This document shows, one piece after another, positions 1 through 60,951 of a DNA stretch of 60,951 nucleotides. The notes beneath the pieces were generated by a model, which saw only the letters and a list, made by a program, of their open reading frames with translations, did no database searches and was not told the DNA's origin. The DNA lies in NCBI RefSeq assembly GCF_013001275.1, contig NZ_JABDMV010000063.1:1-60951 (forward strand), written 5' to 3'. The translations under genes and the position numbers were made by a program. Positions within the stretch are counted from its first letter, which is position 1; every line of letters begins with the position of its first letter. Origin of the DNA: Flaviramulus sp. GTDB lineage: Bacteria; Bacteroidota; Bacteroidia; Flavobacteriales; Flavobacteriaceae.

Positions 1-352
1 AAGAAACATTGCTATAAATTCCTGTTGGAATCGAGTTTAAAGGAGTAAATGATAAATTTGTGTTATTTGTTACATCTACCAAATTGTAACCACTTAATAC
101 AAGGGTTTCTTCATTTGTTGATGTGAATGTAATTTTTGAAATTAAGTACCGCAGTTTTGTAATACTCAATTCATCTTCGTTGGCATTTGTATATTTAATA
201 GCATTAAAATCTGCATTTGTAACCGGTGTTCCATCCCAATGGTTAGAGAAATTAAAGGTCACAATAGCGGTTGAAGTTTTATCATCAATATCTTCCCCAC
301 AAGAGCTGAATGTTAAAAGGGACACAAAAAATATGGGAATGAGTTTTTTCAA
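1..352 (-). CDS. MbnP-family lipoprotein, partial (C-terminus beyond the window)
   Basis: Only the first 117 codons are visible and the frame stays open to base 1. The likely start is a TTG at 352: no ATG lies in frame before an upstream stop, and the TTG begins a good lipoprotein signal (LKKLIPIF..., lipobox SSC). The mature part reads like the MbnP family (methanobactin partner, copper-related periplasmic proteins): a beta strand TFNFSNHWDG, then PVTNADF, LSITKLRYLISKITF and LVLSGYNLVDV. The start lies 11 bases after the stop of the upstream lipoprotein gene, so the two are probably co-transcribed. In this family the partner is often a di-heme cytochrome c peroxidase (MbnH-like), which would lie outside this window. 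The family call rests on remembered motif pattern. Confidence 0.72.
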   Translation of the reverse strand, partial: MKKLIPIFFVSLLTFSSCGEDIDDKTSTAIVTFNFSNHWDGTPVTNADFNAIKYTNANEDELSITKLRYLISKITFTSTNEETLVLSGYNLVDVTNNTNLSFTPLNSIPTGIYSNVS

Positions 353-363
353 TTTTAGTAAGT

Positions 364-1716
364 TTATTTTATTTGAAATATCAATAGATCTTTAAATCCA
401 TTATTTTTAGGTATATCTAAATTATTACTACTAGTTTCTCCTACAACAATTATAGATTTATCATTAAGTTCAATAGCGTCGAATGCAAAATCTATTTCCG
501 AACCACCAATCGTTTTTTGCCATTCTAAATTTGCATTAGCATCTATTTTTAATGCCCAAGCGTCGTTCTGTCCGTTGTTGTTTGATAGGTTGCCATCCGA
601 TCTTCTATAGCTCCAAGATAAAATAAATCCATTATCATTTGTTTTTCTAAGCGATCGTCCAACATCAAAACTTGATCCACCAAATGATTTTTCCCAGATA
701 AGAGTTCCAGTTGGCGATATTTTAATTACCCATAAATCTGCAGCTCCTTTATTTTCTGAAACGTCGAAATCACTACTTCTAGTATCTCCAACAATTATAT
801 AATTTCCATCACCAGTGCTTGTTATCGCTCGAGCTTCATCAATTTCAGAGCCACCAAAAGATTTTTCCCAAAGGAGATTTCCTGTTTCTGAAATTTTAAT
901 AACCCAAAAATCGTAAGACCCTTTATTTGCTGAAATATCAACATCATTACTATCAGATGAACCTACGATGATATAACCGTTATCATCAGTTTGTATTACG
1001 TCATAAGGCGTGTCTGTAAATGAACCTCCATAAAACTTACTCCATTCTTTATCTCCTAAATTATTTAGCTTAATAGCCCAATAATCGCCTCCGGCATGTT
1101 TTTGTAAAGACGATATTTTGCTGTTTCCCTGCCCTTCAGATGAAGAAACATCTAAAACGCCTGTTAATAAATAACCATTATCATTAGTTTGAATGATTGA
1201 TATGCCAATATCTGCTCCAGAAAAACCAATCGATTTTTGCCACAAAATACCTCCAGAAGCATTTAATTTAGCTACCCAAAAGTCTTGGGCACCGCTATTA
1301 TCAGTAACATCTATATCGTTGCTTTTGCTAAACCCTAAAATGATATAACCACCATCGTTGGTTTGAATAATTTTATTACCTCTATCATCATCACTACCTC
1401 CATAGTTATTTTGCCATTGTAGGTTGCTCTCCTCGTCAAACTTTAAAAGCCAATAGTCAAACGACTCATTTGTTTTGTTTACAATATCACCATCCATACT
1501 TTGGGCATATCCTAGAATAGCATATCCACTATCAGACGTGTTTGTAACAGAAAGTGCGCTTTCGTTTTTTGTGCCTCCTAGAGTTTTAATAAATTCAATT
1601 TCTCCTTTAAAAGCGTTATTAGAATTGTTGCCATCATTGTTATTAGAACAACAAATAAAAAGTGATACAGCAGAAAAAAGTATTATTCTATTTAAATACT
1701 TATTGAAATTAAACAT
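364..1716 (-). CDS. Lipoprotein made of seven propeller-like repeats
   Basis: 450 residues. The N-terminus is a lipoprotein signal with Cys22/Cys23 (FICCS), followed by an Asn-rich linker. From about residue 43 to the end I count seven units of roughly 55 residues with the pattern GGS..D....I..T.D.GYII.G.S.S.D.D....G..D.W.IK....G.L.W.KS. The third unit carries a Ser/Gly-rich insertion and the last ends at the C-terminus. Seven such units would fit a seven-bladed beta-propeller on the outer membrane surface. There is no T9SS sorting domain and no catalytic motif. It sits between a choice-of-anchor B lipoprotein and an MbnP-like protein, all on one strand. Function unknown; a role in binding ligand or partner proteins is inference only. 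Confidence 0.75.
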   Translation of the reverse strand: MFNFNKYLNRIILFSAVSLFICCSNNNDGNNSNNAFKGEIEFIKTLGGTKNESALSVTNTSDSGYAILGYAQSMDGDIVNKTNESFDYWLLKFDEESNLQWQNNYGGSDDDRGNKIIQTNDGGYIILGFSKSNDIDVTDNSGAQDFWVAKLNASGGILWQKSIGFSGADIGISIIQTNDNGYLLTGVLDVSSSEGQGNSKISSLQKHAGGDYWAIKLNNLGDKEWSKFYGGSFTDTPYDVIQTDDNGYIIVGSSDSNDVDISANKGSYDFWVIKISETGNLLWEKSFGGSEIDEARAITSTGDGNYIIVGDTRSSDFDVSENKGAADLWVIKISPTGTLIWEKSFGGSSFDVGRSLRKTNDNGFILSWSYRRSDGNLSNNNGQNDAWALKIDANANLEWQKTIGGSEIDFAFDAIELNDKSIIVVGETSSNNLDIPKNNGFKDLLIFQIK

Positions 1717-1725
1717 AATATGTAA

Positions 1726-3300
1726 TTATGTGCCACTTTTTCTAATTACGAAAAGTCCTCTTTGCATATCGCTAATAATAATATTCCCGCTAGGAAAATA
1801 TGGGTAAACATTCCATGCACCATTAAAGTTAGCACTGTTATTTTGAGGATAGGTATCGAAATATCCAATTTCAGTCATTGTAGAATTTGCAATTTGAGAA
1901 ATATCAATTATTCTAACACCTGCTCTATAATTTGCTTGAAAGAATAAGTTTCCTAAAACATAACCATTATGATCTATGGCTTGAGAATCTCCCAAGTATT
2001 GCATATGAAATGTTGGGTTATCTAAATCCGAAAAATTAAATACAAGTGTTCTGGTATTAATTCCTGTATTTAATTCATCTAATTCATCGCCTAAAATGAA
2101 ATAATTCATGTCCTCAGTAAACCATCCTTGATGAGCATATGCAACATTCGCATAACTAATTGTTGAAATAGGAGTTGGATTTGCTTTGTCGGTAACATCA
2201 ACAATCACTACTTCGTTTTCATTGCTACCAATTAATATTTCACGCCCTGTATAATCATTATCAGGACCGTTATAAGTGACAACCTGGGCGTCATGAGAAT
2301 AACCACCCGCACCAAAACCACCTTCATCTACTGGTGACAATGGGTTTTGAATATTAATAAAAAGTGGGCCACCTGCGTAAGTGCCATTTCTACTTGTTCC
2401 AACTATATATGCATAACCACTTGTTTCATTGATTACAATATTATGGGCGCTACCGAAACCTGTATAATGAGTATCAGCAGTAAATGTTTCAGGAATATTA
2501 GGCACATTTCTTAAACGGGTTAAATCAAAAACTTGCATACCATGATTTGACGCTTCACTCACTATAAAGGCATGATTATTATAAACTTTTACGTCGCGCC
2601 AAGAACTGCTTACAGTTGCGGTAGGCAGTTTCCCAAGATAGATAGGATTAATTGGGTCGGAAATATCTATAAATGCTGTACTATTATTTGTTGCCAATAA
2701 GGCATATTCTTTTCCAGTTGTTGTATCTGTCCATCCCCAGGAATCATTTCCGTCACTTGCACCAAAAGTGCTGTAAGGAACTATTGACATTAAATCGTAA
2801 TCTTGACAAGGATAAATATCTGCAAAGCCATTTTCACATGTAGCTAATGGTCCATTCGGTTCATTAAAATCATCATCACATAAATTACCTATACCGTCGT
2901 TATCTTCATCTTCTTGATCTGGGTTGGCTATTGTTGGACAATTATCATTTTCATCTTCTACTCCATCATTATCTGTATCTACAATGTTTTCGCATATGTC
3001 GCCTATACCGTTATTATCTTCATCTTCTTGGTTTGGGTTTGCAATTGTGGGGCAGTTGTCATTTTCATCATTAATTCCGTCATTGTCACTGTCATTATCA
3101 CATGAATCTCCAATACCGTCACTATCACTATCTTCTTGATTTGGGTTTGGAGATGAAGGACAATTATCAAAATCATCACCAACACCATCACCGTCAATAT
3201 CAACTATTTCTATTTTTTCAACAGGTTCAATGTTACAAGATGGTAAAATCGAGAATAATAAAAACGCCAAAAATAGCGCGCCAAAAGTTCGTGTTTTCAT
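1726..3300 (-). CDS. Choice-of-anchor B family lipoprotein with thrombospondin-3-like calcium repeats
   Basis: 524 residues. The signal peptide ends in a lipobox (LPSC, Cys22). Residues about 35-135 hold three Asp-rich repeats of the thrombospondin type 3 kind (D.DGDG..D..DNCP...NP.QED.D.DGIGD.C), which bind calcium and act as rigid spacers. Residues about 150-524 match the choice-of-anchor B domain, a propeller of LVIVD-like repeats (VSSSWRDVKVYNNHAFIVSE, HNIVINETSGYAYIVGT, YSHDAQVV, HQGWFTED, DHNGYVLGNL, AGVRIIDIS). The domain is usually exported and anchored by varied means; here the anchor is an N-terminal lipid rather than a C-terminal tag. The next gene starts 9 bases downstream, so they are likely one operon. 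Its exact function is not known. Confidence 0.85.
   Translation of the reverse strand: MKTRTFGALFLAFLLFSILPSCNIEPVEKIEIVDIDGDGVGDDFDNCPSSPNPNQEDSDSDGIGDSCDNDSDNDGINDENDNCPTIANPNQEDEDNNGIGDICENIVDTDNDGVEDENDNCPTIANPDQEDEDNDGIGNLCDDDFNEPNGPLATCENGFADIYPCQDYDLMSIVPYSTFGASDGNDSWGWTDTTTGKEYALLATNNSTAFIDISDPINPIYLGKLPTATVSSSWRDVKVYNNHAFIVSEASNHGMQVFDLTRLRNVPNIPETFTADTHYTGFGSAHNIVINETSGYAYIVGTSRNGTYAGGPLFINIQNPLSPVDEGGFGAGGYSHDAQVVTYNGPDNDYTGREILIGSNENEVVIVDVTDKANPTPISTISYANVAYAHQGWFTEDMNYFILGDELDELNTGINTRTLVFNFSDLDNPTFHMQYLGDSQAIDHNGYVLGNLFFQANYRAGVRIIDISQIANSTMTEIGYFDTYPQNNSANFNGAWNVYPYFPSGNIIISDMQRGLFVIRKSGT
2893..3175 (-). repeat. Direct DNA repeats encoding TSP3-like calcium repeats
   Basis: Three imperfect copies of a unit of about 60 bases start near 2893, 3007 and 3115. 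The first two are the most alike and differ at only about ten positions over 60 bases. They encode the DNCP..NP.QED calcium-binding repeats of the lipoprotein above and so are coding repeats rather than a mobile element. Such repeats could change number by slippage or recombination. Confidence 0.7.
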
Positions 3301-3371
3301 AGCAATATTTTAATGTATAACGAAAAGGAATTTGTTTTGGTCTAAATATAGTAATAATTAAAATAGCTTCT

Positions 3372-3379
3372 TATTTTTG
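3372..3379 (+). promoter_or_regulatory. Putative -7 element (TATTTTTG) of thiL
   Basis: The octamer fits the Bacteroidota -7 consensus TAnnTTTG and ends four bases before the thiL ATG. If used, transcription would begin at or next to the start codon, giving a leaderless or nearly leaderless mRNA. No good -33 TTTG is seen at the usual spacing. Confidence 0.35.
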
Positions 3380-3383
3380 CAGT

Positions 3384-4427
3384 ATGATAGAAGATAAAAA
3401 TCGACAACGAACACAATTAAGTGATTTAGGAGAATTTGGACTAATAGATCATTTAACAAAAAATTTCAAAATAAAACAATCATCGACAATAAAAGGAATT
3501 GGTGATGATGCGGCTGTACTGAAATTTAAAAATAAAATAGTGGTTACTACAGATTTATTAATCGAAGGTGTGCATTTTGATTTAAGCTATATGCCATTAA
3601 AACATTTGGGTTATAAAGCTGTGGTTGTAAATTTATCTGATGTGTATGCTATGAACGCTACTGCTACACAAATTACAGTATCTGTTGCAGTATCAAACAG
3701 ATTCCCTTTAGAAGCACTTGAAGATTTGTATGCGGGAATTGAAACTGCTGCTAAAATTTATAATATTGATGTTGTTGGCGGCGATACCACTTCCTCAAAT
3801 ACAGGGTTGTTAATTTCTGTAACGGCCATTGGTGAGGTTTCGGATGATAAAGAGGTTTATAGAAATGGAGCAAAACCAAATGATTTACTTGTTGTAACAG
3901 GTGATTTGGGAGCGGCTTATATGGGATTGCAAATACTTGAACGTGAAAAAGAAGTTTATAAAGTTAACCCTAGTAACCAACCAGATTTAGGGCATTATTC
4001 TTATATTATTGAACGTCAATTAAAGCCAGAAGCTCGAAAAGATATTGTTAAATTGTTGAATGATTTGGAAGTAAAACCCACGTCGATGATTGACATTAGT
4101 GACGGATTGTCTTCAGAAATAATTCATTTATGTAAACAAAGCAATGTTGGCTGCGATTTATATGAAGCAAAAATACCTTTAGACCCACAAGTTATTTCTA
4201 CTTGCGAGGAGTTTAATATTGATAGTACAACTGTTGCATTAAATGGCGGGGAAGATTATGAGTTATTATTCACAATTTCTCAAGAGGATTTTCCAAAAGT
4301 TAAGGCAAATCCTAACTTTAGTGTAATCGGGTTTATAAAGGAAAAATCAGAAGGAATTCATTTAGTTACAAGAGCAGAAACAAAAATTCCGATAAAAGCA
4401 CAGGGATGGAAAAATTTTAATGACTAA
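3384..4427 (+). CDS. thiL: Thiamine-monophosphate kinase ThiL
   Basis: 347 residues, normal length. ThiL phosphorylates thiamine monophosphate to thiamine diphosphate with ATP in the cytoplasm, the last step of cofactor synthesis in many bacteria. Motifs: GDDAA at 40-44, TTDLLIEGVHFD at 55-66 (metal and nucleotide binding), NLSDVYAM at 83-90, GGDTTSS at 132-138, and a GGEDYELLF motif in the C-terminal half, as expected for the PurM/ThiL/HypE fold. It is a single-gene unit, divergent from the lipoprotein genes and convergent with the small zinc-ribbon gene, whose 3' end it overlaps by 11 bases. Its relevance to the thiamine uptake genes near 35-41 kb is discussed in the findings. Confidence 0.95.
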   Translation: MIEDKNRQRTQLSDLGEFGLIDHLTKNFKIKQSSTIKGIGDDAAVLKFKNKIVVTTDLLIEGVHFDLSYMPLKHLGYKAVVVNLSDVYAMNATATQITVSVAVSNRFPLEALEDLYAGIETAAKIYNIDVVGGDTTSSNTGLLISVTAIGEVSDDKEVYRNGAKPNDLLVVTGDLGAAYMGLQILEREKEVYKVNPSNQPDLGHYSYIIERQLKPEARKDIVKLLNDLEVKPTSMIDISDGLSSEIIHLCKQSNVGCDLYEAKIPLDPQVISTCEEFNIDSTTVALNGGEDYELLFTISQEDFPKVKANPNFSVIGFIKEKSEGIHLVTRAETKIPIKAQGWKNFND

Positions 4428-4668
4428 AAACAAGTAAGTTCTCAGGCATATTTTTTTTAGCTAATTTTCTTGCACGTCGACGTTCGTGTATACGTTCTAA
4501 TACGTCATTAATTTCTTTAAATTTAGGAGTGAGTTCTGTTAAATTACCATTGCTGTTTGTAGTCAATTCTTTTTTACAATTTTTACATGCATATTCTTTT
4601 ACATGGTAAGTAACATGTCTAGTAATTTGAAAATTGTGACCAAACATTTTGCAGTGAAAATTCTTCAT
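4417..4668 (-). CDS. Small zinc-ribbon-like protein, copy 1 of a tandem pair
   Basis: 83 residues, not a named family I can be sure of. It has C6-x4-H11 in a CKMFGH motif and C28-x2-C31 (CKNC), which together could bind one zinc ion. The rest is basic and helical, with a TPKFKEIN segment and a tail rich in Arg and Lys. The CxxxGH plus CxxC layout resembles short phage-type zinc-ribbon proteins (DUF1660-like), but that link is uncertain. It is closely similar to the next gene upstream, so the pair is a tandem duplication. Confidence 0.6.
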   Translation of the reverse strand: MKNFHCKMFGHNFQITRHVTYHVKEYACKNCKKELTTNSNGNLTELTPKFKEINDVLERIHERRRARKLAKKNMPENLLVFSH

Positions 4669-4735
4669 TTAATTTTAATTCCTAAATTGAACTATTGTCT
4701 TGTGAGGCTTAAAGTATAAAAAAAGAATCAAAAGT

Positions 4736-5017
4736 TTAAACAACTTTAGGGTAATTCGACGAAGCGTTTATTTTATCCTTTAAACGTGCAATTCGTGCAT
4801 TATGTATTCTTCCGAGAATTGCATTTATTTCTTTAAACTTAGGTGTTAACTCGGTTAAACTTCCGTTGCTATTTGTGGTTAATTCTTTCTTACAATGACT
4901 ACAAGTATACTCTTTTACGTGGTAAGTTACTTTTTTAGTTACTTGAAATTTGTGACCAAAAAGATTACAGAATATAGTTGGAATAAACGAAGGTTTGCTG
5001 GCAGTGTTTTTTTTCAT
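4736..5017 (-). CDS. Small zinc-ribbon-like protein, copy 2 of a tandem pair
   Basis: 93 residues. Putative zinc ligands are C17, H22, C39 and C42 (CNLFGH and CSHC). From the GH motif through the LTELTPKFKEIN segment it matches copy 1 at most positions, with an N-terminal extension of about 11 residues and a different C-terminus. Both are on the minus strand, 67 bases apart, and follow the hydrolase gene in the same direction. Cytoplasmic, no signal peptide. Function unknown; nucleic-acid or protein binding is a guess based on the zinc-ribbon layout and high charge. Confidence 0.62.
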   Translation of the reverse strand: MKKNTASKPSFIPTIFCNLFGHKFQVTKKVTYHVKEYTCSHCKKELTTNSNGSLTELTPKFKEINAILGRIHNARIARLKDKINASSNYPKVV

Positions 5018-5079
5018 GTTTGTCTCATTGTGGGCTTAAATTTACATAAAAAAATAAAGCCACCGACAAAAGGTAGTAT

Positions 5080-5853
5080 TTATTCGATGAAATGCATAAT
5101 TTCATATAATAATTGCCTCTTATTTTCAATATGACTCATGTGTCCATCAGGAAATTCAACTATTTTTATCTGGGTATTTTTAGCTTGACTAATTATTAAA
5201 TTATAATCCAGAACTGGATCTCGTTTTCCAATAATTATAAGTTGTTTGTAGTTATTGTTATTTAACAAATTTGATCTGTCTTTTCTAATTTTCATACCTT
5301 CCAGTGCCGCAATAATACCTTGCAACGGAGTAAGTAAAGCTTCATTTACAACCTGCTTTATTTCCTTTATAAAAATAGTTCTGTTTTTTGGTCTAAATAA
5401 ATTCGAAACAGACATTCTTATAAATGTTCTATGATTTTGTTTTACAGCAATAATAGCTCTGTCTCGGTTTTTCTTCTTTTCTGAAGTATCAGCTTTGGCT
5501 GTAGAATTCATTAAGCATAATCCTTTGAATAAATAAGGCTTTTTATCTGCTAACGCTAGCGCTACGTACCCTCCCATTGAGTGACCTACAAAATAAGCAG
5601 ATTTTATTTTTAAGTGTTCAAGAACAGCATAAACAGCATTGGCCATTTGCTCCATGGTATGAATATAGCCCAAACATTCTGTTTTACCATGACCCAATAG
5701 GTCTATACAAATTACTCTATTCGATTTTGATAATGGTGTTATAAATGGAAGCCACATATTGCTGTTTTCTAAAAACCCATGTAATAGAACTATTGTATTA
5801 CCTGTTCCATTATCGGTGTAATTAATATTTATGCCTTTGTGATCTATTATCAT
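5080..5853 (-). CDS. Alpha/beta-fold hydrolase
   Basis: 257 residues, a compact cytoplasmic alpha/beta hydrolase. The oxyanion-hole motif HGF lies at 25-27, the nucleophile elbow GHSMGG has Ser92, the acid is probably Asp212 (GKRDPVL), and the histidine is His238 or His241 (PDGHMSHIE). All catalytic elements are present, so it is likely an active esterase, lipase or related enzyme; the substrate cannot be read from sequence. It is divergent from brnQ with only 36 bases between the chosen starts, so their promoters must overlap. The two small zinc-ribbon genes follow on the same strand. Confidence 0.85.
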   Translation of the reverse strand: MIIDHKGININYTDNGTGNTIVLLHGFLENSNMWLPFITPLSKSNRVICIDLLGHGKTECLGYIHTMEQMANAVYAVLEHLKIKSAYFVGHSMGGYVALALADKKPYLFKGLCLMNSTAKADTSEKKKNRDRAIIAVKQNHRTFIRMSVSNLFRPKNRTIFIKEIKQVVNEALLTPLQGIIAALEGMKIRKDRSNLLNNNNYKQLIIIGKRDPVLDYNLIISQAKNTQIKIVEFPDGHMSHIENKRQLLYEIMHFIE

Positions 5854-5889
5854 ATTAGTGCTATATTAGGCAAAGATAAAAATCATAGA

Positions 5890-7170
5890 ATGAATAAAAC
5901 TAAAGAAACATTCGTATTTGGTTTTGCATTATTCGCTGGTTTTTTTGGTGCAGGAAATTTAATTTTACCACCTATGTTGGGTTTTAAATCTGGATCAGAT
6001 TGGTGGCTAGTAACAGTCGGTTTTGTAATTTCTGCAACGTTAATACCCCTTTTAGCATTATTAGGTCACGCTAAGTTACAAGGAACTTTGTATGATTTTG
6101 GTAAAAAAGTATCTCACTCATTTAGTATGGTTTTTTTACTCATTATATATGTTATATGCATTGTTTTGCCAAGTCCCAGAACTGCAGCAGTAACCCATGA
6201 AATGGCTATAGCTCCGTTTTTTGGTACAAGCGCTTTATTAACGAGTATTATTTATTTTACATTAGTATTTTTATTTGTTTTAAACAGAAATAAGGTTCTA
6301 AACATTATTGGTAAGTACTTGACTCCTATTATCGCCATTATACTTTTAGCTATCATCTATATCGGAATTTTTTCTGCTAATACTGAAATGATTTCAACAA
6401 GTTTTAATTCGCCAATTATAAGTGGTTTATTAGAAGGTTATCAAACCTATGATGCTATTGGAGCCATGGTAATGGGTGGCGTAATTATAGTAACTATAAA
6501 TAACTCGAAAAGTACGTTAACTTTTGCTGAGAAGAAGACCATGATTGCAAAATCTGGTATGATAGCCGTAACAGGGTTATTACTAATTTATGGCGGATTA
6601 ATTGCAGTTGGCGCTTTTTTTAATACACAATTTGATGTAAACATTTCTAGAGCAGAACTACTTTCTGGAATATCACTATTGACTTTAGGGAAATTAGGTA
6701 CGGCTTTTTTAAGTGTATTGGTTGGATTGGCTTGTTTTACAACTGCAGTTAGCATTATAGTCAGTATTGCTGATTTTTTTACAATGTATTTTAAAAAATT
6801 TAAAAACGCATATTTAATAACATCATTTATCTGTTGTTCGGCTGGAATATTAATAGGGCAGATGAAAGTTGAATATATAATTAATGTAGCTCTTCCTGCA
6901 TTAATGATTATTTATCCACTTTGTATAGTTCTAATTATATTGAATGTATTACCAGAAAAATTTGCGTCTAAATTAGTTTTTAAATGGGTTGTTCTCATAA
7001 CGTTTATATTTAGCATTCCAGATTTTTTAGGATTTTTAATGCCTTTGGAAAACTTAAATAGTATTAAGGCAATAATTCCTTTAGCTAATGAAAATTTGGG
7101 TTGGGTTTTACCAGCATTGTTAACTTTTATTCTAGTTAATTTGATTAAAAAACTAAAGGCTAAAAACTAA
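5890..7170 (+). CDS. brnQ: Branched-chain amino acid:cation symporter BrnQ
   Basis: 426 residues with about 12 predicted membrane helices. The N-terminal FVFGFALFAGFFGAGNLILP stretch is the family signature of LIVCS transporters (BrnQ), which import Leu, Ile and Val with sodium or protons. I chose the ATG at 5890; an upstream in-frame ATG at 5839 would add 17 polar residues and lie inside the divergent hydrolase gene. The stop overlaps the convergent 7167-7823 gene by four bases. Confidence 0.9.
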   Translation: MNKTKETFVFGFALFAGFFGAGNLILPPMLGFKSGSDWWLVTVGFVISATLIPLLALLGHAKLQGTLYDFGKKVSHSFSMVFLLIIYVICIVLPSPRTAAVTHEMAIAPFFGTSALLTSIIYFTLVFLFVLNRNKVLNIIGKYLTPIIAIILLAIIYIGIFSANTEMISTSFNSPIISGLLEGYQTYDAIGAMVMGGVIIVTINNSKSTLTFAEKKTMIAKSGMIAVTGLLLIYGGLIAVGAFFNTQFDVNISRAELLSGISLLTLGKLGTAFLSVLVGLACFTTAVSIIVSIADFFTMYFKKFKNAYLITSFICCSAGILIGQMKVEYIINVALPALMIIYPLCIVLIILNVLPEKFASKLVFKWVVLITFIFSIPDFLGFLMPLENLNSIKAIIPLANENLGWVLPALLTFILVNLIKKLKAKN

Positions 7171-7823
7171 GATTTCACCCTTTTAATGGCTGCGAAAGCT
7201 TTGTCAACAAATTCATCTTCTACCAAAATAGTGAATTCATTTGTTGTAGAAATTATTTCATAAAGCACAACTCCTTCCCATGCTAATCGTTTAAAAAAAT
7301 GATAATACAATCCAGCAATTTTTGAATTGTCCTTAGGTAAATTTATACTAATTGCAGATAGTTCAGATTGTACAGCAAGAAAGGTCTCATTTTTCAACTG
7401 CTCTTTTATATAATCACTTAAACTACTTGAGATAATAATATTACTCTCATGAATTCCACGAGTAAAAGTGTAAAATAATTTGGATTCTTGATTAATTCTC
7501 TCTAAAATTTTAGCATGATTATCAATTATAGTATCCGAATTTTTTACGGTAAAATCCGTTAAGTTTGACCGCACAGTAATATCGCCTAAATTCTGAATTA
7601 CCCGTTTCATTTTTACGGAATTTGATAAAGCAATTGGCGGATTATAACGTCTAAGTGCCATCATAATAGCCCCTGGTTTCACTTCTTTTTTAAGCATTTG
7701 GCTAATAGGTTCCGTAAGTTCAATGGCCAGTGCGCTAAAATTTATTATGTTTCTAGAAAGGGCTTCCTCTAAATAAGGTTGCGATATTAAAATGTCTTCT
7801 ACACAGTTAGATACAGTTCTCAT
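7167..7823 (-). CDS. Putative HTH/ACT-type regulator beside aspartate kinase
   Basis: 218 residues, conserved in flavobacteria but not a named protein. The N-terminal 65 residues (ISQPYLEEALSRNIINFS, then KPGAIMMALRRY) look like a small helix-turn-helix-type module. The C-terminal part, about 130-215, has the beta-alpha-beta feel of an ACT domain (FLAVQSELSAISINLP, then GVVLYEIISTTNEFTILVED), as in aspartate kinases. It is divergent from the aspartate kinase gene with 91 bases between starts. I infer an amino-acid-responsive regulator or regulatory partner of aspartate kinase. It has no kinase domain, so it should not be called an aspartate kinase. Confidence 0.6.
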   Translation of the reverse strand: MRTVSNCVEDILISQPYLEEALSRNIINFSALAIELTEPISQMLKKEVKPGAIMMALRRYNPPIALSNSVKMKRVIQNLGDITVRSNLTDFTVKNSDTIIDNHAKILERINQESKLFYTFTRGIHESNIIISSSLSDYIKEQLKNETFLAVQSELSAISINLPKDNSKIAGLYYHFFKRLAWEGVVLYEIISTTNEFTILVEDEFVDKAFAAIKRVKS

Positions 7824-7914
7824 GTTAATTATTTAACATTATGTATAAAAATAAACAATTTTTTCAATAAACATAGTTTATAGACAAATGAGTTATAATT
7901 TTACATTCAAATAA

Positions 7915-9243
7915 ATGAAAATGAAGGTATTGAAATTTGGAGGAACCTCAGTTGGTTCCGTTGAGAACATGAGCAACGTTAAGAATATAATTAACGATGG
8001 AGAAAAAAAAGTAGTGGTGCTTTCTGCTATGTCCGGTACTACAAACCAATTAGTTGCCATAGCACAGAATATTGCTGAGGGAAAGCCTAATGAAGCTATT
8101 GATAAGATAAATAAACTTCATGAAACTTATTTTACAACCATAGATAGTCTTTTAAATAATGATCAAATAAATAAGCGAGTAAAAGATTTTGTCTCTAGTG
8201 TTTTTAGCTTTTTAGTTGAATGTACATATAAAGATTTCTCAGAATCTTTAGAAAACCATATAGTGGCGCAAGGTGAATTACTGTCAACTTACATGTTTAA
8301 TAGTTTTTTAAACCAAGAAGGTATAAAATCTGCATTGCTACCTGCTTTGAGTTTTATGCGTATTGATGAATACAACGAGCCAGACCTAAATTATATTGAA
8401 AAGAACTTTAAAGAAGTTTTTAATAATGCCATAGATTCTCAAGTTTACATTACACAAGGTTTTATTTGTTTAGATGATTCTAATGAAATATCTAATTTGC
8501 AACGAGGTGGAAGCGATTATACAGCAACAATTATTGGGGCTGCGATAAAAGCTGATGAAGTGCAAATATGGACAGATATTGACGGGATGCATAATAACGA
8601 CCCTAGATATGTTGAAAACACAAAGCCAATTTCAAATTTATCGTTTGATGAAGCGGCGGAGTTAGCTTATTTCGGGGCAAAAATATTGCATCCACAAACT
8701 GTTACACCTGTGCGTACTGATGGCATCCCAGTTAGATTAAAAAATACGATGAACCCAAATGCTTTTGGAACTTTAATTTCAAGTGAAACTACTGAAAAGG
8801 GAATAAAAGCTATAGCAGCAAAAGACAATATTACAGCAATCAAAATTAAGTCTGCACGCATGTTACAAGCGCATGGGTTTTTAAAGAAAGTATTTGAAAT
8901 ATTTGAGACTTATACAACATCAATCGATATGATTACCACTTCGGAGGTAGCTGTGTCTTTAACCATTGATGATGATTCAAATCTTGACAAAATTCTATTT
9001 GAATTAGAAAAAATAGCAACAATTGAGGTCGATAAAAATCAAAGCATTGTATGTTTAGTAGGACACTCGATTGTAAACCATCAAGATACTTTTAAACTAT
9101 TCCAAATTCTTCAAGATGTAAAAATTAGAATGATTTCTTATGGAGGTAGTAACAATAATATTTCTTTATTAATTCATTCAAAAGATAAAGTAAAAACGCT
9201 TTGTAAGCTAAACGATTATTTATTTGAATTAGTCACTCTTTAA
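7915..9243 (+). CDS. lysC: Aspartate kinase, monofunctional
   Basis: 442 residues. It phosphorylates L-aspartate, the entry step to lysine, threonine and methionine. The kinase motif KFGGTSVGS is at 7-15, RGGSDYTA and IWTDIDGMHNNDPR form the substrate and nucleotide sites, and the last 140 residues contain tandem ACT domains for feedback control. No homoserine dehydrogenase domain is fused, unlike the ThrA type found in many relatives. A second in-frame ATG two codons later is an equally possible start. A hairpin terminator follows at 9271-9300. It is divergent from a likely ACT-domain regulator. Confidence 0.92.
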   Translation: MKMKVLKFGGTSVGSVENMSNVKNIINDGEKKVVVLSAMSGTTNQLVAIAQNIAEGKPNEAIDKINKLHETYFTTIDSLLNNDQINKRVKDFVSSVFSFLVECTYKDFSESLENHIVAQGELLSTYMFNSFLNQEGIKSALLPALSFMRIDEYNEPDLNYIEKNFKEVFNNAIDSQVYITQGFICLDDSNEISNLQRGGSDYTATIIGAAIKADEVQIWTDIDGMHNNDPRYVENTKPISNLSFDEAAELAYFGAKILHPQTVTPVRTDGIPVRLKNTMNPNAFGTLISSETTEKGIKAIAAKDNITAIKIKSARMLQAHGFLKKVFEIFETYTTSIDMITTSEVAVSLTIDDDSNLDKILFELEKIATIEVDKNQSIVCLVGHSIVNHQDTFKLFQILQDVKIRMISYGGSNNNISLLIHSKDKVKTLCKLNDYLFELVTL

Positions 9244-9270
9244 AATATAAATTTTGGTATTATTAGCTTG

Positions 9271-9300
9271 AAGGGACTGTTGAAAAATGGTCCCTTTCTT
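9271..9300 (+). terminator. Rho-independent terminator after aspartate kinase
   Basis: A seven-base stem (AAGGGAC with GTCCCTT) and 12-base loop is followed by a T-rich run. It lies between the convergent aspartate kinase and aminopeptidase genes. Confidence 0.65.
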
Positions 9301-10591
9301 ATGAATTCATAAGATCCTCAATTTCATTAGCATCAATAGGAATATTTTGCATTAAATTAAAAGGTTCACCTGTTTTTTGAATCACAACATCATCTTCTAA
9401 ACGAATGCCAAAACCTTCATCAGGAATATAAATTCCAGGTTCAACAGTAAACACCATATTTGCTTGCATGGGTTCTGTTAAAATACCATAATCATGAGTA
9501 TCTAAACCTATATGATGACTTGTGCCATGCATAAAATATTTTTTGTAAGCGGGCCAATCTGGATTTTCATTTTTCACATCGGCCTTATCAAGCAGCCCTA
9601 ATCCTAGCAATTCAGAGGTCATTATTTTACCTACTTCAAAATGGTATGCTTCCCATAATGTTCCTGGGATAAGCATTTTAGTAGCTTCATTTTTAACTCT
9701 ATGTACGGCGTTGTAAACGTCTTTTTGCCTTTTTGTAAATTTTCCTGAAACGGGAATGGTTCTGCTCAAATCACTTGAGTAATTAGCATATTCTGCAGCA
9801 ACATCAAATAAAATTAATTCACCTGCCTTACATTGTTGGTTGTTTTCAACATAATGCAAAACATTAGCATTATTTCCTGAAGCGATAATTGGAGTGTAAG
9901 CAAACCCATTAGAACGATTACGTAAAAATTCATGCATAAATTCGGCTTCAATTTCATATTCCCAAACATTTGGTTTTACAAAACTTAGTATACGTCTAAA
10001 ACCTTTTTCAGTAATTTTACATGCTTGTTGCATCAATTGAATTTCGATGGGGTCTTTTACAGAACGAAGCCTTTGTAAAATAGGGTTGCTTTTGGCAACA
10101 CTATGTGCGGGATATTTTTCTTTCAACCATTTTGTGAAACGATCTTCGCGTGTTTCAGTTTCAACAGATGCTCTGTAGTGTTCGTTGGTATTGATGTATA
10201 CAGTGTCACATTGCGTCATAATTTCAAACATGATTTTCTCCATGTCTTGAAGCCAATAAACTGTTTTAATACCGCTTGTTTTAAAAGCGGCTTCTTTCGT
10301 TAATTTTTCACCTTCCCAAATAGCAATATGTTCATTGGTTTCTTTTAAAAATAATATTTCACGGTGTTTTTCTTTAGGGCAATCTGGAAATAAAACTAAA
10401 ATACTTTCTTCTTGATCAACTCCGCTTAAATAAAAAATATCTCTATGTTGCTCAAAAGGCATGGTGCTGTCTGCGCTTATTGGATAAATGTCGTTGGAGT
10501 TAAAAACAGCTAAACTATTAGGCTTCATTTTAGCTGAAAAATTTTTACGATTTTTTATAAAGAGTTTATTGTCAATGGGTAAGTATTTCAT
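9299..10591 (-). CDS. pepP: Aminopeptidase P (Xaa-Pro aminopeptidase)
   Basis: 430 residues, normal for the M24B family, which removes the N-terminal residue before proline. The N-terminal creatinase-like domain covers about 1-175. The C-terminal pita-bread domain has all five metal ligands at expected spacing: Asp263, Asp274 (11 residues apart), His359 in the HGTSHHIGLDTHD motif, Glu384 (VEPGIYIP) and Glu399 (RLEDD). No signal peptide, so cytoplasmic. Monocistronic and convergent with the aspartate kinase gene. Confidence 0.93.
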   Translation of the reverse strand: MKYLPIDNKLFIKNRKNFSAKMKPNSLAVFNSNDIYPISADSTMPFEQHRDIFYLSGVDQEESILVLFPDCPKEKHREILFLKETNEHIAIWEGEKLTKEAAFKTSGIKTVYWLQDMEKIMFEIMTQCDTVYINTNEHYRASVETETREDRFTKWLKEKYPAHSVAKSNPILQRLRSVKDPIEIQLMQQACKITEKGFRRILSFVKPNVWEYEIEAEFMHEFLRNRSNGFAYTPIIASGNNANVLHYVENNQQCKAGELILFDVAAEYANYSSDLSRTIPVSGKFTKRQKDVYNAVHRVKNEATKMLIPGTLWEAYHFEVGKIMTSELLGLGLLDKADVKNENPDWPAYKKYFMHGTSHHIGLDTHDYGILTEPMQANMVFTVEPGIYIPDEGFGIRLEDDVVIQKTGEPFNLMQNIPIDANEIEDLMNS

Positions 10592-10654
10592 ATTTATATC
10601 ATCTTAAGATTCATAAATGTAGCAAAACTAAATAAATCTTGGTTGATAATTTCT

Positions 10655-10662
10655 TATATTTG
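10655..10662 (+). promoter_or_regulatory. Putative -7 element (TATATTTG)
   Basis: A perfect match to TAnnTTTG, 41 bases before the metalloprotease ATG. A TTG lies upstream but at shorter than usual spacing, so only the -7 box is claimed. Confidence 0.5.
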
Positions 10663-10703
10663 ATACTCCCTCGACTATTATTAACTTTAAAAATCAATAA
10701 AAG

Positions 10704-12515
10704 ATGAAAAAACATATCTTAAAGAAGATGATAGTTGGCTTGTTTTTATCTACGCTATTTTCACAAATTAATTACGCGCAAATATTATTAAAAGAAATCC
10801 CGTTAAAGCAACAAGTTGAAAATTCATCGCTTATAATTGAGGGGAAAGTAATATCAAAAAAGTCGTTTAAGAATTCTAGTAATGGATTAATTTATACAAC
10901 AAATACTGTTGAAGTATATAAAGTTTTTAAAGGAGAGGCAGTCGCAATTTTAGAAGTAATTACGGCTGGGGGAACTATTGGTTTATCGGCTCAAATTGTT
11001 ACACCTAGTCTTAAGCTCTATAATAATGATATTGGGATTTTTATGTTAAATGAAAGTGATATAAAATTAAAAAGCCATAACAATTCTTATCGAAATCAAT
11101 TTTTACCTTATGGCTCATTGCAAGGGTTTTATAAATATAATTTAAAAAATGATTTGGCAGTAAATCCGTTTAAAATAAAGAAGGGAATTGCATTTAGTTT
11201 TTACAATGAAATAAAATCTTATACAAAAACTCAATATATTGAAATGAATAACTTTGATGTATTAAGCATACAATCTGATTTTAGAAAAGCTAATTCCCAA
11301 CCACCATCATCAATAACTTTTACTCCTAGCACGGTATCAGCTGGCACAAAAACGGAGCTTATTATTGATGGTTCTGGATTTGGAGGAACACAAGGCACAG
11401 TTAGTTTTAGCAATGCAGATGATGGCGGAGCAACTTTTGTAGACGCCTTAGACACTCAAGTAATATCCTGGAATGATGCTCAAATAAAGGTTGAAGTTCC
11501 GTCTGAAGCAGGAACCGGTCAAATTCAAGTTACGGATAGTGGGAGTGCATCGGCTACGTCTGCAGCATCATTAACTGTTTCATATTCAGAAATAAATGTC
11601 ACCTCTGATGCAGTTTCATCGGGTGTTTTTGTCGCCTACAAAACACAACACGTGGATGATAATAGTTCTGGAGGTTACACATGGCAAATGTTTACTGATT
11701 TTGATTCCAATACTTTGGCCAAAGATGCTTTTGTAAGTGCCTTTAATACTTGGGTTTGTGAATCAAAAATTAACTGGGTATTTGGATCAACTACAGCTAC
11801 GGATGTAACTGCAAATGATGGAATTAATATAGTAAGATTTGATAATGGGTCTGAATTGCCAAATGGGGTTCTTGGAACATGTTATTATTATATAAGTGGT
11901 TGTCTTGCAGGTGGAGGAACTACTGCCAACTGGTTCGTTGAAGAATTGGATATAGTTTTTGACGATGCTACATCTTGGTATTATGGTGCTGGGTTACCTG
12001 CAATATCGGAATACGATTTTGAAAGTGTGGCTTTACATGAGTTAGGGCATGGTCATCAGTTAGGGCATACGATTGATACATCTTTTGATGGTGATAATTT
12101 AGATGATGTTATGCATTATGCCATTTCTAATAGTGAACAACAAAGAGTTTTAACTACTAATAATATAACGGCCGCCAATAATGTACAAGCAAGAAGTTCT
12201 AGTTTATCGGTTTGTAGCCAAGCTTCAATGACAGATGCATCATGCCCGTTAAGCGTTGCTGAGGAAGAATTGAAAATGGCGATTACTATTTTCCCAAACC
12301 CTGCAAAGGGACAATTTTATATAAAGAATGAATCTTTCATTAATTTAGAAAAGGTTGTTGTATATGATTTAAGTGGTAGGTTAATTTCTAAGCAAGATAT
12401 TTCTAATAACTCAATTAAAAATACCATTAATTTATATAATGTTTCCAAAGGGTTATATTTTGTAAATATCTATTCTGATATTGCCCATATTACCAAAAAA
12501 ATAGTGATCGAATAA
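10704..12515 (+). CDS. Secreted matrixin-like zinc metalloprotease with IPT/TIG domain and T9SS sorting tail
   Basis: 603 residues. A signal peptide (about residues 1-26) is followed by a region of unknown fold to about 195, an IPT/TIG immunoglobulin-like domain (about 199-293, starting PPSSITFTPSTVSAGTKTELII), and a catalytic domain with the metzincin motif HELGHGHQLGH starting at His445, giving HExxHxxxxxH. The last 75 residues carry a Por-type T9SS sorting domain (ITIFPNPAKGQFYI, VYDLSGRLI, KGLYFVNI, TKKIVIE). So it should be exported by the Sec system and then by T9SS, and either attached to the surface or released. Substrate unknown. Cysteines around the catalytic domain suggest disulfides. 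A strong terminator follows. Confidence 0.9.
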   Translation: MKKHILKKMIVGLFLSTLFSQINYAQILLKEIPLKQQVENSSLIIEGKVISKKSFKNSSNGLIYTTNTVEVYKVFKGEAVAILEVITAGGTIGLSAQIVTPSLKLYNNDIGIFMLNESDIKLKSHNNSYRNQFLPYGSLQGFYKYNLKNDLAVNPFKIKKGIAFSFYNEIKSYTKTQYIEMNNFDVLSIQSDFRKANSQPPSSITFTPSTVSAGTKTELIIDGSGFGGTQGTVSFSNADDGGATFVDALDTQVISWNDAQIKVEVPSEAGTGQIQVTDSGSASATSAASLTVSYSEINVTSDAVSSGVFVAYKTQHVDDNSSGGYTWQMFTDFDSNTLAKDAFVSAFNTWVCESKINWVFGSTTATDVTANDGINIVRFDNGSELPNGVLGTCYYYISGCLAGGGTTANWFVEELDIVFDDATSWYYGAGLPAISEYDFESVALHELGHGHQLGHTIDTSFDGDNLDDVMHYAISNSEQQRVLTTNNITAANNVQARSSSLSVCSQASMTDASCPLSVAEEELKMAITIFPNPAKGQFYIKNESFINLEKVVVYDLSGRLISKQDISNNSIKNTINLYNVSKGLYFVNIYSDIAHITKKIVIE

Positions 12516-12535
12516 AAATTTTTCAAGCGTAATTT

Positions 12536-12567
12536 AAAAAGGCACTAAAATTTTTTAGTGCCTTTTT
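12536..12567 (+). terminator. Strong intrinsic terminator
   Basis: A long stem of AAAAAGGCACTAAAA paired with its near-perfect complement ends in TTTTT. It separates the metalloprotease gene from sdhC and could act in both directions. Confidence 0.85.
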
Positions 12568-12621
12568 AGATTTTAATTAAAATAATTATAAATAGCAAAA
12601 ATATGACTATTGTTATTTGTC

Positions 12622-12629
12622 TATATTTG
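12622..12629 (+). promoter_or_regulatory. Putative -7 element (TATATTTG) of sdhCAB
   Basis: A perfect TAnnTTTG octamer 44 bases before the sdhC ATG. No -33 TTTG at the normal distance, though TTG triplets lie close upstream. Confidence 0.5.
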
Positions 12630-12673
12630 TGTCCTAGAGTACATTTGTTAAAATTTAAACTAACTTCAAAATA

Positions 12674-13360
12674 ATGAGCGGATTTTTTAAATCTTCGATT
12701 GGAAGAAAGATAGCCATGGCGCTTTCTGCATTCTTCCTCATGTTTTTTTTACTTCAACATTTTGCAATTAATATTTTATCGGTTTTTAGCCCAGACCTTT
12801 TTAACGAAGTGTCACATTTTATGGGTACAAACCCGTTAGTTCAATTTGCTTTACAACCGGTTTTAATTTTTGGTGTTGTTTTTCATTTTGTTATGGGATT
12901 TGTATTAGAGATAAAAAATCGAAACGCAAGACAAATTTCTTATGCTAAAAATAACGGGTCTGCAAATTCTACTTGGATGAGTAGAAACATGATTTGGAGT
13001 GGCGTTGCCATTTTAGCATTCATCATTTTACATTTTATTGATTTCTGGTTTCCAGAAATAAACACAAAATTTATAAAAGGTGATTGGTCAGGTTTACACG
13101 AAGGTGTTGAGGGCTACCGCTATTTTGAAGAATTACAACATAAATTTCACAGCCATATAAGAACAATTGCTTATGTAATAGCATTTGTGTTTTTAATGCT
13201 CCATTTATTACATGGCTTTACATCCGCATTCCAATCAATGGGAGCAACTGCAGGGCGTAAAAAAACATTACAAAATATTGGTAAAGCATACTCGATAATA
13301 ATTCCATTAGGATTTATTTTTATTGCGCTTTATCATCACCTTAAATACGTATTAGGATAG
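12674..13360 (+). CDS. sdhC: Succinate dehydrogenase cytochrome b558 subunit
   Basis: 228 residues with five predicted transmembrane helices, as in single-subunit di-heme anchors of the succinate:menaquinone reductase type (Bacillus and Wolinella style). Several histidines lie in or near helices ([44 protein letters not shown]) and are likely heme ligands. It anchors SdhA and SdhB to the inner membrane and passes electrons to menaquinone. It is the first gene of sdhCAB, with two bases before sdhA. Confidence 0.93.
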
Positions 13361-13362
13361 AT

Positions 13363-15363
13363 ATGGCAACATTAGATTCAAAAGTACCAAAGGGTCCAAT
13401 TAAAGATAAATGGACAGATTATAAAAATCATATAGACTTAGTAAATCCAGCTAACAAACGTAATATTGACATTATTATAGTCGGTACAGGGTTAGCAGGA
13501 GGTTCTGCAGCAGCTACTTTAGCAGAATTAGGATATAATGTAAAAGCGTTTTGCTTTCAGGATTCTCCACGTCGTGCGCACTCGATTGCCGCTCAAGGAG
13601 GCATTAATGCAGCAAAAAACTATCAAGGTGATGGAGATTCTACATATAGATTGTTTTATGATACAGTAAAAGGAGGTGATTATCGTTCTCGAGAATCTAA
13701 CGTTCATCGTTTAGCCGAAGTATCAACCAACATTATAGACCAGTGTGTAGCTCAAGGCGTACCTTTTGCACGAGATTATGGTGGATTGTTAGATAACCGT
13801 TCATTTGGTGGCGTATTAGTATCCAGAACATTTTATGCCAAAGGACAAACCGGTCAGCAATTATTATTAGGTGCGTATTCTGCCATGAATCGTCAAATAG
13901 GTCGAGGTAAAATTAAAATGTACAGCCGCCACGAAATGCTTGACGTTGTCATTGTTGATGGTAAAGCGAGAGGAATAATTGCTCGTAATTTAGTTACAGG
14001 AGAGATTGAACGTCATTCAGCGCATGCAGTAGTTTTAGGAACCGGAGGTTATGGTAATGCATTTTATTTATCAACTTATGCTATGGGAAGCAACGTAACT
14101 GCTGCTTGGAAAGCACATAAACGTGGTGCTTTTTTCGCAAATCCATGTTATACACAAATCCATCCAACATGTATTCCTGTTTCGGGAGACCATCAATCTA
14201 AATTAACGTTGATGTCAGAATCTTTAAGAAACGATGGTCGTATTTGGGTGCCCAAAAATATGGACGATGTATTCGCAATAAGAGAAGGTAAATTAAAACC
14301 AACACAAATTGCCGAAGAAAACCGTGATTATTATTTAGAGCGTCGTTACCCAGCCTTCGGTAATTTAGTACCTAGAGACGTAGCTTCAAGAGCGGCAAAA
14401 GAACGTTGTGATGCAGGATATGGTGTGAATAAAACCGGTGAGGCAGTGTATCTAGATTTTGCAGCGGCTATAGAGCGTTACGGAAAAGAACAAGCACATG
14501 TCAAAGGACTAGATGAAAATGATAAAGCAGTTATAGATAAATTAGGTAAAGAAATTGTAAAAGCTAAATATGGAAACTTATTCCAGATGTACGAAAAAAT
14601 CGTAGATCAGAACCCATATGAAACTCCTATGATGATTTATCCGGCAGTTCATTACACAATGGGAGGTATTTGGGTAGATTATAATTTAATGACTACCGTA
14701 CCTGGATTATATGCTATAGGAGAAGCTAACTTCTCAGATCATGGAGCTAACAGATTAGGAGCTTCTGCATTAATGCAAGGATTGGCTGATGGTTATTTTG
14801 TATTGCCATATACGATTGGAGATTATCTAGCAGCTGATATTCGTACAGGATCAATTTCAACTGAAACAAAAGAATTTGACGAAGCTGAAAAAGAAGTAAA
14901 AACAAATATTGACAAGTTAGTCAATAACAATGGTACACATTCAGTAGATTATTTCCATAAAAAATTAGGAAAAATTATGTGGAATAAATGCGGAATGGCA
15001 AGAAATGAAAAAGATTTAAAATCTGCTATAACTGAAATTGCTGAATTAAGAGCAGAGTTTTGGAAAGATGTTAAAGTACCTGGAAGTGCTGATGAATATA
15101 ATGAAGAGCTTGCAAAAGCAGGGCGTGTTGCAGATTTTCTGGAATTAGGAGAGTTGTTTGCTAAAGATGCATTACAGAGAGAAGAATCTGCGGGTGGACA
15201 CTTTAGAGAAGAATATCAAACACCTGAAGGTGAAGCCATGCGTAGAAAAGAGTTTCAATATGTTTCCGCATGGGAATATAAAGGAGAGCCAAAAGATGCT
15301 GTTTTACATAAGGAAGAATTAGTATACGAGAATATTGAAGTAAAAGAAAGAAGTTATAAATAA
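13363..15363 (+). CDS. sdhA: Succinate dehydrogenase flavoprotein subunit
   Basis: 666 residues. It oxidises succinate to fumarate using covalently bound FAD. The dinucleotide-binding motif [11 protein letters not shown] is at 41-51, the FAD-attaching His is probably His73 in [10 protein letters not shown], and the active-site region includes HPTCIP and the C-terminal half motif [11 protein letters not shown]. Length and motifs match the subfamily paired with five-helix anchors. Second gene of the operon, with ten bases before sdhB. Confidence 0.96.
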
Positions 15364-15373
15364 CAAACAGGTT

Positions 15374-16114
15374 ATGAAATTAACATTAAAAATATGGCGT
15401 CAAAAAAGCGCTGAATCCAAAGGGAAAATTGTAGATTATAAGCTGGATGATGTATCGCCAGATATGTCTTTTCTAGAAATGCTTGATGTTTTAAATCAAG
15501 ATTTAATAAATAAAAATGAGGAGCCTGTAGCTTTCGATCATGACTGCCGTGAGGGAATATGTGGTATGTGTTCAATGTTTATAAATGGTCGTTCACATGG
15601 CCCAGATAGAGCAATAACGGTTTGTCAATTGCACATGAGAAGTTTTAGTGACGGTGACACTATTTATATAGAACCTTGGCGCGCAAAGGCATTTCCTGTA
15701 ATTAAAGATTTAATTGTAGACAGAAGTGCTTTTGATAGAATACAACAGGCAGGTGGATTTATTTCAGTAAACACCTCTGGAAACACACAAGATGCTAACG
15801 CTATTCCGATTTCAAAACATGCTGCTGATGAAGCAATGGATGCTGCAACTTGTATTGGTTGTGGAGCCTGTGTAGCAAGCTGTAAGAACTCTTCAGCAAT
15901 GCTATTTGTGGGCGCAAAAGTATCACAATATGCTTTGTTACCACAAGGCCAAGTTGAAGCAGCAGATCGTGTTAAAAATATGGTAGCACAAATGGATCTA
16001 GAAGGATTTGGTAACTGTACAAATACAGGCGCATGTGAAGTGGAATGTCCTAAAGGAATTTCACTAGAGAATATAGCACGAATGAATAGAGAACTTATAA
16101 AGGCTAATTTGTAA
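15374..16114 (+). CDS. sdhB: Succinate dehydrogenase iron-sulfur subunit
   Basis: 246 residues. Three cluster sites are intact: [2Fe-2S] at Cys58, 63, 66 and 84; [4Fe-4S] at Cys160, 163, 166 with Cys225 or nearby ([11 protein letters not shown]); and [3Fe-4S] using Cys170, 215 and 221 ([16 protein letters not shown]). It carries electrons from SdhA to the heme anchor. Last gene of sdhCAB, followed by a clear terminator. Confidence 0.96.
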
Positions 16115-16143
16115 CAAAATATTCTTATAATAGCGTTAAGTTT

Positions 16144-16172
16144 AAAACCCCGAGTAAATACTTGGGGTTTTT
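16144..16172 (+). terminator. Intrinsic terminator of sdhCAB
   Basis: A stem AAAACCCCGAGTA with a near-complement ending in GGGGTTTTTG, about 30 bases after the sdhB stop. Confidence 0.85.
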
Positions 16173-16200
16173 GTTTAAATTTAGCCTTTAAACATTACGA

Positions 16201-17118
16201 ATGAATAAAATTTTAGCCCGTTTAATTGTTTTTTTCGTCCTTATTGCACAAAATGGTAATGCACAAAATACATATGAAAATGATAGCCTGTTTAGTGAAT
16301 CTAATATATTAAAACATCTTAAATCATTATCATCTGATACTTTTGAAGGGAGAAGAACGGGTACTGATGGAGCCATAAAAGCTAAAAAGTATATAATAAA
16401 TCAATTTCACTCTTTAAATGTTGTTCCACTCATAAAAGATTACGAACAGCCTTTTTCATTTATAAATAGAAGAAAATATTACAAAGGTATCAATGTTTTA
16501 GGTCTAATTAAAGGTTCAAAATTACCAGAAAAATACATTGTTATAAGTGCGCATTACGACCACGAAGGAATAAAGTACGGTAAAATATATAATGGAGCAG
16601 ATGATAACGCTTCTGGCGTAAGTGCATTATTTGCTTTTGCCGAATATTTTAAAAACAACCCACCAAATTACTCTGTGATATTGGCAGCTTTTGACGCCGA
16701 AGAATTACAAATTAAGGGCTCCAAATATTTTATGGATAATACTATAGTTAATCTAAAAGATATTGTGGTTAACTTAAATATGGATATGATTAGCAGAAGT
16801 GTTAAAAATGAATTATTTGTTGTTGGAACGAAAAAAAATATGCGGTTAAAACATATTATAAGTGAAGTTGAGAATACATATAAAATAATACTTAAAACGG
16901 GACACGATGGTTATGATGGCTTAGATAACTGGACTTATTCATCAGATCATATAAATTTCTATAAAAAAGATATTCCTTTTTTATATTTTGGTGTTGAAGA
17001 CCATAAGGACTATCATGAGCCAACTGATGATTATGAAAACATTCAGCCTGAGTTTTATATTGACGCTGTTAAAACGATTATTTCAGTATTTGAAAAAATA
17101 GATAATTCTAAATTTTAA
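16201..17118 (+). CDS. Secreted M28-family metallopeptidase
   Basis: 305 residues with a signal peptide of about 21 residues ending NGNAQ. The fold is the zinc aminopeptidase/M28 type: His118 and Asp120 (SAHYDH), Asp134 (GADDNASG, bridging ligand), Glu167/168 (DAEE, catalytic base and ligand), Asp195 (NMDMIS), and a C-terminal histidine in the DYHEPTDDYENI motif. Likely a periplasmic or surface aminopeptidase that trims peptides. It overlaps the convergent outer-membrane protein gene by four bases. Confidence 0.88.
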   Translation: MNKILARLIVFFVLIAQNGNAQNTYENDSLFSESNILKHLKSLSSDTFEGRRTGTDGAIKAKKYIINQFHSLNVVPLIKDYEQPFSFINRRKYYKGINVLGLIKGSKLPEKYIVISAHYDHEGIKYGKIYNGADDNASGVSALFAFAEYFKNNPPNYSVILAAFDAEELQIKGSKYFMDNTIVNLKDIVVNLNMDMISRSVKNELFVVGTKKNMRLKHIISEVENTYKIILKTGHDGYDGLDNWTYSSDHINFYKKDIPFLYFGVEDHKDYHEPTDDYENIQPEFYIDAVKTIISVFEKIDNSKF

Positions 17119-20100
17119 AAATAAGCTTTTAATTGAATAGAACCAGAGTGAATGGTTTTACTAGTATCGGTTTTTCTTCCAAAATAACTTAAGTTTAGAT
17201 CTAAAAAATTAGTTAATTTTTTTTGTGCCAATAAACTCCAAGTAAAATTTTTCCCGGGTTGTAAACCTTCTAATAATTGGTAAGCCACTGGCGTATTTGC
17301 ATTTCCTGAATAGTTATTTGAAAAATAATTAAACTCGCCATTTATTGCACTTTTTTGGCTACTCGCTAATGAAAAAGAAGCACCGTACTTTTGTTGTTTT
17401 AATGATTCTAAATTCCCAACGGTATTCTCTTTACTTGCATATTGATAGAAAACATCAAAACTGGAATTATCATTAAATAAATAAGAAAGTTTAGGGTTAA
17501 ATCTGGCTTCGTTAAAATTGTAATTTTTACTCGCAAAATTCTCACTAATACTTTCGTTATTATCAAAAGCAGTAAACATATTAACAAGCCAATTCTCATT
17601 TATTTTATGATTAAAATTTAATTGATGACTTTTTAAGCCATTCTCTAAAAATCCTATCGATAAAATGTTTCTTGTGGTATTGTCAAGAAAAGTATATGAG
17701 GTTGTATAGTGCTGTTTTCCACGATTGTAAAATAATACATTTCTAAAATTTAATTGTAAACCAAGCTGGTCTTCTTCATTACTATTAAAAGGATTTAGAT
17801 TAAAGGTATTTCCATCACGCTTTGTTTTTCTATCAATTAAATAACTAGTTTGGTTGTAAAAATGAGACCAGAATTTTTGTGCTTTGTTTTCTGAGACCGA
17901 CCATTGTGATGGATTAATAATTAGCGATTGACTTAGTCTATTTTGATGTGTTTTTATAAATATTCGATTTGGTAAAAGCACTCGAATGTATTTACCTTGA
18001 TCTTGAAACTGAGCAATTTCAAATTCTTCTAACTCTTGAATTCCATTTTCATTATAATCTATCCAAGTATATGTGCCTTGTCCCGCTTCAACTTCAATAT
18101 AAGTAAAGTCTTGTTGAGGTAATGTCCCGGAATTCGTTTCAAAAATAGTATTCCACTGTATAATTTGCTTAAAAAGCTTTTGATTGAATTGCAATCGGGA
18201 ATTTATCGAATGTTCATCTTGAATGGAGACTTCCTCATTTTTTAAAGTTCTATAATTCGTGTATAATGATAAATTGGTGTTTTTATTTTGGATAAGTTTA
18301 GAATCTAAGTAAAAAGTGTTTGAAGTATTTACTTTTTCCAGTTTGTTATTTCTTAGGCTATCATTCACTCTATTTTTATAACCAAATTCGGCAAAAACTT
18401 TTGTACTATCTCCAACGCCAAAATAGATTTCGTATGATTTGAATTTCTGACTTAACGTTGTTAATGTTTGAGTTGCAACATCGCGCCGCTCATTATCCTC
18501 AACAGCTACTTTTGTTCCTAGCCAACTATTTTTCATACTATATGATATACGATTATAAGATCGTAAAAAGCTTGAAGTGGTAATATTTGAATTGGCATCT
18601 AAAAAGCTTGAATAAGATGAAATGTTAAAACGATTTAAAAGTAAATTAGCGTTAATAATATGTCGGTTACCATTAAAGCCATTTGAAAAATTTAAATGCT
18701 CAAATTGATAGTTTGTAAAACCTTTTTTATGATGAAACAACTTGAAACCAGATTGTAATAACATTTGATCTCCTATATTTAGACCAATTCCATTTATATT
18801 GGGTTGATCTAAATTCCAATCTCTATTAAATTCCGGATTATATAACCCTTCAATATTTCGGTAATCTTTACTTATATAATCGCTATCAACAATAGCTTCA
18901 ATGTTCCAAAGGCTATCATTTTTTATAAGCATTTGGTTTATGTTAAACTTAGCCGCAAACCCATTGTTGTTCTCATCATCCAAATTTGAAAACAAGTTTA
19001 AATCTTCTTTACTGGCTGAAGTTTCAAAGTTCAGAGTGGTCTTTTCTGAAGGTTTATAACTTCCATTTACAACTGCTATCTGCAAATTAGTTGGCGCAAT
19101 TAATTGTACTATTGGCGCATAATTACCTTGATTAACACCAACATATTCAAAAATGTTATTAATGGCATTAATACTGCTTAAAGCGTAGTCACCTTGATTG
19201 TTGCCAACTAAAGAGAAGGTAACTCGATACAATTCATCATTTGGGTCGTTAGAAAACACAAATATTTCAACACCTCCATTTAGTTCTTTCTTATATAAAA
19301 TTCTATTTTCATTTTGGCTTTCTCTAATTTCTGATGGCGCAACCATTTGGTCTAAATTGTCACCAGCATTAGCTAAAATTTGAACCTGTCCTTCGGATAG
19401 ATTTTGTTGTAAAGGCTGATTTTTAGCATCATTTTCAGAATATACCGAAACACCAATATTCAGTTTTTCACTTTCATAATTACCGCCACCATAAGCTACG
19501 AAACGCGAATAATTTCTATCACTAAATTGATAATCAACTGTAATACGCATTTCAGAAGTAATGGGAAATGTGGAGTTAAAAATAATTTCACCGGCGTTAT
19601 AATCGATAATATAATCTTGATTTTCGCCTCGTTTAACGGCTAAACCATTTACATAAACAGTTTCGCTACCAGAAACTATAAGAACAAACAATTCACCATT
19701 TTGCCCTTGTAATTTATAAGGTCCTTGGTTACCTTCTTGGGCCGTAAACTGACTTGATGTAAACTGCCCACGAACAATGGCTCCAGCCGCAAATAAATTG
19801 GTTCGATTATCATCGTCTCCCAAATTCACATTAAAATTTAATCCTTGAACACGTTTTGAAAAACTTGCGAAGTAAGAATCGGTATTTAGTAAATCGATAT
19901 CGCCAGCCCGAATATTCCATTGATCGCTAAACAATTCAATAAAAACTTGATCGAACTCATCCAATCGCTGGCTATATCCGCTTTCCTGCAAAGGAATGTT
20001 CGCGTCTTGTATAGAAGCTCTTAGCGACACTTTATCATTAAGTCTCCCTGTAATTTGAAGATCTAATTCACTATTTAAAACCGAGTTCTGATTGTTGCCT

Positions 20101-20534
20101 AGGGTAACTCCTCGCGAAATACTTCCGGAAGTTGTTAACCCGTCAAAAGGGATATAATTATTGGATGTGTTAGGTTGTGAAAGTTTATACAAAGTTTCAT
20201 TATTGTTATTAGCCACAACAATGGATTCATCTAATTGCTTATAAGTTTTAGTTAAAAACTCAGGAAATTTTAAGTAATTAATTATGATTGAATCAGTTTC
20301 GATTGGCTTTTTAAAAGTTAGCAGAGCTTTTCTAAAATCAACGAAGTATAATGAGGAATGTAAAACAATATTATTTTTTGTTTTGACTGAAAAAGAGCTG
20401 GAATTAATACTCACGCTATCAATTTGAATAGAATCTTTTGCGGCAACTTTTATGGTTCTATAATTTGAAGTTGGGTTTTGCGCAAACACACAAATGCCAA
20501 TTAATAAAATAATAATGCATGTAAAAAACTTCAT
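17115..20534 (-). CDS. Large outer-membrane beta-barrel protein, function unknown
   Basis: 1139 residues with a Sec signal peptide (about 1-19). The N-terminal 100 residues look like a periplasmic domain. From about 130 the pattern is alternating amphipathic beta strands with aromatic girdle residues, and the protein ends in a strand closing in Phe, as outer-membrane proteins do. Distinct stretches are GSISRGVTLGNNQNSVLNSELDLQ (shown only in part here), RAGDIDLL, and a domain with VYVNGLAVKRGENQDYIID followed by IDYNAGEIIF. Conserved hypothetical proteins of this kind are common in Bacteroidota. There is no TonB box, plug domain or T9SS tail that I can see. Monocistronic on the minus strand. 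Confidence 0.75.
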   Translation of the reverse strand: MKFFTCIIILLIGICVFAQNPTSNYRTIKVAAKDSIQIDSVSINSSSFSVKTKNNIVLHSSLYFVDFRKALLTFKKPIETDSIIINYLKFPEFLTKTYKQLDESIVVANNNNETLYKLSQPNTSNNYIPFDGLTTSGSISRGVTLGNNQNSVLNSELDLQITGRLNDKVSLRASIQDANIPLQESGYSQRLDEFDQVFIELFSDQWNIRAGDIDLLNTDSYFASFSKRVQGLNFNVNLGDDDNRTNLFAAGAIVRGQFTSSQFTAQEGNQGPYKLQGQNGELFVLIVSGSETVYVNGLAVKRGENQDYIIDYNAGEIIFNSTFPITSEMRITVDYQFSDRNYSRFVAYGGGNYESEKLNIGVSVYSENDAKNQPLQQNLSEGQVQILANAGDNLDQMVAPSEIRESQNENRILYKKELNGGVEIFVFSNDPNDELYRVTFSLVGNNQGDYALSSINAINNIFEYVGVNQGNYAPIVQLIAPTNLQIAVVNGSYKPSEKTTLNFETSASKEDLNLFSNLDDENNNGFAAKFNINQMLIKNDSLWNIEAIVDSDYISKDYRNIEGLYNPEFNRDWNLDQPNINGIGLNIGDQMLLQSGFKLFHHKKGFTNYQFEHLNFSNGFNGNRHIINANLLLNRFNISSYSSFLDANSNITTSSFLRSYNRISYSMKNSWLGTKVAVEDNERRDVATQTLTTLSQKFKSYEIYFGVGDSTKVFAEFGYKNRVNDSLRNNKLEKVNTSNTFYLDSKLIQNKNTNLSLYTNYRTLKNEEVSIQDEHSINSRLQFNQKLFKQIIQWNTIFETNSGTLPQQDFTYIEVEAGQGTYTWIDYNENGIQELEEFEIAQFQDQGKYIRVLLPNRIFIKTHQNRLSQSLIINPSQWSVSENKAQKFWSHFYNQTSYLIDRKTKRDGNTFNLNPFNSNEEDQLGLQLNFRNVLFYNRGKQHYTTSYTFLDNTTRNILSIGFLENGLKSHQLNFNHKINENWLVNMFTAFDNNESISENFASKNYNFNEARFNPKLSYLFNDNSSFDVFYQYASKENTVGNLESLKQQKYGASFSLASSQKSAINGEFNYFSNNYSGNANTPVAYQLLEGLQPGKNFTWSLLAQKKLTNFLDLNLSYFGRKTDTSKTIHSGSIQLKAYF

Positions 20535-20654
20535 CAGATATTAAACTGTAAATAGCTTAAAATATTTTGTTAATAGCTTCGTTAAAACTCCTGGTATATT
20601 TAATAGTGTAAATGTAACGCATTATTTAATTTAGCTAAAATTCTTATTAAGCTT

Positions 20655-21431
20655 ATGAAAATTATATCCTATAATGTTAATGGTATTCGTGCAGCCATAA
20701 ATAAAGGTTTTATTGATTGGATAAAAAGTGCAAATCCGGATGTTATTTGTTTGCAAGAAATCAAAGCTCTAAAAGAACAATTAGATTTGGATTTATTTGA
20801 AGAAGCGGGATATAAATTTAATTATTGGTTTAGCGCAGAAAAAAAAGGATATAGTGGTGTGGCTATTTTAAGTAAAATTGAACCAAATCATGTGGAATAC
20901 GGAACAGGAATAGCATCAATGGATTTTGAAGGGCGTAACATAAGAGCCGATTTTGATGGTTTTTCGGTAATGAGTTTGTATTTGCCTTCTGGAACAAATG
21001 ATGCACGATTAAATCATAAATTGGAATATATGGATATGTTTCAAGAATATATAAACAACCTAAAAAAAGAAATTCCAAATCTTGTTATCTGTGGAGATTA
21101 TAACATTTGCCACGAAGAAATAGATATTCATAACCCTAAAATGAAAGGTGTATCAGGATTTTTACCCGTTGAACGCGAATGGATTGGAAATTTTATTGAT
21201 AGCGGATTTATTGATTCATTCAGATATTTAAATCAAGAAAAACAACAATATTCCTGGTGGAGTTATCGTGCAAATGCTAGAGCAAACAATAAAGGTTGGC
21301 GACTAGACTATGCCATGGTTTCAAAACCATTACAAGAAAACATAAAAAGAGCCGTTATACTCACTGAAGCAGTTCATAGCGATCATTGCCCAATCCTTGT
21401 AGAAATTAAAAATAAAACTCCTAATAAATAA
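20655..21431 (+). CDS. xth: Exodeoxyribonuclease III (AP endonuclease)
   Basis: 258 residues, typical length. It repairs abasic sites and removes 3' blocks in DNA. The endonuclease/exonuclease/phosphatase fold motifs are all present: SYNVNGIRAA with Asn7, LQEIK with Glu35, GDYNICHEEIDIHNPK, and the C-terminal SDHCPI with the catalytic His. Its stop lies four bases before the next gene, so the two are likely co-transcribed. Confidence 0.95.
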   Translation: MKIISYNVNGIRAAINKGFIDWIKSANPDVICLQEIKALKEQLDLDLFEEAGYKFNYWFSAEKKGYSGVAILSKIEPNHVEYGTGIASMDFEGRNIRADFDGFSVMSLYLPSGTNDARLNHKLEYMDMFQEYINNLKKEIPNLVICGDYNICHEEIDIHNPKMKGVSGFLPVEREWIGNFIDSGFIDSFRYLNQEKQQYSWWSYRANARANNKGWRLDYAMVSKPLQENIKRAVILTEAVHSDHCPILVEIKNKTPNK

Positions 21432-21435
21432 ACAA

Positions 21436-22407
21436 ATGAGCCCAAATAAAATGAAAAACAGTTTAGTATTTGCCTTAACATTAGTCATGTTCGTGTCTTG
21501 TGTTTCCCCAAAAGTATATAAAGATTTGGAGGCAAAATATGCCGATTTAAAGCAAGAAAATAGAAAACTTTCAACAGATAATGAAGCCTTATTAAGGGCT
21601 AAAACAGCTGCCGAAAATGAATTGAAACAAATTCATATGGCTTATGACGAGGCTGTAGAGCAGCGCGATAAATTACAAGCTGATTATAATGCGATAAAAT
21701 CAAATTATGATAATTTAAAATCGTCGTATAACGCATTAGAAGAAAACAGTTCGGCGGCAATAGCAGCTAATTCACAAAAAAACAGAGAGTTATTAGCACA
21801 GTTAGAAGCCAAAGAACAAGCTTTAGCAGCAGAAAACGCACGTTTAGCAAAACTTAAAAAAGAATTGGAAGACCGATCAAATCGAGTAGCAGAATTAGAA
21901 AATGTTATTGCATCAAAAGATGCGGCAATGACGGCACTTAAAAATGCCATTTCAAGAGCATTAACCGATTTTGAGGGCAAAGGTTTAACCGTAGAGCAAC
22001 GTAACGGGAAAGTATATGTCTCAATGGAAAACAAATTATTATTTAGTTCAGGAAGTTGGGCAGTTGGTTCAGAAGGTAGAAGAGCGGTTCAACAGCTAGG
22101 AAACGTACTTGGCGATAATCCTGATATAGCCGTTTTAATTGAAGGGCACACCGATAATGTTCCATATCAAGGCAATGCACAACTAAGCGGTAACTGGGAT
22201 TTATCAACAAAACGAGCAACGGCTATCGTTAATATATTAAGAGAGAACAATTCTATTAACCCAGAAAATTTAACAGCCGCAGGTCGTGGTGAATATGCTC
22301 CAATAGCAACAAACTCCACAGCAGAAGGAAAAGCAAAAAACAGACGTATCGAGGTTATTTTAACTCCTAAATTAGATGAGCTTTCTAAGTTGTTAAACGA
22401 AAACTAG
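21436..22407 (+). CDS. OmpA-family lipoprotein with coiled-coil stalk
   Basis: 323 residues. The signal peptide has a lipobox (MFVSC). Residues about 30-170 are a long coiled coil rich in Ala, Glu, Lys and Leu. Residues about 190-315 form an OmpA-type peptidoglycan-binding domain (LLFSSGSWAV, IEGHTDNVPY, NWDLSTKRA, AAGRGEY, NRRIEV). It probably tethers the outer membrane to peptidoglycan. A second start codon at 21451 (MKNSLVF) gives a more usual signal peptide and may be the true start. Confidence 0.88.
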   Translation: MSPNKMKNSLVFALTLVMFVSCVSPKVYKDLEAKYADLKQENRKLSTDNEALLRAKTAAENELKQIHMAYDEAVEQRDKLQADYNAIKSNYDNLKSSYNALEENSSAAIAANSQKNRELLAQLEAKEQALAAENARLAKLKKELEDRSNRVAELENVIASKDAAMTALKNAISRALTDFEGKGLTVEQRNGKVYVSMENKLLFSSGSWAVGSEGRRAVQQLGNVLGDNPDIAVLIEGHTDNVPYQGNAQLSGNWDLSTKRATAIVNILRENNSINPENLTAAGRGEYAPIATNSTAEGKAKNRRIEVILTPKLDELSKLLNEN

Positions 22408-22410
22408 TAT

Positions 22411-22476
22411 TTGGGCGTCACCGCAAGGGTCGCGCTTTCGGTAGAAGTTTATCCTGAGGGAATTCGAAGGACTCTC
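22411..22476. repeat. Possible dispersed intergenic repeat
   Basis: This stretch is clearly more GC-rich than its surroundings. It joins two modules, GGGCGTCACCGCAAGGGTCG and ATCCTGAGGGAATTCGAAGG. The second resembles the short repeat CCTGAGCGAAGTCGAAGG found many times in some Bacteroidota and other genomes. It lies between a stop codon and a terminator and codes for nothing. Only one copy is seen in this window, so the repeat status is from memory. Confidence 0.5.
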
Positions 22477-22514
22477 TTCTAGGAGCTTCAACAAATGCCT
22501 CAATCCCTAACGCA

Positions 22515-22556
22515 TAAAAAACCTTTTAAAGCCACAATAGCTTTTAAAGGTTTTTT
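22515..22556 (+). terminator. Intrinsic terminator after the OmpA-like gene
   Basis: An AAAAAACCTTTTAAAGC stem pairs with GCTTTTAAAGGTTTTTT around a seven-base loop. It ends the xth/OmpA-like transcript. Confidence 0.88.
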
Positions 22557-22587
22557 ATATTTACAACTTGCCAAAAAAAAGTAATAA

Positions 22588-23619
22588 ATGAAATATACAA
22601 CACTCCCAAACACCAAGATAAAAGTTAGTAAAATTTGCTTAGGTTCCATGACATGGGGAAACCAAAACACCGAATCTGAAGGGCATGCCCAATTAGATTA
22701 CGCCTTGGATCATGGCGTGAATTTTATTGATACGGCGGAATTGTATCCAGTACCTGCAACAGCTGATACTAGTGGAAGAACTAGTGAAATTATTGGCACT
22801 TGGTTAAAAAAAACAGGCAAAAGAAATAAAGTGATTATAGCTTCTAAAATAGCTGGAACAGGTGATTACACAGCGCATATTAGAACCACAGGTTTTTCTA
22901 AGAGTGCAATAAAAGAAGCAATAGATTTAGAGTTAGCAAGATTACAAACAGATTATATTGATTTATATCAATTGCATTGGCCCGAGCGAGATACTAATAG
23001 ATTTGGAGTAAGAAATTATAAGTTAGATACGAAGTGGGACGATAACTTTAATGAAATTCTACATAGTTTAGATGCCGAAATAAAAGCAGGTAGAATCAGA
23101 AATATAGGTGTTTCAAATGAAAATTCTTGGGGAACTATGCGTTATTTGGAAGAATCAAAATATCATAATTTACCTAGAGTAATCACAATACAAAATGCTT
23201 ACTCAATGTTGACAAGAACCTTTGAAACTGATTTAGCAGAAGTTGCATTAAGGGAGAATGTGGGTTTATTGGCATATTCTCCTATGGCCTTTGGAGTGCT
23301 TTCTGGAAAATATATTAAAGGAAAAGCGGCAGATAACGCGCGGCTAAAGTTATTTCCAAGATTTGCTAGATATAGCGGTGAAAAAGCTTCAGAAGCAGCA
23401 AAACAATACTTGAAAATTGCTGAAGATAAAAATATGACGCTCGCTCAAATGAGTTTGGCGTTTGTAAATCAACAACCTTTTGTTACTAGTACAATAATTG
23501 GGGCTACTAATTTAAAGCAGCTAGAAGAAAATATAGATTCGATAAACGTTAAATTAAGTAATGATGTGTTAGAACAGATTAATGCTATACATAATGATTT
23601 TCCTAATCCGGCTCCTTAA
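22588..23619 (+). CDS. Aldo/keto reductase (Tas-like)
   Basis: 343 residues, an NADPH-dependent TIM-barrel oxidoreductase. The catalytic tetrad can be seen as Asp and Tyr in FIDTAELYP, Lys in ASKIAG, and His in YQLHWPERD. The AELYPVP and HWPERDTN motifs match the Tas subfamily of AKRs. The NADP-binding end includes STIIGATNLKQLEEN. Substrate unknown. Monocistronic, between two terminators. Confidence 0.9.
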   Translation: MKYTTLPNTKIKVSKICLGSMTWGNQNTESEGHAQLDYALDHGVNFIDTAELYPVPATADTSGRTSEIIGTWLKKTGKRNKVIIASKIAGTGDYTAHIRTTGFSKSAIKEAIDLELARLQTDYIDLYQLHWPERDTNRFGVRNYKLDTKWDDNFNEILHSLDAEIKAGRIRNIGVSNENSWGTMRYLEESKYHNLPRVITIQNAYSMLTRTFETDLAEVALRENVGLLAYSPMAFGVLSGKYIKGKAADNARLKLFPRFARYSGEKASEAAKQYLKIAEDKNMTLAQMSLAFVNQQPFVTSTIIGATNLKQLEENIDSINVKLSNDVLEQINAIHNDFPNPAP

Positions 23620-23654
23620 ATAATTGTTTTTGTTTGATATAATTTAATAAAAAC

Positions 23655-23691
23655 AAAAAACCCGCTACTTTAAAAGTTAGCGGGTTTTTTA
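23655..23691. terminator. Bidirectional terminator between aldo/keto reductase and RNase E/G genes
   Basis: An AAAAAACCCGCTA stem pairs with TAGCGGGTTTTTT. It lies between convergent genes and has A/T tracts on both sides, so it can act for both. Confidence 0.88.
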
Positions 23692-23692
23692 A

Positions 23693-25240
23693 TTATTTAA
23701 TTTGTTTACCATTTTTATCAAAAAAATGATATTCTAAATACGTGTAAGCATCTCTTGGTAAAATTTTAACCCATTTTTTGTGTTCTAAAAACCATTTAGA
23801 ACGTATAGATGGAAAGCCCTTTGTTAAAAAGGCTGCTATAAAAGGATGTGTGTTTAATGTCAACTTCTTATAGTCTTTTTTAAATAGTGTTTCGAGATCG
23901 TGATTTACTTTTTGCACGATTCCTATTGGTGCTTCAACCTCTGAGCCATTTATTATCTCATCAGGATTTTCCTCACGAGTTTTAATGTTCATTTCGGGTC
24001 TTACACGCTGTCTTGTTATTTGTATCAATCCAAATTTACTTGGAGGCAATATTTTATGTTTTGCCCTATCATCCTTCATTTCGTCACGAAGGTGATTGAA
24101 CAATTTTTGCCTATTTTCAGCACTCGTTAAATCAATAAAATCCACTACAATAATGCCGCCCATATCACGTAATCGTAATTGGCGAGCCATTTCAGTAGCT
24201 GCTATTAGATTAACTTCTAGCGCTGTATCCTCTTGGTTATTGGCTTTGTTTGATCTGTTTCCACTGTTTACATCTATAACATGCAGGGCTTCGGTATGTT
24301 CTATTACCAAATAGGCACCTTTTGCCATAGAAACGGTTTTTCCAAACGAGGTTTTTATTTGTCTTTCAATTCCAAATTTTTCAAAAATCGGAACGTTTGA
24401 CTGATACAATTTTACTATTGATTCTTTGCTAGGTGCAATTTCTTGCACATAATCTTTAATTTGAATGTAAAGCTCTTCATCATCAACATGTATACTTGTA
24501 AAGGTGTCATTGAATATGTCTCGTAAAATAGACGAGGCTTTATTCATTTCTCCTAAAACTTTACTAGGGTGATGTGCTTTGTGTAGCTTTTTGCACATTG
24601 CGGTCCAACGACCAAGCAAATTCTGCAAATCTTTATCTAGTTCAGCTACTTTTCTGCCTTTTGCTACTGTGCGTACAATAATACCAAAACCTTGCGGAGT
24701 AATACTCTTTACTAAGCGCTTTAGTCGGTCTTTTTCTTCTTTGTCTTCTATTTTTTGAGAAATAGAAATACGATTAGAAAAAGGAACTAAAACAATATAT
24801 CTACCAGCAATAGAAAGCTCTGAGCTTATTCTAGGGCCTTTTGTAGATATAGGTTCTTTTACTATTTGTACCAATAGCGATTGATTTGATTTTAAGACAT
24901 CGGCAATTTTGCCGTCTTTATCAATATCTTTTTCAAATGGGAAATTTTTCAATGAAAAATCTCTAAGTTTACCTGTGCTTACACTTTTTGTGAATTTTAA
25001 AAGTGAAGGAAGTTTTGGTCCTAAATCATGATAATGCAAAAAAGCATCTTTTTCATAACCCACATTTACAAATGCAGCATTTAGACCAGGAACAGCTTTT
25101 CTTATTTTGGCTATAAACACATCACCAACCGAAAAGTTATTAACTCCTTCATCTTTCTGTAATTCAATAAGTTTTCCATCTTTTAATAAGGCAAAATCAA
25201 CTTCTTCGGAACTAGATCTAATGATCAATTCTTTATCCAT
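23693..25240 (-). CDS. rng: Ribonuclease E/G family endoribonuclease
   Basis: 515 residues. It cleaves single-stranded RNA in rRNA maturation and mRNA decay. An S1 RNA-binding domain is at about 35-130 (VGDVFIAKIRKAVPGLNAAFVNVG), followed by the RNase H-like and DNase I-like catalytic core with VIDVNSGNRS and GGIIVVDFIDL carrying the metal-binding Asp residues. Beyond RQRVRPEM, where other family members carry the CPxC zinc link, this protein has no cysteine. Its length is of the RNase G kind, with no long C-terminal scaffold. It is downstream of HU and the small basic protein gene on the same strand. Confidence 0.93.
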   Translation of the reverse strand: MDKELIIRSSSEEVDFALLKDGKLIELQKDEGVNNFSVGDVFIAKIRKAVPGLNAAFVNVGYEKDAFLHYHDLGPKLPSLLKFTKSVSTGKLRDFSLKNFPFEKDIDKDGKIADVLKSNQSLLVQIVKEPISTKGPRISSELSIAGRYIVLVPFSNRISISQKIEDKEEKDRLKRLVKSITPQGFGIIVRTVAKGRKVAELDKDLQNLLGRWTAMCKKLHKAHHPSKVLGEMNKASSILRDIFNDTFTSIHVDDEELYIQIKDYVQEIAPSKESIVKLYQSNVPIFEKFGIERQIKTSFGKTVSMAKGAYLVIEHTEALHVIDVNSGNRSNKANNQEDTALEVNLIAATEMARQLRLRDMGGIIVVDFIDLTSAENRQKLFNHLRDEMKDDRAKHKILPPSKFGLIQITRQRVRPEMNIKTREENPDEIINGSEVEAPIGIVQKVNHDLETLFKKDYKKLTLNTHPFIAAFLTKGFPSIRSKWFLEHKKWVKILPRDAYTYLEYHFFDKNGKQIK

Positions 25241-25390
25241 TTAGTTAATTTTAATTCCATTACACAGAATCGTGTAACAGATGGATTATACATTATTTTT
25301 TCACAGGATTTTTAATATCCGTGGAGTTCATAAAACACAAAATGTGCTAAAAAATTAATGAACTCATTTCAAAGAACTTGTTGTTTTTTA

Positions 25391-25430
25391 AAATCAAAAA
25401 AAGTAGTTTGTCTAACTACTTCTTTGATTT
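25391..25430 (-). terminator. Hairpin after the small basic protein gene
   Basis: A long inverted repeat (AAATCAAAGAAGTAGTT and its near complement) directly after the 25429 stop. On the minus strand it ends in a T-rich run. It could separate the hup/small-protein transcript from rng. Confidence 0.75.
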
Positions 25431-25521
25431 ATTTTTTCTTTTTGTGACGGTTAGCGCGTCTACGTTTTTTACGTTTGTGCGTCGCTACCTTATGTCTTTT
25501 TCTTTTTTTACCACTTGGCAT
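25429..25521 (-). CDS. Tiny Arg/Lys-rich ribosomal-type protein (AURKAIP1/COX24-like)
   Basis: 30 codons from ATG at 25521 to TAA. The product begins MPSGKKRKRHKVATHKRKK and is about two thirds Lys, Arg and His. Highly similar tiny proteins are conserved across Bacteroidota. They resemble the AURKAIP1/COX24 C-terminal motif of mitochondrial mS38 and the small mycobacterial ribosomal protein bS22. I infer a small ribosomal subunit protein, but that assignment is from memory of family patterns. It lies 32 bases downstream of hup on the same strand, with a hairpin after its stop. Confidence 0.72.
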   Translation of the reverse strand: MPSGKKRKRHKVATHKRKKRRRANRHKKKK

Positions 25522-25553
25522 AAATAGTGTATTTTTAAATTAATAATTCGATT

Positions 25554-25844
25554 TTATTTAATTTCTACGTTTGATTTAACACCTTCAACAAAAACTTTTG
25601 CAGGTTTAAATGCAGGAATATTATGAGCTGGAATTTTAATAGTAGTATTTTTTGAAATATTTCTACCAGTTTTTTCGGCTCTAGCTTTAATAATGAAGCT
25701 TCCAAAGCCTCTTAAATACACATTATCACCACTTTCTAAAGAGGTTTTTACTTCTTCCATGAATGTCTCAACAGTTGCTTGAACATCACCTTTTTCAATT
25801 CCTAATTTTTCTGAAATTTTTGCTACTAAATCAGCCTTCGTCAT
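25554..25844 (-). CDS. hup: HU-family DNA-binding protein
   Basis: 96 residues, the expected length. HU bends and compacts DNA. The family signature GFGSFIIKARAEKTGRNISK covers residues about 47-66 and the flexible arm holds the Pro that intercalates DNA (PAHNIPAFKP). The N-terminal helices read MTKADLVAKISEKLG. A TATATTTG -7 box with TTTG upstream precedes it. The tiny basic protein gene follows. Confidence 0.95.
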   Translation of the reverse strand: MTKADLVAKISEKLGIEKGDVQATVETFMEEVKTSLESGDNVYLRGFGSFIIKARAEKTGRNISKNTTIKIPAHNIPAFKPAKVFVEGVKSNVEIK

Positions 25845-25889
25845 TTTGATATATTGTTTATTTGGTTACTATTAATTCTAAAAGGGATG

Positions 25890-25922
25890 CAAATATAGGG
25901 ATTAAATTTTCAATATTTCAAA
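25890..25922 (-). promoter_or_regulatory. Promoter of hup
   Basis: On the minus strand TTTG (25922-25919), a 21-base spacer and TATATTTG (25897-25890) match the Bacteroidota -33/-7 pattern. The hup ATG at 25844 is about 40 bases from the predicted start of transcription. Confidence 0.65.
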
Positions 25923-25955
25923 CCTAATTCATTAAAATTTAAGATAATAAACGAT

Positions 25956-25963
25956 TATTTTTG
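25956..25963 (+). promoter_or_regulatory. Putative -7 element (TATTTTTG) of mutY
   Basis: Fits TAnnTTTG and ends 21 bases before the mutY ATG. No convincing -33 element. Confidence 0.4.
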
Positions 25964-25984
25964 TTTCCTTGATCAATTAAATTA

Positions 25985-27028
25985 ATGATATTTTCAAAAA
26001 CCTTAACACATTGGTATTCAAAGAATAAGAGGAGTTTGCCATGGCGCGAAACGAAAAATACTTATCATATTTGGCTTTCAGAAATTATTTTACAGCAAAC
26101 ACAAGTGAAACAAGGTCTTCCTTATTACGAGGCTTTTGTTGAAAAATATCCAACAATATTTGACCTCGCAAATGCAGAAGAGAGTGACGTTTTAAAATTA
26201 TGGCAAGGACTTGGGTATTATTCCCGTGCAAGAAATTTACATGAAACGGCAAAGTATATAGCAAATGAGTTAAAAGGTAAATTTCCATCTACTTATAAAG
26301 GATTATTAAAACTAAAAGGCGTTGGTGATTACACGGCCAGTGCCATTGCTTCTATTTGTTTTAATGAAAACACCGCCGTTGTTGATGGAAATGTGTACCG
26401 TTTTTTATCACGATATTTTAATATAGAAACTCCAATAAATTCTTCAAAAGGGGCCAAGGAATTTAAGCAGCTCGCACAAGAATTGATTGATAAAAATAAT
26501 CCAGCTGAGTTTAACCAAGCCATTATGGAGTTTGGTGCTACACAATGTAAGCCCAATAATCCTGAATGTCTTATCTGTCCATTTAATAAAGGTTGCATAG
26601 CCTTTAATACGAATAAAATAAATGAATTACCCGTTAAAATAAAATCAGCAAAGGCTAAAAAAAAGTATTTTAACTTTTTAGTATTTATTTCTGATGATGC
26701 CAAAACACTGCTGCAAAAAAGAGAAGGCAAAGGTATTTGGCAAAATTTGTATCAATTTCCTTTAATAGAAACTAATAAAATAATTGAAATTGATAGTTTA
26801 AAAAGACAATTAAAGAATCATGATTTATTAAAAGAAACAAATTTTGATTTGTCCTTATATAATAAAGAACCTATTTTACATAAACTATCACATCAGCATT
26901 TATACACAAAATTCTGGATTGTTAGTGTAGAAAAGCTAGCAATTGAAGGTGTTTCGGTTAATGAAATTAGTAATTACGCAGTACCAATATTAATAGGCAA
27001 TTTTATTGAATCATTTAATTTTGATTAG
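25985..27028 (+). CDS. mutY: A/G-specific adenine glycosylase MutY
   Basis: 347 residues. It removes adenine mispaired with 8-oxoguanine. Motifs: LSEIILQQTQV with the catalytic Glu33, the helix-hairpin-helix LKLKGVGDYTASAIAS (about 108-123), VVDGNVYR with the catalytic Asp134, and a [4Fe-4S] site Cys188-x6-Cys195-x2-Cys198-x5-Cys204. The C-terminal 120 residues are a NUDIX-like domain for recognising 8-oxoG. First gene of a mutY-ssb-gldE-gldD run. Confidence 0.95.
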   Translation: MIFSKTLTHWYSKNKRSLPWRETKNTYHIWLSEIILQQTQVKQGLPYYEAFVEKYPTIFDLANAEESDVLKLWQGLGYYSRARNLHETAKYIANELKGKFPSTYKGLLKLKGVGDYTASAIASICFNENTAVVDGNVYRFLSRYFNIETPINSSKGAKEFKQLAQELIDKNNPAEFNQAIMEFGATQCKPNNPECLICPFNKGCIAFNTNKINELPVKIKSAKAKKKYFNFLVFISDDAKTLLQKREGKGIWQNLYQFPLIETNKIIEIDSLKRQLKNHDLLKETNFDLSLYNKEPILHKLSHQHLYTKFWIVSVEKLAIEGVSVNEISNYAVPILIGNFIESFNFD

Positions 27029-27085
27029 TTTAGTATTCACAATCATATTTTTTTATTAATTTTAAAAAAATGGAGTGCAATTGGT

Positions 27086-27093
27086 TACTTTTG
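27086..27093 (+). promoter_or_regulatory. Putative -7 element (TACTTTTG) of ssb
   Basis: Matches TAnnTTTG, 22 bases before the ATG at 27115. It lies inside the longer in-frame extension from 27070, which argues that the extension is not translated. Confidence 0.5.
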
Positions 27094-27114
27094 CCCTCTT
27101 TAAAAAAAGTAGTT

Positions 27115-27561
27115 ATGTCTGGAACATTAAATAAAGTAATGCTTATTGGGCATTTAGGAGATGAAATTAAAATGCATTATTTTGAAGGTGGAGGCTGCAT
27201 TGGGCGTTTTCCATTAGCAACTAATGAAACTTATACAAGTAAGCAAACCAACGAACGTATAACAAATACCGAGTGGCATAATATTGTTGTGAGAAATAAA
27301 GCCGCAGAAATTTGCGAAAAGTATTTAAGCAAAGGCGATAAAGTTTATATTGAAGGCAGGTTGAAAACCAGAAAATGGCAAGATGATAAAGGAAATGATA
27401 GATACTCAACTGAAATTCAATGTAACGATTTCACATTTCTTTCAACTAAAAAAGAAAGCGATAGTAATCCCTCAAATAATCAAGTTGAACAAAAACCTGT
27501 TGAAACTCAGGAATCAAGTAAAGAATCCACAATAGGCGAAAATGATGATCTACCATTTTAA
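27115..27561 (+). CDS. ssb: Single-stranded DNA-binding protein
   Basis: 148 residues from the ATG at 27115 (MSGTLNKVMLIGHLG). An in-frame ATG at 27070 would add 15 residues, but these overlap the likely promoter and are not part of known SSBs. The OB-fold covers about residues 5-105 (EWHNIVVRNKAAEICEKYL, VYIEGRLKTRKW). A polar linker rich in Gln, Asn and Ser leads to the acidic tip DDLPF, the contact site for repair and replication partners. It lies between mutY and gldE. Confidence 0.94.
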   Translation: MSGTLNKVMLIGHLGDEIKMHYFEGGGCIGRFPLATNETYTSKQTNERITNTEWHNIVVRNKAAEICEKYLSKGDKVYIEGRLKTRKWQDDKGNDRYSTEIQCNDFTFLSTKKESDSNPSNNQVEQKPVETQESSKESTIGENDDLPF

Positions 27562-27608
27562 TTATACGTTCGATAATTTATCGAAAATCTCAAGTTTAAC
27601 TAAAGCGA

Positions 27609-28919
27609 TTGCCATTGGATCCTGATCCTTCGAGTTTTAGTCTTTTAATTATGGCAATTGATGTTTCAGTTGTGTTTAGTTTTGCATTATTATTTATGCT
27701 TTTAGTTTGTTCTGCTCTCATTTCAGGAGCAGAAGTGGCATTATTTTCTCTAAACAGAGTTGATATGGAGGATAGTGAAGAAGCAAAATCACGACAAATT
27801 CAAATCATATTAAAACTTTTAGAGCGGCCTAAAAAATTATTAGCCACCATATTAGTTGCAAATAATTTTATAAACATAGCCATTGTGATTTTGTTTGCTT
27901 TTTTAGGAGATTTTATGTTTGGAAGTGTTGGAAATCCGCAATTAAAATTTGTTATCGAGGTAGTTGTTGTCACTTTTTTAATTTTATTATTTGGTGAAAT
28001 TTTGCCTAAAATATATGCCAGTCGAAATAATCTTAAATTCGCAACGTTTATGGCATATCCATTACGAGTTCTGGATGTTCTATTATCGCCGGTGAGTTTG
28101 CCTATGCGAAGTGTTACCTTATCGATACATAATAAATTAGGGAAGCAAAAATCTAATTTAAGTGTTGATCAATTATCTCAAGCTTTAGAGTTAACTAAAA
28201 ATGCAGACACAACTAAAGAAGAACATAAAATTCTACAAGGAATTGTGTCTTTTGGTAATACAGACACCAAACAAGTTATGCGACCACGTATTGATATTTT
28301 CGCTTTAAACATAGAGCTAAAATACCTAGAAATTATACCAGAAATAGTTTCTAATGGTTATTCTAGAATTCCCGTTTATAGAGACAATATAGATACAATC
28401 GAAGGTATTTTGTATGTTAAAGATTTACTTCCTTTTATAGATAGAAAACAGTTTGATTGGACCAGTTTATTAAGAGAACCATTTTTTGTTCCAGAAAACA
28501 AAAAGCTAGATGATTTAATGGCCGAATTTCAAGCAAAGAAAGTGCATTTAGCTGTTGTTGTTGATGAATATGGTGGGACTTCGGGCTTAATATCTTTAGA
28601 AGACATTATTGAAGAAATTGTTGGTGATATTAGTGATGAGTTTGACGATGAAGATTTATCTTATTCCAAACTAGACGATAACAATTATGTGTTTGAAGGT
28701 AAAACCGCTTTAAAAGACTTTTATAAAATTCTAAAATTAGAGGATGAATCTATTTTTGAAGAAAGTAAAGGAGAAGCTGAAACCATAGCTGGGTTTGTTT
28801 TAGAAACATCAGGTAGTTTCCCAAAACTTAACAGTAAAATAAATTTTAAAAATTACGTTTTCACTATAGAAGCTATGGATAAAAAACGAATTAAACTTGT
28901 AAAATTTACTATTCAATAA
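27609..28919 (+). CDS. gldE: Gliding motility-associated protein GldE (CorC/HlyC-type)
   Basis: 436 residues. The N-terminal third is a DUF21 membrane domain with several helices. It is followed by two CBS domains (VMRPRIDIFALNI and VVVDEYGGTSGLISLEDIIEEIVGDI regions) and a CorC/HlyC C-terminal domain. The N-terminus MPLDPDPSS and the neighbour gldD identify it as GldE of the gliding and T9SS machinery. Its TAATG junction overlaps gldD by one base, showing translational coupling. Its precise role in gliding is not known. Confidence 0.92.
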   Translation: MPLDPDPSSFSLLIMAIDVSVVFSFALLFMLLVCSALISGAEVALFSLNRVDMEDSEEAKSRQIQIILKLLERPKKLLATILVANNFINIAIVILFAFLGDFMFGSVGNPQLKFVIEVVVVTFLILLFGEILPKIYASRNNLKFATFMAYPLRVLDVLLSPVSLPMRSVTLSIHNKLGKQKSNLSVDQLSQALELTKNADTTKEEHKILQGIVSFGNTDTKQVMRPRIDIFALNIELKYLEIIPEIVSNGYSRIPVYRDNIDTIEGILYVKDLLPFIDRKQFDWTSLLREPFFVPENKKLDDLMAEFQAKKVHLAVVVDEYGGTSGLISLEDIIEEIVGDISDEFDDEDLSYSKLDDNNYVFEGKTALKDFYKILKLEDESIFEESKGEAETIAGFVLETSGSFPKLNSKINFKNYVFTIEAMDKKRIKLVKFTIQ

Positions 28920-29500
28920 TGACGAAGTTTGTTTACATATTATTGGTAGTCGTTTTTTGTTTTTCTTGCGGAGAAGATTATGTTCCAAAACCTAAAGCAT
29001 ATTTAAGGCTAGATTATCCGGAGGCAAAATATGTGGATGCTAAATTAGAGTTGCCTTTTTCTTTTGAGAAAAACCAAATAGCAACAAAGATAAAATTAAA
29101 AGAGTTAAAGTCCTCAACAAAAAGTTATGGTCTAAATTTAGAGTATCCTATACTAAAAGGCACCGTTTTTATAACCTATAAAGCCATTGAGAATAATAAA
29201 AACTACTTAGCAAAGTTTTTACGAGATGCGGAAAAATTCACCTTAGAGCACACACAAAAAGCGGATGAAATACCTACATACCCTTTTGAAAACATTGAGT
29301 ACAAAGTATATGGGATGCTTTCAGAGGTAAAAGGTAATGTAGCGTCGCCGGTACAGTTTTATGTGACCGATAGCGTAAATCACTTTTTAACAGGATCTTT
29401 ATATTTCTACGCCAAACCGAATTATGATTCTATATTACCTGCAGCAAAATATATACAAAAGGATATTATGCATATCATGGAAACTGTTAAATGGAAATAA
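28919..29500 (+). CDS. gldD: Gliding motility lipoprotein GldD
   Basis: 193 residues. The signal peptide has a lipobox (CFSC, Cys17), followed by the family start GEDYVPKPKAYLRLDYPEAKY. GldD is needed for gliding in flavobacteria and is linked to the T9SS. The gene is coupled to gldE and ends the mutY-ssb-gldE-gldD run. The T9SS-tailed protease at 10.7 kb is a likely client of this secretion machinery. Confidence 0.94.
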   Translation: MTKFVYILLVVVFCFSCGEDYVPKPKAYLRLDYPEAKYVDAKLELPFSFEKNQIATKIKLKELKSSTKSYGLNLEYPILKGTVFITYKAIENNKNYLAKFLRDAEKFTLEHTQKADEIPTYPFENIEYKVYGMLSEVKGNVASPVQFYVTDSVNHFLTGSLYFYAKPNYDSILPAAKYIQKDIMHIMETVKWK

Positions 29501-29501
29501 A

Positions 29502-29530
29502 AAAGCACCCTAATTTTATTAAGATGCTTT
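29502..29530 (-). terminator. Hairpin terminator between gldD and the HMA lipoprotein gene
   Basis: AAAGCA and TGCTTT ends with an inner TAAT/ATTA stem. On the minus strand the tail is T-rich, so it best serves the 29556-30041 gene. Confidence 0.6.
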
Positions 29531-29555
29531 GAGTAATATTTCTAAAATATAGAGT

Positions 29556-30041
29556 TTAAGCCTTTTTTGTACAGCAAGCCTTTTTACAATCTGCAACACA
29601 AGCCATTTTTCCTGCTTCAGTTTTATTTGCACAACAAGGTTTTGTGCAATTTTCTTCACATACCTTTTTTGTTGAAAAATTTTCAACAACTTGCATATCA
29701 CTTACCTTATAAGTATTTGACACTTTAGAAACTGCATCAGTTAATGATTGTGGTGTTACTTTGGCATCATTATATTCAACCATAGCCAATTTTTTTTCAA
29801 AATCTACATTTGCAGATTTCACACCATCCATTTTAGTAATTTTCTTTTGTATTGTTGCAGCACAACCAATCGCGCAAGTCATTCCTTCGATTGTAAATTC
29901 TGCTTTTACGTAAGTAGCATCAGGATCTAATTCTTTAGTAATTTCAGTTTCAACGTCAACGGTTTTAACTTCTGGTTTTGCATCATTTTTACAACTAACA
30001 GCAAAAGTTGCGATTAAAACTAGTAATAAAATATGTTTCAT
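29556..30041 (-). CDS. Heavy-metal-associated lipoprotein with a cysteine-rich tail
   Basis: 161 residues. A lipobox (AVSC, Cys17) follows the signal peptide. Residues about 43-110 are an HMA domain with GMTCAIGC, a Cys56-x3-Cys60 pair instead of the usual CxxC. The tail from 128 to 157 holds eight cysteines as two copies of C-x3-C-x3-C-C (Cys128, 132, 136, 137 and Cys148, 152, 156, 157) separated by Lys-rich residues, like a small metallothionein. It probably binds Cu(I), Zn or another soft metal in the periplasm. It stands alone, convergent with gldD; no metal ATPase or regulator is next to it. Confidence 0.85.
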   Translation of the reverse strand: MKHILLLVLIATFAVSCKNDAKPEVKTVDVETEITKELDPDATYVKAEFTIEGMTCAIGCAATIQKKITKMDGVKSANVDFEKKLAMVEYNDAKVTPQSLTDAVSKVSNTYKVSDMQVVENFSTKKVCEENCTKPCCANKTEAGKMACVADCKKACCTKKA

Positions 30042-30222
30042 AGGTATTGGGTTAAAATATTATAATACAAAACTAAGAAATAAAGTGGTTTGGCTTAATA
30101 AATTGAAAAATTTTGTGATTCTTATAACACTTTTGTGCAACCGTTATATTTCAAAAAGTAAATAATAATTTTTTTATTCAGGTTTTTTCACGAAATTGAA
30201 TAAAATTTATTCAACCCTAATT

Positions 30223-30675
30223 ATGAAAAAATTATCAATCCCTGTGCGTTTTGGCTTAGTAACAAGCGCTGTCTTAATAGCATATTTTTTAGTTTTGGCA
30301 TTGCTTCATAAACACACCAATCCGGTATTTAGTTTTTTTAATGCGATAATTACTGCGTTTGGGATTTATGAAGCTATTCGATTAAAAAAGCTTGAAAATG
30401 TAGAAGATTTCTCATATGGTGAAGGATTTAAAACAGGCCTAATTACTGGTGCAGTAGCTACATTATTGTTTACTGTTTTCTTTTTATTTTATGCTACAGA
30501 ATTTAATTCAACCTTTTTGCCGGAGCTACTCAAAATTATGAATGGAGGGTTAGGCGCCGATGTAGGTTTAGTAACCGCTGTTGTACTTATTATGGGGTTA
30601 GCAACAACCGTTGTTTCAACACTTACTGTAATGCAACTTTTCAAAAAAAGCGGAAATATTCCTCAAAATCAATAA
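30223..30675 (+). CDS. DUF4199 membrane protein
   Basis: 150 residues from the ATG at 30223 (MKKLSIPVRFG). A start at 30196 is possible but adds nine residues not typical of the family. Four predicted membrane helices are arranged as an N-terminal hairpin, then YGEGFKTGLITGAVATLLFTVFF, then a C-terminal helix. This matches DUF4199 proteins found across Bacteroidota. Function unknown. Confidence 0.82.
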   Translation: MKKLSIPVRFGLVTSAVLIAYFLVLALLHKHTNPVFSFFNAIITAFGIYEAIRLKKLENVEDFSYGEGFKTGLITGAVATLLFTVFFLFYATEFNSTFLPELLKIMNGGLGADVGLVTAVVLIMGLATTVVSTLTVMQLFKKSGNIPQNQ

Positions 30676-30679
30676 AACG

Positions 30680-30710
30680 TTTGTAGATTAATTAATTAGG
30701 AGTATATTTG
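30680..30710 (+). promoter_or_regulatory. Promoter of rplU-rpmA
   Basis: TTTG (30680-30683), a 19-base spacer and TATATTTG (30703-30710) match the full Bacteroidota promoter consensus. Transcription would start near 30716, leaving a leader of about 37 bases that could hold a control site. Confidence 0.75.
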
Positions 30711-30752
30711 CACTCATTTTTGAACAAAATTAATTAATAAAAACGTTACGCT

Positions 30753-31469
30753 ATGTACGCAATTGTAGAGATAGCAGGGCAACAATTTAAAGTTGTTAAA
30801 GATCAAAAAGTTTTTGTTAACCGTTTACAAACTGAAGAAGGTAAGAAAGTTTCTTTCGATAACGTACTTCTTTTAGGTGATGGTGACAAAATTACTGTTG
30901 GCGCCCCAGCTATAGACGGAGCTCAAGTTGGAGCAAAAGTCTTAAAGCACCTTAAAGGTGATAAAGTTATAGTTTTCAAAAAGAAAAGACGTAAAGGTTA
31001 CCGTGTGAAAAATGGTCACCGTCAATCTTTATCTGAAATTGTAATTGAAAGTATTGTAGCTTCAGGAGCTAAAAAAGCTGCACCAGCGATAGCTGAGAAA
31101 GTTGCTCCAAAAAAAGAAGCTAAAAAAGTAGAAGCTAAAGTTGTTGCTCCAAAATCGGAATCTGCACCAAAAGCAGAACCAAAAAAGGCTGCTACTAAAA
31201 AAGCAACTGGAAAAGCAGATGACCTGAAGAAAATTGAAGGCGCTGGACCAAAAGCGGCTGAAGCATTAGTAAACGCAGGTTTTGAAACTTTTGCTAAAGT
31301 TGCAAAAGCTAAACCAGAAGAATTAAGTAACATATTAACTGAGGCAAGTTCTAGATTAGCACATTTAGTTACAGATTCTTGGCCAAAGCAAGCTAAATTG
31401 GCTGCTGAAGGTAAGTGGGATGAACTAAAAGAATTACAAGATAGATTAGACGGTGGAATTGAAAAATAA
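30753..31469 (+). CDS. rplU: 50S ribosomal protein L21, long form with C-terminal extension
   Basis: 238 residues. The L21 core takes up about the first 103 residues (MYAIVEIAGQQFKVVKDQKVFV through RKGYRVKNGHRQSLSEIVIESI). A Lys/Ala/Pro-rich linker then leads to an added domain at about 152-238 with a helix-hairpin-helix-like motif (LKKIEGAGPKAAEALVNAGF). Typical L21 is about 100 residues; long forms occur in Bacteroidota. It is followed by rpmA after 36 bases. Confidence 0.94.
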   Translation: MYAIVEIAGQQFKVVKDQKVFVNRLQTEEGKKVSFDNVLLLGDGDKITVGAPAIDGAQVGAKVLKHLKGDKVIVFKKKRRKGYRVKNGHRQSLSEIVIESIVASGAKKAAPAIAEKVAPKKEAKKVEAKVVAPKSESAPKAEPKKAATKKATGKADDLKKIEGAGPKAAEALVNAGFETFAKVAKAKPEELSNILTEASSRLAHLVTDSWPKQAKLAAEGKWDELKELQDRLDGGIEK

Positions 31470-31505
31470 TTTCATTTAAGTATAACAATATAAAAACTTA
31501 AGACA

Positions 31506-31766
31506 ATGGCTCATAAAAAAGGAGTAGGTAGTTCTAAGAATGGTAGAGAATCGGAATCGAAACGTTTAGGCGTTAAAATTTTTGGTGGACAAGCTGCCCT
31601 AGCTGGAAATATCATCGTAAGACAAAGAGGAAATACACACCACCCAGGTGAGAATGTTTATTCTTCGAAAGATCACACTTTACACGCTTATGTTGATGGT
31701 GTTGTAAAATTCACAAAGAAAAAAGATAACAAATCTTATGTTTCTATCGAGCCTTTTGAGGCTTAA
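31506..31766 (+). CDS. rpmA: 50S ribosomal protein L27
   Basis: 86 residues. It starts directly with [16 protein letters not shown], the mature form, so no N-terminal cleavage peptide as in Firmicutes. Motifs LGVKIFGGQ and GNIIVRQRG are conserved. The N-terminal tail reaches the peptidyl transferase centre. Co-transcribed with rplU and followed by a terminator. Confidence 0.97.
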
Positions 31767-31790
31767 GAAATAATTTTCTTAAAATAATTT

Positions 31791-31826
31791 AAACCCTTTC
31801 TGGAAACAGGAAGGGTTTTTATTTTT
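31791..31826 (+). terminator. Intrinsic terminator of rplU-rpmA
   Basis: An AAACCCTTTCTG stem with a near-complement CAGGAAGGGTTTTTATTTTTT. It overlaps the end of the convergent DUF1569 gene. Confidence 0.88.
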
Positions 31827-32292
31827 TCAAAATATCATTCACGATTTTTAAATGATGGTTGGTGTGCATCTGTAGAAATCGTAAGGTTTGTTTTTTTGAT
31901 AGCATTCCAAAAATGAAATGCTTAAAATATGCATTTTTGGGAAGTGTATCTAGTTTATCAATATGTTTTCTAGCGGTTTGTAATTGGGTTTTTAAGTCTT
32001 CAGTTTTAATAGTTTCTGGAGATGAAACATGTTTTGGAGCTTTTACTTTACCTCTTGGAAAATAATTTAAAGGGAACAAAACACTTCGCCAAAAACTAAA
32101 TTTCCACCTATATTCTTTTGGGTCTGAATTTTCAGTCCACTCACTTACGGCATTAAATACTCTTAAAGTATGGTCTAATTGCCAACCTACTGTAGATTTT
32201 GAGACTTTATGGTTTTCTTTTTCAATTAATGGAAAATATGATTCTAGTTTAATTAATTGATTTTTTAAATTAGTCAAAGATCTATTACTCAT
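31819..32292 (-). CDS. DUF1569/DinB-like protein
   Basis: 157 residues, a four-helix bundle of the DinB/YfiT superfamily. Histidines in WQLDHTLRV and HTNHHLKIV could form the metal site typical of this superfamily. The DUF1569 label fits the RFLQMHTNHHLKI motif. Enzymes of this superfamily often use bacillithiol or another thiol, but no substrate can be inferred here. Monocistronic. Confidence 0.78.
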   Translation of the reverse strand: MSNRSLTNLKNQLIKLESYFPLIEKENHKVSKSTVGWQLDHTLRVFNAVSEWTENSDPKEYRWKFSFWRSVLFPLNYFPRGKVKAPKHVSSPETIKTEDLKTQLQTARKHIDKLDTLPKNAYFKHFIFGMLSKKQTLRFLQMHTNHHLKIVNDILKK

Positions 32293-32391
32293 GCTAACAG
32301 TTTATTTAATTGTAAAAGATATTAATTAAATCCGTAACTTTAATGGATTGCTTCTGCAATTAAAAAATGTCTAACTTAAAATTAGATAATT

Positions 32392-32661
32392 ATGTTACCG
32401 TTTAGATCTGAAATAAGAAATTCACCATCGCAACCCACTATCAAAATTTTTTTAACTGATGAGTCTTTAGATGCAAGAATAAAAAAGCATTTAGAACATT
32501 TTAAGGAAATTGAAGAGATTGAAATTAGAGCCTGCGTGGAGCAAACCGAATCGAAAGAAAATCTTACTATATTTTTAAAAGATGATGCTGATATAGCTAA
32601 AATGAAACAATCTATCGATTCAAGTTTGTGGTGGTATTTTGAAGAGGATTTGGTTGATTAA
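32392..32661 (+). CDS. Small conserved protein, unknown function
   Basis: 89 residues with the shape of a small alpha/beta domain: a strand (TIKIFLTDE), a helix (ARIKKHLEHFKEI), a strand (IEIRACVEQ), a strand (LTIFLKDD) and a helix (IAKMKQSIDSSLWWYFEEDL). This beta-alpha-beta layout is like an HMA or ACT module, but lacks metal-binding cysteines. No family recognised. It is flanked by a terminator on the right. Confidence 0.55.
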   Translation: MLPFRSEIRNSPSQPTIKIFLTDESLDARIKKHLEHFKEIEEIEIRACVEQTESKENLTIFLKDDADIAKMKQSIDSSLWWYFEEDLVD

Positions 32662-32704
32662 GCTTCGAGTAGTATCCTTTCAAAATTAAAACACTTTCAA
32701 AAAA

Positions 32705-32732
32705 AAATCCCAATCATTAATGATTGGGATTT
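32705..32732. terminator. Perfect palindromic terminator before ahcY
   Basis: A 28-base perfect palindrome of the form AAATCCCAATCATT and its complement. A-rich before and T-rich after, it suits both the small gene on the left and convergent ahcY. Confidence 0.88.
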
Positions 32733-32772
32733 CTAATTTATAAAAACTTTATAAATTCCGTTAAACGAAAAA

Positions 32773-34104
32773 TTAATATCTGTAATATTCAGGTTTAAAA
32801 GGGCCTTCTTGTTTAACACCTATGTAATCAGCCTGGTCTTTACGAAGTTCTGTTAACTCTACACCTATTTTCGCTAAATGTAATTTTGCTACTTTTTCAT
32901 CTAAGTGTTTTGGTAACATATATACCTCGTTTCCATACGCTTCATTGTTATTCCATAATTCTAATTGTGCTAAAGTTTGGTTTGTAAATGAGTTACTCAT
33001 TACAAAACTTGGATGCCCGGTTGCACAACCTAAATTGACTAAACGCCCTTCGGCAAGTATAATAATATCTTTTCCGTTAATTGTATACTTATCAACCTGT
33101 GGTTTAATAGTATTTTTTGTATGACCGTGATTTTTGTTTAACCAAGCCATATCAATTTCATTATCAAAATGCCCAATGTTGCAAACAATAGCTTTGTCTT
33201 TTAAGGCTTCAAAATGTCTTGACTGTACAATATCCTTATTTCCGGTAGTAGTAATTACAATGTCTGTATTACCTATAACAGTTTCCAGTTTTTTAACTTC
33301 AAAACCGTCCATAGCCGCTTGCAGCGCACAAATTGGATCAATTTCAGTAACCGTCACAATACTTCCAGCTCCTTTAAAAGAGGCTGCTGTACCTTTACCA
33401 ACATCACCATACCCACAAACAGTTACACGTTTTCCTGCTAACATAATATCGGTTGCACGACGAATGGCATCTACAGCACTTTCTTTACATCCGTATTTGT
33501 TATCAAATTTCGATTTTGTAACAGAATCATTAACGTTAATTGCTGGCATTGGTAATGTGCCGTTTTTAACACGCTCATAAAGCCTGTGAACACCTGTGGT
33601 GGTTTCTTCAGATAAACCTTTAATTCCTGATGCTAATTCAGGATACTTATCTAAGACCATATTAGTTAAATCGCCACCATCATCTAAAATCATATTAAGT
33701 GGTTTTCTATCTTCACCAAAAAATAAGGTTTGTTCGATACACCAATCAAATTCTTCCTCGGTCATATCTTTCCAAGCATAAACCGCAGTTCCAGCGGCAG
33801 CAATAGCAGCAGCAGCTTGGTCTTGTGTAGAGAAAATATTGCAAGAGCTCCAGGTTACTTCTGCACCTAAAGCTTGTAATGTTTCAATTAAAACGGCCGT
33901 TTGAATTGTCATGTGTAAACAACCAGCAATTCTTGCACCTTTCAATGGTTTAGAATTTCCATATTCTTCACGCAAACTCATTAATCCAGGCATTTCTGCT
34001 TCTGCCAATTCTATTTCTTTTCGTCCCCAATCTGCAAGTGAGATATCTTTCACTTTATTTGCAACGTAAGGAATTGTTTTTGTATTCATTTTTGTATTTT
34101 TCAA
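32773..34104 (-). CDS. ahcY: Adenosylhomocysteinase
   Basis: 443 residues. It hydrolyses S-adenosylhomocysteine to adenosine and homocysteine in the methyl cycle using bound NAD. Motifs: [28 protein letters not shown], the NAD fold [17 protein letters not shown], and [15 protein letters not shown] second start (MNTK, five codons later) is possible. On the minus strand a TATCTTTG box at 34200-34193 may be its promoter. Confidence 0.97.
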
Positions 34105-34192
34105 TTGTTTTTTAAAAGGCTCATTTTTGGCATTAGTCCTTAAAAATAACTAAATTCGTTATCTTAAAAAGGTCTAATTTTCCTTAGAGGTG

Positions 34193-34200
34193 CAAAGATA
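34193..34200 (-). promoter_or_regulatory. Putative -7 element (TATCTTTG) of ahcY
   Basis: Minus-strand match to TAnnTTTG about 90 bases from the ahcY start. No -33 box found at the usual distance. Confidence 0.4.
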
Positions 34201-34223
34201 ATCAATAACTTTCAGAATATTAA

Positions 34224-34850
34224 ATGCCACTATATAAAACCATTACACCAAATTCACAAACTACTGTTAAAATTTGGAAGATTTCGGAGTCTAAAGCCGA
34301 TTTATTTAAAAACGTTACGCTTAAACCCGAAAGTTTAGAGCGTGTTATGGGCATGAAAAGTGAATTACATCAACGTGGTTTTTTAAGTGTTCGCCATTTA
34401 TTGGCGGAATTCGGATATAATGATTTTGACTTATATTATGATGAAAACGGTAAACCTCATTTAGATGATGGTAAACAAATATCAATTACACATTCATTCA
34501 ATTTTTCGGCATTAATTATTAGTGATCGTGTTGTTGGAATTGATATTGAAAAGCAACGTGATAAAATTACTATAATAGCTCATAAATTTATAGATTATGA
34601 GTTCGATTATTTAAATAAATACGAATCAGATTACATAAAAAAACTTACAACAATTTGGTGTGTAAAAGAGTCATTATACAAGCTTTTTGCAACACCAGGA
34701 TTGAGTTTTAAAAAGTATTTTTTAGTTATTCCCTTTACTATTGAAGAAGAAGAAACTGTTGCTTGGATTGATTATGAGAATAAAAAACATCGATACAATA
34801 TTCACTTTTTGGAGTTTGAAGGGTTTACATGTGCATATGCCATTGCTTAA
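34224..34850 (+). CDS. 4'-phosphopantetheinyl transferase superfamily protein
   Basis: 208 residues. It transfers phosphopantetheine from CoA to a carrier-protein serine. Motifs: SITHSF at 87-92, GIDIE at 106-110 with metal-binding Asp107 and Glu109, and WCVKESLYK at 145-153. Its length fits the Sfp-like class rather than the shorter AcpS. It is the first gene of a seven-gene run, with its stop directly next to the following ATG. It is not clear whether it serves fatty-acid synthesis or a secondary pathway. Confidence 0.9.
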   Translation: MPLYKTITPNSQTTVKIWKISESKADLFKNVTLKPESLERVMGMKSELHQRGFLSVRHLLAEFGYNDFDLYYDENGKPHLDDGKQISITHSFNFSALIISDRVVGIDIEKQRDKITIIAHKFIDYEFDYLNKYESDYIKKLTTIWCVKESLYKLFATPGLSFKKYFLVIPFTIEEEETVAWIDYENKKHRYNIHFLEFEGFTCAYAIA

Positions 34851-35576
34851 ATGAAACAGGTTTACAATAATTTATTACAAGCTATTTCAGATAACAGAAA
34901 ATTATTGGCTGTTTTAATTGACCCTGATAAATTTCGTATTAGACATACTGGAAGTTTTATTGAAAAAGTAAATGACTCCATAGCAACCCATATTTTTATT
35001 GGCGGAAGTATTGTTGAGAAGGGTGTTACGGAAAAATTAGTATTAGAAATTAAAAATCACACTAAATTACCTGTTGTACTTTTTCCTGGTGACGAGAATC
35101 AAATAACAAATAAAGCTGATGCCATTTTGTTTTTATCACTTATATCTGGAAGAAACCCCGATTATTTAATTGGCAAACAAGTTGAATCTGTTTCAAAAAT
35201 AAAAAATAGTAGTCTTGAGGTAATTTCTACTGGTTATTTACTTATTGAAAGTGGAAAAGAAACAGCAGTAGAAAAAGTAACGAATACAAAACCAATGTTA
35301 AGAAATAATATTGATTTAATCTGTAATACGGTAAAGACGGGCGAATTATTAGGTATGAAACTTATTTATTTAGAAGCAGGAAGTGGTGCAAAGCAACCTT
35401 TAAATCATGAAATTATTTCTTCGGTAAAGAAAGAATTAAAAATCCCATTGATAGTTGGAGGTGGTATAAAAAGTAAATTCGAACTTGAAAATGCATACAA
35501 TTCCGGAGCTGATTTAGTTGTAATTGGTACAGCTTTTGAAAATGATGAATCCTTTTTCAATGAATTAAAGAATTAA
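34851..35576 (+). CDS. Geranylgeranylglyceryl phosphate synthase family protein
   Basis: 241 residues, a TIM barrel with LIDPDK at about 22-27, ISGRNPDYLIG, STGYLLIESGK, YLEAGSGA and VGGGIKS. These match the GGGP synthase/PcrB family, which joins glycerol-1-phosphate to a polyprenyl diphosphate. The long form, group II, occurs in archaea and in Bacteroidota, where its physiological lipid product is not settled. It follows the phosphopantetheinyl transferase gene with no gap. Confidence 0.9.
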   Translation: MKQVYNNLLQAISDNRKLLAVLIDPDKFRIRHTGSFIEKVNDSIATHIFIGGSIVEKGVTEKLVLEIKNHTKLPVVLFPGDENQITNKADAILFLSLISGRNPDYLIGKQVESVSKIKNSSLEVISTGYLLIESGKETAVEKVTNTKPMLRNNIDLICNTVKTGELLGMKLIYLEAGSGAKQPLNHEIISSVKKELKIPLIVGGGIKSKFELENAYNSGADLVVIGTAFENDESFFNELKN

Positions 35577-35579
35577 ATT

Positions 35580-35840
35580 ATGGAAATATCGATAGATTTA
35601 ACCTTGTCGCCACTGCAAGATGATTATGAAAAGCATGTTATTGAATTTATAAAAGCGTTAAGAATTTCTAAGTTTACTGTTTTAGAAAACCCTTTAAGTA
35701 CTCAAATTTTTGGTAACTATGATGAACTAATGCCTTTTTTAAATGAACTTATAAAAAGCTCATTTGAAAATCAAGATATATGCGTATTAACAATGAAAGT
35801 TGTAAAAACAAACCGCAGTAAATATGAACCCCATTTTTGA
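35580..35840 (+). CDS. Thiamine-binding-like protein (YkoF/MTH1187 family)
   Basis: 86 residues, a ferredoxin-like fold. ISIDLTLSPLQDDYEKHVIEFI, then FTVLENPLSTQIFGNYDELM fits the MTH1187/YkoF pattern (short strand, SPL, long helix, then the NP.sT.I.G motif). Some members bind thiamine or a thiazole precursor. No signal peptide. It lies before a PnuC-family gene, overlapping it by 17 bases, and shortly upstream of a TPP-riboswitch-controlled receptor gene, which supports a thiamine link. Confidence 0.7.
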   Translation: MEISIDLTLSPLQDDYEKHVIEFIKALRISKFTVLENPLSTQIFGNYDELMPFLNELIKSSFENQDICVLTMKVVKTNRSKYEPHF

Positions 35841-36456
35841 TTTTTTTTTCGGACAGTACGGTGATTATGAAACAATGGATATTGTTTTAGAAATTGTTGC
35901 TGTTATTTTTGGTTTTTTGTCGGTTTGGTTTTCAAAACAGAATAATGTTTTTGTATTTCCTACTGGTATGATTAGCACTATTATTTTTGTATACTTATTA
36001 CTTAAATGGGGATTGTTGGGTGATATGATGATAAATGCTTATTATTTTATTATGAGTGTTTATGGCTGGTATATCTGGACAAGAAAAGTAGATTCAACTC
36101 ACGTCACGCCTATTTCTAGAACTTCATTCAACGAAAAAAGAATAAGTATAGCCATATTTTTTAGCACCTTATTATTTGTTTATGTAGTTTACAATTCTTT
36201 TGATAAATGGACAAGTTGGGTTGCATATGTAGACACAATAACAACTGCAATATTTTTTGTTGGAATGTGGCTTATGGCGAAGCGAAAAATTGAAAATTGG
36301 ATTTTTTGGATTGTTGGAGACGTAATTTCAGTACCGCTCTATTTTTATAAAGGATTTACATTTACAAGCCTACAATATTTAGGATTTACATTTATTGCCA
36401 TTTTCGGTTATTTAGCATGGAAGAAAAACTTAAACAACAACCTTCAAACTGCGTAA
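35824..36456 (+). CDS. PnuC-family permease, probable thiamine transporter (PnuT)
   Basis: 210 residues with about seven predicted membrane helices. FGFLSVWFSKQNNVFVFPTG, WGLLGDMMINAYYFIMSVYGWYIW and NWIFWIVGDVISVPLYFYKG are PnuC-family motifs (WxxG/NxxY and C-terminal WxxxD). PnuC takes up nicotinamide riboside, while the PnuT branch takes up thiamine. The neighbours, a thiamine-binding-like protein, a TPP riboswitch and a receptor, argue for thiamine, but the NadR-like gene next door is typical of nicotinamide riboside use, so both remain possible. It overlaps the next gene by 40 bases. Confidence 0.85.
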   Translation: MNPIFDFFFGQYGDYETMDIVLEIVAVIFGFLSVWFSKQNNVFVFPTGMISTIIFVYLLLKWGLLGDMMINAYYFIMSVYGWYIWTRKVDSTHVTPISRTSFNEKRISIAIFFSTLLFVYVVYNSFDKWTSWVAYVDTITTAIFFVGMWLMAKRKIENWIFWIVGDVISVPLYFYKGFTFTSLQYLGFTFIAIFGYLAWKKNLNNNLQTA

Positions 36457-36983
36457 AAGTAGTTTTGTTTGGTCCTGAATCTACAGGAAAAACAACATTG
36501 AGTCGTCAATTAGCACGCTACTACAATTCGGTTTGGGTGCCTGAATATGCAAGAGAATATCTTCAAAATAAGTGGAATAACGAACGTAAAACTTGCGAAT
36601 CAAAAGATTTATTGCCTATTGCAAAAGGACAAATGAAACTTGAAAATAAATTAGCAAAAAAGACGGATACCGTTTTAATTTGCGATACAGATTTGCTGGA
36701 AACAAAAGTTTATTCCGAAGCGTATTATTTGGGCATTTGTAATCCTATTCTTGAAAAATATGCATTGGAAAACACCTACGATTTATATTTATTAACATAT
36801 ATTGATACTCCTTGGGAAGCGGATGATTTACGGGATAAACCAGAACATAGACTCGAGATGTTTAATGCGTTCGAAAAAGCATTAAAAGATTATAATAGAC
36901 CTTATATTTTGTTAAAAGGTAATAAAAACGATCGTTTACAATTAGCGGTAAAACACATTGATAAATTATTAAAGAAGAAATAG
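36417..36983 (+). CDS. NadR-like P-loop kinase
   Basis: 188 residues. Walker A is GPESTGKTT at 19-27. WVPEYAREYL, ICDTDLLETKVYSEAY and a C-terminal DDLRDKPEHR lid region match the ribosylnicotinamide kinase domain of NadR. The NMN adenylyltransferase and HTH domains of full NadR are missing. A kinase next to a PnuC/PnuT permease normally traps the imported vitamin by phosphorylation. In this context thiamine or nicotinamide riboside are both candidates (see findings). Strong overlap with the permease gene. Confidence 0.85.
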   Translation: MEEKLKQQPSNCVKVVLFGPESTGKTTLSRQLARYYNSVWVPEYAREYLQNKWNNERKTCESKDLLPIAKGQMKLENKLAKKTDTVLICDTDLLETKVYSEAYYLGICNPILEKYALENTYDLYLLTYIDTPWEADDLRDKPEHRLEMFNAFEKALKDYNRPYILLKGNKNDRLQLAVKHIDKLLKKK

Positions 36984-36985
36984 GA

Positions 36986-38536
36986 ATGTTTGCAGAGAAA
37001 GATATTAAACAAATTGAAAAAAAAGGAATTAGCTTAAAACAAGTTGAAGCTCAAGTCTCTCGTATTATAAATGGGATGTCTTATTCTAATTTAATATCAG
37101 CAGCAACAATTGGCAACGGAATTGAATGTTACACTCTAGAAGAAATAAGTGCTTTAATAAGAAGTTATGAAGCTAAACAAAACGATTTAGAAATTGTAAA
37201 GTTTGTTCCAGCATCTGGTGCGGCTACTAGAATGTTTAAGTTTTTATTTCAATTTTTAAATAATTTCAATCCTGAAAAAGATACTATTGAAAGTTATGCC
37301 GAAAAACAGAATGACAATTTAATATCAACATTTATTTCAAACTTGGAAAAATTCCCGTTTTACGAACAAGTTCTATCCAAAACCAAAACGTTAATTCCAA
37401 ATTTTAATAACTTGAGTAAAAATGAAACATATCTTGAACTAGTAAAAACTTTGCTTAATGAAAACGGATTGAATTATAGTTTTTTACCAAAAGGATTGTT
37501 GCCATTTCATAAATATTCAAACGGGACCGCAACTCCTTTTCAAGAACATCTGTTGGAATCAACAATTTATGCTTCATCAAACGGAAAAGCAAACTTACAT
37601 TTTACGGTTTCAGAAAAGCATCACAGTTATTTTAATGCTGAATTGTATAAAGTTAAGGTTAATTTAGAAAAGCAAACCAATACGATTTTTAATGTTTCTT
37701 ACTCCTACCAAAATGAAAAAACGGAAACGGTGGCATTAACAACAAATAACGAAATTTTCAGAAATGATGATGAATCTATTCTATTTCGGCCAGCGGGACA
37801 TGGTGCCCTGTTAGAGAATCTAAATGAATTAAATAATGATATTGTTTTTATTAAAAACGTTGATAACATTGTAGTAGCTGAACAAAATAAAAAACTGTCA
37901 AAGTATAAGAAAATGATTGGTGGCGTGCTACTAAATGCACAGGAAAAAGCATTTGCGTATTTGCAGGAATTAGATAGAAATACTATTGAAGAAGCTAAAC
38001 TACTAGAAATTGCAGCTTTTATGAGTAGTAGATTGAATGTTGTAATTGATGAAGCCTTTGATGATTTTACGGCAGTTGATAAATACGAGTATTTAAAAAA
38101 TAAATTAGATAGACCAATTCGTGTATGTGGAATGGTAAAAAATGAAGGAGAACCTGGTGGTGGACCTTTTTGGGTAAAAGATGAACATGGTAACATATCG
38201 TTACAAATTGTAGAATTTGCCCAAATTGATATTAAAAATGATGCCCAAGCAGAGATCGTAAAAAACGCAACCCATTTTAATCCAACAGATTTAGTTTGTG
38301 GCGTAAAAAACTATAAAGGCGAAAAGTTTGATTTAATGAATTTTGTTGACTCTGAAGCTGCATTTATAACTATGAAAACGCAAAATGGCATTGACATACA
38401 AGCTCTTGAGCTCCCTGGTTTATGGAATGGAAGTATGGCGCATTGGAATACTATTTTTGTTGAATTACCGGTAGAAACGTTCAACCCTGTTAAAACCGTG
38501 AACGATTTGCTTAAACCTGTACATCAAGTGTCGTGA
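36986..38536 (+). CDS. DUF4301 protein with nucleotidyltransferase-like motifs
   Basis: 516 residues, a conserved DUF4301 family member. At about 74-83 it has VPASGAATRMFK, which recalls the PAxGxGTRM nucleotide loop of sugar nucleotidyltransferases. In the middle FRPAGHGALLENL, then FIKNVDNIV resemble the GHG and VDN motifs of the UDP-sugar pyrophosphorylase (UDPGP) family. Later VKNEGEPGGGPFWV and ALELPGLWNGSMAHWNTIFVELP are well defined but not from a family I recognise. Cytoplasmic. It is in a single operon with the permease and the NadR-like gene, two bases after the latter. Confidence 0.82.
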   Translation: MFAEKDIKQIEKKGISLKQVEAQVSRIINGMSYSNLISAATIGNGIECYTLEEISALIRSYEAKQNDLEIVKFVPASGAATRMFKFLFQFLNNFNPEKDTIESYAEKQNDNLISTFISNLEKFPFYEQVLSKTKTLIPNFNNLSKNETYLELVKTLLNENGLNYSFLPKGLLPFHKYSNGTATPFQEHLLESTIYASSNGKANLHFTVSEKHHSYFNAELYKVKVNLEKQTNTIFNVSYSYQNEKTETVALTTNNEIFRNDDESILFRPAGHGALLENLNELNNDIVFIKNVDNIVVAEQNKKLSKYKKMIGGVLLNAQEKAFAYLQELDRNTIEEAKLLEIAAFMSSRLNVVIDEAFDDFTAVDKYEYLKNKLDRPIRVCGMVKNEGEPGGGPFWVKDEHGNISLQIVEFAQIDIKNDAQAEIVKNATHFNPTDLVCGVKNYKGEKFDLMNFVDSEAAFITMKTQNGIDIQALELPGLWNGSMAHWNTIFVELPVETFNPVKTVNDLLKPVHQVS

Positions 38537-38943
38537 AGTTTAATGCCCGGGCAATATCTCAAGAATTAAATATTAAGGCTGTAAGAAGTTCGGGTGCAGG
38601 AGGGCAGCATGTGAATAAAGTGTCTTCAAAAGTTGAGCTTTCTTTTAATTTACACGAATCGAAATCTTTAAATAATCAGCAAAAAAGACGTATTTATCGA
38701 AAACTAAAACACCGATTTACAAAGGATGGCATTCTAATTTTACAATGTGATGAAAGCAGAAGTCAGCATAAAAACAAACAACTAGCAATAAAGAGATTTA
38801 TTGAATTAATTAGCGTGTCATTAATTGTTCCTAAAAAGCGCATACCTACTAAAATTCCAAAGTCAGTTATTAGAAAGCGTTTAAACAGTAAACGTAACCT
38901 ATCTGAAAAAAAAGCAAATAGAAAAAAACCAGACATTGATTAA
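38533..38943 (+). CDS. arfB: Peptidyl-tRNA hydrolase ArfB (ribosome rescue)
   Basis: 136 residues from a GTG at 38533 whose four-base GTGA overlaps the DUF4301 stop. The GAGGQHVNK motif at 21-29 is the release-factor GGQ loop. The C-terminus is a basic tail (KKANRKKPDID) that reaches into the mRNA channel. ArfB frees stalled ribosomes lacking a stop codon. Seventh and last gene of the operon. Confidence 0.92.
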   Translation: MKFNARAISQELNIKAVRSSGAGGQHVNKVSSKVELSFNLHESKSLNNQQKRRIYRKLKHRFTKDGILILQCDESRSQHKNKQLAIKRFIELISVSLIVPKKRIPTKIPKSVIRKRLNSKRNLSEKKANRKKPDID

Positions 38944-38962
38944 AAAATTCGCTAATAAATAA

Positions 38963-38992
38963 TTGACATTTAATAATTGCTTAGTACATTTG
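38963..38992 (+). promoter_or_regulatory. Promoter of the TPP-riboswitch receptor gene
   Basis: TTG (38963-38965), 19-base spacer, then TACATTTG (38985-38992) match the Bacteroidota -33/-7 pattern. The predicted start near 38997 is just before the riboswitch aptamer. Confidence 0.7.
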
Positions 38993-39000
38993 TAGCGTTC

Positions 39001-39077
39001 TCAAAAAAGGGGTGCCTATTATCGGCTGAGATCATACCCATTGAACCTGGAACAGGTAATGCTGTTTAGGAAATTGA
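39001..39077 (+). promoter_or_regulatory. TPP (thiamine diphosphate) riboswitch
   Basis: The THI-box motifs appear in order: GGGGTGCC (39009-39016), GGCTGAGA (39024-39031), ACCC (39036-39039), GAACCTGG (39043-39050), ACAGGTAAT (39052-39060) and a terminal GGAAA. Short flanking TCAA/TTGA complements close P1. The 108 bases between the aptamer and the ATG hold no obvious terminator, so the expression platform is not clear. It controls the TonB-dependent receptor immediately downstream. Confidence 0.93.
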
Positions 39078-39185
39078 ATTTTTATTGCGAGTTGTATATA
39101 AAGCTTTCGATTTTAATTCTAAAAAATAGTTATTAAAAAGTAAAGAATAATCACCTCTTTTTATTCGATTAGACACGTAATCGTA

Positions 39186-41321
39186 ATGAAAAACATTTTT
39201 ATTTTTTTAACATTTTTAGCGCTATCAAATACTGTAATTGCGCAACAAAATCAAATTACACAAGATTCTACTAAAACCGAAAAACTAGATGAAGTTTTTG
39301 TTAATGCAGTTCGAGTCAACGCAGATTCACCAATAACACATTCTAACATTTCAAAAAAGCAATTAGAGAAACGTAATTTAGGTCAAGATATCCCTGTATT
39401 ATTAAACTATTTACCATCGGTAGTTACAACTAGTGATGCCGGTGCAGGTATTGGTTATACTGGTATTCGTGTTCGTGGTACGGATGCAACTCGTGTAAAT
39501 GTCACAATTAATGGAATCCCTTATAACGATCCAGAAAGTCAAGGCACCTTTTGGGTTAATTTAGGCGATTTTGCTTCGTCAACCGAGAGTTTACAATTAC
39601 AGCGCGGTGTAGGTTCATCCACAAATGGATCCGGGGCTTTTGGGGCAAGTTTAAATGTTTTAACAGATACGTTTTCCGAAGAAGCTTCAGGCGAAATTGC
39701 TAATAGTGCTGGTAGTTATAACACACGTAAACATACTGTAAAGTTAAGTACAGGTTTAATAAATAATCATTTTGAAATCTCAGGACGTTTTTCTAAAATT
39801 GATTCAGATGGCTATATAGATAGAGCGTTTACAGATTTAAAATCATATTTTTTACAAGGAATTTTTAAAGATGAAAACACTTTAATTAAGGCATTAACTT
39901 TTGGCAATAAAGAACGAACCTATCAAGCTTGGTTTGGTTTAACTTCCGAAGAGTTACAAGAAAATCGTCGTCAAAATCCATATACTTATGATAACGAAAC
40001 CGATAATTATTGGCAAGATCATTATCAATTGCATTGGAATGAACGTTTTGATAATAATTGGTCTACTACAATTGGTTTAAACTACACAAAAGGCAAAGGG
40101 TATTTTGAGCAATATAAGACGGAAGAAACTGCTGCAGATTTTAATAATTTAATAGAAGACGATTCTGACGTTATTGTAAGAAGATGGCTGGACAATAATT
40201 TTTACGTAGTCAACGCAAACGTTACTTATAAAAAAGATGCTTTGGAAGTAATTTCGGGAGTTTCATATAATACGTATTCTGGAGATCATTTTGGTGAAGT
40301 AATTTGGGGTAGTAATCTGGCATCAAACACGAAAATTAGAGATAGGTATTACGAAGGAGATGCAACTAAAAACGATTTTAGTATTTTTTCAAAAGCAACT
40401 TTTAAACTTGCAGAAAAAATTACAGGATTTGTTGATTTGCAAGGTCGTTTTGTGAGTTATAAAACAAATGGATTGAATTCAGATAGAGTCGAATTTGTTA
40501 CCGATGCTAATTTTAGTTTTTTCAACCCAAAAATGGGTTTCACTTATAAACATTGCGATTTTAATAGTTTCTATACATCGTATGGACGCGCAAATAGAGA
40601 ACCAAATCGCGATGATTTTAAATCCGGTGTAACCGAAAACGAAACACTGAATGATATTGAATTGGGATGGAGATACAATTCTAAAAAAGTGAGTTTGAAT
40701 ACAAATTTATACTACATGTTTTACCAAAATCAATTAGTATTAACAGGCGAGCTGGACGATGTAGGAAGCCCAATTCGAGCAACTAGTGGAAAAAGTTATA
40801 GGTTGGGGTTGGAAGTTGATGCAACAGTTAAATTTAATAAGACATTCTATACGTCAACAAATGTTGCACTAAGTAGTAATAAAAACAAAGATTTTAATTC
40901 TTCTGTAAATGGAGAAGTAGCTGAATTAGGGAATACAAATATTTCTTTTTCACCTGATATTGTAATAGGTAATGCTCTAAATTTTAATCCTACAAAAAAT
41001 TTGCAACTATCATTTTTAAGTAAGTATGTTGGCGAACAATTTATGGGTAATATAGATTCTGAAGCGTCTAAATTGGACAGCTATTTTATAAATGACCTTA
41101 ATGTTAATTATGAAATGAAGCCAAATAAAATGTTTAGAACAATTGTATTATCAGGATTAGTTAATAATATTTTTAATAAAGAATATGTGTCAAACGGGTA
41201 TTTTGGTTCTTATGATTATCTAGACGCATCAAGTTCTACAGGAACAACTACTGGTTATTATTCGGGGTATTATCCTCAAGCCACGACTAACTTTTTACTA
41301 GGAGTTACATTAAAGTTTTAG
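39186..41321 (+). CDS. TonB-dependent receptor, TPP-riboswitch controlled (thiamine uptake)
   Basis: 711 residues. A signal peptide of about 19 residues is followed by the plug domain (about 30-165: EKLDEVFVNAVRVN as a TonB-box-like start, LLNYLPSVVTTSD, GIRVRGTDATRVNVTINGIPYND) and a barrel that ends GYYPQATTNFLLGVTLKF with C-terminal Phe. Given the riboswitch and the neighbouring PnuC/thiamine-binding genes I infer that it takes up thiamine or a phosphorylated or degraded form of it across the outer membrane. It is the type called OMR1 in comparative work on thiamine regulons in this phylum. Confidence 0.9.
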   Translation: MKNIFIFLTFLALSNTVIAQQNQITQDSTKTEKLDEVFVNAVRVNADSPITHSNISKKQLEKRNLGQDIPVLLNYLPSVVTTSDAGAGIGYTGIRVRGTDATRVNVTINGIPYNDPESQGTFWVNLGDFASSTESLQLQRGVGSSTNGSGAFGASLNVLTDTFSEEASGEIANSAGSYNTRKHTVKLSTGLINNHFEISGRFSKIDSDGYIDRAFTDLKSYFLQGIFKDENTLIKALTFGNKERTYQAWFGLTSEELQENRRQNPYTYDNETDNYWQDHYQLHWNERFDNNWSTTIGLNYTKGKGYFEQYKTEETAADFNNLIEDDSDVIVRRWLDNNFYVVNANVTYKKDALEVISGVSYNTYSGDHFGEVIWGSNLASNTKIRDRYYEGDATKNDFSIFSKATFKLAEKITGFVDLQGRFVSYKTNGLNSDRVEFVTDANFSFFNPKMGFTYKHCDFNSFYTSYGRANREPNRDDFKSGVTENETLNDIELGWRYNSKKVSLNTNLYYMFYQNQLVLTGELDDVGSPIRATSGKSYRLGLEVDATVKFNKTFYTSTNVALSSNKNKDFNSSVNGEVAELGNTNISFSPDIVIGNALNFNPTKNLQLSFLSKYVGEQFMGNIDSEASKLDSYFINDLNVNYEMKPNKMFRTIVLSGLVNNIFNKEYVSNGYFGSYDYLDASSSTGTTTGYYSGYYPQATTNFLLGVTLKF

Positions 41322-41358
41322 AAATCAAATTTGGATTAAGCTTTAAAAAAGTACTGTA

Positions 41359-41787
41359 TCAACTGCGAATTAAAAGGACATTACCATTTTTTTCAACACG
41401 ATAATTTTTTAAAGCACATTTTAATCCGGTATTTCCTTCAGATGTTCCAGTTACAAAATTATAAGTATTGTCATCATCGCAACCACAAGTTCCAAACAAT
41501 CCGTTGGGAACTAATGCAGAACAAGAATTTGGCGTATGATTTGGGTCACTGGCGTCCCAAGCATAAAAATCTGCGCCTGTACTCGCTACTATTATGCCAG
41601 CATTTCCGGCATTAGCGATATACACGGAGTTTCCAGCAAAAGTTAATTGGCTATATTGAGGTAAACTGAGGTCTATATTTAGATTCACACCAATATCTAA
41701 TAAAAACCTACAATTTTGATTATCAACAGAATTACCGCTACAAGAAAATAAAAAAACAAAACTTATAACAGTTAAAATAGACTTCAT
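41359..41787 (-). CDS. Rieske-like lipoprotein lacking cluster ligands
   Basis: 142 residues from the ATG at 41787 (MKSILTVISFVFLFSC, lipobox FSC). An upstream ATG at 41811 would place eight extra residues before the signal. The C-terminal half recalls the Rieske fold: IIVASTGADFYAWDASDPNHTP, then CGCDDDNTYNFVTGTSEGN, then LKNYRVEKNGNVLLI. The first ligand pair (CxH) is replaced by SDPNH, and the second motif has CGCDD instead of CxxH. It probably binds no [2Fe-2S] cluster. Related lipoproteins are common in flavobacteria. Function unknown. Confidence 0.7.
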   Translation of the reverse strand: MKSILTVISFVFLFSCSGNSVDNQNCRFLLDIGVNLNIDLSLPQYSQLTFAGNSVYIANAGNAGIIVASTGADFYAWDASDPNHTPNSCSALVPNGLFGTCGCDDDNTYNFVTGTSEGNTGLKCALKNYRVEKNGNVLLIRS

Positions 41788-41846
41788 AATGCTTCTAAAA
41801 TTAGTGGGCAATTTACAACAAAAAGCAAATTGATTTAAATATTTTG

Positions 41847-41854
41847 TATATTTG
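41847..41854 (+). promoter_or_regulatory. Putative -7 element (TATATTTG) of greA
   Basis: Perfect match to TAnnTTTG, 79 bases before the greA ATG. A TTG lies 14 bases upstream, shorter than normal. Confidence 0.5.
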
Positions 41855-41933
41855 TACTACAATCTCGTGTATACGGGATTTTTTTAATGCTGGACAATGT
41901 TCAGCATCTTTTATTAAGTAAAACGATGAAGTT

Positions 41934-42407
41934 ATGAGTAAAGTATCATACTATACACCTGAAGGATTAAAAAAATTAAGAGGAGAGCTAAAACAACTAA
42001 AGGATGTGGAGCGCGTAAAAGCTTCAAAAGCAATTGCTGAAGCTAGAGATAAAGGCGATTTAAGCGAGAATGCCGAATATGATGCAGCCAAAGAAGCACA
42101 AGGAATGTTAGAAATGAGAATAGCCAAATTGGAAGATGCATTAGCTGGGGCGCGTGTTATTGACGAGTCTCAATTAGATAGCTCTAAAGTATTGGTATTG
42201 TCTAAAGTGAAAATTAAAAACCAAACCAATGGTAAGGAAATGCTTTATACTTTGGTGGCAGATGGCGAAGCAGATTTAGCTTCCGGTAAAATTTCGGTAA
42301 ACTCACCAATTGGCCATGGATTGCTGGGGAAATCTGTTGGAGATGTTGCTGAAATTCAAGTACCAAATGGTGTTATGAAATTTGATATTATCGAGATTTC
42401 AAGATAA
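41934..42407 (+). CDS. greA: Transcription elongation factor GreA
   Basis: 157 residues, standard length. The N-terminal coiled coil carries the tip acidic residues (EARDKGDLSENAEYDAAKE), which direct RNA polymerase to cleave backtracked RNA. The C-terminal FKBP-like domain follows from about residue 80 (ISVNSPIGHGLLGKSVGDV). A terminator separates it from the HIT gene. Confidence 0.96.
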   Translation: MSKVSYYTPEGLKKLRGELKQLKDVERVKASKAIAEARDKGDLSENAEYDAAKEAQGMLEMRIAKLEDALAGARVIDESQLDSSKVLVLSKVKIKNQTNGKEMLYTLVADGEADLASGKISVNSPIGHGLLGKSVGDVAEIQVPNGVMKFDIIEISR

Positions 42408-42427
42408 TTTAATTTTAAATAACTTTT

Positions 42428-42463
42428 TAAAAAGATTCCTAATTGATTTAATTAGGAATCTTT
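42428..42463 (+). terminator. Intrinsic terminator after greA
   Basis: AAAAAGATTCCTAATT paired with AATTAGGAATCTTTT around a short loop. Confidence 0.85.
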
Positions 42464-42499
42464 TATATTTACAAGGATACTAAAACATTTAAAACAATT

Positions 42500-42889
42500 A
42501 TGGCTTCAATTTTCACTAAAATAGTTAATGGAGAGATTCCTAGTTATAATATAGCAGAAACTGAAGATTTTTTAGCTTTTTTAGATGTAAATCCAAACAC
42601 TAAAGGACATACACTTTGTATTCCAAAAAAAGAAGTCGATAAAATTTTTGATTTAGACGAAACTACTTATAACAATCTAATGGCGTTTTCAAGGAAGGTT
42701 GCTATAGCCATTGAAAAAGCTATTCCGTGTAAACGAATTGGTATTAGTGTAATTGGTTTGGAGGTTCCACATACGCACGTCCATTTAATTCCATTACATT
42801 CAATGGAAGATGCCCGGTTTATTCAAAAAGTAAAATTATCTGAAGAAGAATTTCAAGAAGTCGCCGATGCTATAAAAGCGCAATTATAA
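42500..42889 (+). CDS. HIT-family protein
   Basis: 129 residues. The HIT motif HTHVHLIPLH, with histidines at 91, 93 and 95, is intact. The MASIFTKIVNGEIPSYNI start is typical of HINT-like nucleoside phosphoramidases. It probably hydrolyses adenosine phosphoramidates or aminoacyl-AMP. It overlaps the convergent 42884 gene by six bases. Confidence 0.93.
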   Translation: MASIFTKIVNGEIPSYNIAETEDFLAFLDVNPNTKGHTLCIPKKEVDKIFDLDETTYNNLMAFSRKVAIAIEKAIPCKRIGISVIGLEVPHTHVHLIPLHSMEDARFIQKVKLSEEEFQEVADAIKAQL

Positions 42890-43234
42890 TTGGTTGTAAA
42901 GTATCGTAAATACTATTGCCGCTATTACTAAAGTAACTGATACAATAACTATCCAAGATAATTTTTTAAGATAGGTTGAAGTTTTTTTTGGCGTAAAAGC
43001 TTTTTTTTGATAGTCAACTACGCGATCAATATCGTCCGTCCATTCCACTGGATAAATAACAGAATTGCATTTTTCACAGCCTAATTCATATAAGATATCA
43101 GCGGTTATAGATTTATAAAATTTCGTCACTATTATTTTTTGTTTAAAAATCAGGCGCAATCCCTCAGTACTATAACATTCAGGGCAGTTGTTTTTTAATG
43201 CAACCTCTTTAACCTTAATTAGTTTTTCAGACAT
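42884..43234 (-). CDS. Zinc-ribbon protein with a C-terminal membrane anchor
   Basis: 116 residues. CPEC at about 17-20 and CEKC at about 53-56 form a likely zinc ribbon. The last 22 residues are one hydrophobic helix (IVIVSVTLVIAAIVFTILY), a tail anchor. It lies two bases downstream of the histidine kinase gene on the same strand, so they may act together, but no partner function is known. Confidence 0.72.
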   Translation of the reverse strand: MSEKLIKVKEVALKNNCPECYSTEGLRLIFKQKIIVTKFYKSITADILYELGCEKCNSVIYPVEWTDDIDRVVDYQKKAFTPKKTSTYLKKLSWIVIVSVTLVIAAIVFTILYNQL

Positions 43235-43236
43235 AA

Positions 43237-44394
43237 TTAATGCGCTCTTTTTAAACTTATTTGTATCGTACTTCCTTTATCTTTTTCAGATTGTAAGACT
43301 TTAATTTTACCATCATGAAAATTTTCTATTATTCGTTTTGTAAGGGACAGCCCTAATCCCCATCCGCGCTTTTTAGTGGTGAATCCTGGATCGAAAATTT
43401 TCTTATAGTCCTTTTTCGAGATTCCTTTTCCAGTATCACTAATTGATACCATAACTTGATTTTCTAGTTGTGAAATTTCAATAGTCAGCTTACCGCGACC
43501 TTTCATAGCATCTATTGCATTCTTCACTAAATTTTCTATGGTCCAACTATAAAGTTGTTTATTCAGATTTACATGGATTTCACTTTTTGGAACTATTATT
43601 TCAAATTCAATAAGTTTTGAAGACCGAGTTTTTAAATAATCATAAGAATCTATGGTTTCTTTTACAATATCTGCCCTTTCCAATGTTGGCAATGAACCTA
43701 TTTTACTAAAGCGCTCGGTAATAGTTTTTAATCGATCAACATCTTTCTCAATTTCAAAAATATATTCTGGGTTTACATGTTCGCTTTTAAGTATTTCGGT
43801 CCAACCAATCAGAGAAGAAAGTGGCGTTCCAATTTGATGAGCAGTTTCTTTTGCCATACCAGACCAAAGCTTATTTTGAGCGGCATTTTTACTGCTTCTG
43901 TAAAAGAAATAAATTACAGCGCTAAAAAGAAAAATAATAAGAAATAAGGCTAGAGGATAGTATTTTAGTTTATTTAACAGTGGTGAATTGCCGTAGTAAA
44001 TGATGCTATTTAGCTTGCCATCAAAAATCACTTCTATTGGCTCGTTTTCATTTTTAAACTTCGAAATTAATTTTTTAACGAAGAGTGAATCACTTAATTT
44101 ACTTTCATCAATATTCAAATTACTTCCAATACTGCCGTCTTTATTAATTTCTAAAACGGGCGTACTTGAGTTGCTGTTTAAAATCTTTAGCGTTAAGTCT
44201 AAATTGGTATTATTGTTAGAATTAATTAAATCCTTTTGGGCAAACGACCAAACTTCCATTTTGGTGCGTTCTTCTTCTTTAAAATGTTGGAAAAACTCGT
44301 AAGTTTTCAATAAAATCAAGGACACAATAGCAAATGAGGCTACAATAATAATCCAACGAAATGCATTGCTGTGTTTTGAAAAAATCATTATCAA
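43237..44394 (-). CDS. Membrane sensor histidine kinase
   Basis: 385 residues. Two membrane helices (about 12-30 and 146-166) flank a small extracytoplasmic sensor domain of about 115 residues. The HisKA motif is MAKETAHQIGTPLSSLIGW with phospho-acceptor His186; the N box is ENLVKNAIDAM, G1 is SDTGKGIS and G2 is GWGLGLSL. No response regulator is encoded next to it, so it is an orphan whose partner and signal are unknown. Confidence 0.9.
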   Translation of the reverse strand: MIMIFSKHSNAFRWIIIVASFAIVSLILLKTYEFFQHFKEEERTKMEVWSFAQKDLINSNNNTNLDLTLKILNSNSSTPVLEINKDGSIGSNLNIDESKLSDSLFVKKLISKFKNENEPIEVIFDGKLNSIIYYGNSPLLNKLKYYPLALFLIIFLFSAVIYFFYRSSKNAAQNKLWSGMAKETAHQIGTPLSSLIGWTEILKSEHVNPEYIFEIEKDVDRLKTITERFSKIGSLPTLERADIVKETIDSYDYLKTRSSKLIEFEIIVPKSEIHVNLNKQLYSWTIENLVKNAIDAMKGRGKLTIEISQLENQVMVSISDTGKGISKKDYKKIFDPGFTTKKRGWGLGLSLTKRIIENFHDGKIKVLQSEKDKGSTIQISLKRAH

Positions 44395-44483
44395 TTAAAT
44401 TGAATTTGTAATATAATGCAAATCTGTTAATATTATTGCCCTAGTTGTTAGTAAATCGGTTTTTAGTTGAACGAGAGAATAGT

Positions 44484-44491
44484 TACATTTG
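44484..44491 (+). promoter_or_regulatory. Putative -7 element (TACATTTG) of flavin reductase gene
   Basis: Matches TAnnTTTG, 20 bases before the ATG at 44511. A TTG lies 14 bases upstream. Confidence 0.45.
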
Positions 44492-44510
44492 TTGAAATTA
44501 ATAAAATTTA

Positions 44511-45380
44511 ATGCCGTCGATAGATCCAAAAAGCTTATCAACAAGTAAATTACATAGTTATTTGTTGAGCGCGGTAGCACCAAGACCAATTGCTTTTGCA
44601 AGTACGATTGATGCTAAGGGCAACCCTAATTTATCGCCATTTAGTTTTTTTAATGTATTTAGTGCTAACCCACCAATTATGATTTTTTCGCCAGCAAGAC
44701 GTGTGCGAGACAACACTGTAAAACACACTTTGCAAAATGTTGAAGGCACAAAAGAAGTGGTGATTAATATGGTGAATTATGATATGGTTCATCAAATGTC
44801 GTTAAGCAGTACGGAGTATCCTGAGGCGGTTAACGAGTTTGAAAAAGCGGGTTTCACTATGGTGAAATCAGATGTAGTTAAACCATTTCGTGTAGGAGAA
44901 TCACCTGTTCAATTTGAGTGTAAAGTAAACGATATTATTAAATTAGGAAAGGAAGGTGGCGCTGGAAATTTAATAATTTGTGAAGTTGTTAAACTTCATA
45001 TTGATGATGATTATTTGGATGATGATGGTACACTAAATCAACAGAAATTAGATTTAGTAGCCAGAGCTGGAGGCAGTTATTATAGTCGTGCTAAAAAAGG
45101 GTTTTTTGAAATACCAAAACCTCTAAGCAGTTTAGGAATTGGTGTCGATAGTTTTCCCGATTATGTAAAGAATAGTATGGTTTTAACGGGGAATGATTTA
45201 GGCATGCTAGGTAATATAGAAGCTTTGCCAAATAAAGACGATGTATCTAAATTTATAGCAGATTTAGGGTCACGTTACCCAAATATAAAGACAGCTACAC
45301 ATAGAGAAAAACATATATTAGCAAGAAATTATTTAAGTTTTGGCGACGTCGAAAGCGCCTGGAAAATATTGTTGAGTTAA
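44511..45380 (+). CDS. Flavin reductase-like domain protein
   Basis: 289 residues. The N-terminal 200 residues form a flavin reductase-like split barrel: VAPRPIAFASTIDAKGNPNLSPFSFF (quoted in parts: APRPIAFAST and NLSPFSFFNVFSANPP) is the FMN-binding signature. The C-terminal 80 residues are a helical tail of unknown role. It probably reduces flavin with NAD(P)H or acts as a flavin-dependent oxidoreductase. Followed 31 bases later by the DUF3127 gene. Confidence 0.88.
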   Translation: MPSIDPKSLSTSKLHSYLLSAVAPRPIAFASTIDAKGNPNLSPFSFFNVFSANPPIMIFSPARRVRDNTVKHTLQNVEGTKEVVINMVNYDMVHQMSLSSTEYPEAVNEFEKAGFTMVKSDVVKPFRVGESPVQFECKVNDIIKLGKEGGAGNLIICEVVKLHIDDDYLDDDGTLNQQKLDLVARAGGSYYSRAKKGFFEIPKPLSSLGIGVDSFPDYVKNSMVLTGNDLGMLGNIEALPNKDDVSKFIADLGSRYPNIKTATHREKHILARNYLSFGDVESAWKILLS

Positions 45381-45410
45381 AATAATAATTAGTTATAAAT
45401 AATAGTTTAA

Positions 45411-45788
45411 ATGGAAGTTCAAGGAAGAATTAAAATGATTGGAGAAACTCAAACTTTTGGTAGTAATGGGTTTAGAAAAAGAGAAGTTGTTGTAACAACA
45501 GAGGAACAATACCCGCAGCAAATAATGGTGGAGTTTGTTCAAGATAAAACAGATTTGCTAGACAGTTACAAAGAAGGTCAGCAAGTAAAAATTAGTATTA
45601 ATTTACGTGGAAGAGAATGGGTAAACCCTCAAGGTGAAACCAAATATTTTAACTCTATTCAGGGTTGGAGAATTGAAGCGTTACAGAGTGAGGCAACAGG
45701 CGATAATTTGCCACCAGTGCCACCTATGGATGCATTTGAACCTGCAGGCGATTTAAAAGAAGAGGATCATGACGATTTGCCTTTTTAA
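45411..45788 (+). CDS. DUF3127 protein with SSB-like C-terminal tip
   Basis: 125 residues. Residues about 1-95 form an OB-like beta domain (MEVQGRIKMIGETQTF, FRKREVVVTT, VKISINLRGREW). The C-terminus is an acidic linker ending EEDHDDLPF. The last five residues DDLPF are the same as in SSB at 27.5 kb, where they bind repair and replication partners. The DUF3127 family is widespread in Bacteroidota and of unknown function. Terminator follows. Confidence 0.88.
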   Translation: MEVQGRIKMIGETQTFGSNGFRKREVVVTTEEQYPQQIMVEFVQDKTDLLDSYKEGQQVKISINLRGREWVNPQGETKYFNSIQGWRIEALQSEATGDNLPPVPPMDAFEPAGDLKEEDHDDLPF

Positions 45789-45818
45789 CAAATTTCTGAT
45801 AAGAAAACAATTATAATT

Positions 45819-45852
45819 AAAAACCTTTCAATATTTTATTGAAAGGTTTTTT
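45819..45852 (+). terminator. Intrinsic terminator after the DUF3127 gene
   Basis: AAAAACCTTTCAATA pairs with TATTGAAAGGTTTTTT in the space before aat. Confidence 0.88.
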
Positions 45853-45863
45853 ACATTTAGGAT

Positions 45864-46493
45864 ATGCAGCATATAACAGATAAATTATGGTTCCCAAATG
45901 TGAACGAAGCCACAGAGGATGGGTTATTAGCTATTGGTGGAGATTTGTCTGTAAAACGACTATTATTAGCCTACAATTCTGGTGTTTTTCCTTGGTTTGA
46001 GTTTGAAGAACCAATTTTATGGTGGTCCCCAAATCCGCGATTTGTCTTGTTCCCAGAAAAGTTGAAGGTTTCAAAAAGCATGAAACAAGTGCTGCGAAAC
46101 CAAAAATATAAAGTAACTTTTAACAAAGATTTTAAATCTGTTATCACAGAATGTTCTGAAGCAAAAAGAGCAGGACAAACCGGGACTTGGATAACAAACA
46201 GTATGGTTGATGCTTATTTAAAACTTCACGAATTGGGTTTTGCTAAATCTGTTGAAGTTTGGCTTGATGAAATGTTGGTTGGTGGACTTTACGGAATTGA
46301 TTTAGGAAATAACGTGTTTTGTGGAGAAAGCATGTTTTCAAAAGAAAGTAACGCCAGTAAAGTAGGGCTCATAACCTTAGTTAAAAAAACTAAATATAAA
46401 CTTATAGATTGTCAAGTGTATACTAAGCATTTAGAAAGTTTGGGTGCGGAGGAAATTTCGCGAGATATGTTTCTATCTTATTTAAAAGAATAA
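45864..46493 (+). CDS. aat: Leucyl/phenylalanyl-tRNA-protein transferase
   Basis: 209 residues. It adds Leu or Phe from tRNA to N-terminal Arg or Lys of proteins, marking them for ClpAP. Motifs: [46 protein letters not shown] and [10 protein letters not shown] (read as [18 protein letters not shown]). Single gene just after a terminator, so it may depend on a promoter inside the terminator region. Confidence 0.95.
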
Positions 46494-46507
46494 AACTTTC
46501 AAATTCC

Positions 46508-47074
46508 TCATACTTCATGATACCTAAAACAAGCTACTTCATGGTCGTTTACCATACCAGTAGCCTGCATGTGGGCATAAATAACCGTAGATCCAACAAA
46601 TTTAAACCCTCGTTTTTTTAAATCTTTGCTAATAATATCGCTAAGAAGAGTATTTGGTGGGGTATCTTTATAATTTTTAAGTTTGTTTTTAATGGGTTTT
46701 CCATTAACAAACCCCCAAATATATTTACTAAAACTCCCAAATTCTTCTTGAATTTTTATAAATGCTTGAGCGTTAGTAATAGTTGCATTAATCTTGAGTT
46801 TGTTCCTAATTATTCCAGCGTTTTGTAATAATTCGGTTTTTTTTGCTTCATTATATTTAGCGATTTTTTTAAAATCAAATTGATCGAAAGCATCATGGAA
46901 ATTATTGCGTTTGCGTAAGATTGTTATCCAACTTAATCCAGCTTGAAAAGTCTCTAATATTAAAAATTCAAAAAGGGTTTCGTCATCATAAACCGGAACG
47001 CCCCATTCTTCATCATGATAGGCTTCATATAAATCATCACCAACACACCAACCACATTTATGTTTTGAATTCAT
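46508..47074 (-). CDS. tag: DNA-3-methyladenine glycosylase I (Tag)
   Basis: 188 residues. It excises 3-methyladenine. The zinc site is Cys7 (KCGWC), His20 (AYHDEEWG), and the C-terminal His and Cys in VNDHEVACF. Other motifs are FEFLILETFQAGLSWITIL and IIRNKLKINATI. Last gene of a minus-strand run after the TonB-C-like gene. Confidence 0.95.
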   Translation of the reverse strand: MNSKHKCGWCVGDDLYEAYHDEEWGVPVYDDETLFEFLILETFQAGLSWITILRKRNNFHDAFDQFDFKKIAKYNEAKKTELLQNAGIIRNKLKINATITNAQAFIKIQEEFGSFSKYIWGFVNGKPIKNKLKNYKDTPPNTLLSDIISKDLKKRGFKFVGSTVIYAHMQATGMVNDHEVACFRYHEV

Positions 47075-47177
47075 ATAGTAAAATTAATTAAAATAACAAG
47101 ATAAAGTTTTGTGTTATAAATTGAAAGTTAAAATGAAATGGAAGATTTTAAAATAACTCAGAGTTAATGATAGTTTC

Positions 47178-47894
47178 TTATTTACCTATAAAATTAAAAG
47201 TAATAGAACCTAATTGAGTTTCTTTTGAAGCATCTGCACTAAACTGTGATTCTTTAGCATACTCTAAAGCTCGTTCAATTAAACAAGCATTATCAGAATT
47301 TGATGAGGTATTAATATAAGCATCTGTAACGCCACCGATAGAATTTACAGTAATATTTACTACTATTTTTCCATCTTCCTCGCATAAATACACTGGGATA
47401 GGGATGTAAACTTTTTTCCTGTTTACTAAAGAAAATCTAATGGAACTTTTTGAGTTGCTGCCGGTAGACTGTTGTTTTTTAAGTAATTCGTTAACCATAT
47501 TGAATTTTGATAGGTCGTCATCGTTTAATTTAGAATCTTCAAAATCATTAAAAACTTTATTGGCTGCGTTTGGGCCATCTGATGCAGAGTTGTAATTTGG
47601 CACGTAATCTTGGGGTGGTGCAATAGTTTTATAGGCTTGAGCAAAATGTTTAATTTCTTTATCTGCTTCGTTATAAGCCTCATTAGTTTCTGCTTTGGAG
47701 TTGTTGAGACTTTCTAAGGCTTCTAGAATTTTGATTTCCTCATCAGTAAGTTCCTTTTCTGGTTCAATTTCATAATAACTTTCAGTTAAATATGAGCCCT
47801 GTTTTTTAAGGCCAATATTGAATACTGATAGCACTACTGTTCCTGAAAGGAAAAAGGTAATTAAAAGGGCTTTATGTTGATTTGATAAGTTCAA
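47178..47894 (-). CDS. Membrane-anchored protein with TonB-C-like domain
   Basis: 238 residues. One N-terminal membrane helix (about 8-27) is followed by an acidic, partly helical linker. The last 95 residues resemble the TonB C-terminal domain: VVNITVNSIGGVTDAYINTSS, then ACLIERALEYAKESQFSAD, then GSITFNFI. There is no Pro-rich spacer of classical TonB and no ExbB or ExbD gene nearby. It may be an energy-transducer-like or a structural envelope protein. It lies just downstream of truB. Confidence 0.68.
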   Translation of the reverse strand: MNLSNQHKALLITFFLSGTVVLSVFNIGLKKQGSYLTESYYEIEPEKELTDEEIKILEALESLNNSKAETNEAYNEADKEIKHFAQAYKTIAPPQDYVPNYNSASDGPNAANKVFNDFEDSKLNDDDLSKFNMVNELLKKQQSTGSNSKSSIRFSLVNRKKVYIPIPVYLCEEDGKIVVNITVNSIGGVTDAYINTSSNSDNACLIERALEYAKESQFSADASKETQLGSITFNFIGK

Positions 47895-47946
47895 ATCTCA
47901 TTAATTAGATAAATAGGTTCACGAAATATACGTAAAATAAAACAAT

Positions 47947-48639
47947 TTAGTTCTTTAGGGCTTTAATGAAGGCATCAATTGAGGTTGCATTAGATACATT
48001 AAAATCACCAATTTTTGTTCTTCTTAGGGCAGATAAATGTGCTCCAGATTGAAGCGCCTTACCAAAATCGTTTGCTAAAGAGCGAATATATGTGCCCTTG
48101 CTACAAACGACTCTAAAATCAATATGTAAATCATTAATTTTCGTGATTTCAAACTCAGAAATAGTTACGGTTCTTGATGCAATTTCAACAGTTTCACCCG
48201 CTCTTGCGAATTCATATAAACGCTTTCCGTCTTTTTTTAAGGCTGAAAAAATTGGTGGAAATTGTTGAATTTCTCCCGTAAATTGTTTGGATGTCGCTTT
48301 TAATAAAGCTTCTGAGATATGCTTTGTTGGATAGGTATTATTTATTTCGGTTTCCAAATCGAAAGATGGTGTGGTACTTCCTAAAACTAAAGTTCCAGTA
48401 TATTCTTTTATTTGTCCTTGAAATGTATCAAGTTGTTTGGTCATTTTTCCGGTACATATCACCAATAAACCAGTAGCCAAAGGGTCTAATGTACCAGCGT
48501 GACCAACTTTTATTTTTTTTACATTGAATGCTTGTCGTATTTCCCAACGAAGCTTGTTAACTACTTGAAAAGATGTCCAATTTAATGGCTTGTCTATAAG
48601 TAAAACTTGCCCAGAAAGGAATTGTTCAGCAGTTTGCAT
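47947..48639 (-). CDS. truB: tRNA pseudouridine-55 synthase TruB
   Basis: 230 residues. It forms pseudouridine 55 in the T loop of tRNAs. The catalytic Asp52 is in KVGHAGTLDPLATGLLV; DKPLNWTSFQVVN and KGTYIRSLANDFG are further family motifs. The C-terminal PUA domain is short, as in many bacteria. Three bases downstream of uppP on the same strand. Confidence 0.96.
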   Translation of the reverse strand: MQTAEQFLSGQVLLIDKPLNWTSFQVVNKLRWEIRQAFNVKKIKVGHAGTLDPLATGLLVICTGKMTKQLDTFQGQIKEYTGTLVLGSTTPSFDLETEINNTYPTKHISEALLKATSKQFTGEIQQFPPIFSALKKDGKRLYEFARAGETVEIASRTVTISEFEITKINDLHIDFRVVCSKGTYIRSLANDFGKALQSGAHLSALRRTKIGDFNVSNATSIDAFIKALKN

Positions 48640-48642
48640 GAC

Positions 48643-49437
48643 TTAGGTTAAAGATGATAAGACAATGGCTATAATACCTACTATGACACAATAAATAGCA
48701 AAATAAGTAAGTTTACTCTTTTTTACTAGTGCAATCATCCATGTACATGCAAATAATCCGGCAATAAATGCAGCGATAAACCCTATTGAAAGCGTAGTAA
48801 AATTTCCACTTTCATAAGTTAAATCGCCACTTATAATATCTTTAGCAATTTTTCCGAAAATTAACGGGACAACCATTAAAAATGAAAACCGCGCTGCTTT
48901 GGTTTTATCATTTCCTAATAAAACAGACGTTGAAATGGTTGCTCCTGAGCGTGAAATACCTGGGAGCATAGCAATGGCTTGAGCAATTCCAATTACTATA
49001 GCATTTCTGAAAGATACATTTTTATTGGTGCTTTTGGCCTTGTCTGCTAAATAGAGAAGTAAGGCAGTAATAATCAACATAAAGCCAACTAAATTTAAAT
49101 TACCCCCAAATAGCTTTGCAAATTGAGATTCATATGTAAAGCCTATTAAAGCAGCCGGAATCATCGATAAAGTAATTTTTGTAATGAATTGTAAATCCTC
49201 GTTCCATTTAAATTTTAGAGCGCCTTTTATTAAATCTAAAATATCTTTTCTAAAAATAACAATAGTACTTAGTGCTGTAGCAAAGTGTAGTACGACTGTA
49301 AACAATAAGCTTTCTTCCGGCAAGGAATTATCACCCAAAATAGCCTTGCCAAGTTCCAAATGACCACTTGATGAAACTGGTAAAAATTCGGTTAGTCCTT
49401 GAATAATTCCTAAAATTATTGCGTCGATAATATTCAT
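48643..49437 (-). CDS. uppP: Undecaprenyl-diphosphate phosphatase UppP (BacA)
   Basis: 264 residues, about eight membrane helices. It recycles the lipid carrier for peptidoglycan. Family motifs: GIIQGLTEFLPVSSSGHLEL with the catalytic Glu and His, and LPGISRSGATISTSVLLG. It lies directly upstream of truB. In many flavobacteria uppP and truB belong to an ftsX-DUF3098-uppP-truB run. Confidence 0.95.
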   Translation of the reverse strand: MNIIDAIILGIIQGLTEFLPVSSSGHLELGKAILGDNSLPEESLLFTVVLHFATALSTIVIFRKDILDLIKGALKFKWNEDLQFITKITLSMIPAALIGFTYESQFAKLFGGNLNLVGFMLIITALLLYLADKAKSTNKNVSFRNAIVIGIAQAIAMLPGISRSGATISTSVLLGNDKTKAARFSFLMVVPLIFGKIAKDIISGDLTYESGNFTTLSIGFIAAFIAGLFACTWMIALVKKSKLTYFAIYCVIVGIIAIVLSSLT

Positions 49438-49503
49438 GGGGCAAAAGTAGCTAATAACATAAAGTAAACATAATCAGTTGATGTAAAAAGTTATTAAAAA
49501 AAC

Positions 49504-50832
49504 CTAAACAAAAATCCACCCAATTATGAGAATTAAAACAATTCCAGTAATACCCTGTAGCAGAGTGGAAACCGTTTGCGTTTTAAGAGCTGTGGATGTA
49601 TCCATATCTGAAAACTGAGCTACCACCCAAAAGAAACTGTCATTTAAATGCGATACTGTCATTGATCCAGCACCAATAGCCAGAACAGTTAAAGCCCGCC
49701 CTATTGCTGAATCTAAACCAAACGACTCTAAAACAGGTGCCATAATAGCAGCCGTTGTTATTATTGAGACGGTAGATGATCCTTGAGCAGTTTTTAAAAT
49801 AGCGGCAATAATAAATGGTAAAAACAAACCTAAATTTAAATCTGAAAAACGATTACCTATAATATCGCCTATACCAGTAGCTTGCAAAATGGAGCCAAAA
49901 GCACCACCTGCACCAGTAATTAAAATGATAATACCGGCTTCTTTCAGCCCGCTTGTAACCCAATTAAAATGAGTGGCATCACTAACATTTTTCTTTAGTT
50001 TAAAAGCGAGAAAAACACCGATTAACAAAGCAATTACTGGATTTCCTATAAAGTTAACCGTTTTAGAAATAACGCCTTCTCCAAAAGGATGTGTTGGATA
50101 ATCTGAAATAGATTTTAATGCGATTAATATAATAGGAATTATGATTGGCATAAAAGCAATGGATGTTTTTGGAAAAGGTTGATTTTTAGAATTTTCATCT
50201 GAGGAGCTATCAGTATTTGTTTCATTTTTATAACTGCGTTCTAGAAACTTTGCCCAGAAATAACCAACCAATGAAACAGGAAAAGCAATAGCAAGGCCTA
50301 ATAGTATTACTAACCCTAAATCAGCATCTAAGGCAGCAGTTGCAGCTAAAGGGCCTGGAGTAGGTGGTACAAAAACATGAGCAGTATATAATCCAGCAGC
50401 TAAAGAAACGGCCAAAACTGCTAATGGTATTTTTGATTTTTTGTTAATTGCTTTGTTTAAAGAAGACAAAATAATGAAGCCGGAATCGCAATAAACAGGA
50501 ATTGAAACAATAAACCCAGTAATATTCATTGCTAAAACAGATCGGCTTTTACCAATAGTTTTTAAGGCAAAATTTGCCATGGTTTTCGCACCACCACTTT
50601 TTTCTAAATAAGCGCCAATAATGGTTCCAAAAGCTATTATTATACCTATGCTTCCAAGAGTTTTTCCAAATCCTTTTGTTAAGGTAGCCGTAATTTCTTC
50701 TGAATTCAATCCACTAACAAATCCCATAACAATCCCTGCCATTAATAAAGATAGAAATGGGTGGAATTTATATTTTGATGCTGCTACCACCATTAGTATA
50801 ACGACTACTATTAATGCTATTAAAATCTCCAT
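49504..50832 (-). CDS. GntP-family permease, possible glycerate:H+ symporter
   Basis: 442 residues, 12 or so membrane helices. GVVSGL-type loops, VYCDSGFIILSSLNKA, HVFVPPTPGPLAAT and AQGSSTVSIITTAA are GntP-family motifs. The family takes up gluconate, glycerate and related sugar acids. It is divergent from a glycerate kinase gene, so glycerate is the best substrate guess. The gene pair sits between uppP and DUF3098. Confidence 0.9.
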   Translation of the reverse strand: MEILIALIVVVILMVVAASKYKFHPFLSLLMAGIVMGFVSGLNSEEITATLTKGFGKTLGSIGIIIAFGTIIGAYLEKSGGAKTMANFALKTIGKSRSVLAMNITGFIVSIPVYCDSGFIILSSLNKAINKKSKIPLAVLAVSLAAGLYTAHVFVPPTPGPLAATAALDADLGLVILLGLAIAFPVSLVGYFWAKFLERSYKNETNTDSSSDENSKNQPFPKTSIAFMPIIIPIILIALKSISDYPTHPFGEGVISKTVNFIGNPVIALLIGVFLAFKLKKNVSDATHFNWVTSGLKEAGIIILITGAGGAFGSILQATGIGDIIGNRFSDLNLGLFLPFIIAAILKTAQGSSTVSIITTAAIMAPVLESFGLDSAIGRALTVLAIGAGSMTVSHLNDSFFWVVAQFSDMDTSTALKTQTVSTLLQGITGIVLILIIGWIFV

Positions 50833-50838
50833 ACTTGT

Positions 50839-50846
50839 TATATTTG
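50839..50846 (+). promoter_or_regulatory. Putative -7 element (TATATTTG) of glycerate kinase
   Basis: Perfect TAnnTTTG match, 33 bases before the kinase ATG, within the 46-base gap of the divergent pair. Confidence 0.45.
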
Positions 50847-50878
50847 TTTAGAACTAAAAGTACTAATAAATTTTATTT

Positions 50879-52003
50879 ATGAAATTTGTAATAGCACCAG
50901 ATAAATTTAAAGGCTCATTATCAGGTTTACAATTTTGCAAAGCTGTTGAAGAAGGCATTAAAACTATCCTGCCAAATTCAAAAATTCTTTTTCTACCTCT
51001 TGCTGATGGAGGCGATGGAACCATCGAAGTTGTGAATTTTTATTTGAAGGGCGAAATAATAGAAGTTGAAGTAAATAACCCTTTTTTTAAACCTGTTTTG
51101 GTATCATATTTATATTCAAAAGCTACAAATACTGCTTTTATAGAAATGGCTGAAGCATCTGGAGTAAAACTTTTAAAACCTGAACAATTCGATTGTAAAA
51201 ACGCCACAACTCTGGGTACGGGAGAAATGATTGTTGACGCTATAAACAAAGGGGCACAAAAAATTATTTTGGGTATAGGTGGAAGTGCTACAAACGACTG
51301 CGGTATTGGTATGGCCACGGCATTAAGTTATCGCTTTTTGGATAAGAATAACAATGAAGTAAAACCTATTGGCTTAAATTTATCACAGATTGAATCTATT
51401 GATGTCTCTAATGTAAATGATAGGCTATATCAAGTCGATTTCAGTGTTGCCTGCGATGTTACTAATCCGTTATACGGTTCCAATGGAGCAGCATATGTTT
51501 ATGGTGCTCAAAAAGGAGCATCGCCTTTTGATATTGAAATGTTAGATCAAGGACTAAAGCATTTTTCAAAAATTTTAAAAAACGTTTTTAATGTAGATGC
51601 GCAATCTGTGAAAGGTGGAGGCGCAGCTGGTGGAATGGGAATTGCTTCAAAACTATTTTTAAAAGCTAGTTTAGAACCTGGTGTTAAACTTGTAAAATCT
51701 TTGGCTGATTTTGATAATAAAATCGAAAATGCAGATTGGATTATCACTGGTGAAGGTAAGCTTGACTCTCAAACATTCTCAGGAAAAACGCTTCAAGGTG
51801 TAATGACTTCGGCGAAATCGAAACAAATTAAAGTGGCTGCATTTTGTGGCGCAATAGATTTAGATGAAAATAAAATATTAGAATTTGGAATTGATTATGC
51901 TGATGCCGTTTTAAATCATTCCGAAAATTTGGATGATGCGATGCAAAATGGATATAAGTATATAATAGAAATGGTTACAGAATTTGCCAAAAAAATAGTA
52001 TAA
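50879..52003 (+). CDS. Glycerate kinase (GarK/GlxK family)
   Basis: 374 residues. It phosphorylates D-glycerate to 2-phosphoglycerate. Motifs: IAPDKFKGSLSGLQFCKAVEEG, LADGGDGTIEVV, GIGGSATNDCGIGMA and ITGEGKLDSQTFSGKT. Divergent from the GntP-family permease, so the pair can import and use glycerate. It is convergent with the DUF3098 gene with four bases between. Confidence 0.94.
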   Translation: MKFVIAPDKFKGSLSGLQFCKAVEEGIKTILPNSKILFLPLADGGDGTIEVVNFYLKGEIIEVEVNNPFFKPVLVSYLYSKATNTAFIEMAEASGVKLLKPEQFDCKNATTLGTGEMIVDAINKGAQKIILGIGGSATNDCGIGMATALSYRFLDKNNNEVKPIGLNLSQIESIDVSNVNDRLYQVDFSVACDVTNPLYGSNGAAYVYGAQKGASPFDIEMLDQGLKHFSKILKNVFNVDAQSVKGGGAAGGMGIASKLFLKASLEPGVKLVKSLADFDNKIENADWIITGEGKLDSQTFSGKTLQGVMTSAKSKQIKVAAFCGAIDLDENKILEFGIDYADAVLNHSENLDDAMQNGYKYIIEMVTEFAKKIV

Positions 52004-52007
52004 AATA

Positions 52008-52259
52008 TTATTTATCCGGATTTAAAAGAATCGCATAAATTTCTATTCCAAAACCAATTAAAACTAACATTGGAGCTAATCGAATTCTTCTAAAACTAAA
52101 AATATCTGGGTTAAAAACGTTCGGATCGTCGCTGCCACCTCCAGCCATTAAAATAAACCCTAAGGCAATGATAGCTAAACCAATAAACATAAATTTATAG
52201 TTTTTCTTACCAAACACAAAAACAGGTTTCGCGTTTTCTTTTCGTTTTTTCTCTCCCAT
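52008..52259 (-). CDS. DUF3098 membrane protein
   Basis: 83 residues with two membrane helices and a central GGGSDDPNVFNPDIFSFRRI loop, the signature of DUF3098. It is 76 bases downstream of ftsX on the same strand; this gene pairing is conserved in flavobacteria. Possible division or envelope role, function unknown. Confidence 0.88.
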   Translation of the reverse strand: MGEKKRKENAKPVFVFGKKNYKFMFIGLAIIALGFILMAGGGSDDPNVFNPDIFSFRRIRLAPMLVLIGFGIEIYAILLNPDK

Positions 52260-52335
52260 AATTCTTTATAAAATTTATGTTGCAATTTAACGTATTTATA
52301 AAAAAACGAATATTTATAGTAACTTAAATTATCAC

Positions 52336-53211
52336 TTAATACAATTCGTCAGTTTTTAAATTTAAAAAACGTTGTGTTGCAAAATGCGTACTAATCCATG
52401 TAATTATTATACCTAATACAAATATTAACACAAATAACAGACCCATTAAAACCGGATTACTTAACAAGTTTAAGTCTGAAAATGTTTTGTTTAAGTAAAA
52501 TAAAACAATAGCCATTCCAATTATGGCTATAACAGCCCCAATCATACCTAAACGAACGCTTTTCCAAACAAATGGACGACGGATAAATTGTTTAGTGGCA
52601 CCAACCATCTGCATTGTTTTTATGGTAAATCGTTTTGAATAAACCGCTAAACGAATGGAACTGTTTATAAGTAAGACAGCAATTAAAGTAAATATGCCAC
52701 TTATTACCAAAACCCAAAAACTAATTTTTTTAACGTTGTCATTCATCAATTTAACCAAGTCATTATCATAAGTTACCTCGTCAACAAAGTTTTTATTTAA
52801 TGCTTCTTCCTTAATTTTTTCAAGATGTTCTGACGTTACAAAATCTGCTTTTAAATACACATCGATGGAGTTTTGAAGCGGATTGTATCCAACAAAATCC
52901 ATAAAATCTTCGCCATTTTCGGCTTTCATAAATTCAGCAGCTTTTTCCTTCGAAACATATTCGGTAGATTTCACATAATCAGCCATAGCCAAACTTTTTT
53001 CAAGCTGATTGGTTTCAACTTCTTTAGCCGAATCTTTTAAGTAAATAGTTACAACTACTTGCTCTTTAAAATGATCTGATACTTTTTTAGCATTCAAGAT
53101 CAGCATCCCTAGTAATCCTAATAAAAATAAGACCAAAGCAATACTTAATACCACAGAGAAATACGAAGAAATAAGCTTGCGTTTTTGGTGTTTTTCAAAT
53201 GATGAGCTCAT
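52336..53211 (-). CDS. ftsX: Cell division protein FtsX
   Basis: 291 residues. An N-terminal helix (about 16-38), a periplasmic domain (about 45-165) and three C-terminal helices match FtsX, which with FtsE couples to peptidoglycan hydrolases at the septum. FYLKDSAKEVETN-like periplasmic loop and YSKRFTIKTMQMVGATKQFIRRPFV motif are present. No ftsE is nearby in this window. Confidence 0.92.
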   Translation of the reverse strand: MSSSFEKHQKRKLISSYFSVVLSIALVLFLLGLLGMLILNAKKVSDHFKEQVVVTIYLKDSAKEVETNQLEKSLAMADYVKSTEYVSKEKAAEFMKAENGEDFMDFVGYNPLQNSIDVYLKADFVTSEHLEKIKEEALNKNFVDEVTYDNDLVKLMNDNVKKISFWVLVISGIFTLIAVLLINSSIRLAVYSKRFTIKTMQMVGATKQFIRRPFVWKSVRLGMIGAVIAIIGMAIVLFYLNKTFSDLNLLSNPVLMGLLFVLIFVLGIIITWISTHFATQRFLNLKTDELY

Positions 53212-53293
53212 ATAGGATTCCTATTAAAGGTGTAAAAATAATAAAGTAAATGCAATCTCATTTTATATACACTAAAACATATCAACATAGTTT

Positions 53294-54223
53294 TTATTGT
53301 TGCGGTTTTAAATTCATTTTTTTTGGTGGTTTACTAATTATATAAACGCCTACAACAACCATCACACAGCTTAAAATTTTAATTAGGTTAATGTCTTGTG
53401 CATATTGGTCTTTCATTAATACATAAGCATAAATACTAACCATAATAAAACTTATTACCGGTTGTAAATAAATATAACTACTAGAAACCGAAGGCGAAAC
53501 ATAGTTAAGCGCGTATACATTAAATAAGTAAGCAAAAAAGGTTGTGAAAAGCACTACATAACCAATTACCAAATAAGTATTTGTGGTAAAAGCTTCAAAA
53601 TTAGTGTTATTAAAATCGGTTATAGCAAATGGGAATACAAAGATTAAACCAAATAAAAACATCCAACTTATTACGGTTACGGCACTGTATTTATTCATTA
53701 ATGTTTTAACAATTACTAAATATAGACCGTAAAACGAGGCATTAAAAAATACTAGTAAATTACCAAGGAACGAACTGGTTCCAACAGCTTTGTTTCCATA
53801 AAGTATAAGAAATATTGCCCCAATACCAGCAAAGGAGATACCGATTAATTTATTTTTAGTAATGCCTTCTTTTAAAATGAAAAAACTAAAAATTAGTACA
53901 ATAACAGGGGTTGTAGTCATTATTATAGAAGCGTCTACGGGCGACGTTAAATTAATGCCATGAAAGAAAAACAACATATTAGCTGCTGCACCAAGTAACC
54001 CACAAAGTGCTAATCTTAAAAAGTCATTACGCTCAACTTTTTCTCTAACAAATAGAATTTTAACACCCCAAAATAGGAGGGTGCAACAGAGCAAACGAAT
54101 AAAAACAAATGCGTTTGGGTTAATTTTTTCGGGCATAATACCTTTCGCAATTATATAATTGGCCCCGTAAATTAAGTTTGCTCCTAAAAGAGCAAAATGA
54201 GCTTTGTAAATTTTAGAATTCAA
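53294..54223 (-). CDS. EamA-family (DMT) transporter
   Basis: 309 residues with ten predicted helices arranged as two EamA repeats (HFALLGANLIYGANYIIAKG and LLVFFNASFYGLYLVIVKTL). Exporters of this superfamily move metabolites such as amino acids; substrate unknown. Divergent from leuS. Confidence 0.88.
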   Translation of the reverse strand: MNSKIYKAHFALLGANLIYGANYIIAKGIMPEKINPNAFVFIRLLCCTLLFWGVKILFVREKVERNDFLRLALCGLLGAAANMLFFFHGINLTSPVDASIIMTTTPVIVLIFSFFILKEGITKNKLIGISFAGIGAIFLILYGNKAVGTSSFLGNLLVFFNASFYGLYLVIVKTLMNKYSAVTVISWMFLFGLIFVFPFAITDFNNTNFEAFTTNTYLVIGYVVLFTTFFAYLFNVYALNYVSPSVSSSYIYLQPVISFIMVSIYAYVLMKDQYAQDINLIKILSCVMVVVGVYIISKPPKKMNLKPQQ

Positions 54224-54331
54224 TACTTAGGTTTTAACGTATCAAAAGTAAAAGTATATTCTGAAAACAGCATTGTTTTTCTGTGATTAAACTAATAAAT
54301 ACAAAAGGTTTTTAAGTTGATTTATAAAACG

Positions 54332-54339
54332 TAAATTTG
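54332..54339 (+). promoter_or_regulatory. Putative -7 element (TAAATTTG) of leuS
   Basis: Fits TAnnTTTG, 17 bases before the leuS ATG. It predicts a short leader of about ten bases. Confidence 0.5.
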
Positions 54340-54355
54340 CATCTTCGAAAAAAGG

Positions 54356-57178
54356 ATGAAAATGAACTACAATTTCAATGAAATTGAAGCCAAATGGCAA
54401 AAATTTTGGGCAGAAAACAAAACGTTTAAAGCCGAAAATAAAAGTGATAAACCAAAATATTATGTGCTGGATATGTTTCCTTATCCAAGTGGTGCAGGTT
54501 TGCATGTTGGGCATCCTTTAGGGTATATAGCGTCAGACATTTATGCACGTTACAAACGCCACCAAGGGTTTAATGTATTACATCCGCAAGGTTATGATAG
54601 TTTTGGGTTACCGGCAGAACAATATGCCATCCAAACTGGGCAACATCCTGCAATTACAACAGCGGAAAACATAAAAACATATCGCCGCCAATTAGATCAA
54701 ATAGGATTTTCGTTCGATTGGTCTCGCGAGGTTCGTACTTCAGATCCTAATTATTACAAATGGACGCAATGGATTTTTATTCAGTTATTCAATTCATGGT
54801 ATAGTATTGATTCCGATAAAGCAGAAGATATTTCAGAATTAATAAAAATATTTAATTCGGAAGGAAATTCAAAAGTGAACGCGGTTTGTGATGAAGGAAT
54901 TGAATCTTTTTCCGCAGAAGATTGGGAGTCTTTTTCATCTAAAAAACAGCAACAAATTTTACTGCAATACCGATTAACATATTTAGCTGAAACAGAAGTA
55001 AACTGGTGTCCTGCTTTAGGAACTGTTTTGGCTAATGATGAAATTGTGAATGGTGTTTCAGAGCGTGGTGGGCATCCTGTAATTAGAAAGAAAATGACAC
55101 AATGGAGCATGCGTATTTCGGCATATGCTGAACGTTTGCTTCAAGGTTTAGATACTATTGATTGGACTGATTCGCTAAAGGAAAGCCAGCGGAATTGGAT
55201 AGGAAAATCGGTTGGTGCTGCTGTAACTTTTAAATTAGAAGGACATAAAGAAGTGGTCGACGTATTTACTACCCGTCCAGATACCATATTTGGAGTTAGT
55301 TTTATGACGCTTGCTCCAGAACATGAATTGGTTCAGAAAATCACAACTAATGAACAAAAAGCAGAGGTTGATGCCTATATTTTAGCTACCGCAAAGCGCA
55401 GCGAACGTGATAGAATGGCCGATGTAAAAACAATTACGGGAGCGTTTACGGGGGCTTATGTTGAACACCCATTCACCAAAGAACCTATTCCGGTTTGGAT
55501 TGGCGATTATGTTTTGGCTGGCTACGGCACTGGTGCTGTAATGTCGGTTCCTTGCGGCGACCAACGTGATTATGATTTCGCAAAACATTTTAATATCCCA
55601 ATTCCTAATATTTTTGACGGTATTGATATCTCAGAAGAAGCATTTGCAGATAAAGAAAAAACAATTATTGGAAATAGTGATTTTCTAAATGGATTAAATT
55701 ATAAGAAAGCTACTAAACGGGCTATTTTCGAATTAGAAAAAATAGGTCACGGTAAAGAAAAAATTAACTACCGTTTGCGTGATGCGGTATTTTCGCGTCA
55801 GCGTTATTGGGGAGAGCCATTTCCTGTGTATTATGTAAATGGGATGCCACAAATGATTAATAAGGCACATTTGCCAATTACTTTACCCGAAGTGGAAAAA
55901 TATTTACCAACGGAAACAGGTGAACCACCATTAGGAAACGCGACTGTTTGGGCTTGGTGTACAGAAACGAACTCGGTTGTAAATAATGAAAAAATAGATA
56001 ATAAAACGGTGTTTCCTTTGGAACTTAATACCATGCCAGGTTGGGCAGGAAGTTCACAATATTTTAATCGTTATATGGACCCAAATAACGATAATGAAAT
56101 TTTCTCAAAAGAAGCGATTAATTATTGGCAACAAGTAGACTTATATATTGGAGGTTCTGAACATGCTACAGGGCATTTATTATACTCACGTTTTTGGCAA
56201 AAGTTTATGTTCGATAAGGGCTATGTAAACCATGATGAGTATGCGAAAAAACTGATTAACCAAGGGATGATTTTGGGGACGAGTGCGTTTGTTTTTAGAG
56301 TTGAAGGAGAAAATAAATTTTTATCAAAAGGATTAATAGACAACATAAATGTTCAGCCAATTCATGCAGATGTTTCTTTTGTGAATTCCTCAGATGAATT
56401 AGATATTGAATCTTTTAAAAATTGGAGGCCAGAATTCAAAGATGCTGAATTTATAACTGAGGAAGACGGAACTTTCAAAGTAAAACGAGACGTCGAAAAA
56501 ATGTCCAAGTCTAAATTCAACGTTGTAAACCCAGATGATATTGTTGCCGACTATGGTGCAGACAGTTTACGCCTTTACGAAATGTTTTTAGGCCCATTAG
56601 AGCAATATAAACCATGGAATACCGCTGGAATTACGGGCGTACATTCGTTCCTTAAAAAATTATGGAAACTATATGTGGGCGAAAATGGGTTAAAGGTGAA
56701 TGATGCAGAACCATCAAAAGACAGCTTAAAAACACTACATAAAACCATTAAAAAAGTTCAAGAAGATATAGAAAACTTCTCGTTCAATACATCGGTGTCC
56801 ACTTTTATGATTGCTGTAAATGAATTAACAGCCCAAAAATGTACTAGTAAGCACATACTAGAACCTTTATTGATTTTAATTTCATCGTATGCACCGCATA
56901 TTGCCGAAGAATTATGGAATCAATTAGGACATAATGAATCTATTTCTACTGCACCATTCCCAGAATTTGATGCAAGTCATTTGGTAGAAAGCAGTAAAAA
57001 TTATCCTATTTCTTTCAACGGAAAAATGCGTTTTACTTTAGAATTGCCACTTGATATGAGTAAAGATGATATTGAAAAAGCGGTTATGGCACACGAAAAA
57101 ACGCAATCACAGTTACAAGGGCGCTCGCCTAAAAAAGTAATTGTGGTTCCTGGTAAAATTGTAAATATAGTTGGGTAA
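54356..57178 (+). CDS. leuS: Leucyl-tRNA synthetase
   Basis: 940 residues. Class I synthetase: the HIGH motif appears as HVGHPLGY near residue 51, the KMSKS motif as EKMSKSKF, and the editing (CP1) domain between them contains the TTRPDTIFGVSFM and YGTGAVMSVPCGDQRDYDF motifs. There is a lineage-specific insertion of about 60 residues before NWCPALGTVLANDE, as seen in other Bacteroidota. A second ATG lies two codons after the first. Its 3' end overlaps the SemiSWEET gene by eight bases. Confidence 0.97.
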   Translation: MKMNYNFNEIEAKWQKFWAENKTFKAENKSDKPKYYVLDMFPYPSGAGLHVGHPLGYIASDIYARYKRHQGFNVLHPQGYDSFGLPAEQYAIQTGQHPAITTAENIKTYRRQLDQIGFSFDWSREVRTSDPNYYKWTQWIFIQLFNSWYSIDSDKAEDISELIKIFNSEGNSKVNAVCDEGIESFSAEDWESFSSKKQQQILLQYRLTYLAETEVNWCPALGTVLANDEIVNGVSERGGHPVIRKKMTQWSMRISAYAERLLQGLDTIDWTDSLKESQRNWIGKSVGAAVTFKLEGHKEVVDVFTTRPDTIFGVSFMTLAPEHELVQKITTNEQKAEVDAYILATAKRSERDRMADVKTITGAFTGAYVEHPFTKEPIPVWIGDYVLAGYGTGAVMSVPCGDQRDYDFAKHFNIPIPNIFDGIDISEEAFADKEKTIIGNSDFLNGLNYKKATKRAIFELEKIGHGKEKINYRLRDAVFSRQRYWGEPFPVYYVNGMPQMINKAHLPITLPEVEKYLPTETGEPPLGNATVWAWCTETNSVVNNEKIDNKTVFPLELNTMPGWAGSSQYFNRYMDPNNDNEIFSKEAINYWQQVDLYIGGSEHATGHLLYSRFWQKFMFDKGYVNHDEYAKKLINQGMILGTSAFVFRVEGENKFLSKGLIDNINVQPIHADVSFVNSSDELDIESFKNWRPEFKDAEFITEEDGTFKVKRDVEKMSKSKFNVVNPDDIVADYGADSLRLYEMFLGPLEQYKPWNTAGITGVHSFLKKLWKLYVGENGLKVNDAEPSKDSLKTLHKTIKKVQEDIENFSFNTSVSTFMIAVNELTAQKCTSKHILEPLLILISSYAPHIAEELWNQLGHNESISTAPFPEFDASHLVESSKNYPISFNGKMRFTLELPLDMSKDDIEKAVMAHEKTQSQLQGRSPKKVIVVPGKIVNIVG

Positions 57179-57437
57179 TCAAATAGAAATAATAGGATTT
57201 GTAGCGGCCGTTTTAACAACGGCAGCATTTCTTCCACAAGTGTATAAAACATGGAAAACTAAGGACGTTTCAAGTCTGTCATTACCGATGCTATTAATGT
57301 TTTTTATTGGTATTGCTGGGTGGCTTATATATGGTTTTCTCATAAATAGTCCTTCTATGATTTTTGCGAATACCATAACGCTTGTCTCCGCCTTTTTGTT
57401 ACTATATTTCAAAATAAAATTCGGTAAAAATAAATAA
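57171..57437 (+). CDS. SemiSWEET sugar transporter
   Basis: 88 residues from a TTG start at 57171, the only good option because an in-frame TAG comes immediately before. It has three membrane helices with the PQ-loop motif (FLPQVYKTWKTKDVSSLSLPML) near residues 22-43. SemiSWEETs dimerise to move sugars such as sucrose or glucose. It overlaps leuS by eight bases, so its expression likely depends on leuS translation. Confidence 0.88.
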   Translation: MGNQIEIIGFVAAVLTTAAFLPQVYKTWKTKDVSSLSLPMLLMFFIGIAGWLIYGFLINSPSMIFANTITLVSAFLLLYFKIKFGKNK

Positions 57438-57472
57438 CATACTGACAAACTTTCATAACATAAAATTTGCTC

Positions 57473-57480
57473 TATTTTTG
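57473..57480 (+). promoter_or_regulatory. Putative -7 element (TATTTTTG) of the zinc peptidase gene
   Basis: Matches TAnnTTTG, 36 bases before the ATG at 57516. Confidence 0.4.
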
Positions 57481-57515
57481 CTATATTTATTGTATAAATT
57501 ATAACATTATAAACA

Positions 57516-58211
57516 ATGATTGGATATTATATATTAATTGGTGCAATAGCTTTAGTGAGCTGGTTGGTTAGTAGTACTTTAAAGCGAAAGTTCGCGAAAT
57601 ATTCTAAAGTACAATTGCGAAATGGTATGAGTGGTGCCGAAATTGCTGAAAAAATGTTGGCAGACCATGGTATTAGAGATGTTGAGGTTATTTCAACGCC
57701 TGGACAATTAACAGACCATTACAATCCAAAAAACAAAACGGTAAATTTAAGTGAATCTGTATATAACCAAAGAAACGCAGCTGCTGCGGCTGTTGCGGCA
57801 CACGAATGCGGACATGCCGTTCAACACGCACAAGCATATAATTGGTTACAAATGAGATCTACTTTAGTGCCCGTTGTTAGTGTTACTTCAGGGATGTCAC
57901 AATGGTTAATAATAGGTGGACTGGTACTAGGAGGCGCGGCAGGCTTAGGTTTAGGTTGGTGGGTTGCAGCAGCAGGTGTGGCGTTTATGGGGTTTGCAAC
58001 CTTGTTCAGTTTTATCACGCTACCTGTTGAGTACGACGCGAGTAACAGAGCATTGGCATGGTTGAAAAATAAAAACATGGTTTCACAAGAAGAATATGCA
58101 GGTTCAGAAGATGCCCTTAAATGGGCAGCCAGAACATACCTTGTTGCAGCAATTGGTGCGTTGGCTTCACTTTTATACTGGGCGCTTCAAGTATTTGGCG
58201 GTAGAGACTAA
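57516..58211 (+). CDS. YugP-family zinc metallopeptidase
   Basis: 231 residues. An N-terminal helix, then the active site AAVAAHECGHAVQHAQ (HExxH), then two or three C-terminal helices with VEYDASNRALAWL, a conserved third ligand region. Matches PF04298 (YugP) membrane proteases. Substrate unknown. A terminator follows. Confidence 0.92.
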   Translation: MIGYYILIGAIALVSWLVSSTLKRKFAKYSKVQLRNGMSGAEIAEKMLADHGIRDVEVISTPGQLTDHYNPKNKTVNLSESVYNQRNAAAAAVAAHECGHAVQHAQAYNWLQMRSTLVPVVSVTSGMSQWLIIGGLVLGGAAGLGLGWWVAAAGVAFMGFATLFSFITLPVEYDASNRALAWLKNKNMVSQEEYAGSEDALKWAARTYLVAAIGALASLLYWALQVFGGRD

Positions 58212-58230
58212 TAGAAATTAAAAATAAATA

Positions 58231-58260
58231 AAAAAGCCTTGAAATTTCAAGGCTTTTTTA
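58231..58260 (+). terminator. Intrinsic terminator after the zinc peptidase gene
   Basis: AAAAAGCCTTGAAA paired with TTTCAAGGCTTTTTTA, close to a perfect palindrome. Confidence 0.9.
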
Positions 58261-58363
58261 TGTCAATTAATTAGGGGTCACAATTAAATAAAATGATATT
58301 TTTTCTTTTTAGAAGCAGAGAATACCTATTAAAATATTGTGATAAGTCATTATCTTTACAACT

Positions 58364-59506
58364 ATGCAACACACGTCTAAACTTCCAAATGTAGGAACCA
58401 CTATTTTTTCAACAATGAGTAGTTTGGCAAACGAGCACAACGCACTAAACTTATCTCAAGGGTTTCCAGATTTTGGTAGTGACCAAAAATTAATAGACTT
58501 AGTTAATAAGGCTATGAATTCTGGATACAATCAATATGCACCAATGGCTGGTAATTTAGAATTGCGTGAAGCGATTTCAAAAAAGATAGAATTACTATAT
58601 AATACTACTTATAATCCGGAAAGCGAAATTACGGTAACTGCAGGGGCTACTCAGGCCATTTTTACAATTATAAATACGTTTATAAATGCGAATGATGAAG
58701 TTATTATTTTTAAACCTGCATATGACAGTTATGAACCAGCAATAACACTTAATGGCGGAAAATCCATTGCAGTACAATTAAAAGCTCCTGATTTTAGTGT
58801 CGATTGGAATCGAGTCAAGCAAAAAATAAATAGTAATACTAAAATGATTATTGTGAACACGCCTCACAACCCATCTGGATCCGTGTTTTCAAAAGAAGAC
58901 ATGTTACAGTTGCAAATGCTTACAACGGGGACAAATATTTTAGTATTAAGTGATGAGGTATATGAGCATATGATTTATGATGATGAAAAGCATCAAAGCA
59001 CTTGTTTGTTTCCCGATTTAAAAACGCGAAGCTTTGTAGTAGCTTCATTTTGTAAAACGTTCCATAATACTGGTTGGCGAATAGGGTATTGTTGCGCTCC
59101 TCAAGAACTTATGAAAATGTTTATGCAATTGCATCAGTTTAATGTGTTTTGCATTCATCACCCAACACAAAAAGGAATTGCAGATTACTTAAAAGAACCA
59201 AAGCATTATTTAGAATTGCCTGAATTTTATCAAAGAAAAAGAGATATGTTTTTAGATTTGATAAAAGGCTCAAGATTTAAATTTAAACCTTCAAAAGGAA
59301 CTTATTTTCAAGTTCTAGATTACTCTGAAATTTCTCGAGAATACGATGTAGATTTTGCAAAACGATTAACAAAAGAATCAAAAATAGCATCCATTCCATT
59401 ATCCGTTTTCAACGAGAATAATTTAGACAATAAAGTGCTAAGGTTTTGTTTTGCAAAAACAGATGATACATTAAAAAAAGCAGCTGAAATTTTAATTAAA
59501 ATTTAA
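58364..59506 (+). CDS. PLP-dependent methionine aminotransferase (YbdL-like)
   Basis: 380 residues, fold type I aminotransferase. Lys231 in SFCKTFHNTGWRIGY binds PLP; other motifs are LSQGFPDF, VTAGATQAIF, NTPHNPSG and LSDEVYEHM. The FHNTGWRIGYCCAPQELM stretch is typical of the YbdL subgroup, which converts methionine and its 2-oxo acid using glutamine or aromatic donors. It precedes a small secreted protein and an omega-amidase-like gene. Confidence 0.92.
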   Translation: MQHTSKLPNVGTTIFSTMSSLANEHNALNLSQGFPDFGSDQKLIDLVNKAMNSGYNQYAPMAGNLELREAISKKIELLYNTTYNPESEITVTAGATQAIFTIINTFINANDEVIIFKPAYDSYEPAITLNGGKSIAVQLKAPDFSVDWNRVKQKINSNTKMIIVNTPHNPSGSVFSKEDMLQLQMLTTGTNILVLSDEVYEHMIYDDEKHQSTCLFPDLKTRSFVVASFCKTFHNTGWRIGYCCAPQELMKMFMQLHQFNVFCIHHPTQKGIADYLKEPKHYLELPEFYQRKRDMFLDLIKGSRFKFKPSKGTYFQVLDYSEISREYDVDFAKRLTKESKIASIPLSVFNENNLDNKVLRFCFAKTDDTLKKAAEILIKI

Positions 59507-59567
59507 GTTACTTTTATATTAATTTTGAGTCTAATAAATAAACAATAAAATTAATACATAAAATATA

Positions 59568-60059
59568 ATGAAATATTTCACATTGCTATTATTAGTTGGT
59601 TTCGGTTACCTAGCAAGCGCTCAAGAAGTTAATTTTAACGGCGAGACATATGAAATTAAAAAAGATCAAATTTTTAAAAACAGTATTAACGTTACAGAAA
59701 CATTAACTACTGAAGAAAAGCAGCAAATTAGGAATGCTTTAGATAATAAAATGGCTCAAATTAAAGAATCTGAAGAAAGGGCAAAAAGACTAGAAAAAGC
59801 CGAAAAAGAGCAAAAAAAAGCAGAAAAACAGCAAAAAGTTGCTGAAAAGAAACAAAAAAAGGCTGAAAAGGAATTAAAACAAAATGAAAAAGCGCAATCA
59901 AATTTTGATAAAGCGGTAAAAAAACATGAAGATGCCATCCAGAAATATGAAAAATTAAAGAATAAAGGGAAACTCTCTCCAATAGCAGAAGAGAAATGGC
60001 TGAGCAAAATAGCACAGTACAACAAAGCAAAAGTTAAATCAAAAAAGAAATTAAAATAA
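59568..60059 (+). CDS. Secreted Lys/Glu-rich coiled-coil protein
   Basis: 163 residues. A signal peptide (about 1-18, ending ASAQE) is followed by a region to about 60 and then a run of charged heptads rich in Lys, Glu and Gln (about 63-135). No catalytic motif and no lipobox. Possible periplasmic structural or binding protein. It lies 61 bases after the aminotransferase and 12 bases before the nitrilase-family gene. Confidence 0.78.
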   Translation: MKYFTLLLLVGFGYLASAQEVNFNGETYEIKKDQIFKNSINVTETLTTEEKQQIRNALDNKMAQIKESEERAKRLEKAEKEQKKAEKQQKVAEKKQKKAEKELKQNEKAQSNFDKAVKKHEDAIQKYEKLKNKGKLSPIAEEKWLSKIAQYNKAKVKSKKKLK

Positions 60060-60071
60060 ATTAATTTTTGA

Positions 60072-60851
60072 ATGCAGAATACACTCAAAATAGCATTAAT
60101 ACAATCAGATTTAGTTTGGGAAAACCCAAATCAAAATCGTGAAAATTTTAAAGCAAAAATTGAAAGTATTATAGATGCTGTTGATTTAGTTATTCTTCCA
60201 GAAATGTTCACAACTGGGTTTACAATGAATGCTGTTGAATTTGCAGAATCAATGGACGGAAAAACGGTTTTGTGGATGCAAGAACTTGCTGCAAAAAATA
60301 AGACGTCAATAATAGGAAGTATCATTGTTTCTGAAAATAACAACTTTTATAATCGATTACTTTTTGTAGAGCCTTATGGGAAAGTAAAATATTATGATAA
60401 ACGGCACACATTTACTCTTGCTGGAGAAGATAAAGTGTTTTCAAAAGGAAATGAAAAAGTTATTATAGATTATAATGGTTGGAAAATATGTCCGTTAGTT
60501 TGTTACGATTTACGATTTCCAGTATGGTCTCGAAATATTGAAAATTATGATGTTTTGGTGTATGTGGCGAATTGGCCAAAACCAAGAATTTCAGCATGGG
60601 ATGCCTTATTAAAAGCTCGAGCCATAGAAAACATGAGTTATGTAATTGGAGTAAATCGGGTAGGAATTGATAAGGGTAAAAACGAATATTCCGGAAGTTC
60701 TGCAGTATATGATGTGTTAGGAAATGCTATAACAAGTATAAAACCTAATATGGAGCAAATTGAAGTAATAACTCTAGAACAAAGTCATATTAATTATTAC
60801 CGAAATAAACTCAAGTTTTTGGACGATAAGGATGCCTTTAATATTAATTAA
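60072..60851 (+). CDS. Nitrilase-family omega-amidase (YafV-like)
   Basis: 259 residues. The catalytic triad is Glu44 (LPEMFTTGF), Lys110 (YYDKRHTF) and Cys144 (LVCYDLRFP). These match the omega-amidase branch, which hydrolyses 2-oxoglutaramate and 2-oxosuccinamate formed by glutamine and asparagine transaminases. The close link to the methionine aminotransferase gene supports joint work in methionine salvage. Its 3' end overlaps a minus-strand gene by eight bases. Confidence 0.93.
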   Translation: MQNTLKIALIQSDLVWENPNQNRENFKAKIESIIDAVDLVILPEMFTTGFTMNAVEFAESMDGKTVLWMQELAAKNKTSIIGSIIVSENNNFYNRLLFVEPYGKVKYYDKRHTFTLAGEDKVFSKGNEKVIIDYNGWKICPLVCYDLRFPVWSRNIENYDVLVYVANWPKPRISAWDALLKARAIENMSYVIGVNRVGIDKGKNEYSGSSAVYDVLGNAITSIKPNMEQIEVITLEQSHINYYRNKLKFLDDKDAFNIN

Positions 60852-60951
60852 ATTGAAGTGTTTCGCTTAATCCCCAATCTGCGCGTATTTCTATTTCTTT
60901 AAAATGACTTACACGCTCAGGTTGTATTTTTTTAAGATAATTTCCAGTATC
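60844..60951 (-). CDS. Partial gene, C-terminal 35 residues, unrecognised
   Basis: An open minus-strand frame runs from base 60951 to a TAA at 60844-60846. The visible end reads LKKIQPERVSHFKEIEIRA, then DWGLSETLQFN. It may be the tail of a gene starting beyond the window. No family can be given. It overlaps the nitrilase gene by eight bases, which fits the compact convergent pairs elsewhere here. Confidence 0.55.
   Translation of the reverse strand, partial: DTGNYLKKIQPERVSHFKEIEIRADWGLSETLQFN

What the first reader, a model, noticed from the sequence alone, without database searches (positions are those of the whole stretch)
35580..41321. Probable thiamine uptake and trapping system under TPP control
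A TPP riboswitch (39001-39077) leads a TonB-dependent receptor. Just upstream, in one operon, lie a YkoF/MTH1187-like thiamine-binding protein, a PnuC-family permease and a NadR-like kinase. The receptor and permease match the OMR1 and PnuT roles known from thiamine regulons in this phylum. Here the usual thiamine pyrophosphokinase partner is not visible; its place is taken by a NadR-like P-loop kinase. I propose that the NadR-like protein phosphorylates imported thiamine to thiamine monophosphate and that ThiL (3384-4427) then makes thiamine diphosphate. The permease-to-kinase coupling and riboswitch are seen; the substrate of the kinase is inference.
Basis: partly seen in the sequence, partly recalled or inferred. 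Interest (0 to 1): 0.72.

Follow-up and report, generated by a model that had tools for sequence, protein, structure and literature searches.

The report
Vitamin B1 uptake and trapping kinase
A marine-type Flavobacteriaceae genome that appears unable to make vitamin B1 has a permease and a small kinase beside a riboswitch-controlled B1 receptor, and comparison with hundreds of relatives shows the kinase replaces the usual B1 pyrophosphokinase, so it is probably the unrecognised enzyme that traps imported B1.

Summary
The anatomy is real. A full-length TPP riboswitch (38998-39089, 46.6 bits, below Rfam's 54.3-bit cut-off) leads a TonB-dependent receptor. Upstream, overlapping genes encode a thiamine-binding-like protein, a PnuC-family permease and an AAA_28 (NadR-kinase-like) kinase without an NMN adenylyltransferase domain.

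One correction: the riboswitch starts its own transcription unit. A TAnnTTTG promoter element sits just upstream of 24 of 28 related riboswitches. Only the receptor is under TPP control, not permease and kinase.

The kinase proposal is strongly supported by comparison. The genome has ThiL but no detectable ThiE, thiamine pyrophosphokinase (TPK) or ThiK. Of 82 family genomes lacking ThiE and TPK, 81 carry this kinase; the exception has a contig break beside the locus. Across the class, outside one genus, kinase and TPK exclude each other (40 kinase-only, 7 TPK-only, 0 both, 0 neither). The partner permease groups with TPK-linked PnuT, away from NadR-linked PnuC. Kinase-riboswitch linkage recurs in four families.

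Best reading: imported thiamine is trapped as thiamine monophosphate, which ThiL converts to TPP. Catalysis is untested. This is a known kind of salvage system with a probably unrecognised kinase.

The parts
34224..34850 (+). 4'-phosphopantetheinyl transferase-like gene, first gene of the upstream operon (context, not part of the thiamine function)
   Evidence: PF01648 E 9.1e-10; conserved neighbour
34851..35576 (+). PcrB/GGGP synthase-like gene (context)
   Evidence: PF01884 E 1.5e-37; NF003198 above cut-off
35580..35840 (+). small MTH1187/YkoF-like protein, putative thiamine-binding; overlaps the permease gene by 17 nt
   Evidence: PF01910 21.3 bits (below cut-off 24.9); 13 of 14 members of the homologue alignment match PF01910; profile matches UPF0045 structures 2ibo and 2eky
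35824..36456 (+). PnuC-family permease, PnuT-type by phylogeny; overlaps the kinase gene by 40 nt
   Evidence: PF04973 E 1.4e-52; groups with TPK-linked PnuT, apart from NadR-linked PnuC; only PF04973 hit in the genome
36417..36983 (+). 188-aa AAA_28 P-loop kinase, proposed thiamine kinase (thiamine + ATP to TMP)
   Evidence: PF13521 E 1e-42, no NMNAT domain; conserved in 115 of 120 family genomes; mutual exclusion with TPK; predicted structure pLDDT 94.7, best PDB matches NadR
36471..36494 (+). Walker A motif GPESTGKT of the kinase
   Evidence: nearly invariant in the 28-sequence alignment
36804..36854 (+). lid motif D-x-PW-xxDDLRD-x-P-xxR; W133, D136, R139 and R145 (invariant in the kinase clade) are largely shared with NadR, P142 and D137 are not
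   Evidence: column comparison of 62 kinases and 10 NadR kinase domains
36986..38536 (+). DUF4301 protein, UDP-sugar pyrophosphorylase-like fold; fused to the kinase in some relatives; probably not needed for the thiamine function
   Evidence: PF14134 E 1.3e-211; Foldseek E 4.5e-11 to UDP-glucose pyrophosphorylase; fusions
38533..38943 (+). ArfB ribosome-rescue hydrolase (context)
   Evidence: NF006718 134.6 bits, above cut-off 100
38963..38992 (+). putative Bacteroidota-type promoter TTG-N19-TACATTTG in front of the riboswitch
   Evidence: TAnnTTTG element upstream of 24 of 28 related riboswitches; single site
38998..39089 (+). TPP riboswitch aptamer (RF00059) leading the receptor gene
   Evidence: 46.6 bits, E 3.6e-7, full-length match, below gathering score
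39186..41321 (+). TonB-dependent receptor, OMR1/OMthi-type by position behind the TPP riboswitch
   Evidence: PF00593 and PF07715 above cut-off; conserved behind the riboswitch across the family
3384..4427 (+). ThiL, thiamine monophosphate kinase (second step of the proposed route)
   Evidence: TIGR01379 311.7 bits, cut-off 184.15, at 3429-4418

Best explanation
This is a vitamin B1 salvage system. The TonB-dependent receptor, made only when TPP is scarce because of its riboswitch, brings thiamine across the outer membrane. The PnuT-type permease lets it cross the inner membrane. The small NadR-like kinase phosphorylates thiamine to thiamine monophosphate with ATP, which traps it, and ThiL, encoded elsewhere, makes TPP. 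The kinase takes the place that thiamine pyrophosphokinase holds in the Bacteroides OMthi-pnuT-tnr3 system. Shown by sequence: gene and riboswitch anatomy, absence of detectable ThiE, TPK and ThiK, presence of ThiL, mutual exclusion with TPK, PnuT-type ancestry of the permease, recurring linkage to TPP-riboswitch receptors. Inferred: that the riboswitch turns the receptor off with TPP, that receptor and permease carry thiamine, that the kinase accepts thiamine and makes TMP rather than TPP. The permease-kinase operon is probably not TPP-regulated.
For: Pathway gap: the genome has ThiL but no detectable ThiE, TPK or ThiK. Of 82 family genomes lacking ThiE and TPK, 81 have the kinase; in the exception, G079, the contig ends beside DUF4301, where the kinase would be. 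Mutual exclusion: in 61 genomes of the class every one has kinase or TPK; leaving out one genus, 40 kinase-only, 7 TPK-only, none with both or neither (Fisher p 1.6e-8, not corrected for phylogeny). Replacement in place: G002 (TPK+) has lost ThiBP, PnuC and kinase between conserved neighbours; G100 (TPK+) keeps PnuC and DUF4301 but the kinase between them is gone, with one short remnant-like match; G016 (no kinase) has TPP riboswitch-receptor-PnuC-TPK in one operon. Linkage: kinase upstream of a TPP riboswitch-receptor unit in 86 of 115 family genomes and in three other families (G183, G191, G283, G199, G255). In small genomes the unit shrinks to (ThiBP)-PnuC-kinase-[TPP]-receptor. Permease tree: 40 kinase-linked PnuC plus the TPK-linked PnuT form a supported group (99/94) without the NadR-linked PnuC. 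Kinase tree: stand-alone kinases of the class form one clade (99/94) apart from the NadR domains. Genomes G001, G168, G263, G302 and G318 have the kinase and a separate PnuC-NadR pair.
Against: No biochemistry. The closest solved relatives are NR kinase domains of NadR, and catalytic residues are shared with them, so NR kinase activity is not excluded by sequence. Genus g121 has both TPK and kinase (12 of 14 genomes), so the kinase is not a simple substitute there. In several class genomes the kinase is not near a TPP element. The riboswitch does not control permease or kinase here. The genome is 94.6% complete, so single absences could be assembly gaps, but the same absences recur in about 80 relatives.
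Confidence: 0.8

Rival explanations
1. Nicotinamide riboside salvage: the permease imports NR and the kinase makes NMN; its place near the TPP riboswitch receptor is synteny only.
For: The kinase's nearest characterised relatives are NadR ribosylnicotinamide kinase domains; PF04973 and TIGR01528 are named for NR/NMN transport.
Against: No NMNAT domain in the kinase and none matched to TIGR01526 in the genome, while true PnuC-NadR loci in the same class carry a fused NMNAT and co-exist with this kinase in the same genomes. The permease groups with TPK-linked PnuT. NR salvage does not predict mutual exclusion with TPK.
Confidence: 0.08
2. The kinase is a one-step thiamine pyrophosphokinase analogue (thiamine to TPP), not a TMP-forming kinase.
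For: It excludes TPK across the class, as a full functional equivalent would.
Against: Its fold is that of a nucleoside or nucleoside-monophosphate kinase (NadR, thymidylate kinase), enzymes that transfer one phosphoryl group. ThiL is kept in 119 of 120 genomes, including those with no ThiE, which needs a TMP source; but ThiL is also kept with TPK, so this point is weak.
Confidence: 0.05
3. The kinase acts on a thiamine precursor such as hydroxyethylthiazole or HMP.
For: TPP-riboswitch genes often include precursor salvage genes (general knowledge).
Against: Joining precursors needs ThiE, which is not detected in the window genome and in the 81 family genomes that carry the kinase without ThiE or TPK.
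Confidence: 0.03
4. The kinase and DUF4301 form a sugar or other metabolite kinase plus nucleotidyltransferase pair, unrelated to thiamine.
For: DUF4301 has a UDP-sugar pyrophosphorylase-like fold, follows the kinase closely, and is fused to it in several genomes.
Against: They are separable: six streamlined genomes keep PnuC-kinase-[TPP]-receptor without DUF4301, and G100 keeps DUF4301 without the kinase. Outside the family the kinase was found without an adjacent DUF4301 match.
Confidence: 0.04

Closest known systems
Bacteroides thetaiotaomicron OMthi / pnuT-tnr3 thiamine transport operons (PMC5613172)
   Same: TPP riboswitch, TonB-dependent receptor, PnuC-family inner-membrane permease and a thiamine-phosphorylating partner downstream of the permease.
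   Different: The partner is an AAA_28 P-loop kinase, not thiamine pyrophosphokinase; gene order is permease-kinase-[riboswitch]-receptor; only the receptor sits behind the riboswitch; ThiL must finish TPP.
PnuC-NadR nicotinamide riboside uptake and trapping
   Same: PnuC-family facilitator followed by a P-loop kinase of the same superfamily that traps the imported vitamin.
   Different: No NMNAT domain; permease groups with PnuT; linked to a TPP riboswitch receptor; co-exists with true PnuC-NadR pairs in some relatives.
ThiK thiamine kinase of E. coli
   Same: Proposed reaction (thiamine to TMP, then ThiL).
   Different: Unrelated family (TIGR02721); no match over cut-off in 120 family genomes and none in the window genome.
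Thiamine pyrophosphokinase (PF04263; TPK/Tnr3/ThiN)
   Same: Same physiological slot beside PnuT; mutually exclusive distribution.
   Different: Different fold and reaction; not detected in this genome.

Membership tests
TPP riboswitch (RF00059) | full-length covariance-model match with the conserved core | tested here: met
   model positions 1-105, E 3.6e-7, 46.6 bits
TPP riboswitch (RF00059) | score above Rfam gathering cut-off (54.3 bits) | tested here: not met
   46.6 bits. Many family members in the same place also score below cut-off, so read as a divergent subtype
TPP riboswitch (RF00059) | binds TPP and changes expression of the receptor | not testable with these tools
   needs in-line probing and a reporter assay
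PnuT thiamine permease | PF04973 domain | tested here: met
   E 1.4e-52
PnuT thiamine permease | closer to TPK-linked, TPP-riboswitch-linked PnuT than to NadR-linked PnuC | tested here: met
   clade support 99/94
PnuT thiamine permease | transports thiamine | not testable with these tools
   needs a transport assay
NadR (NMNAT plus ribosylnicotinamide kinase) | AAA_28 kinase domain | tested here: met
   PF13521 E 1e-42
NadR (NMNAT plus ribosylnicotinamide kinase) | NMNAT domain and curated TIGR01526 score 341.15 | tested here: not met
   115.2 bits, only profile positions 164-323 matched; same in the whole genome
Thiamine pyrophosphokinase | PF04263 catalytic domain | tested here: not met
   kinase passes cut-off only for PF13521; no PF04263 in the genome
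OMR1/OMthi thiamine receptor | TonB-dependent receptor directly behind a TPP riboswitch | tested here: met
Thiamine_BP (PF01910) | score above Pfam cut-off | tested here: inconclusive
   21.3 against 24.9 bits; 13 of 14 members of the homologue alignment hit the model, best E 7.6e-9
Thiamine kinase (function) | phosphorylates thiamine to TMP | not testable with these tools
   inferred from pathway gap and TPK exclusion

The most novel reading that the evidence does not exclude
The kinase and its neighbour DUF4301 (UDP-sugar pyrophosphorylase-like fold, fused to the kinase in one genus and several other genomes) form a bifunctional thiamine kinase / nucleotidyltransferase, making TPP or a thiamine nucleotide by a route not yet described, by analogy with NadR's kinase-adenylyltransferase pairing.
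Probability: 0.05. Interest if true: 0.85.

Novelty: new variant of a known kind. Interest (0 to 1): 0.62.

Why it matters
Many Flavobacteriaceae, and much of the class sampled here, have ThiL but no detectable source of its substrate TMP. This kinase family would fill that gap, with one clear enzyme test. It would change a default NadR-like or ATPase annotation, correct B1 pathway reconstructions that call such genomes incomplete, and give a clean case of an NR-kinase relative re-targeted to another vitamin together with its permease. Published metatranscriptomes report marine Bacteroidetes/Flavobacteriales as mainly B1 uptake organisms (omr1, pnuC; PMC12442306, PMC8552899), so the trapping enzyme matters ecologically.

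Tried and rejected
The Rfam scan at the gathering cut-off found nothing; the riboswitch needed the E-value mode. I looked for published assignment of a NadR-like thiamine kinase in Bacteroidota; no search found one, but the library lacks most subscription papers, and two key papers (Gomez-Consarnau 2016 on Flavobacteria and B1; Jaehme 2018 on PnuT) are not held. TPP control of permease and kinase was rejected because the riboswitch lies 3' of them and carries its own promoter element. A hydroxyethylthiazole or HMP kinase role was rejected because ThiE is absent. ThiK was considered and rejected (no match over cut-off). The first regular expression for riboswitch cores in named loci was too strict (5 found); a looser one gave 10, of which 9 had the -7 element. 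The kinase remnant in G100 is one 19-residue match (E 0.002), a hint only.
Full report
OBSERVATION. The window is contig C48 of a 2.68 Mb, 94.6% complete genome; the nearest named relatives of the kinase are Flavobacteriaceae such as Mariniflexile, Flaviramulus and Winogradskyella. The riboswitch is a full-length RF00059 match at 38998-39089, 46.6 bits, E 3.6e-7, below the 54.3-bit cut-off; 111 of 120 family genomes have a TPP element, only 38 above cut-off, so low scores are normal in this family. The upstream genes are tightly packed: the thiamine-binding-like gene overlaps the permease gene by 17 nt, the permease overlaps the kinase by 40 nt, and DUF4301 starts 3 nt after the kinase stop.

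CORRECTION. The riboswitch does not lead the permease-kinase operon. It lies downstream of it, and a TTG-N19-TACATTTG promoter-like site ends 5 nt before it. In 24 of 28 related elements a TAnnTTTG motif stands just upstream of the riboswitch; TAnnTTTG occurs in about 3.5% of random 45-nt stretches of related loci, and 9 of 10 riboswitch cores found in named genomes have it. That TTG/TAnnTTTG is the Bacteroidota promoter type is general knowledge, not tested here. In all 86 linked family genomes the kinase is upstream of the riboswitch on the same strand.

PATHWAY GAP. By whole-genome search the genome has ThiL, one PF04973 permease, one TPP element, and no TPK, ThiE or ThiK. Positive controls rang in the same searches (TPK: Bacteroides among others; ThiE: E. 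coli and others; ThiK: E. coli). Over 120 family genomes, 82 lack both ThiE (hits above about 90 bits) and TPK; 81 of these carry the kinase. The exception, G079, is 81% complete and its contig ends beside DUF4301, just where the kinase would lie. Of the five genomes without the kinase, three have TPK (G002, G016, G100), one has ThiE (G020), one is G079. Without ThiE or TPK, ThiL needs another source of TMP.

MUTUAL EXCLUSION. In a phylum sample of 247 genomes, the 61 from this class all have kinase or TPK. Leaving out one genus (g121), 40 have the kinase only, 7 TPK only, none both, none neither. The p-value (1.6e-8) ignores phylogeny, but the switch to TPK appears several times: G002, G016 and G100 in the family, family f2 in the order, and G136, G306 and f11 elsewhere in the class. 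Genus g121 has TPK in 14 of 14 genomes and the kinase in 12, and where inspected (L264, L266, L268) the kinase is fused to DUF4301. Kinase counts exclude long NadR proteins with a fused NMNAT.

REPLACEMENT IN PLACE. G016 has TPP riboswitch-receptor-PnuC-TPK in one operon, as do G346 and G354, matching the gut Bacteroidetes arrangement of OMthi, pnuT and tnr3 (PMC5613172). G002, with TPK elsewhere, keeps the family locus but lacks the thiamine-binding, permease and kinase genes. G100, with TPK elsewhere, keeps the permease and DUF4301 while the kinase between them is gone, leaving at most a 19-residue remnant-like match.

LINKAGE AND TREES. In streamlined genomes the locus shrinks to (thiamine-binding)-PnuC-kinase-[TPP]-receptor with the other neighbours gone. 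The kinase also precedes a TPP-riboswitch receptor in families f3, f5 and f9. All 80 named loci have the permease upstream. The kinase tree puts stand-alone kinases of the class in one supported clade (99/94), apart from NadR kinase domains (some long branches). The permease tree groups 40 kinase-linked permeases with the three TPK-linked PnuT (99/94), away from the NadR-linked PnuC of this class; a few kinase-linked permeases from f3, f5 and f9 are unresolved. G001, G168, G263, G302 and G318 carry a complete PnuC-NadR pair besides this kinase, so the kinase is not simply their NR kinase.

STRUCTURE. The kinase model (pLDDT 94.7) matches NadR first (TM 0.67-0.84 by query, best E 1.1e-9) and then thymidylate kinases. 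Core residues (Walker A, E43, R46, D90-T91, W133, D136, R139, R145) are largely shared with NadR; lid positions differ, with NadR's G in D-G-x-R replaced (mostly D) and a conserved P142. This fits phosphoryl transfer to a hydroxyl on a different substrate but does not prove it.

MECHANISM. Receptor (TPP-repressed), permease (thiamine transport and facilitated diffusion are reported for PnuT by Jaehme et al. 2018, as cited in PMC7749635), kinase trapping as TMP, ThiL to TPP. Anatomy and distribution are shown; substrate, product and regulation are inferred. A TonB-dependent step outside and phosphorylation inside would make a facilitator one-way.

NOVELTY. The system kind (PnuT plus a thiamine-phosphorylating enzyme plus TPP-riboswitch receptor) is known. 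The kinase family in that role was not found in the held literature, which is not exhaustive; a prior prediction in databases or subscription journals cannot be excluded. I file it as a new variant of a known kind.

Noticed in passing
window 36986-38536; L264, L266, L268, L275, L276: DUF4301 has a predicted UDP-sugar pyrophosphorylase-like fold (pLDDT 91.8; Foldseek E 4.5e-11, TM about 0.45) and is fused in one ORF to the kinase in three inspected genomes of genus g121 and in G314 and G003; its function is unknown.
   Followed up: partly
L117 (G001:C13:92000-99000): A relative has a second locus with TonB-dependent receptor, PnuC and bifunctional NadR (NMNAT plus kinase), apparently a separate nicotinamide riboside uptake system with its own receptor.
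   Followed up: partly
window 38963-38992 and 28 related loci: A TAnnTTTG promoter element sits just upstream of 24 of 28 TPP riboswitches of the family, marking riboswitch-receptor as its own transcription unit.
   Followed up: yes
L094, L095, L096, L108, L109, L110, L115: In many relatives extra genes, including a conserved divergent ORF of about 820 aa and one of about 450 aa, are inserted between the kinase operon and the riboswitch, which explains kinase-riboswitch distances of 5-9 kb.
   Followed up: no
L118, about positions 4603-4979 (G100): Between PnuC and DUF4301 the kinase gene is missing in a TPK-carrying genome, with one 19-residue remnant-like match (58% identity, E 0.002).
   Followed up: partly
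L245, L288, L289, L246, L290: In families f8 and f5 the kinase can occur without an adjacent PnuC (in f5 directly before a receptor gene, with a TPP riboswitch in G183), so permease coupling is common but not universal.
   Followed up: no
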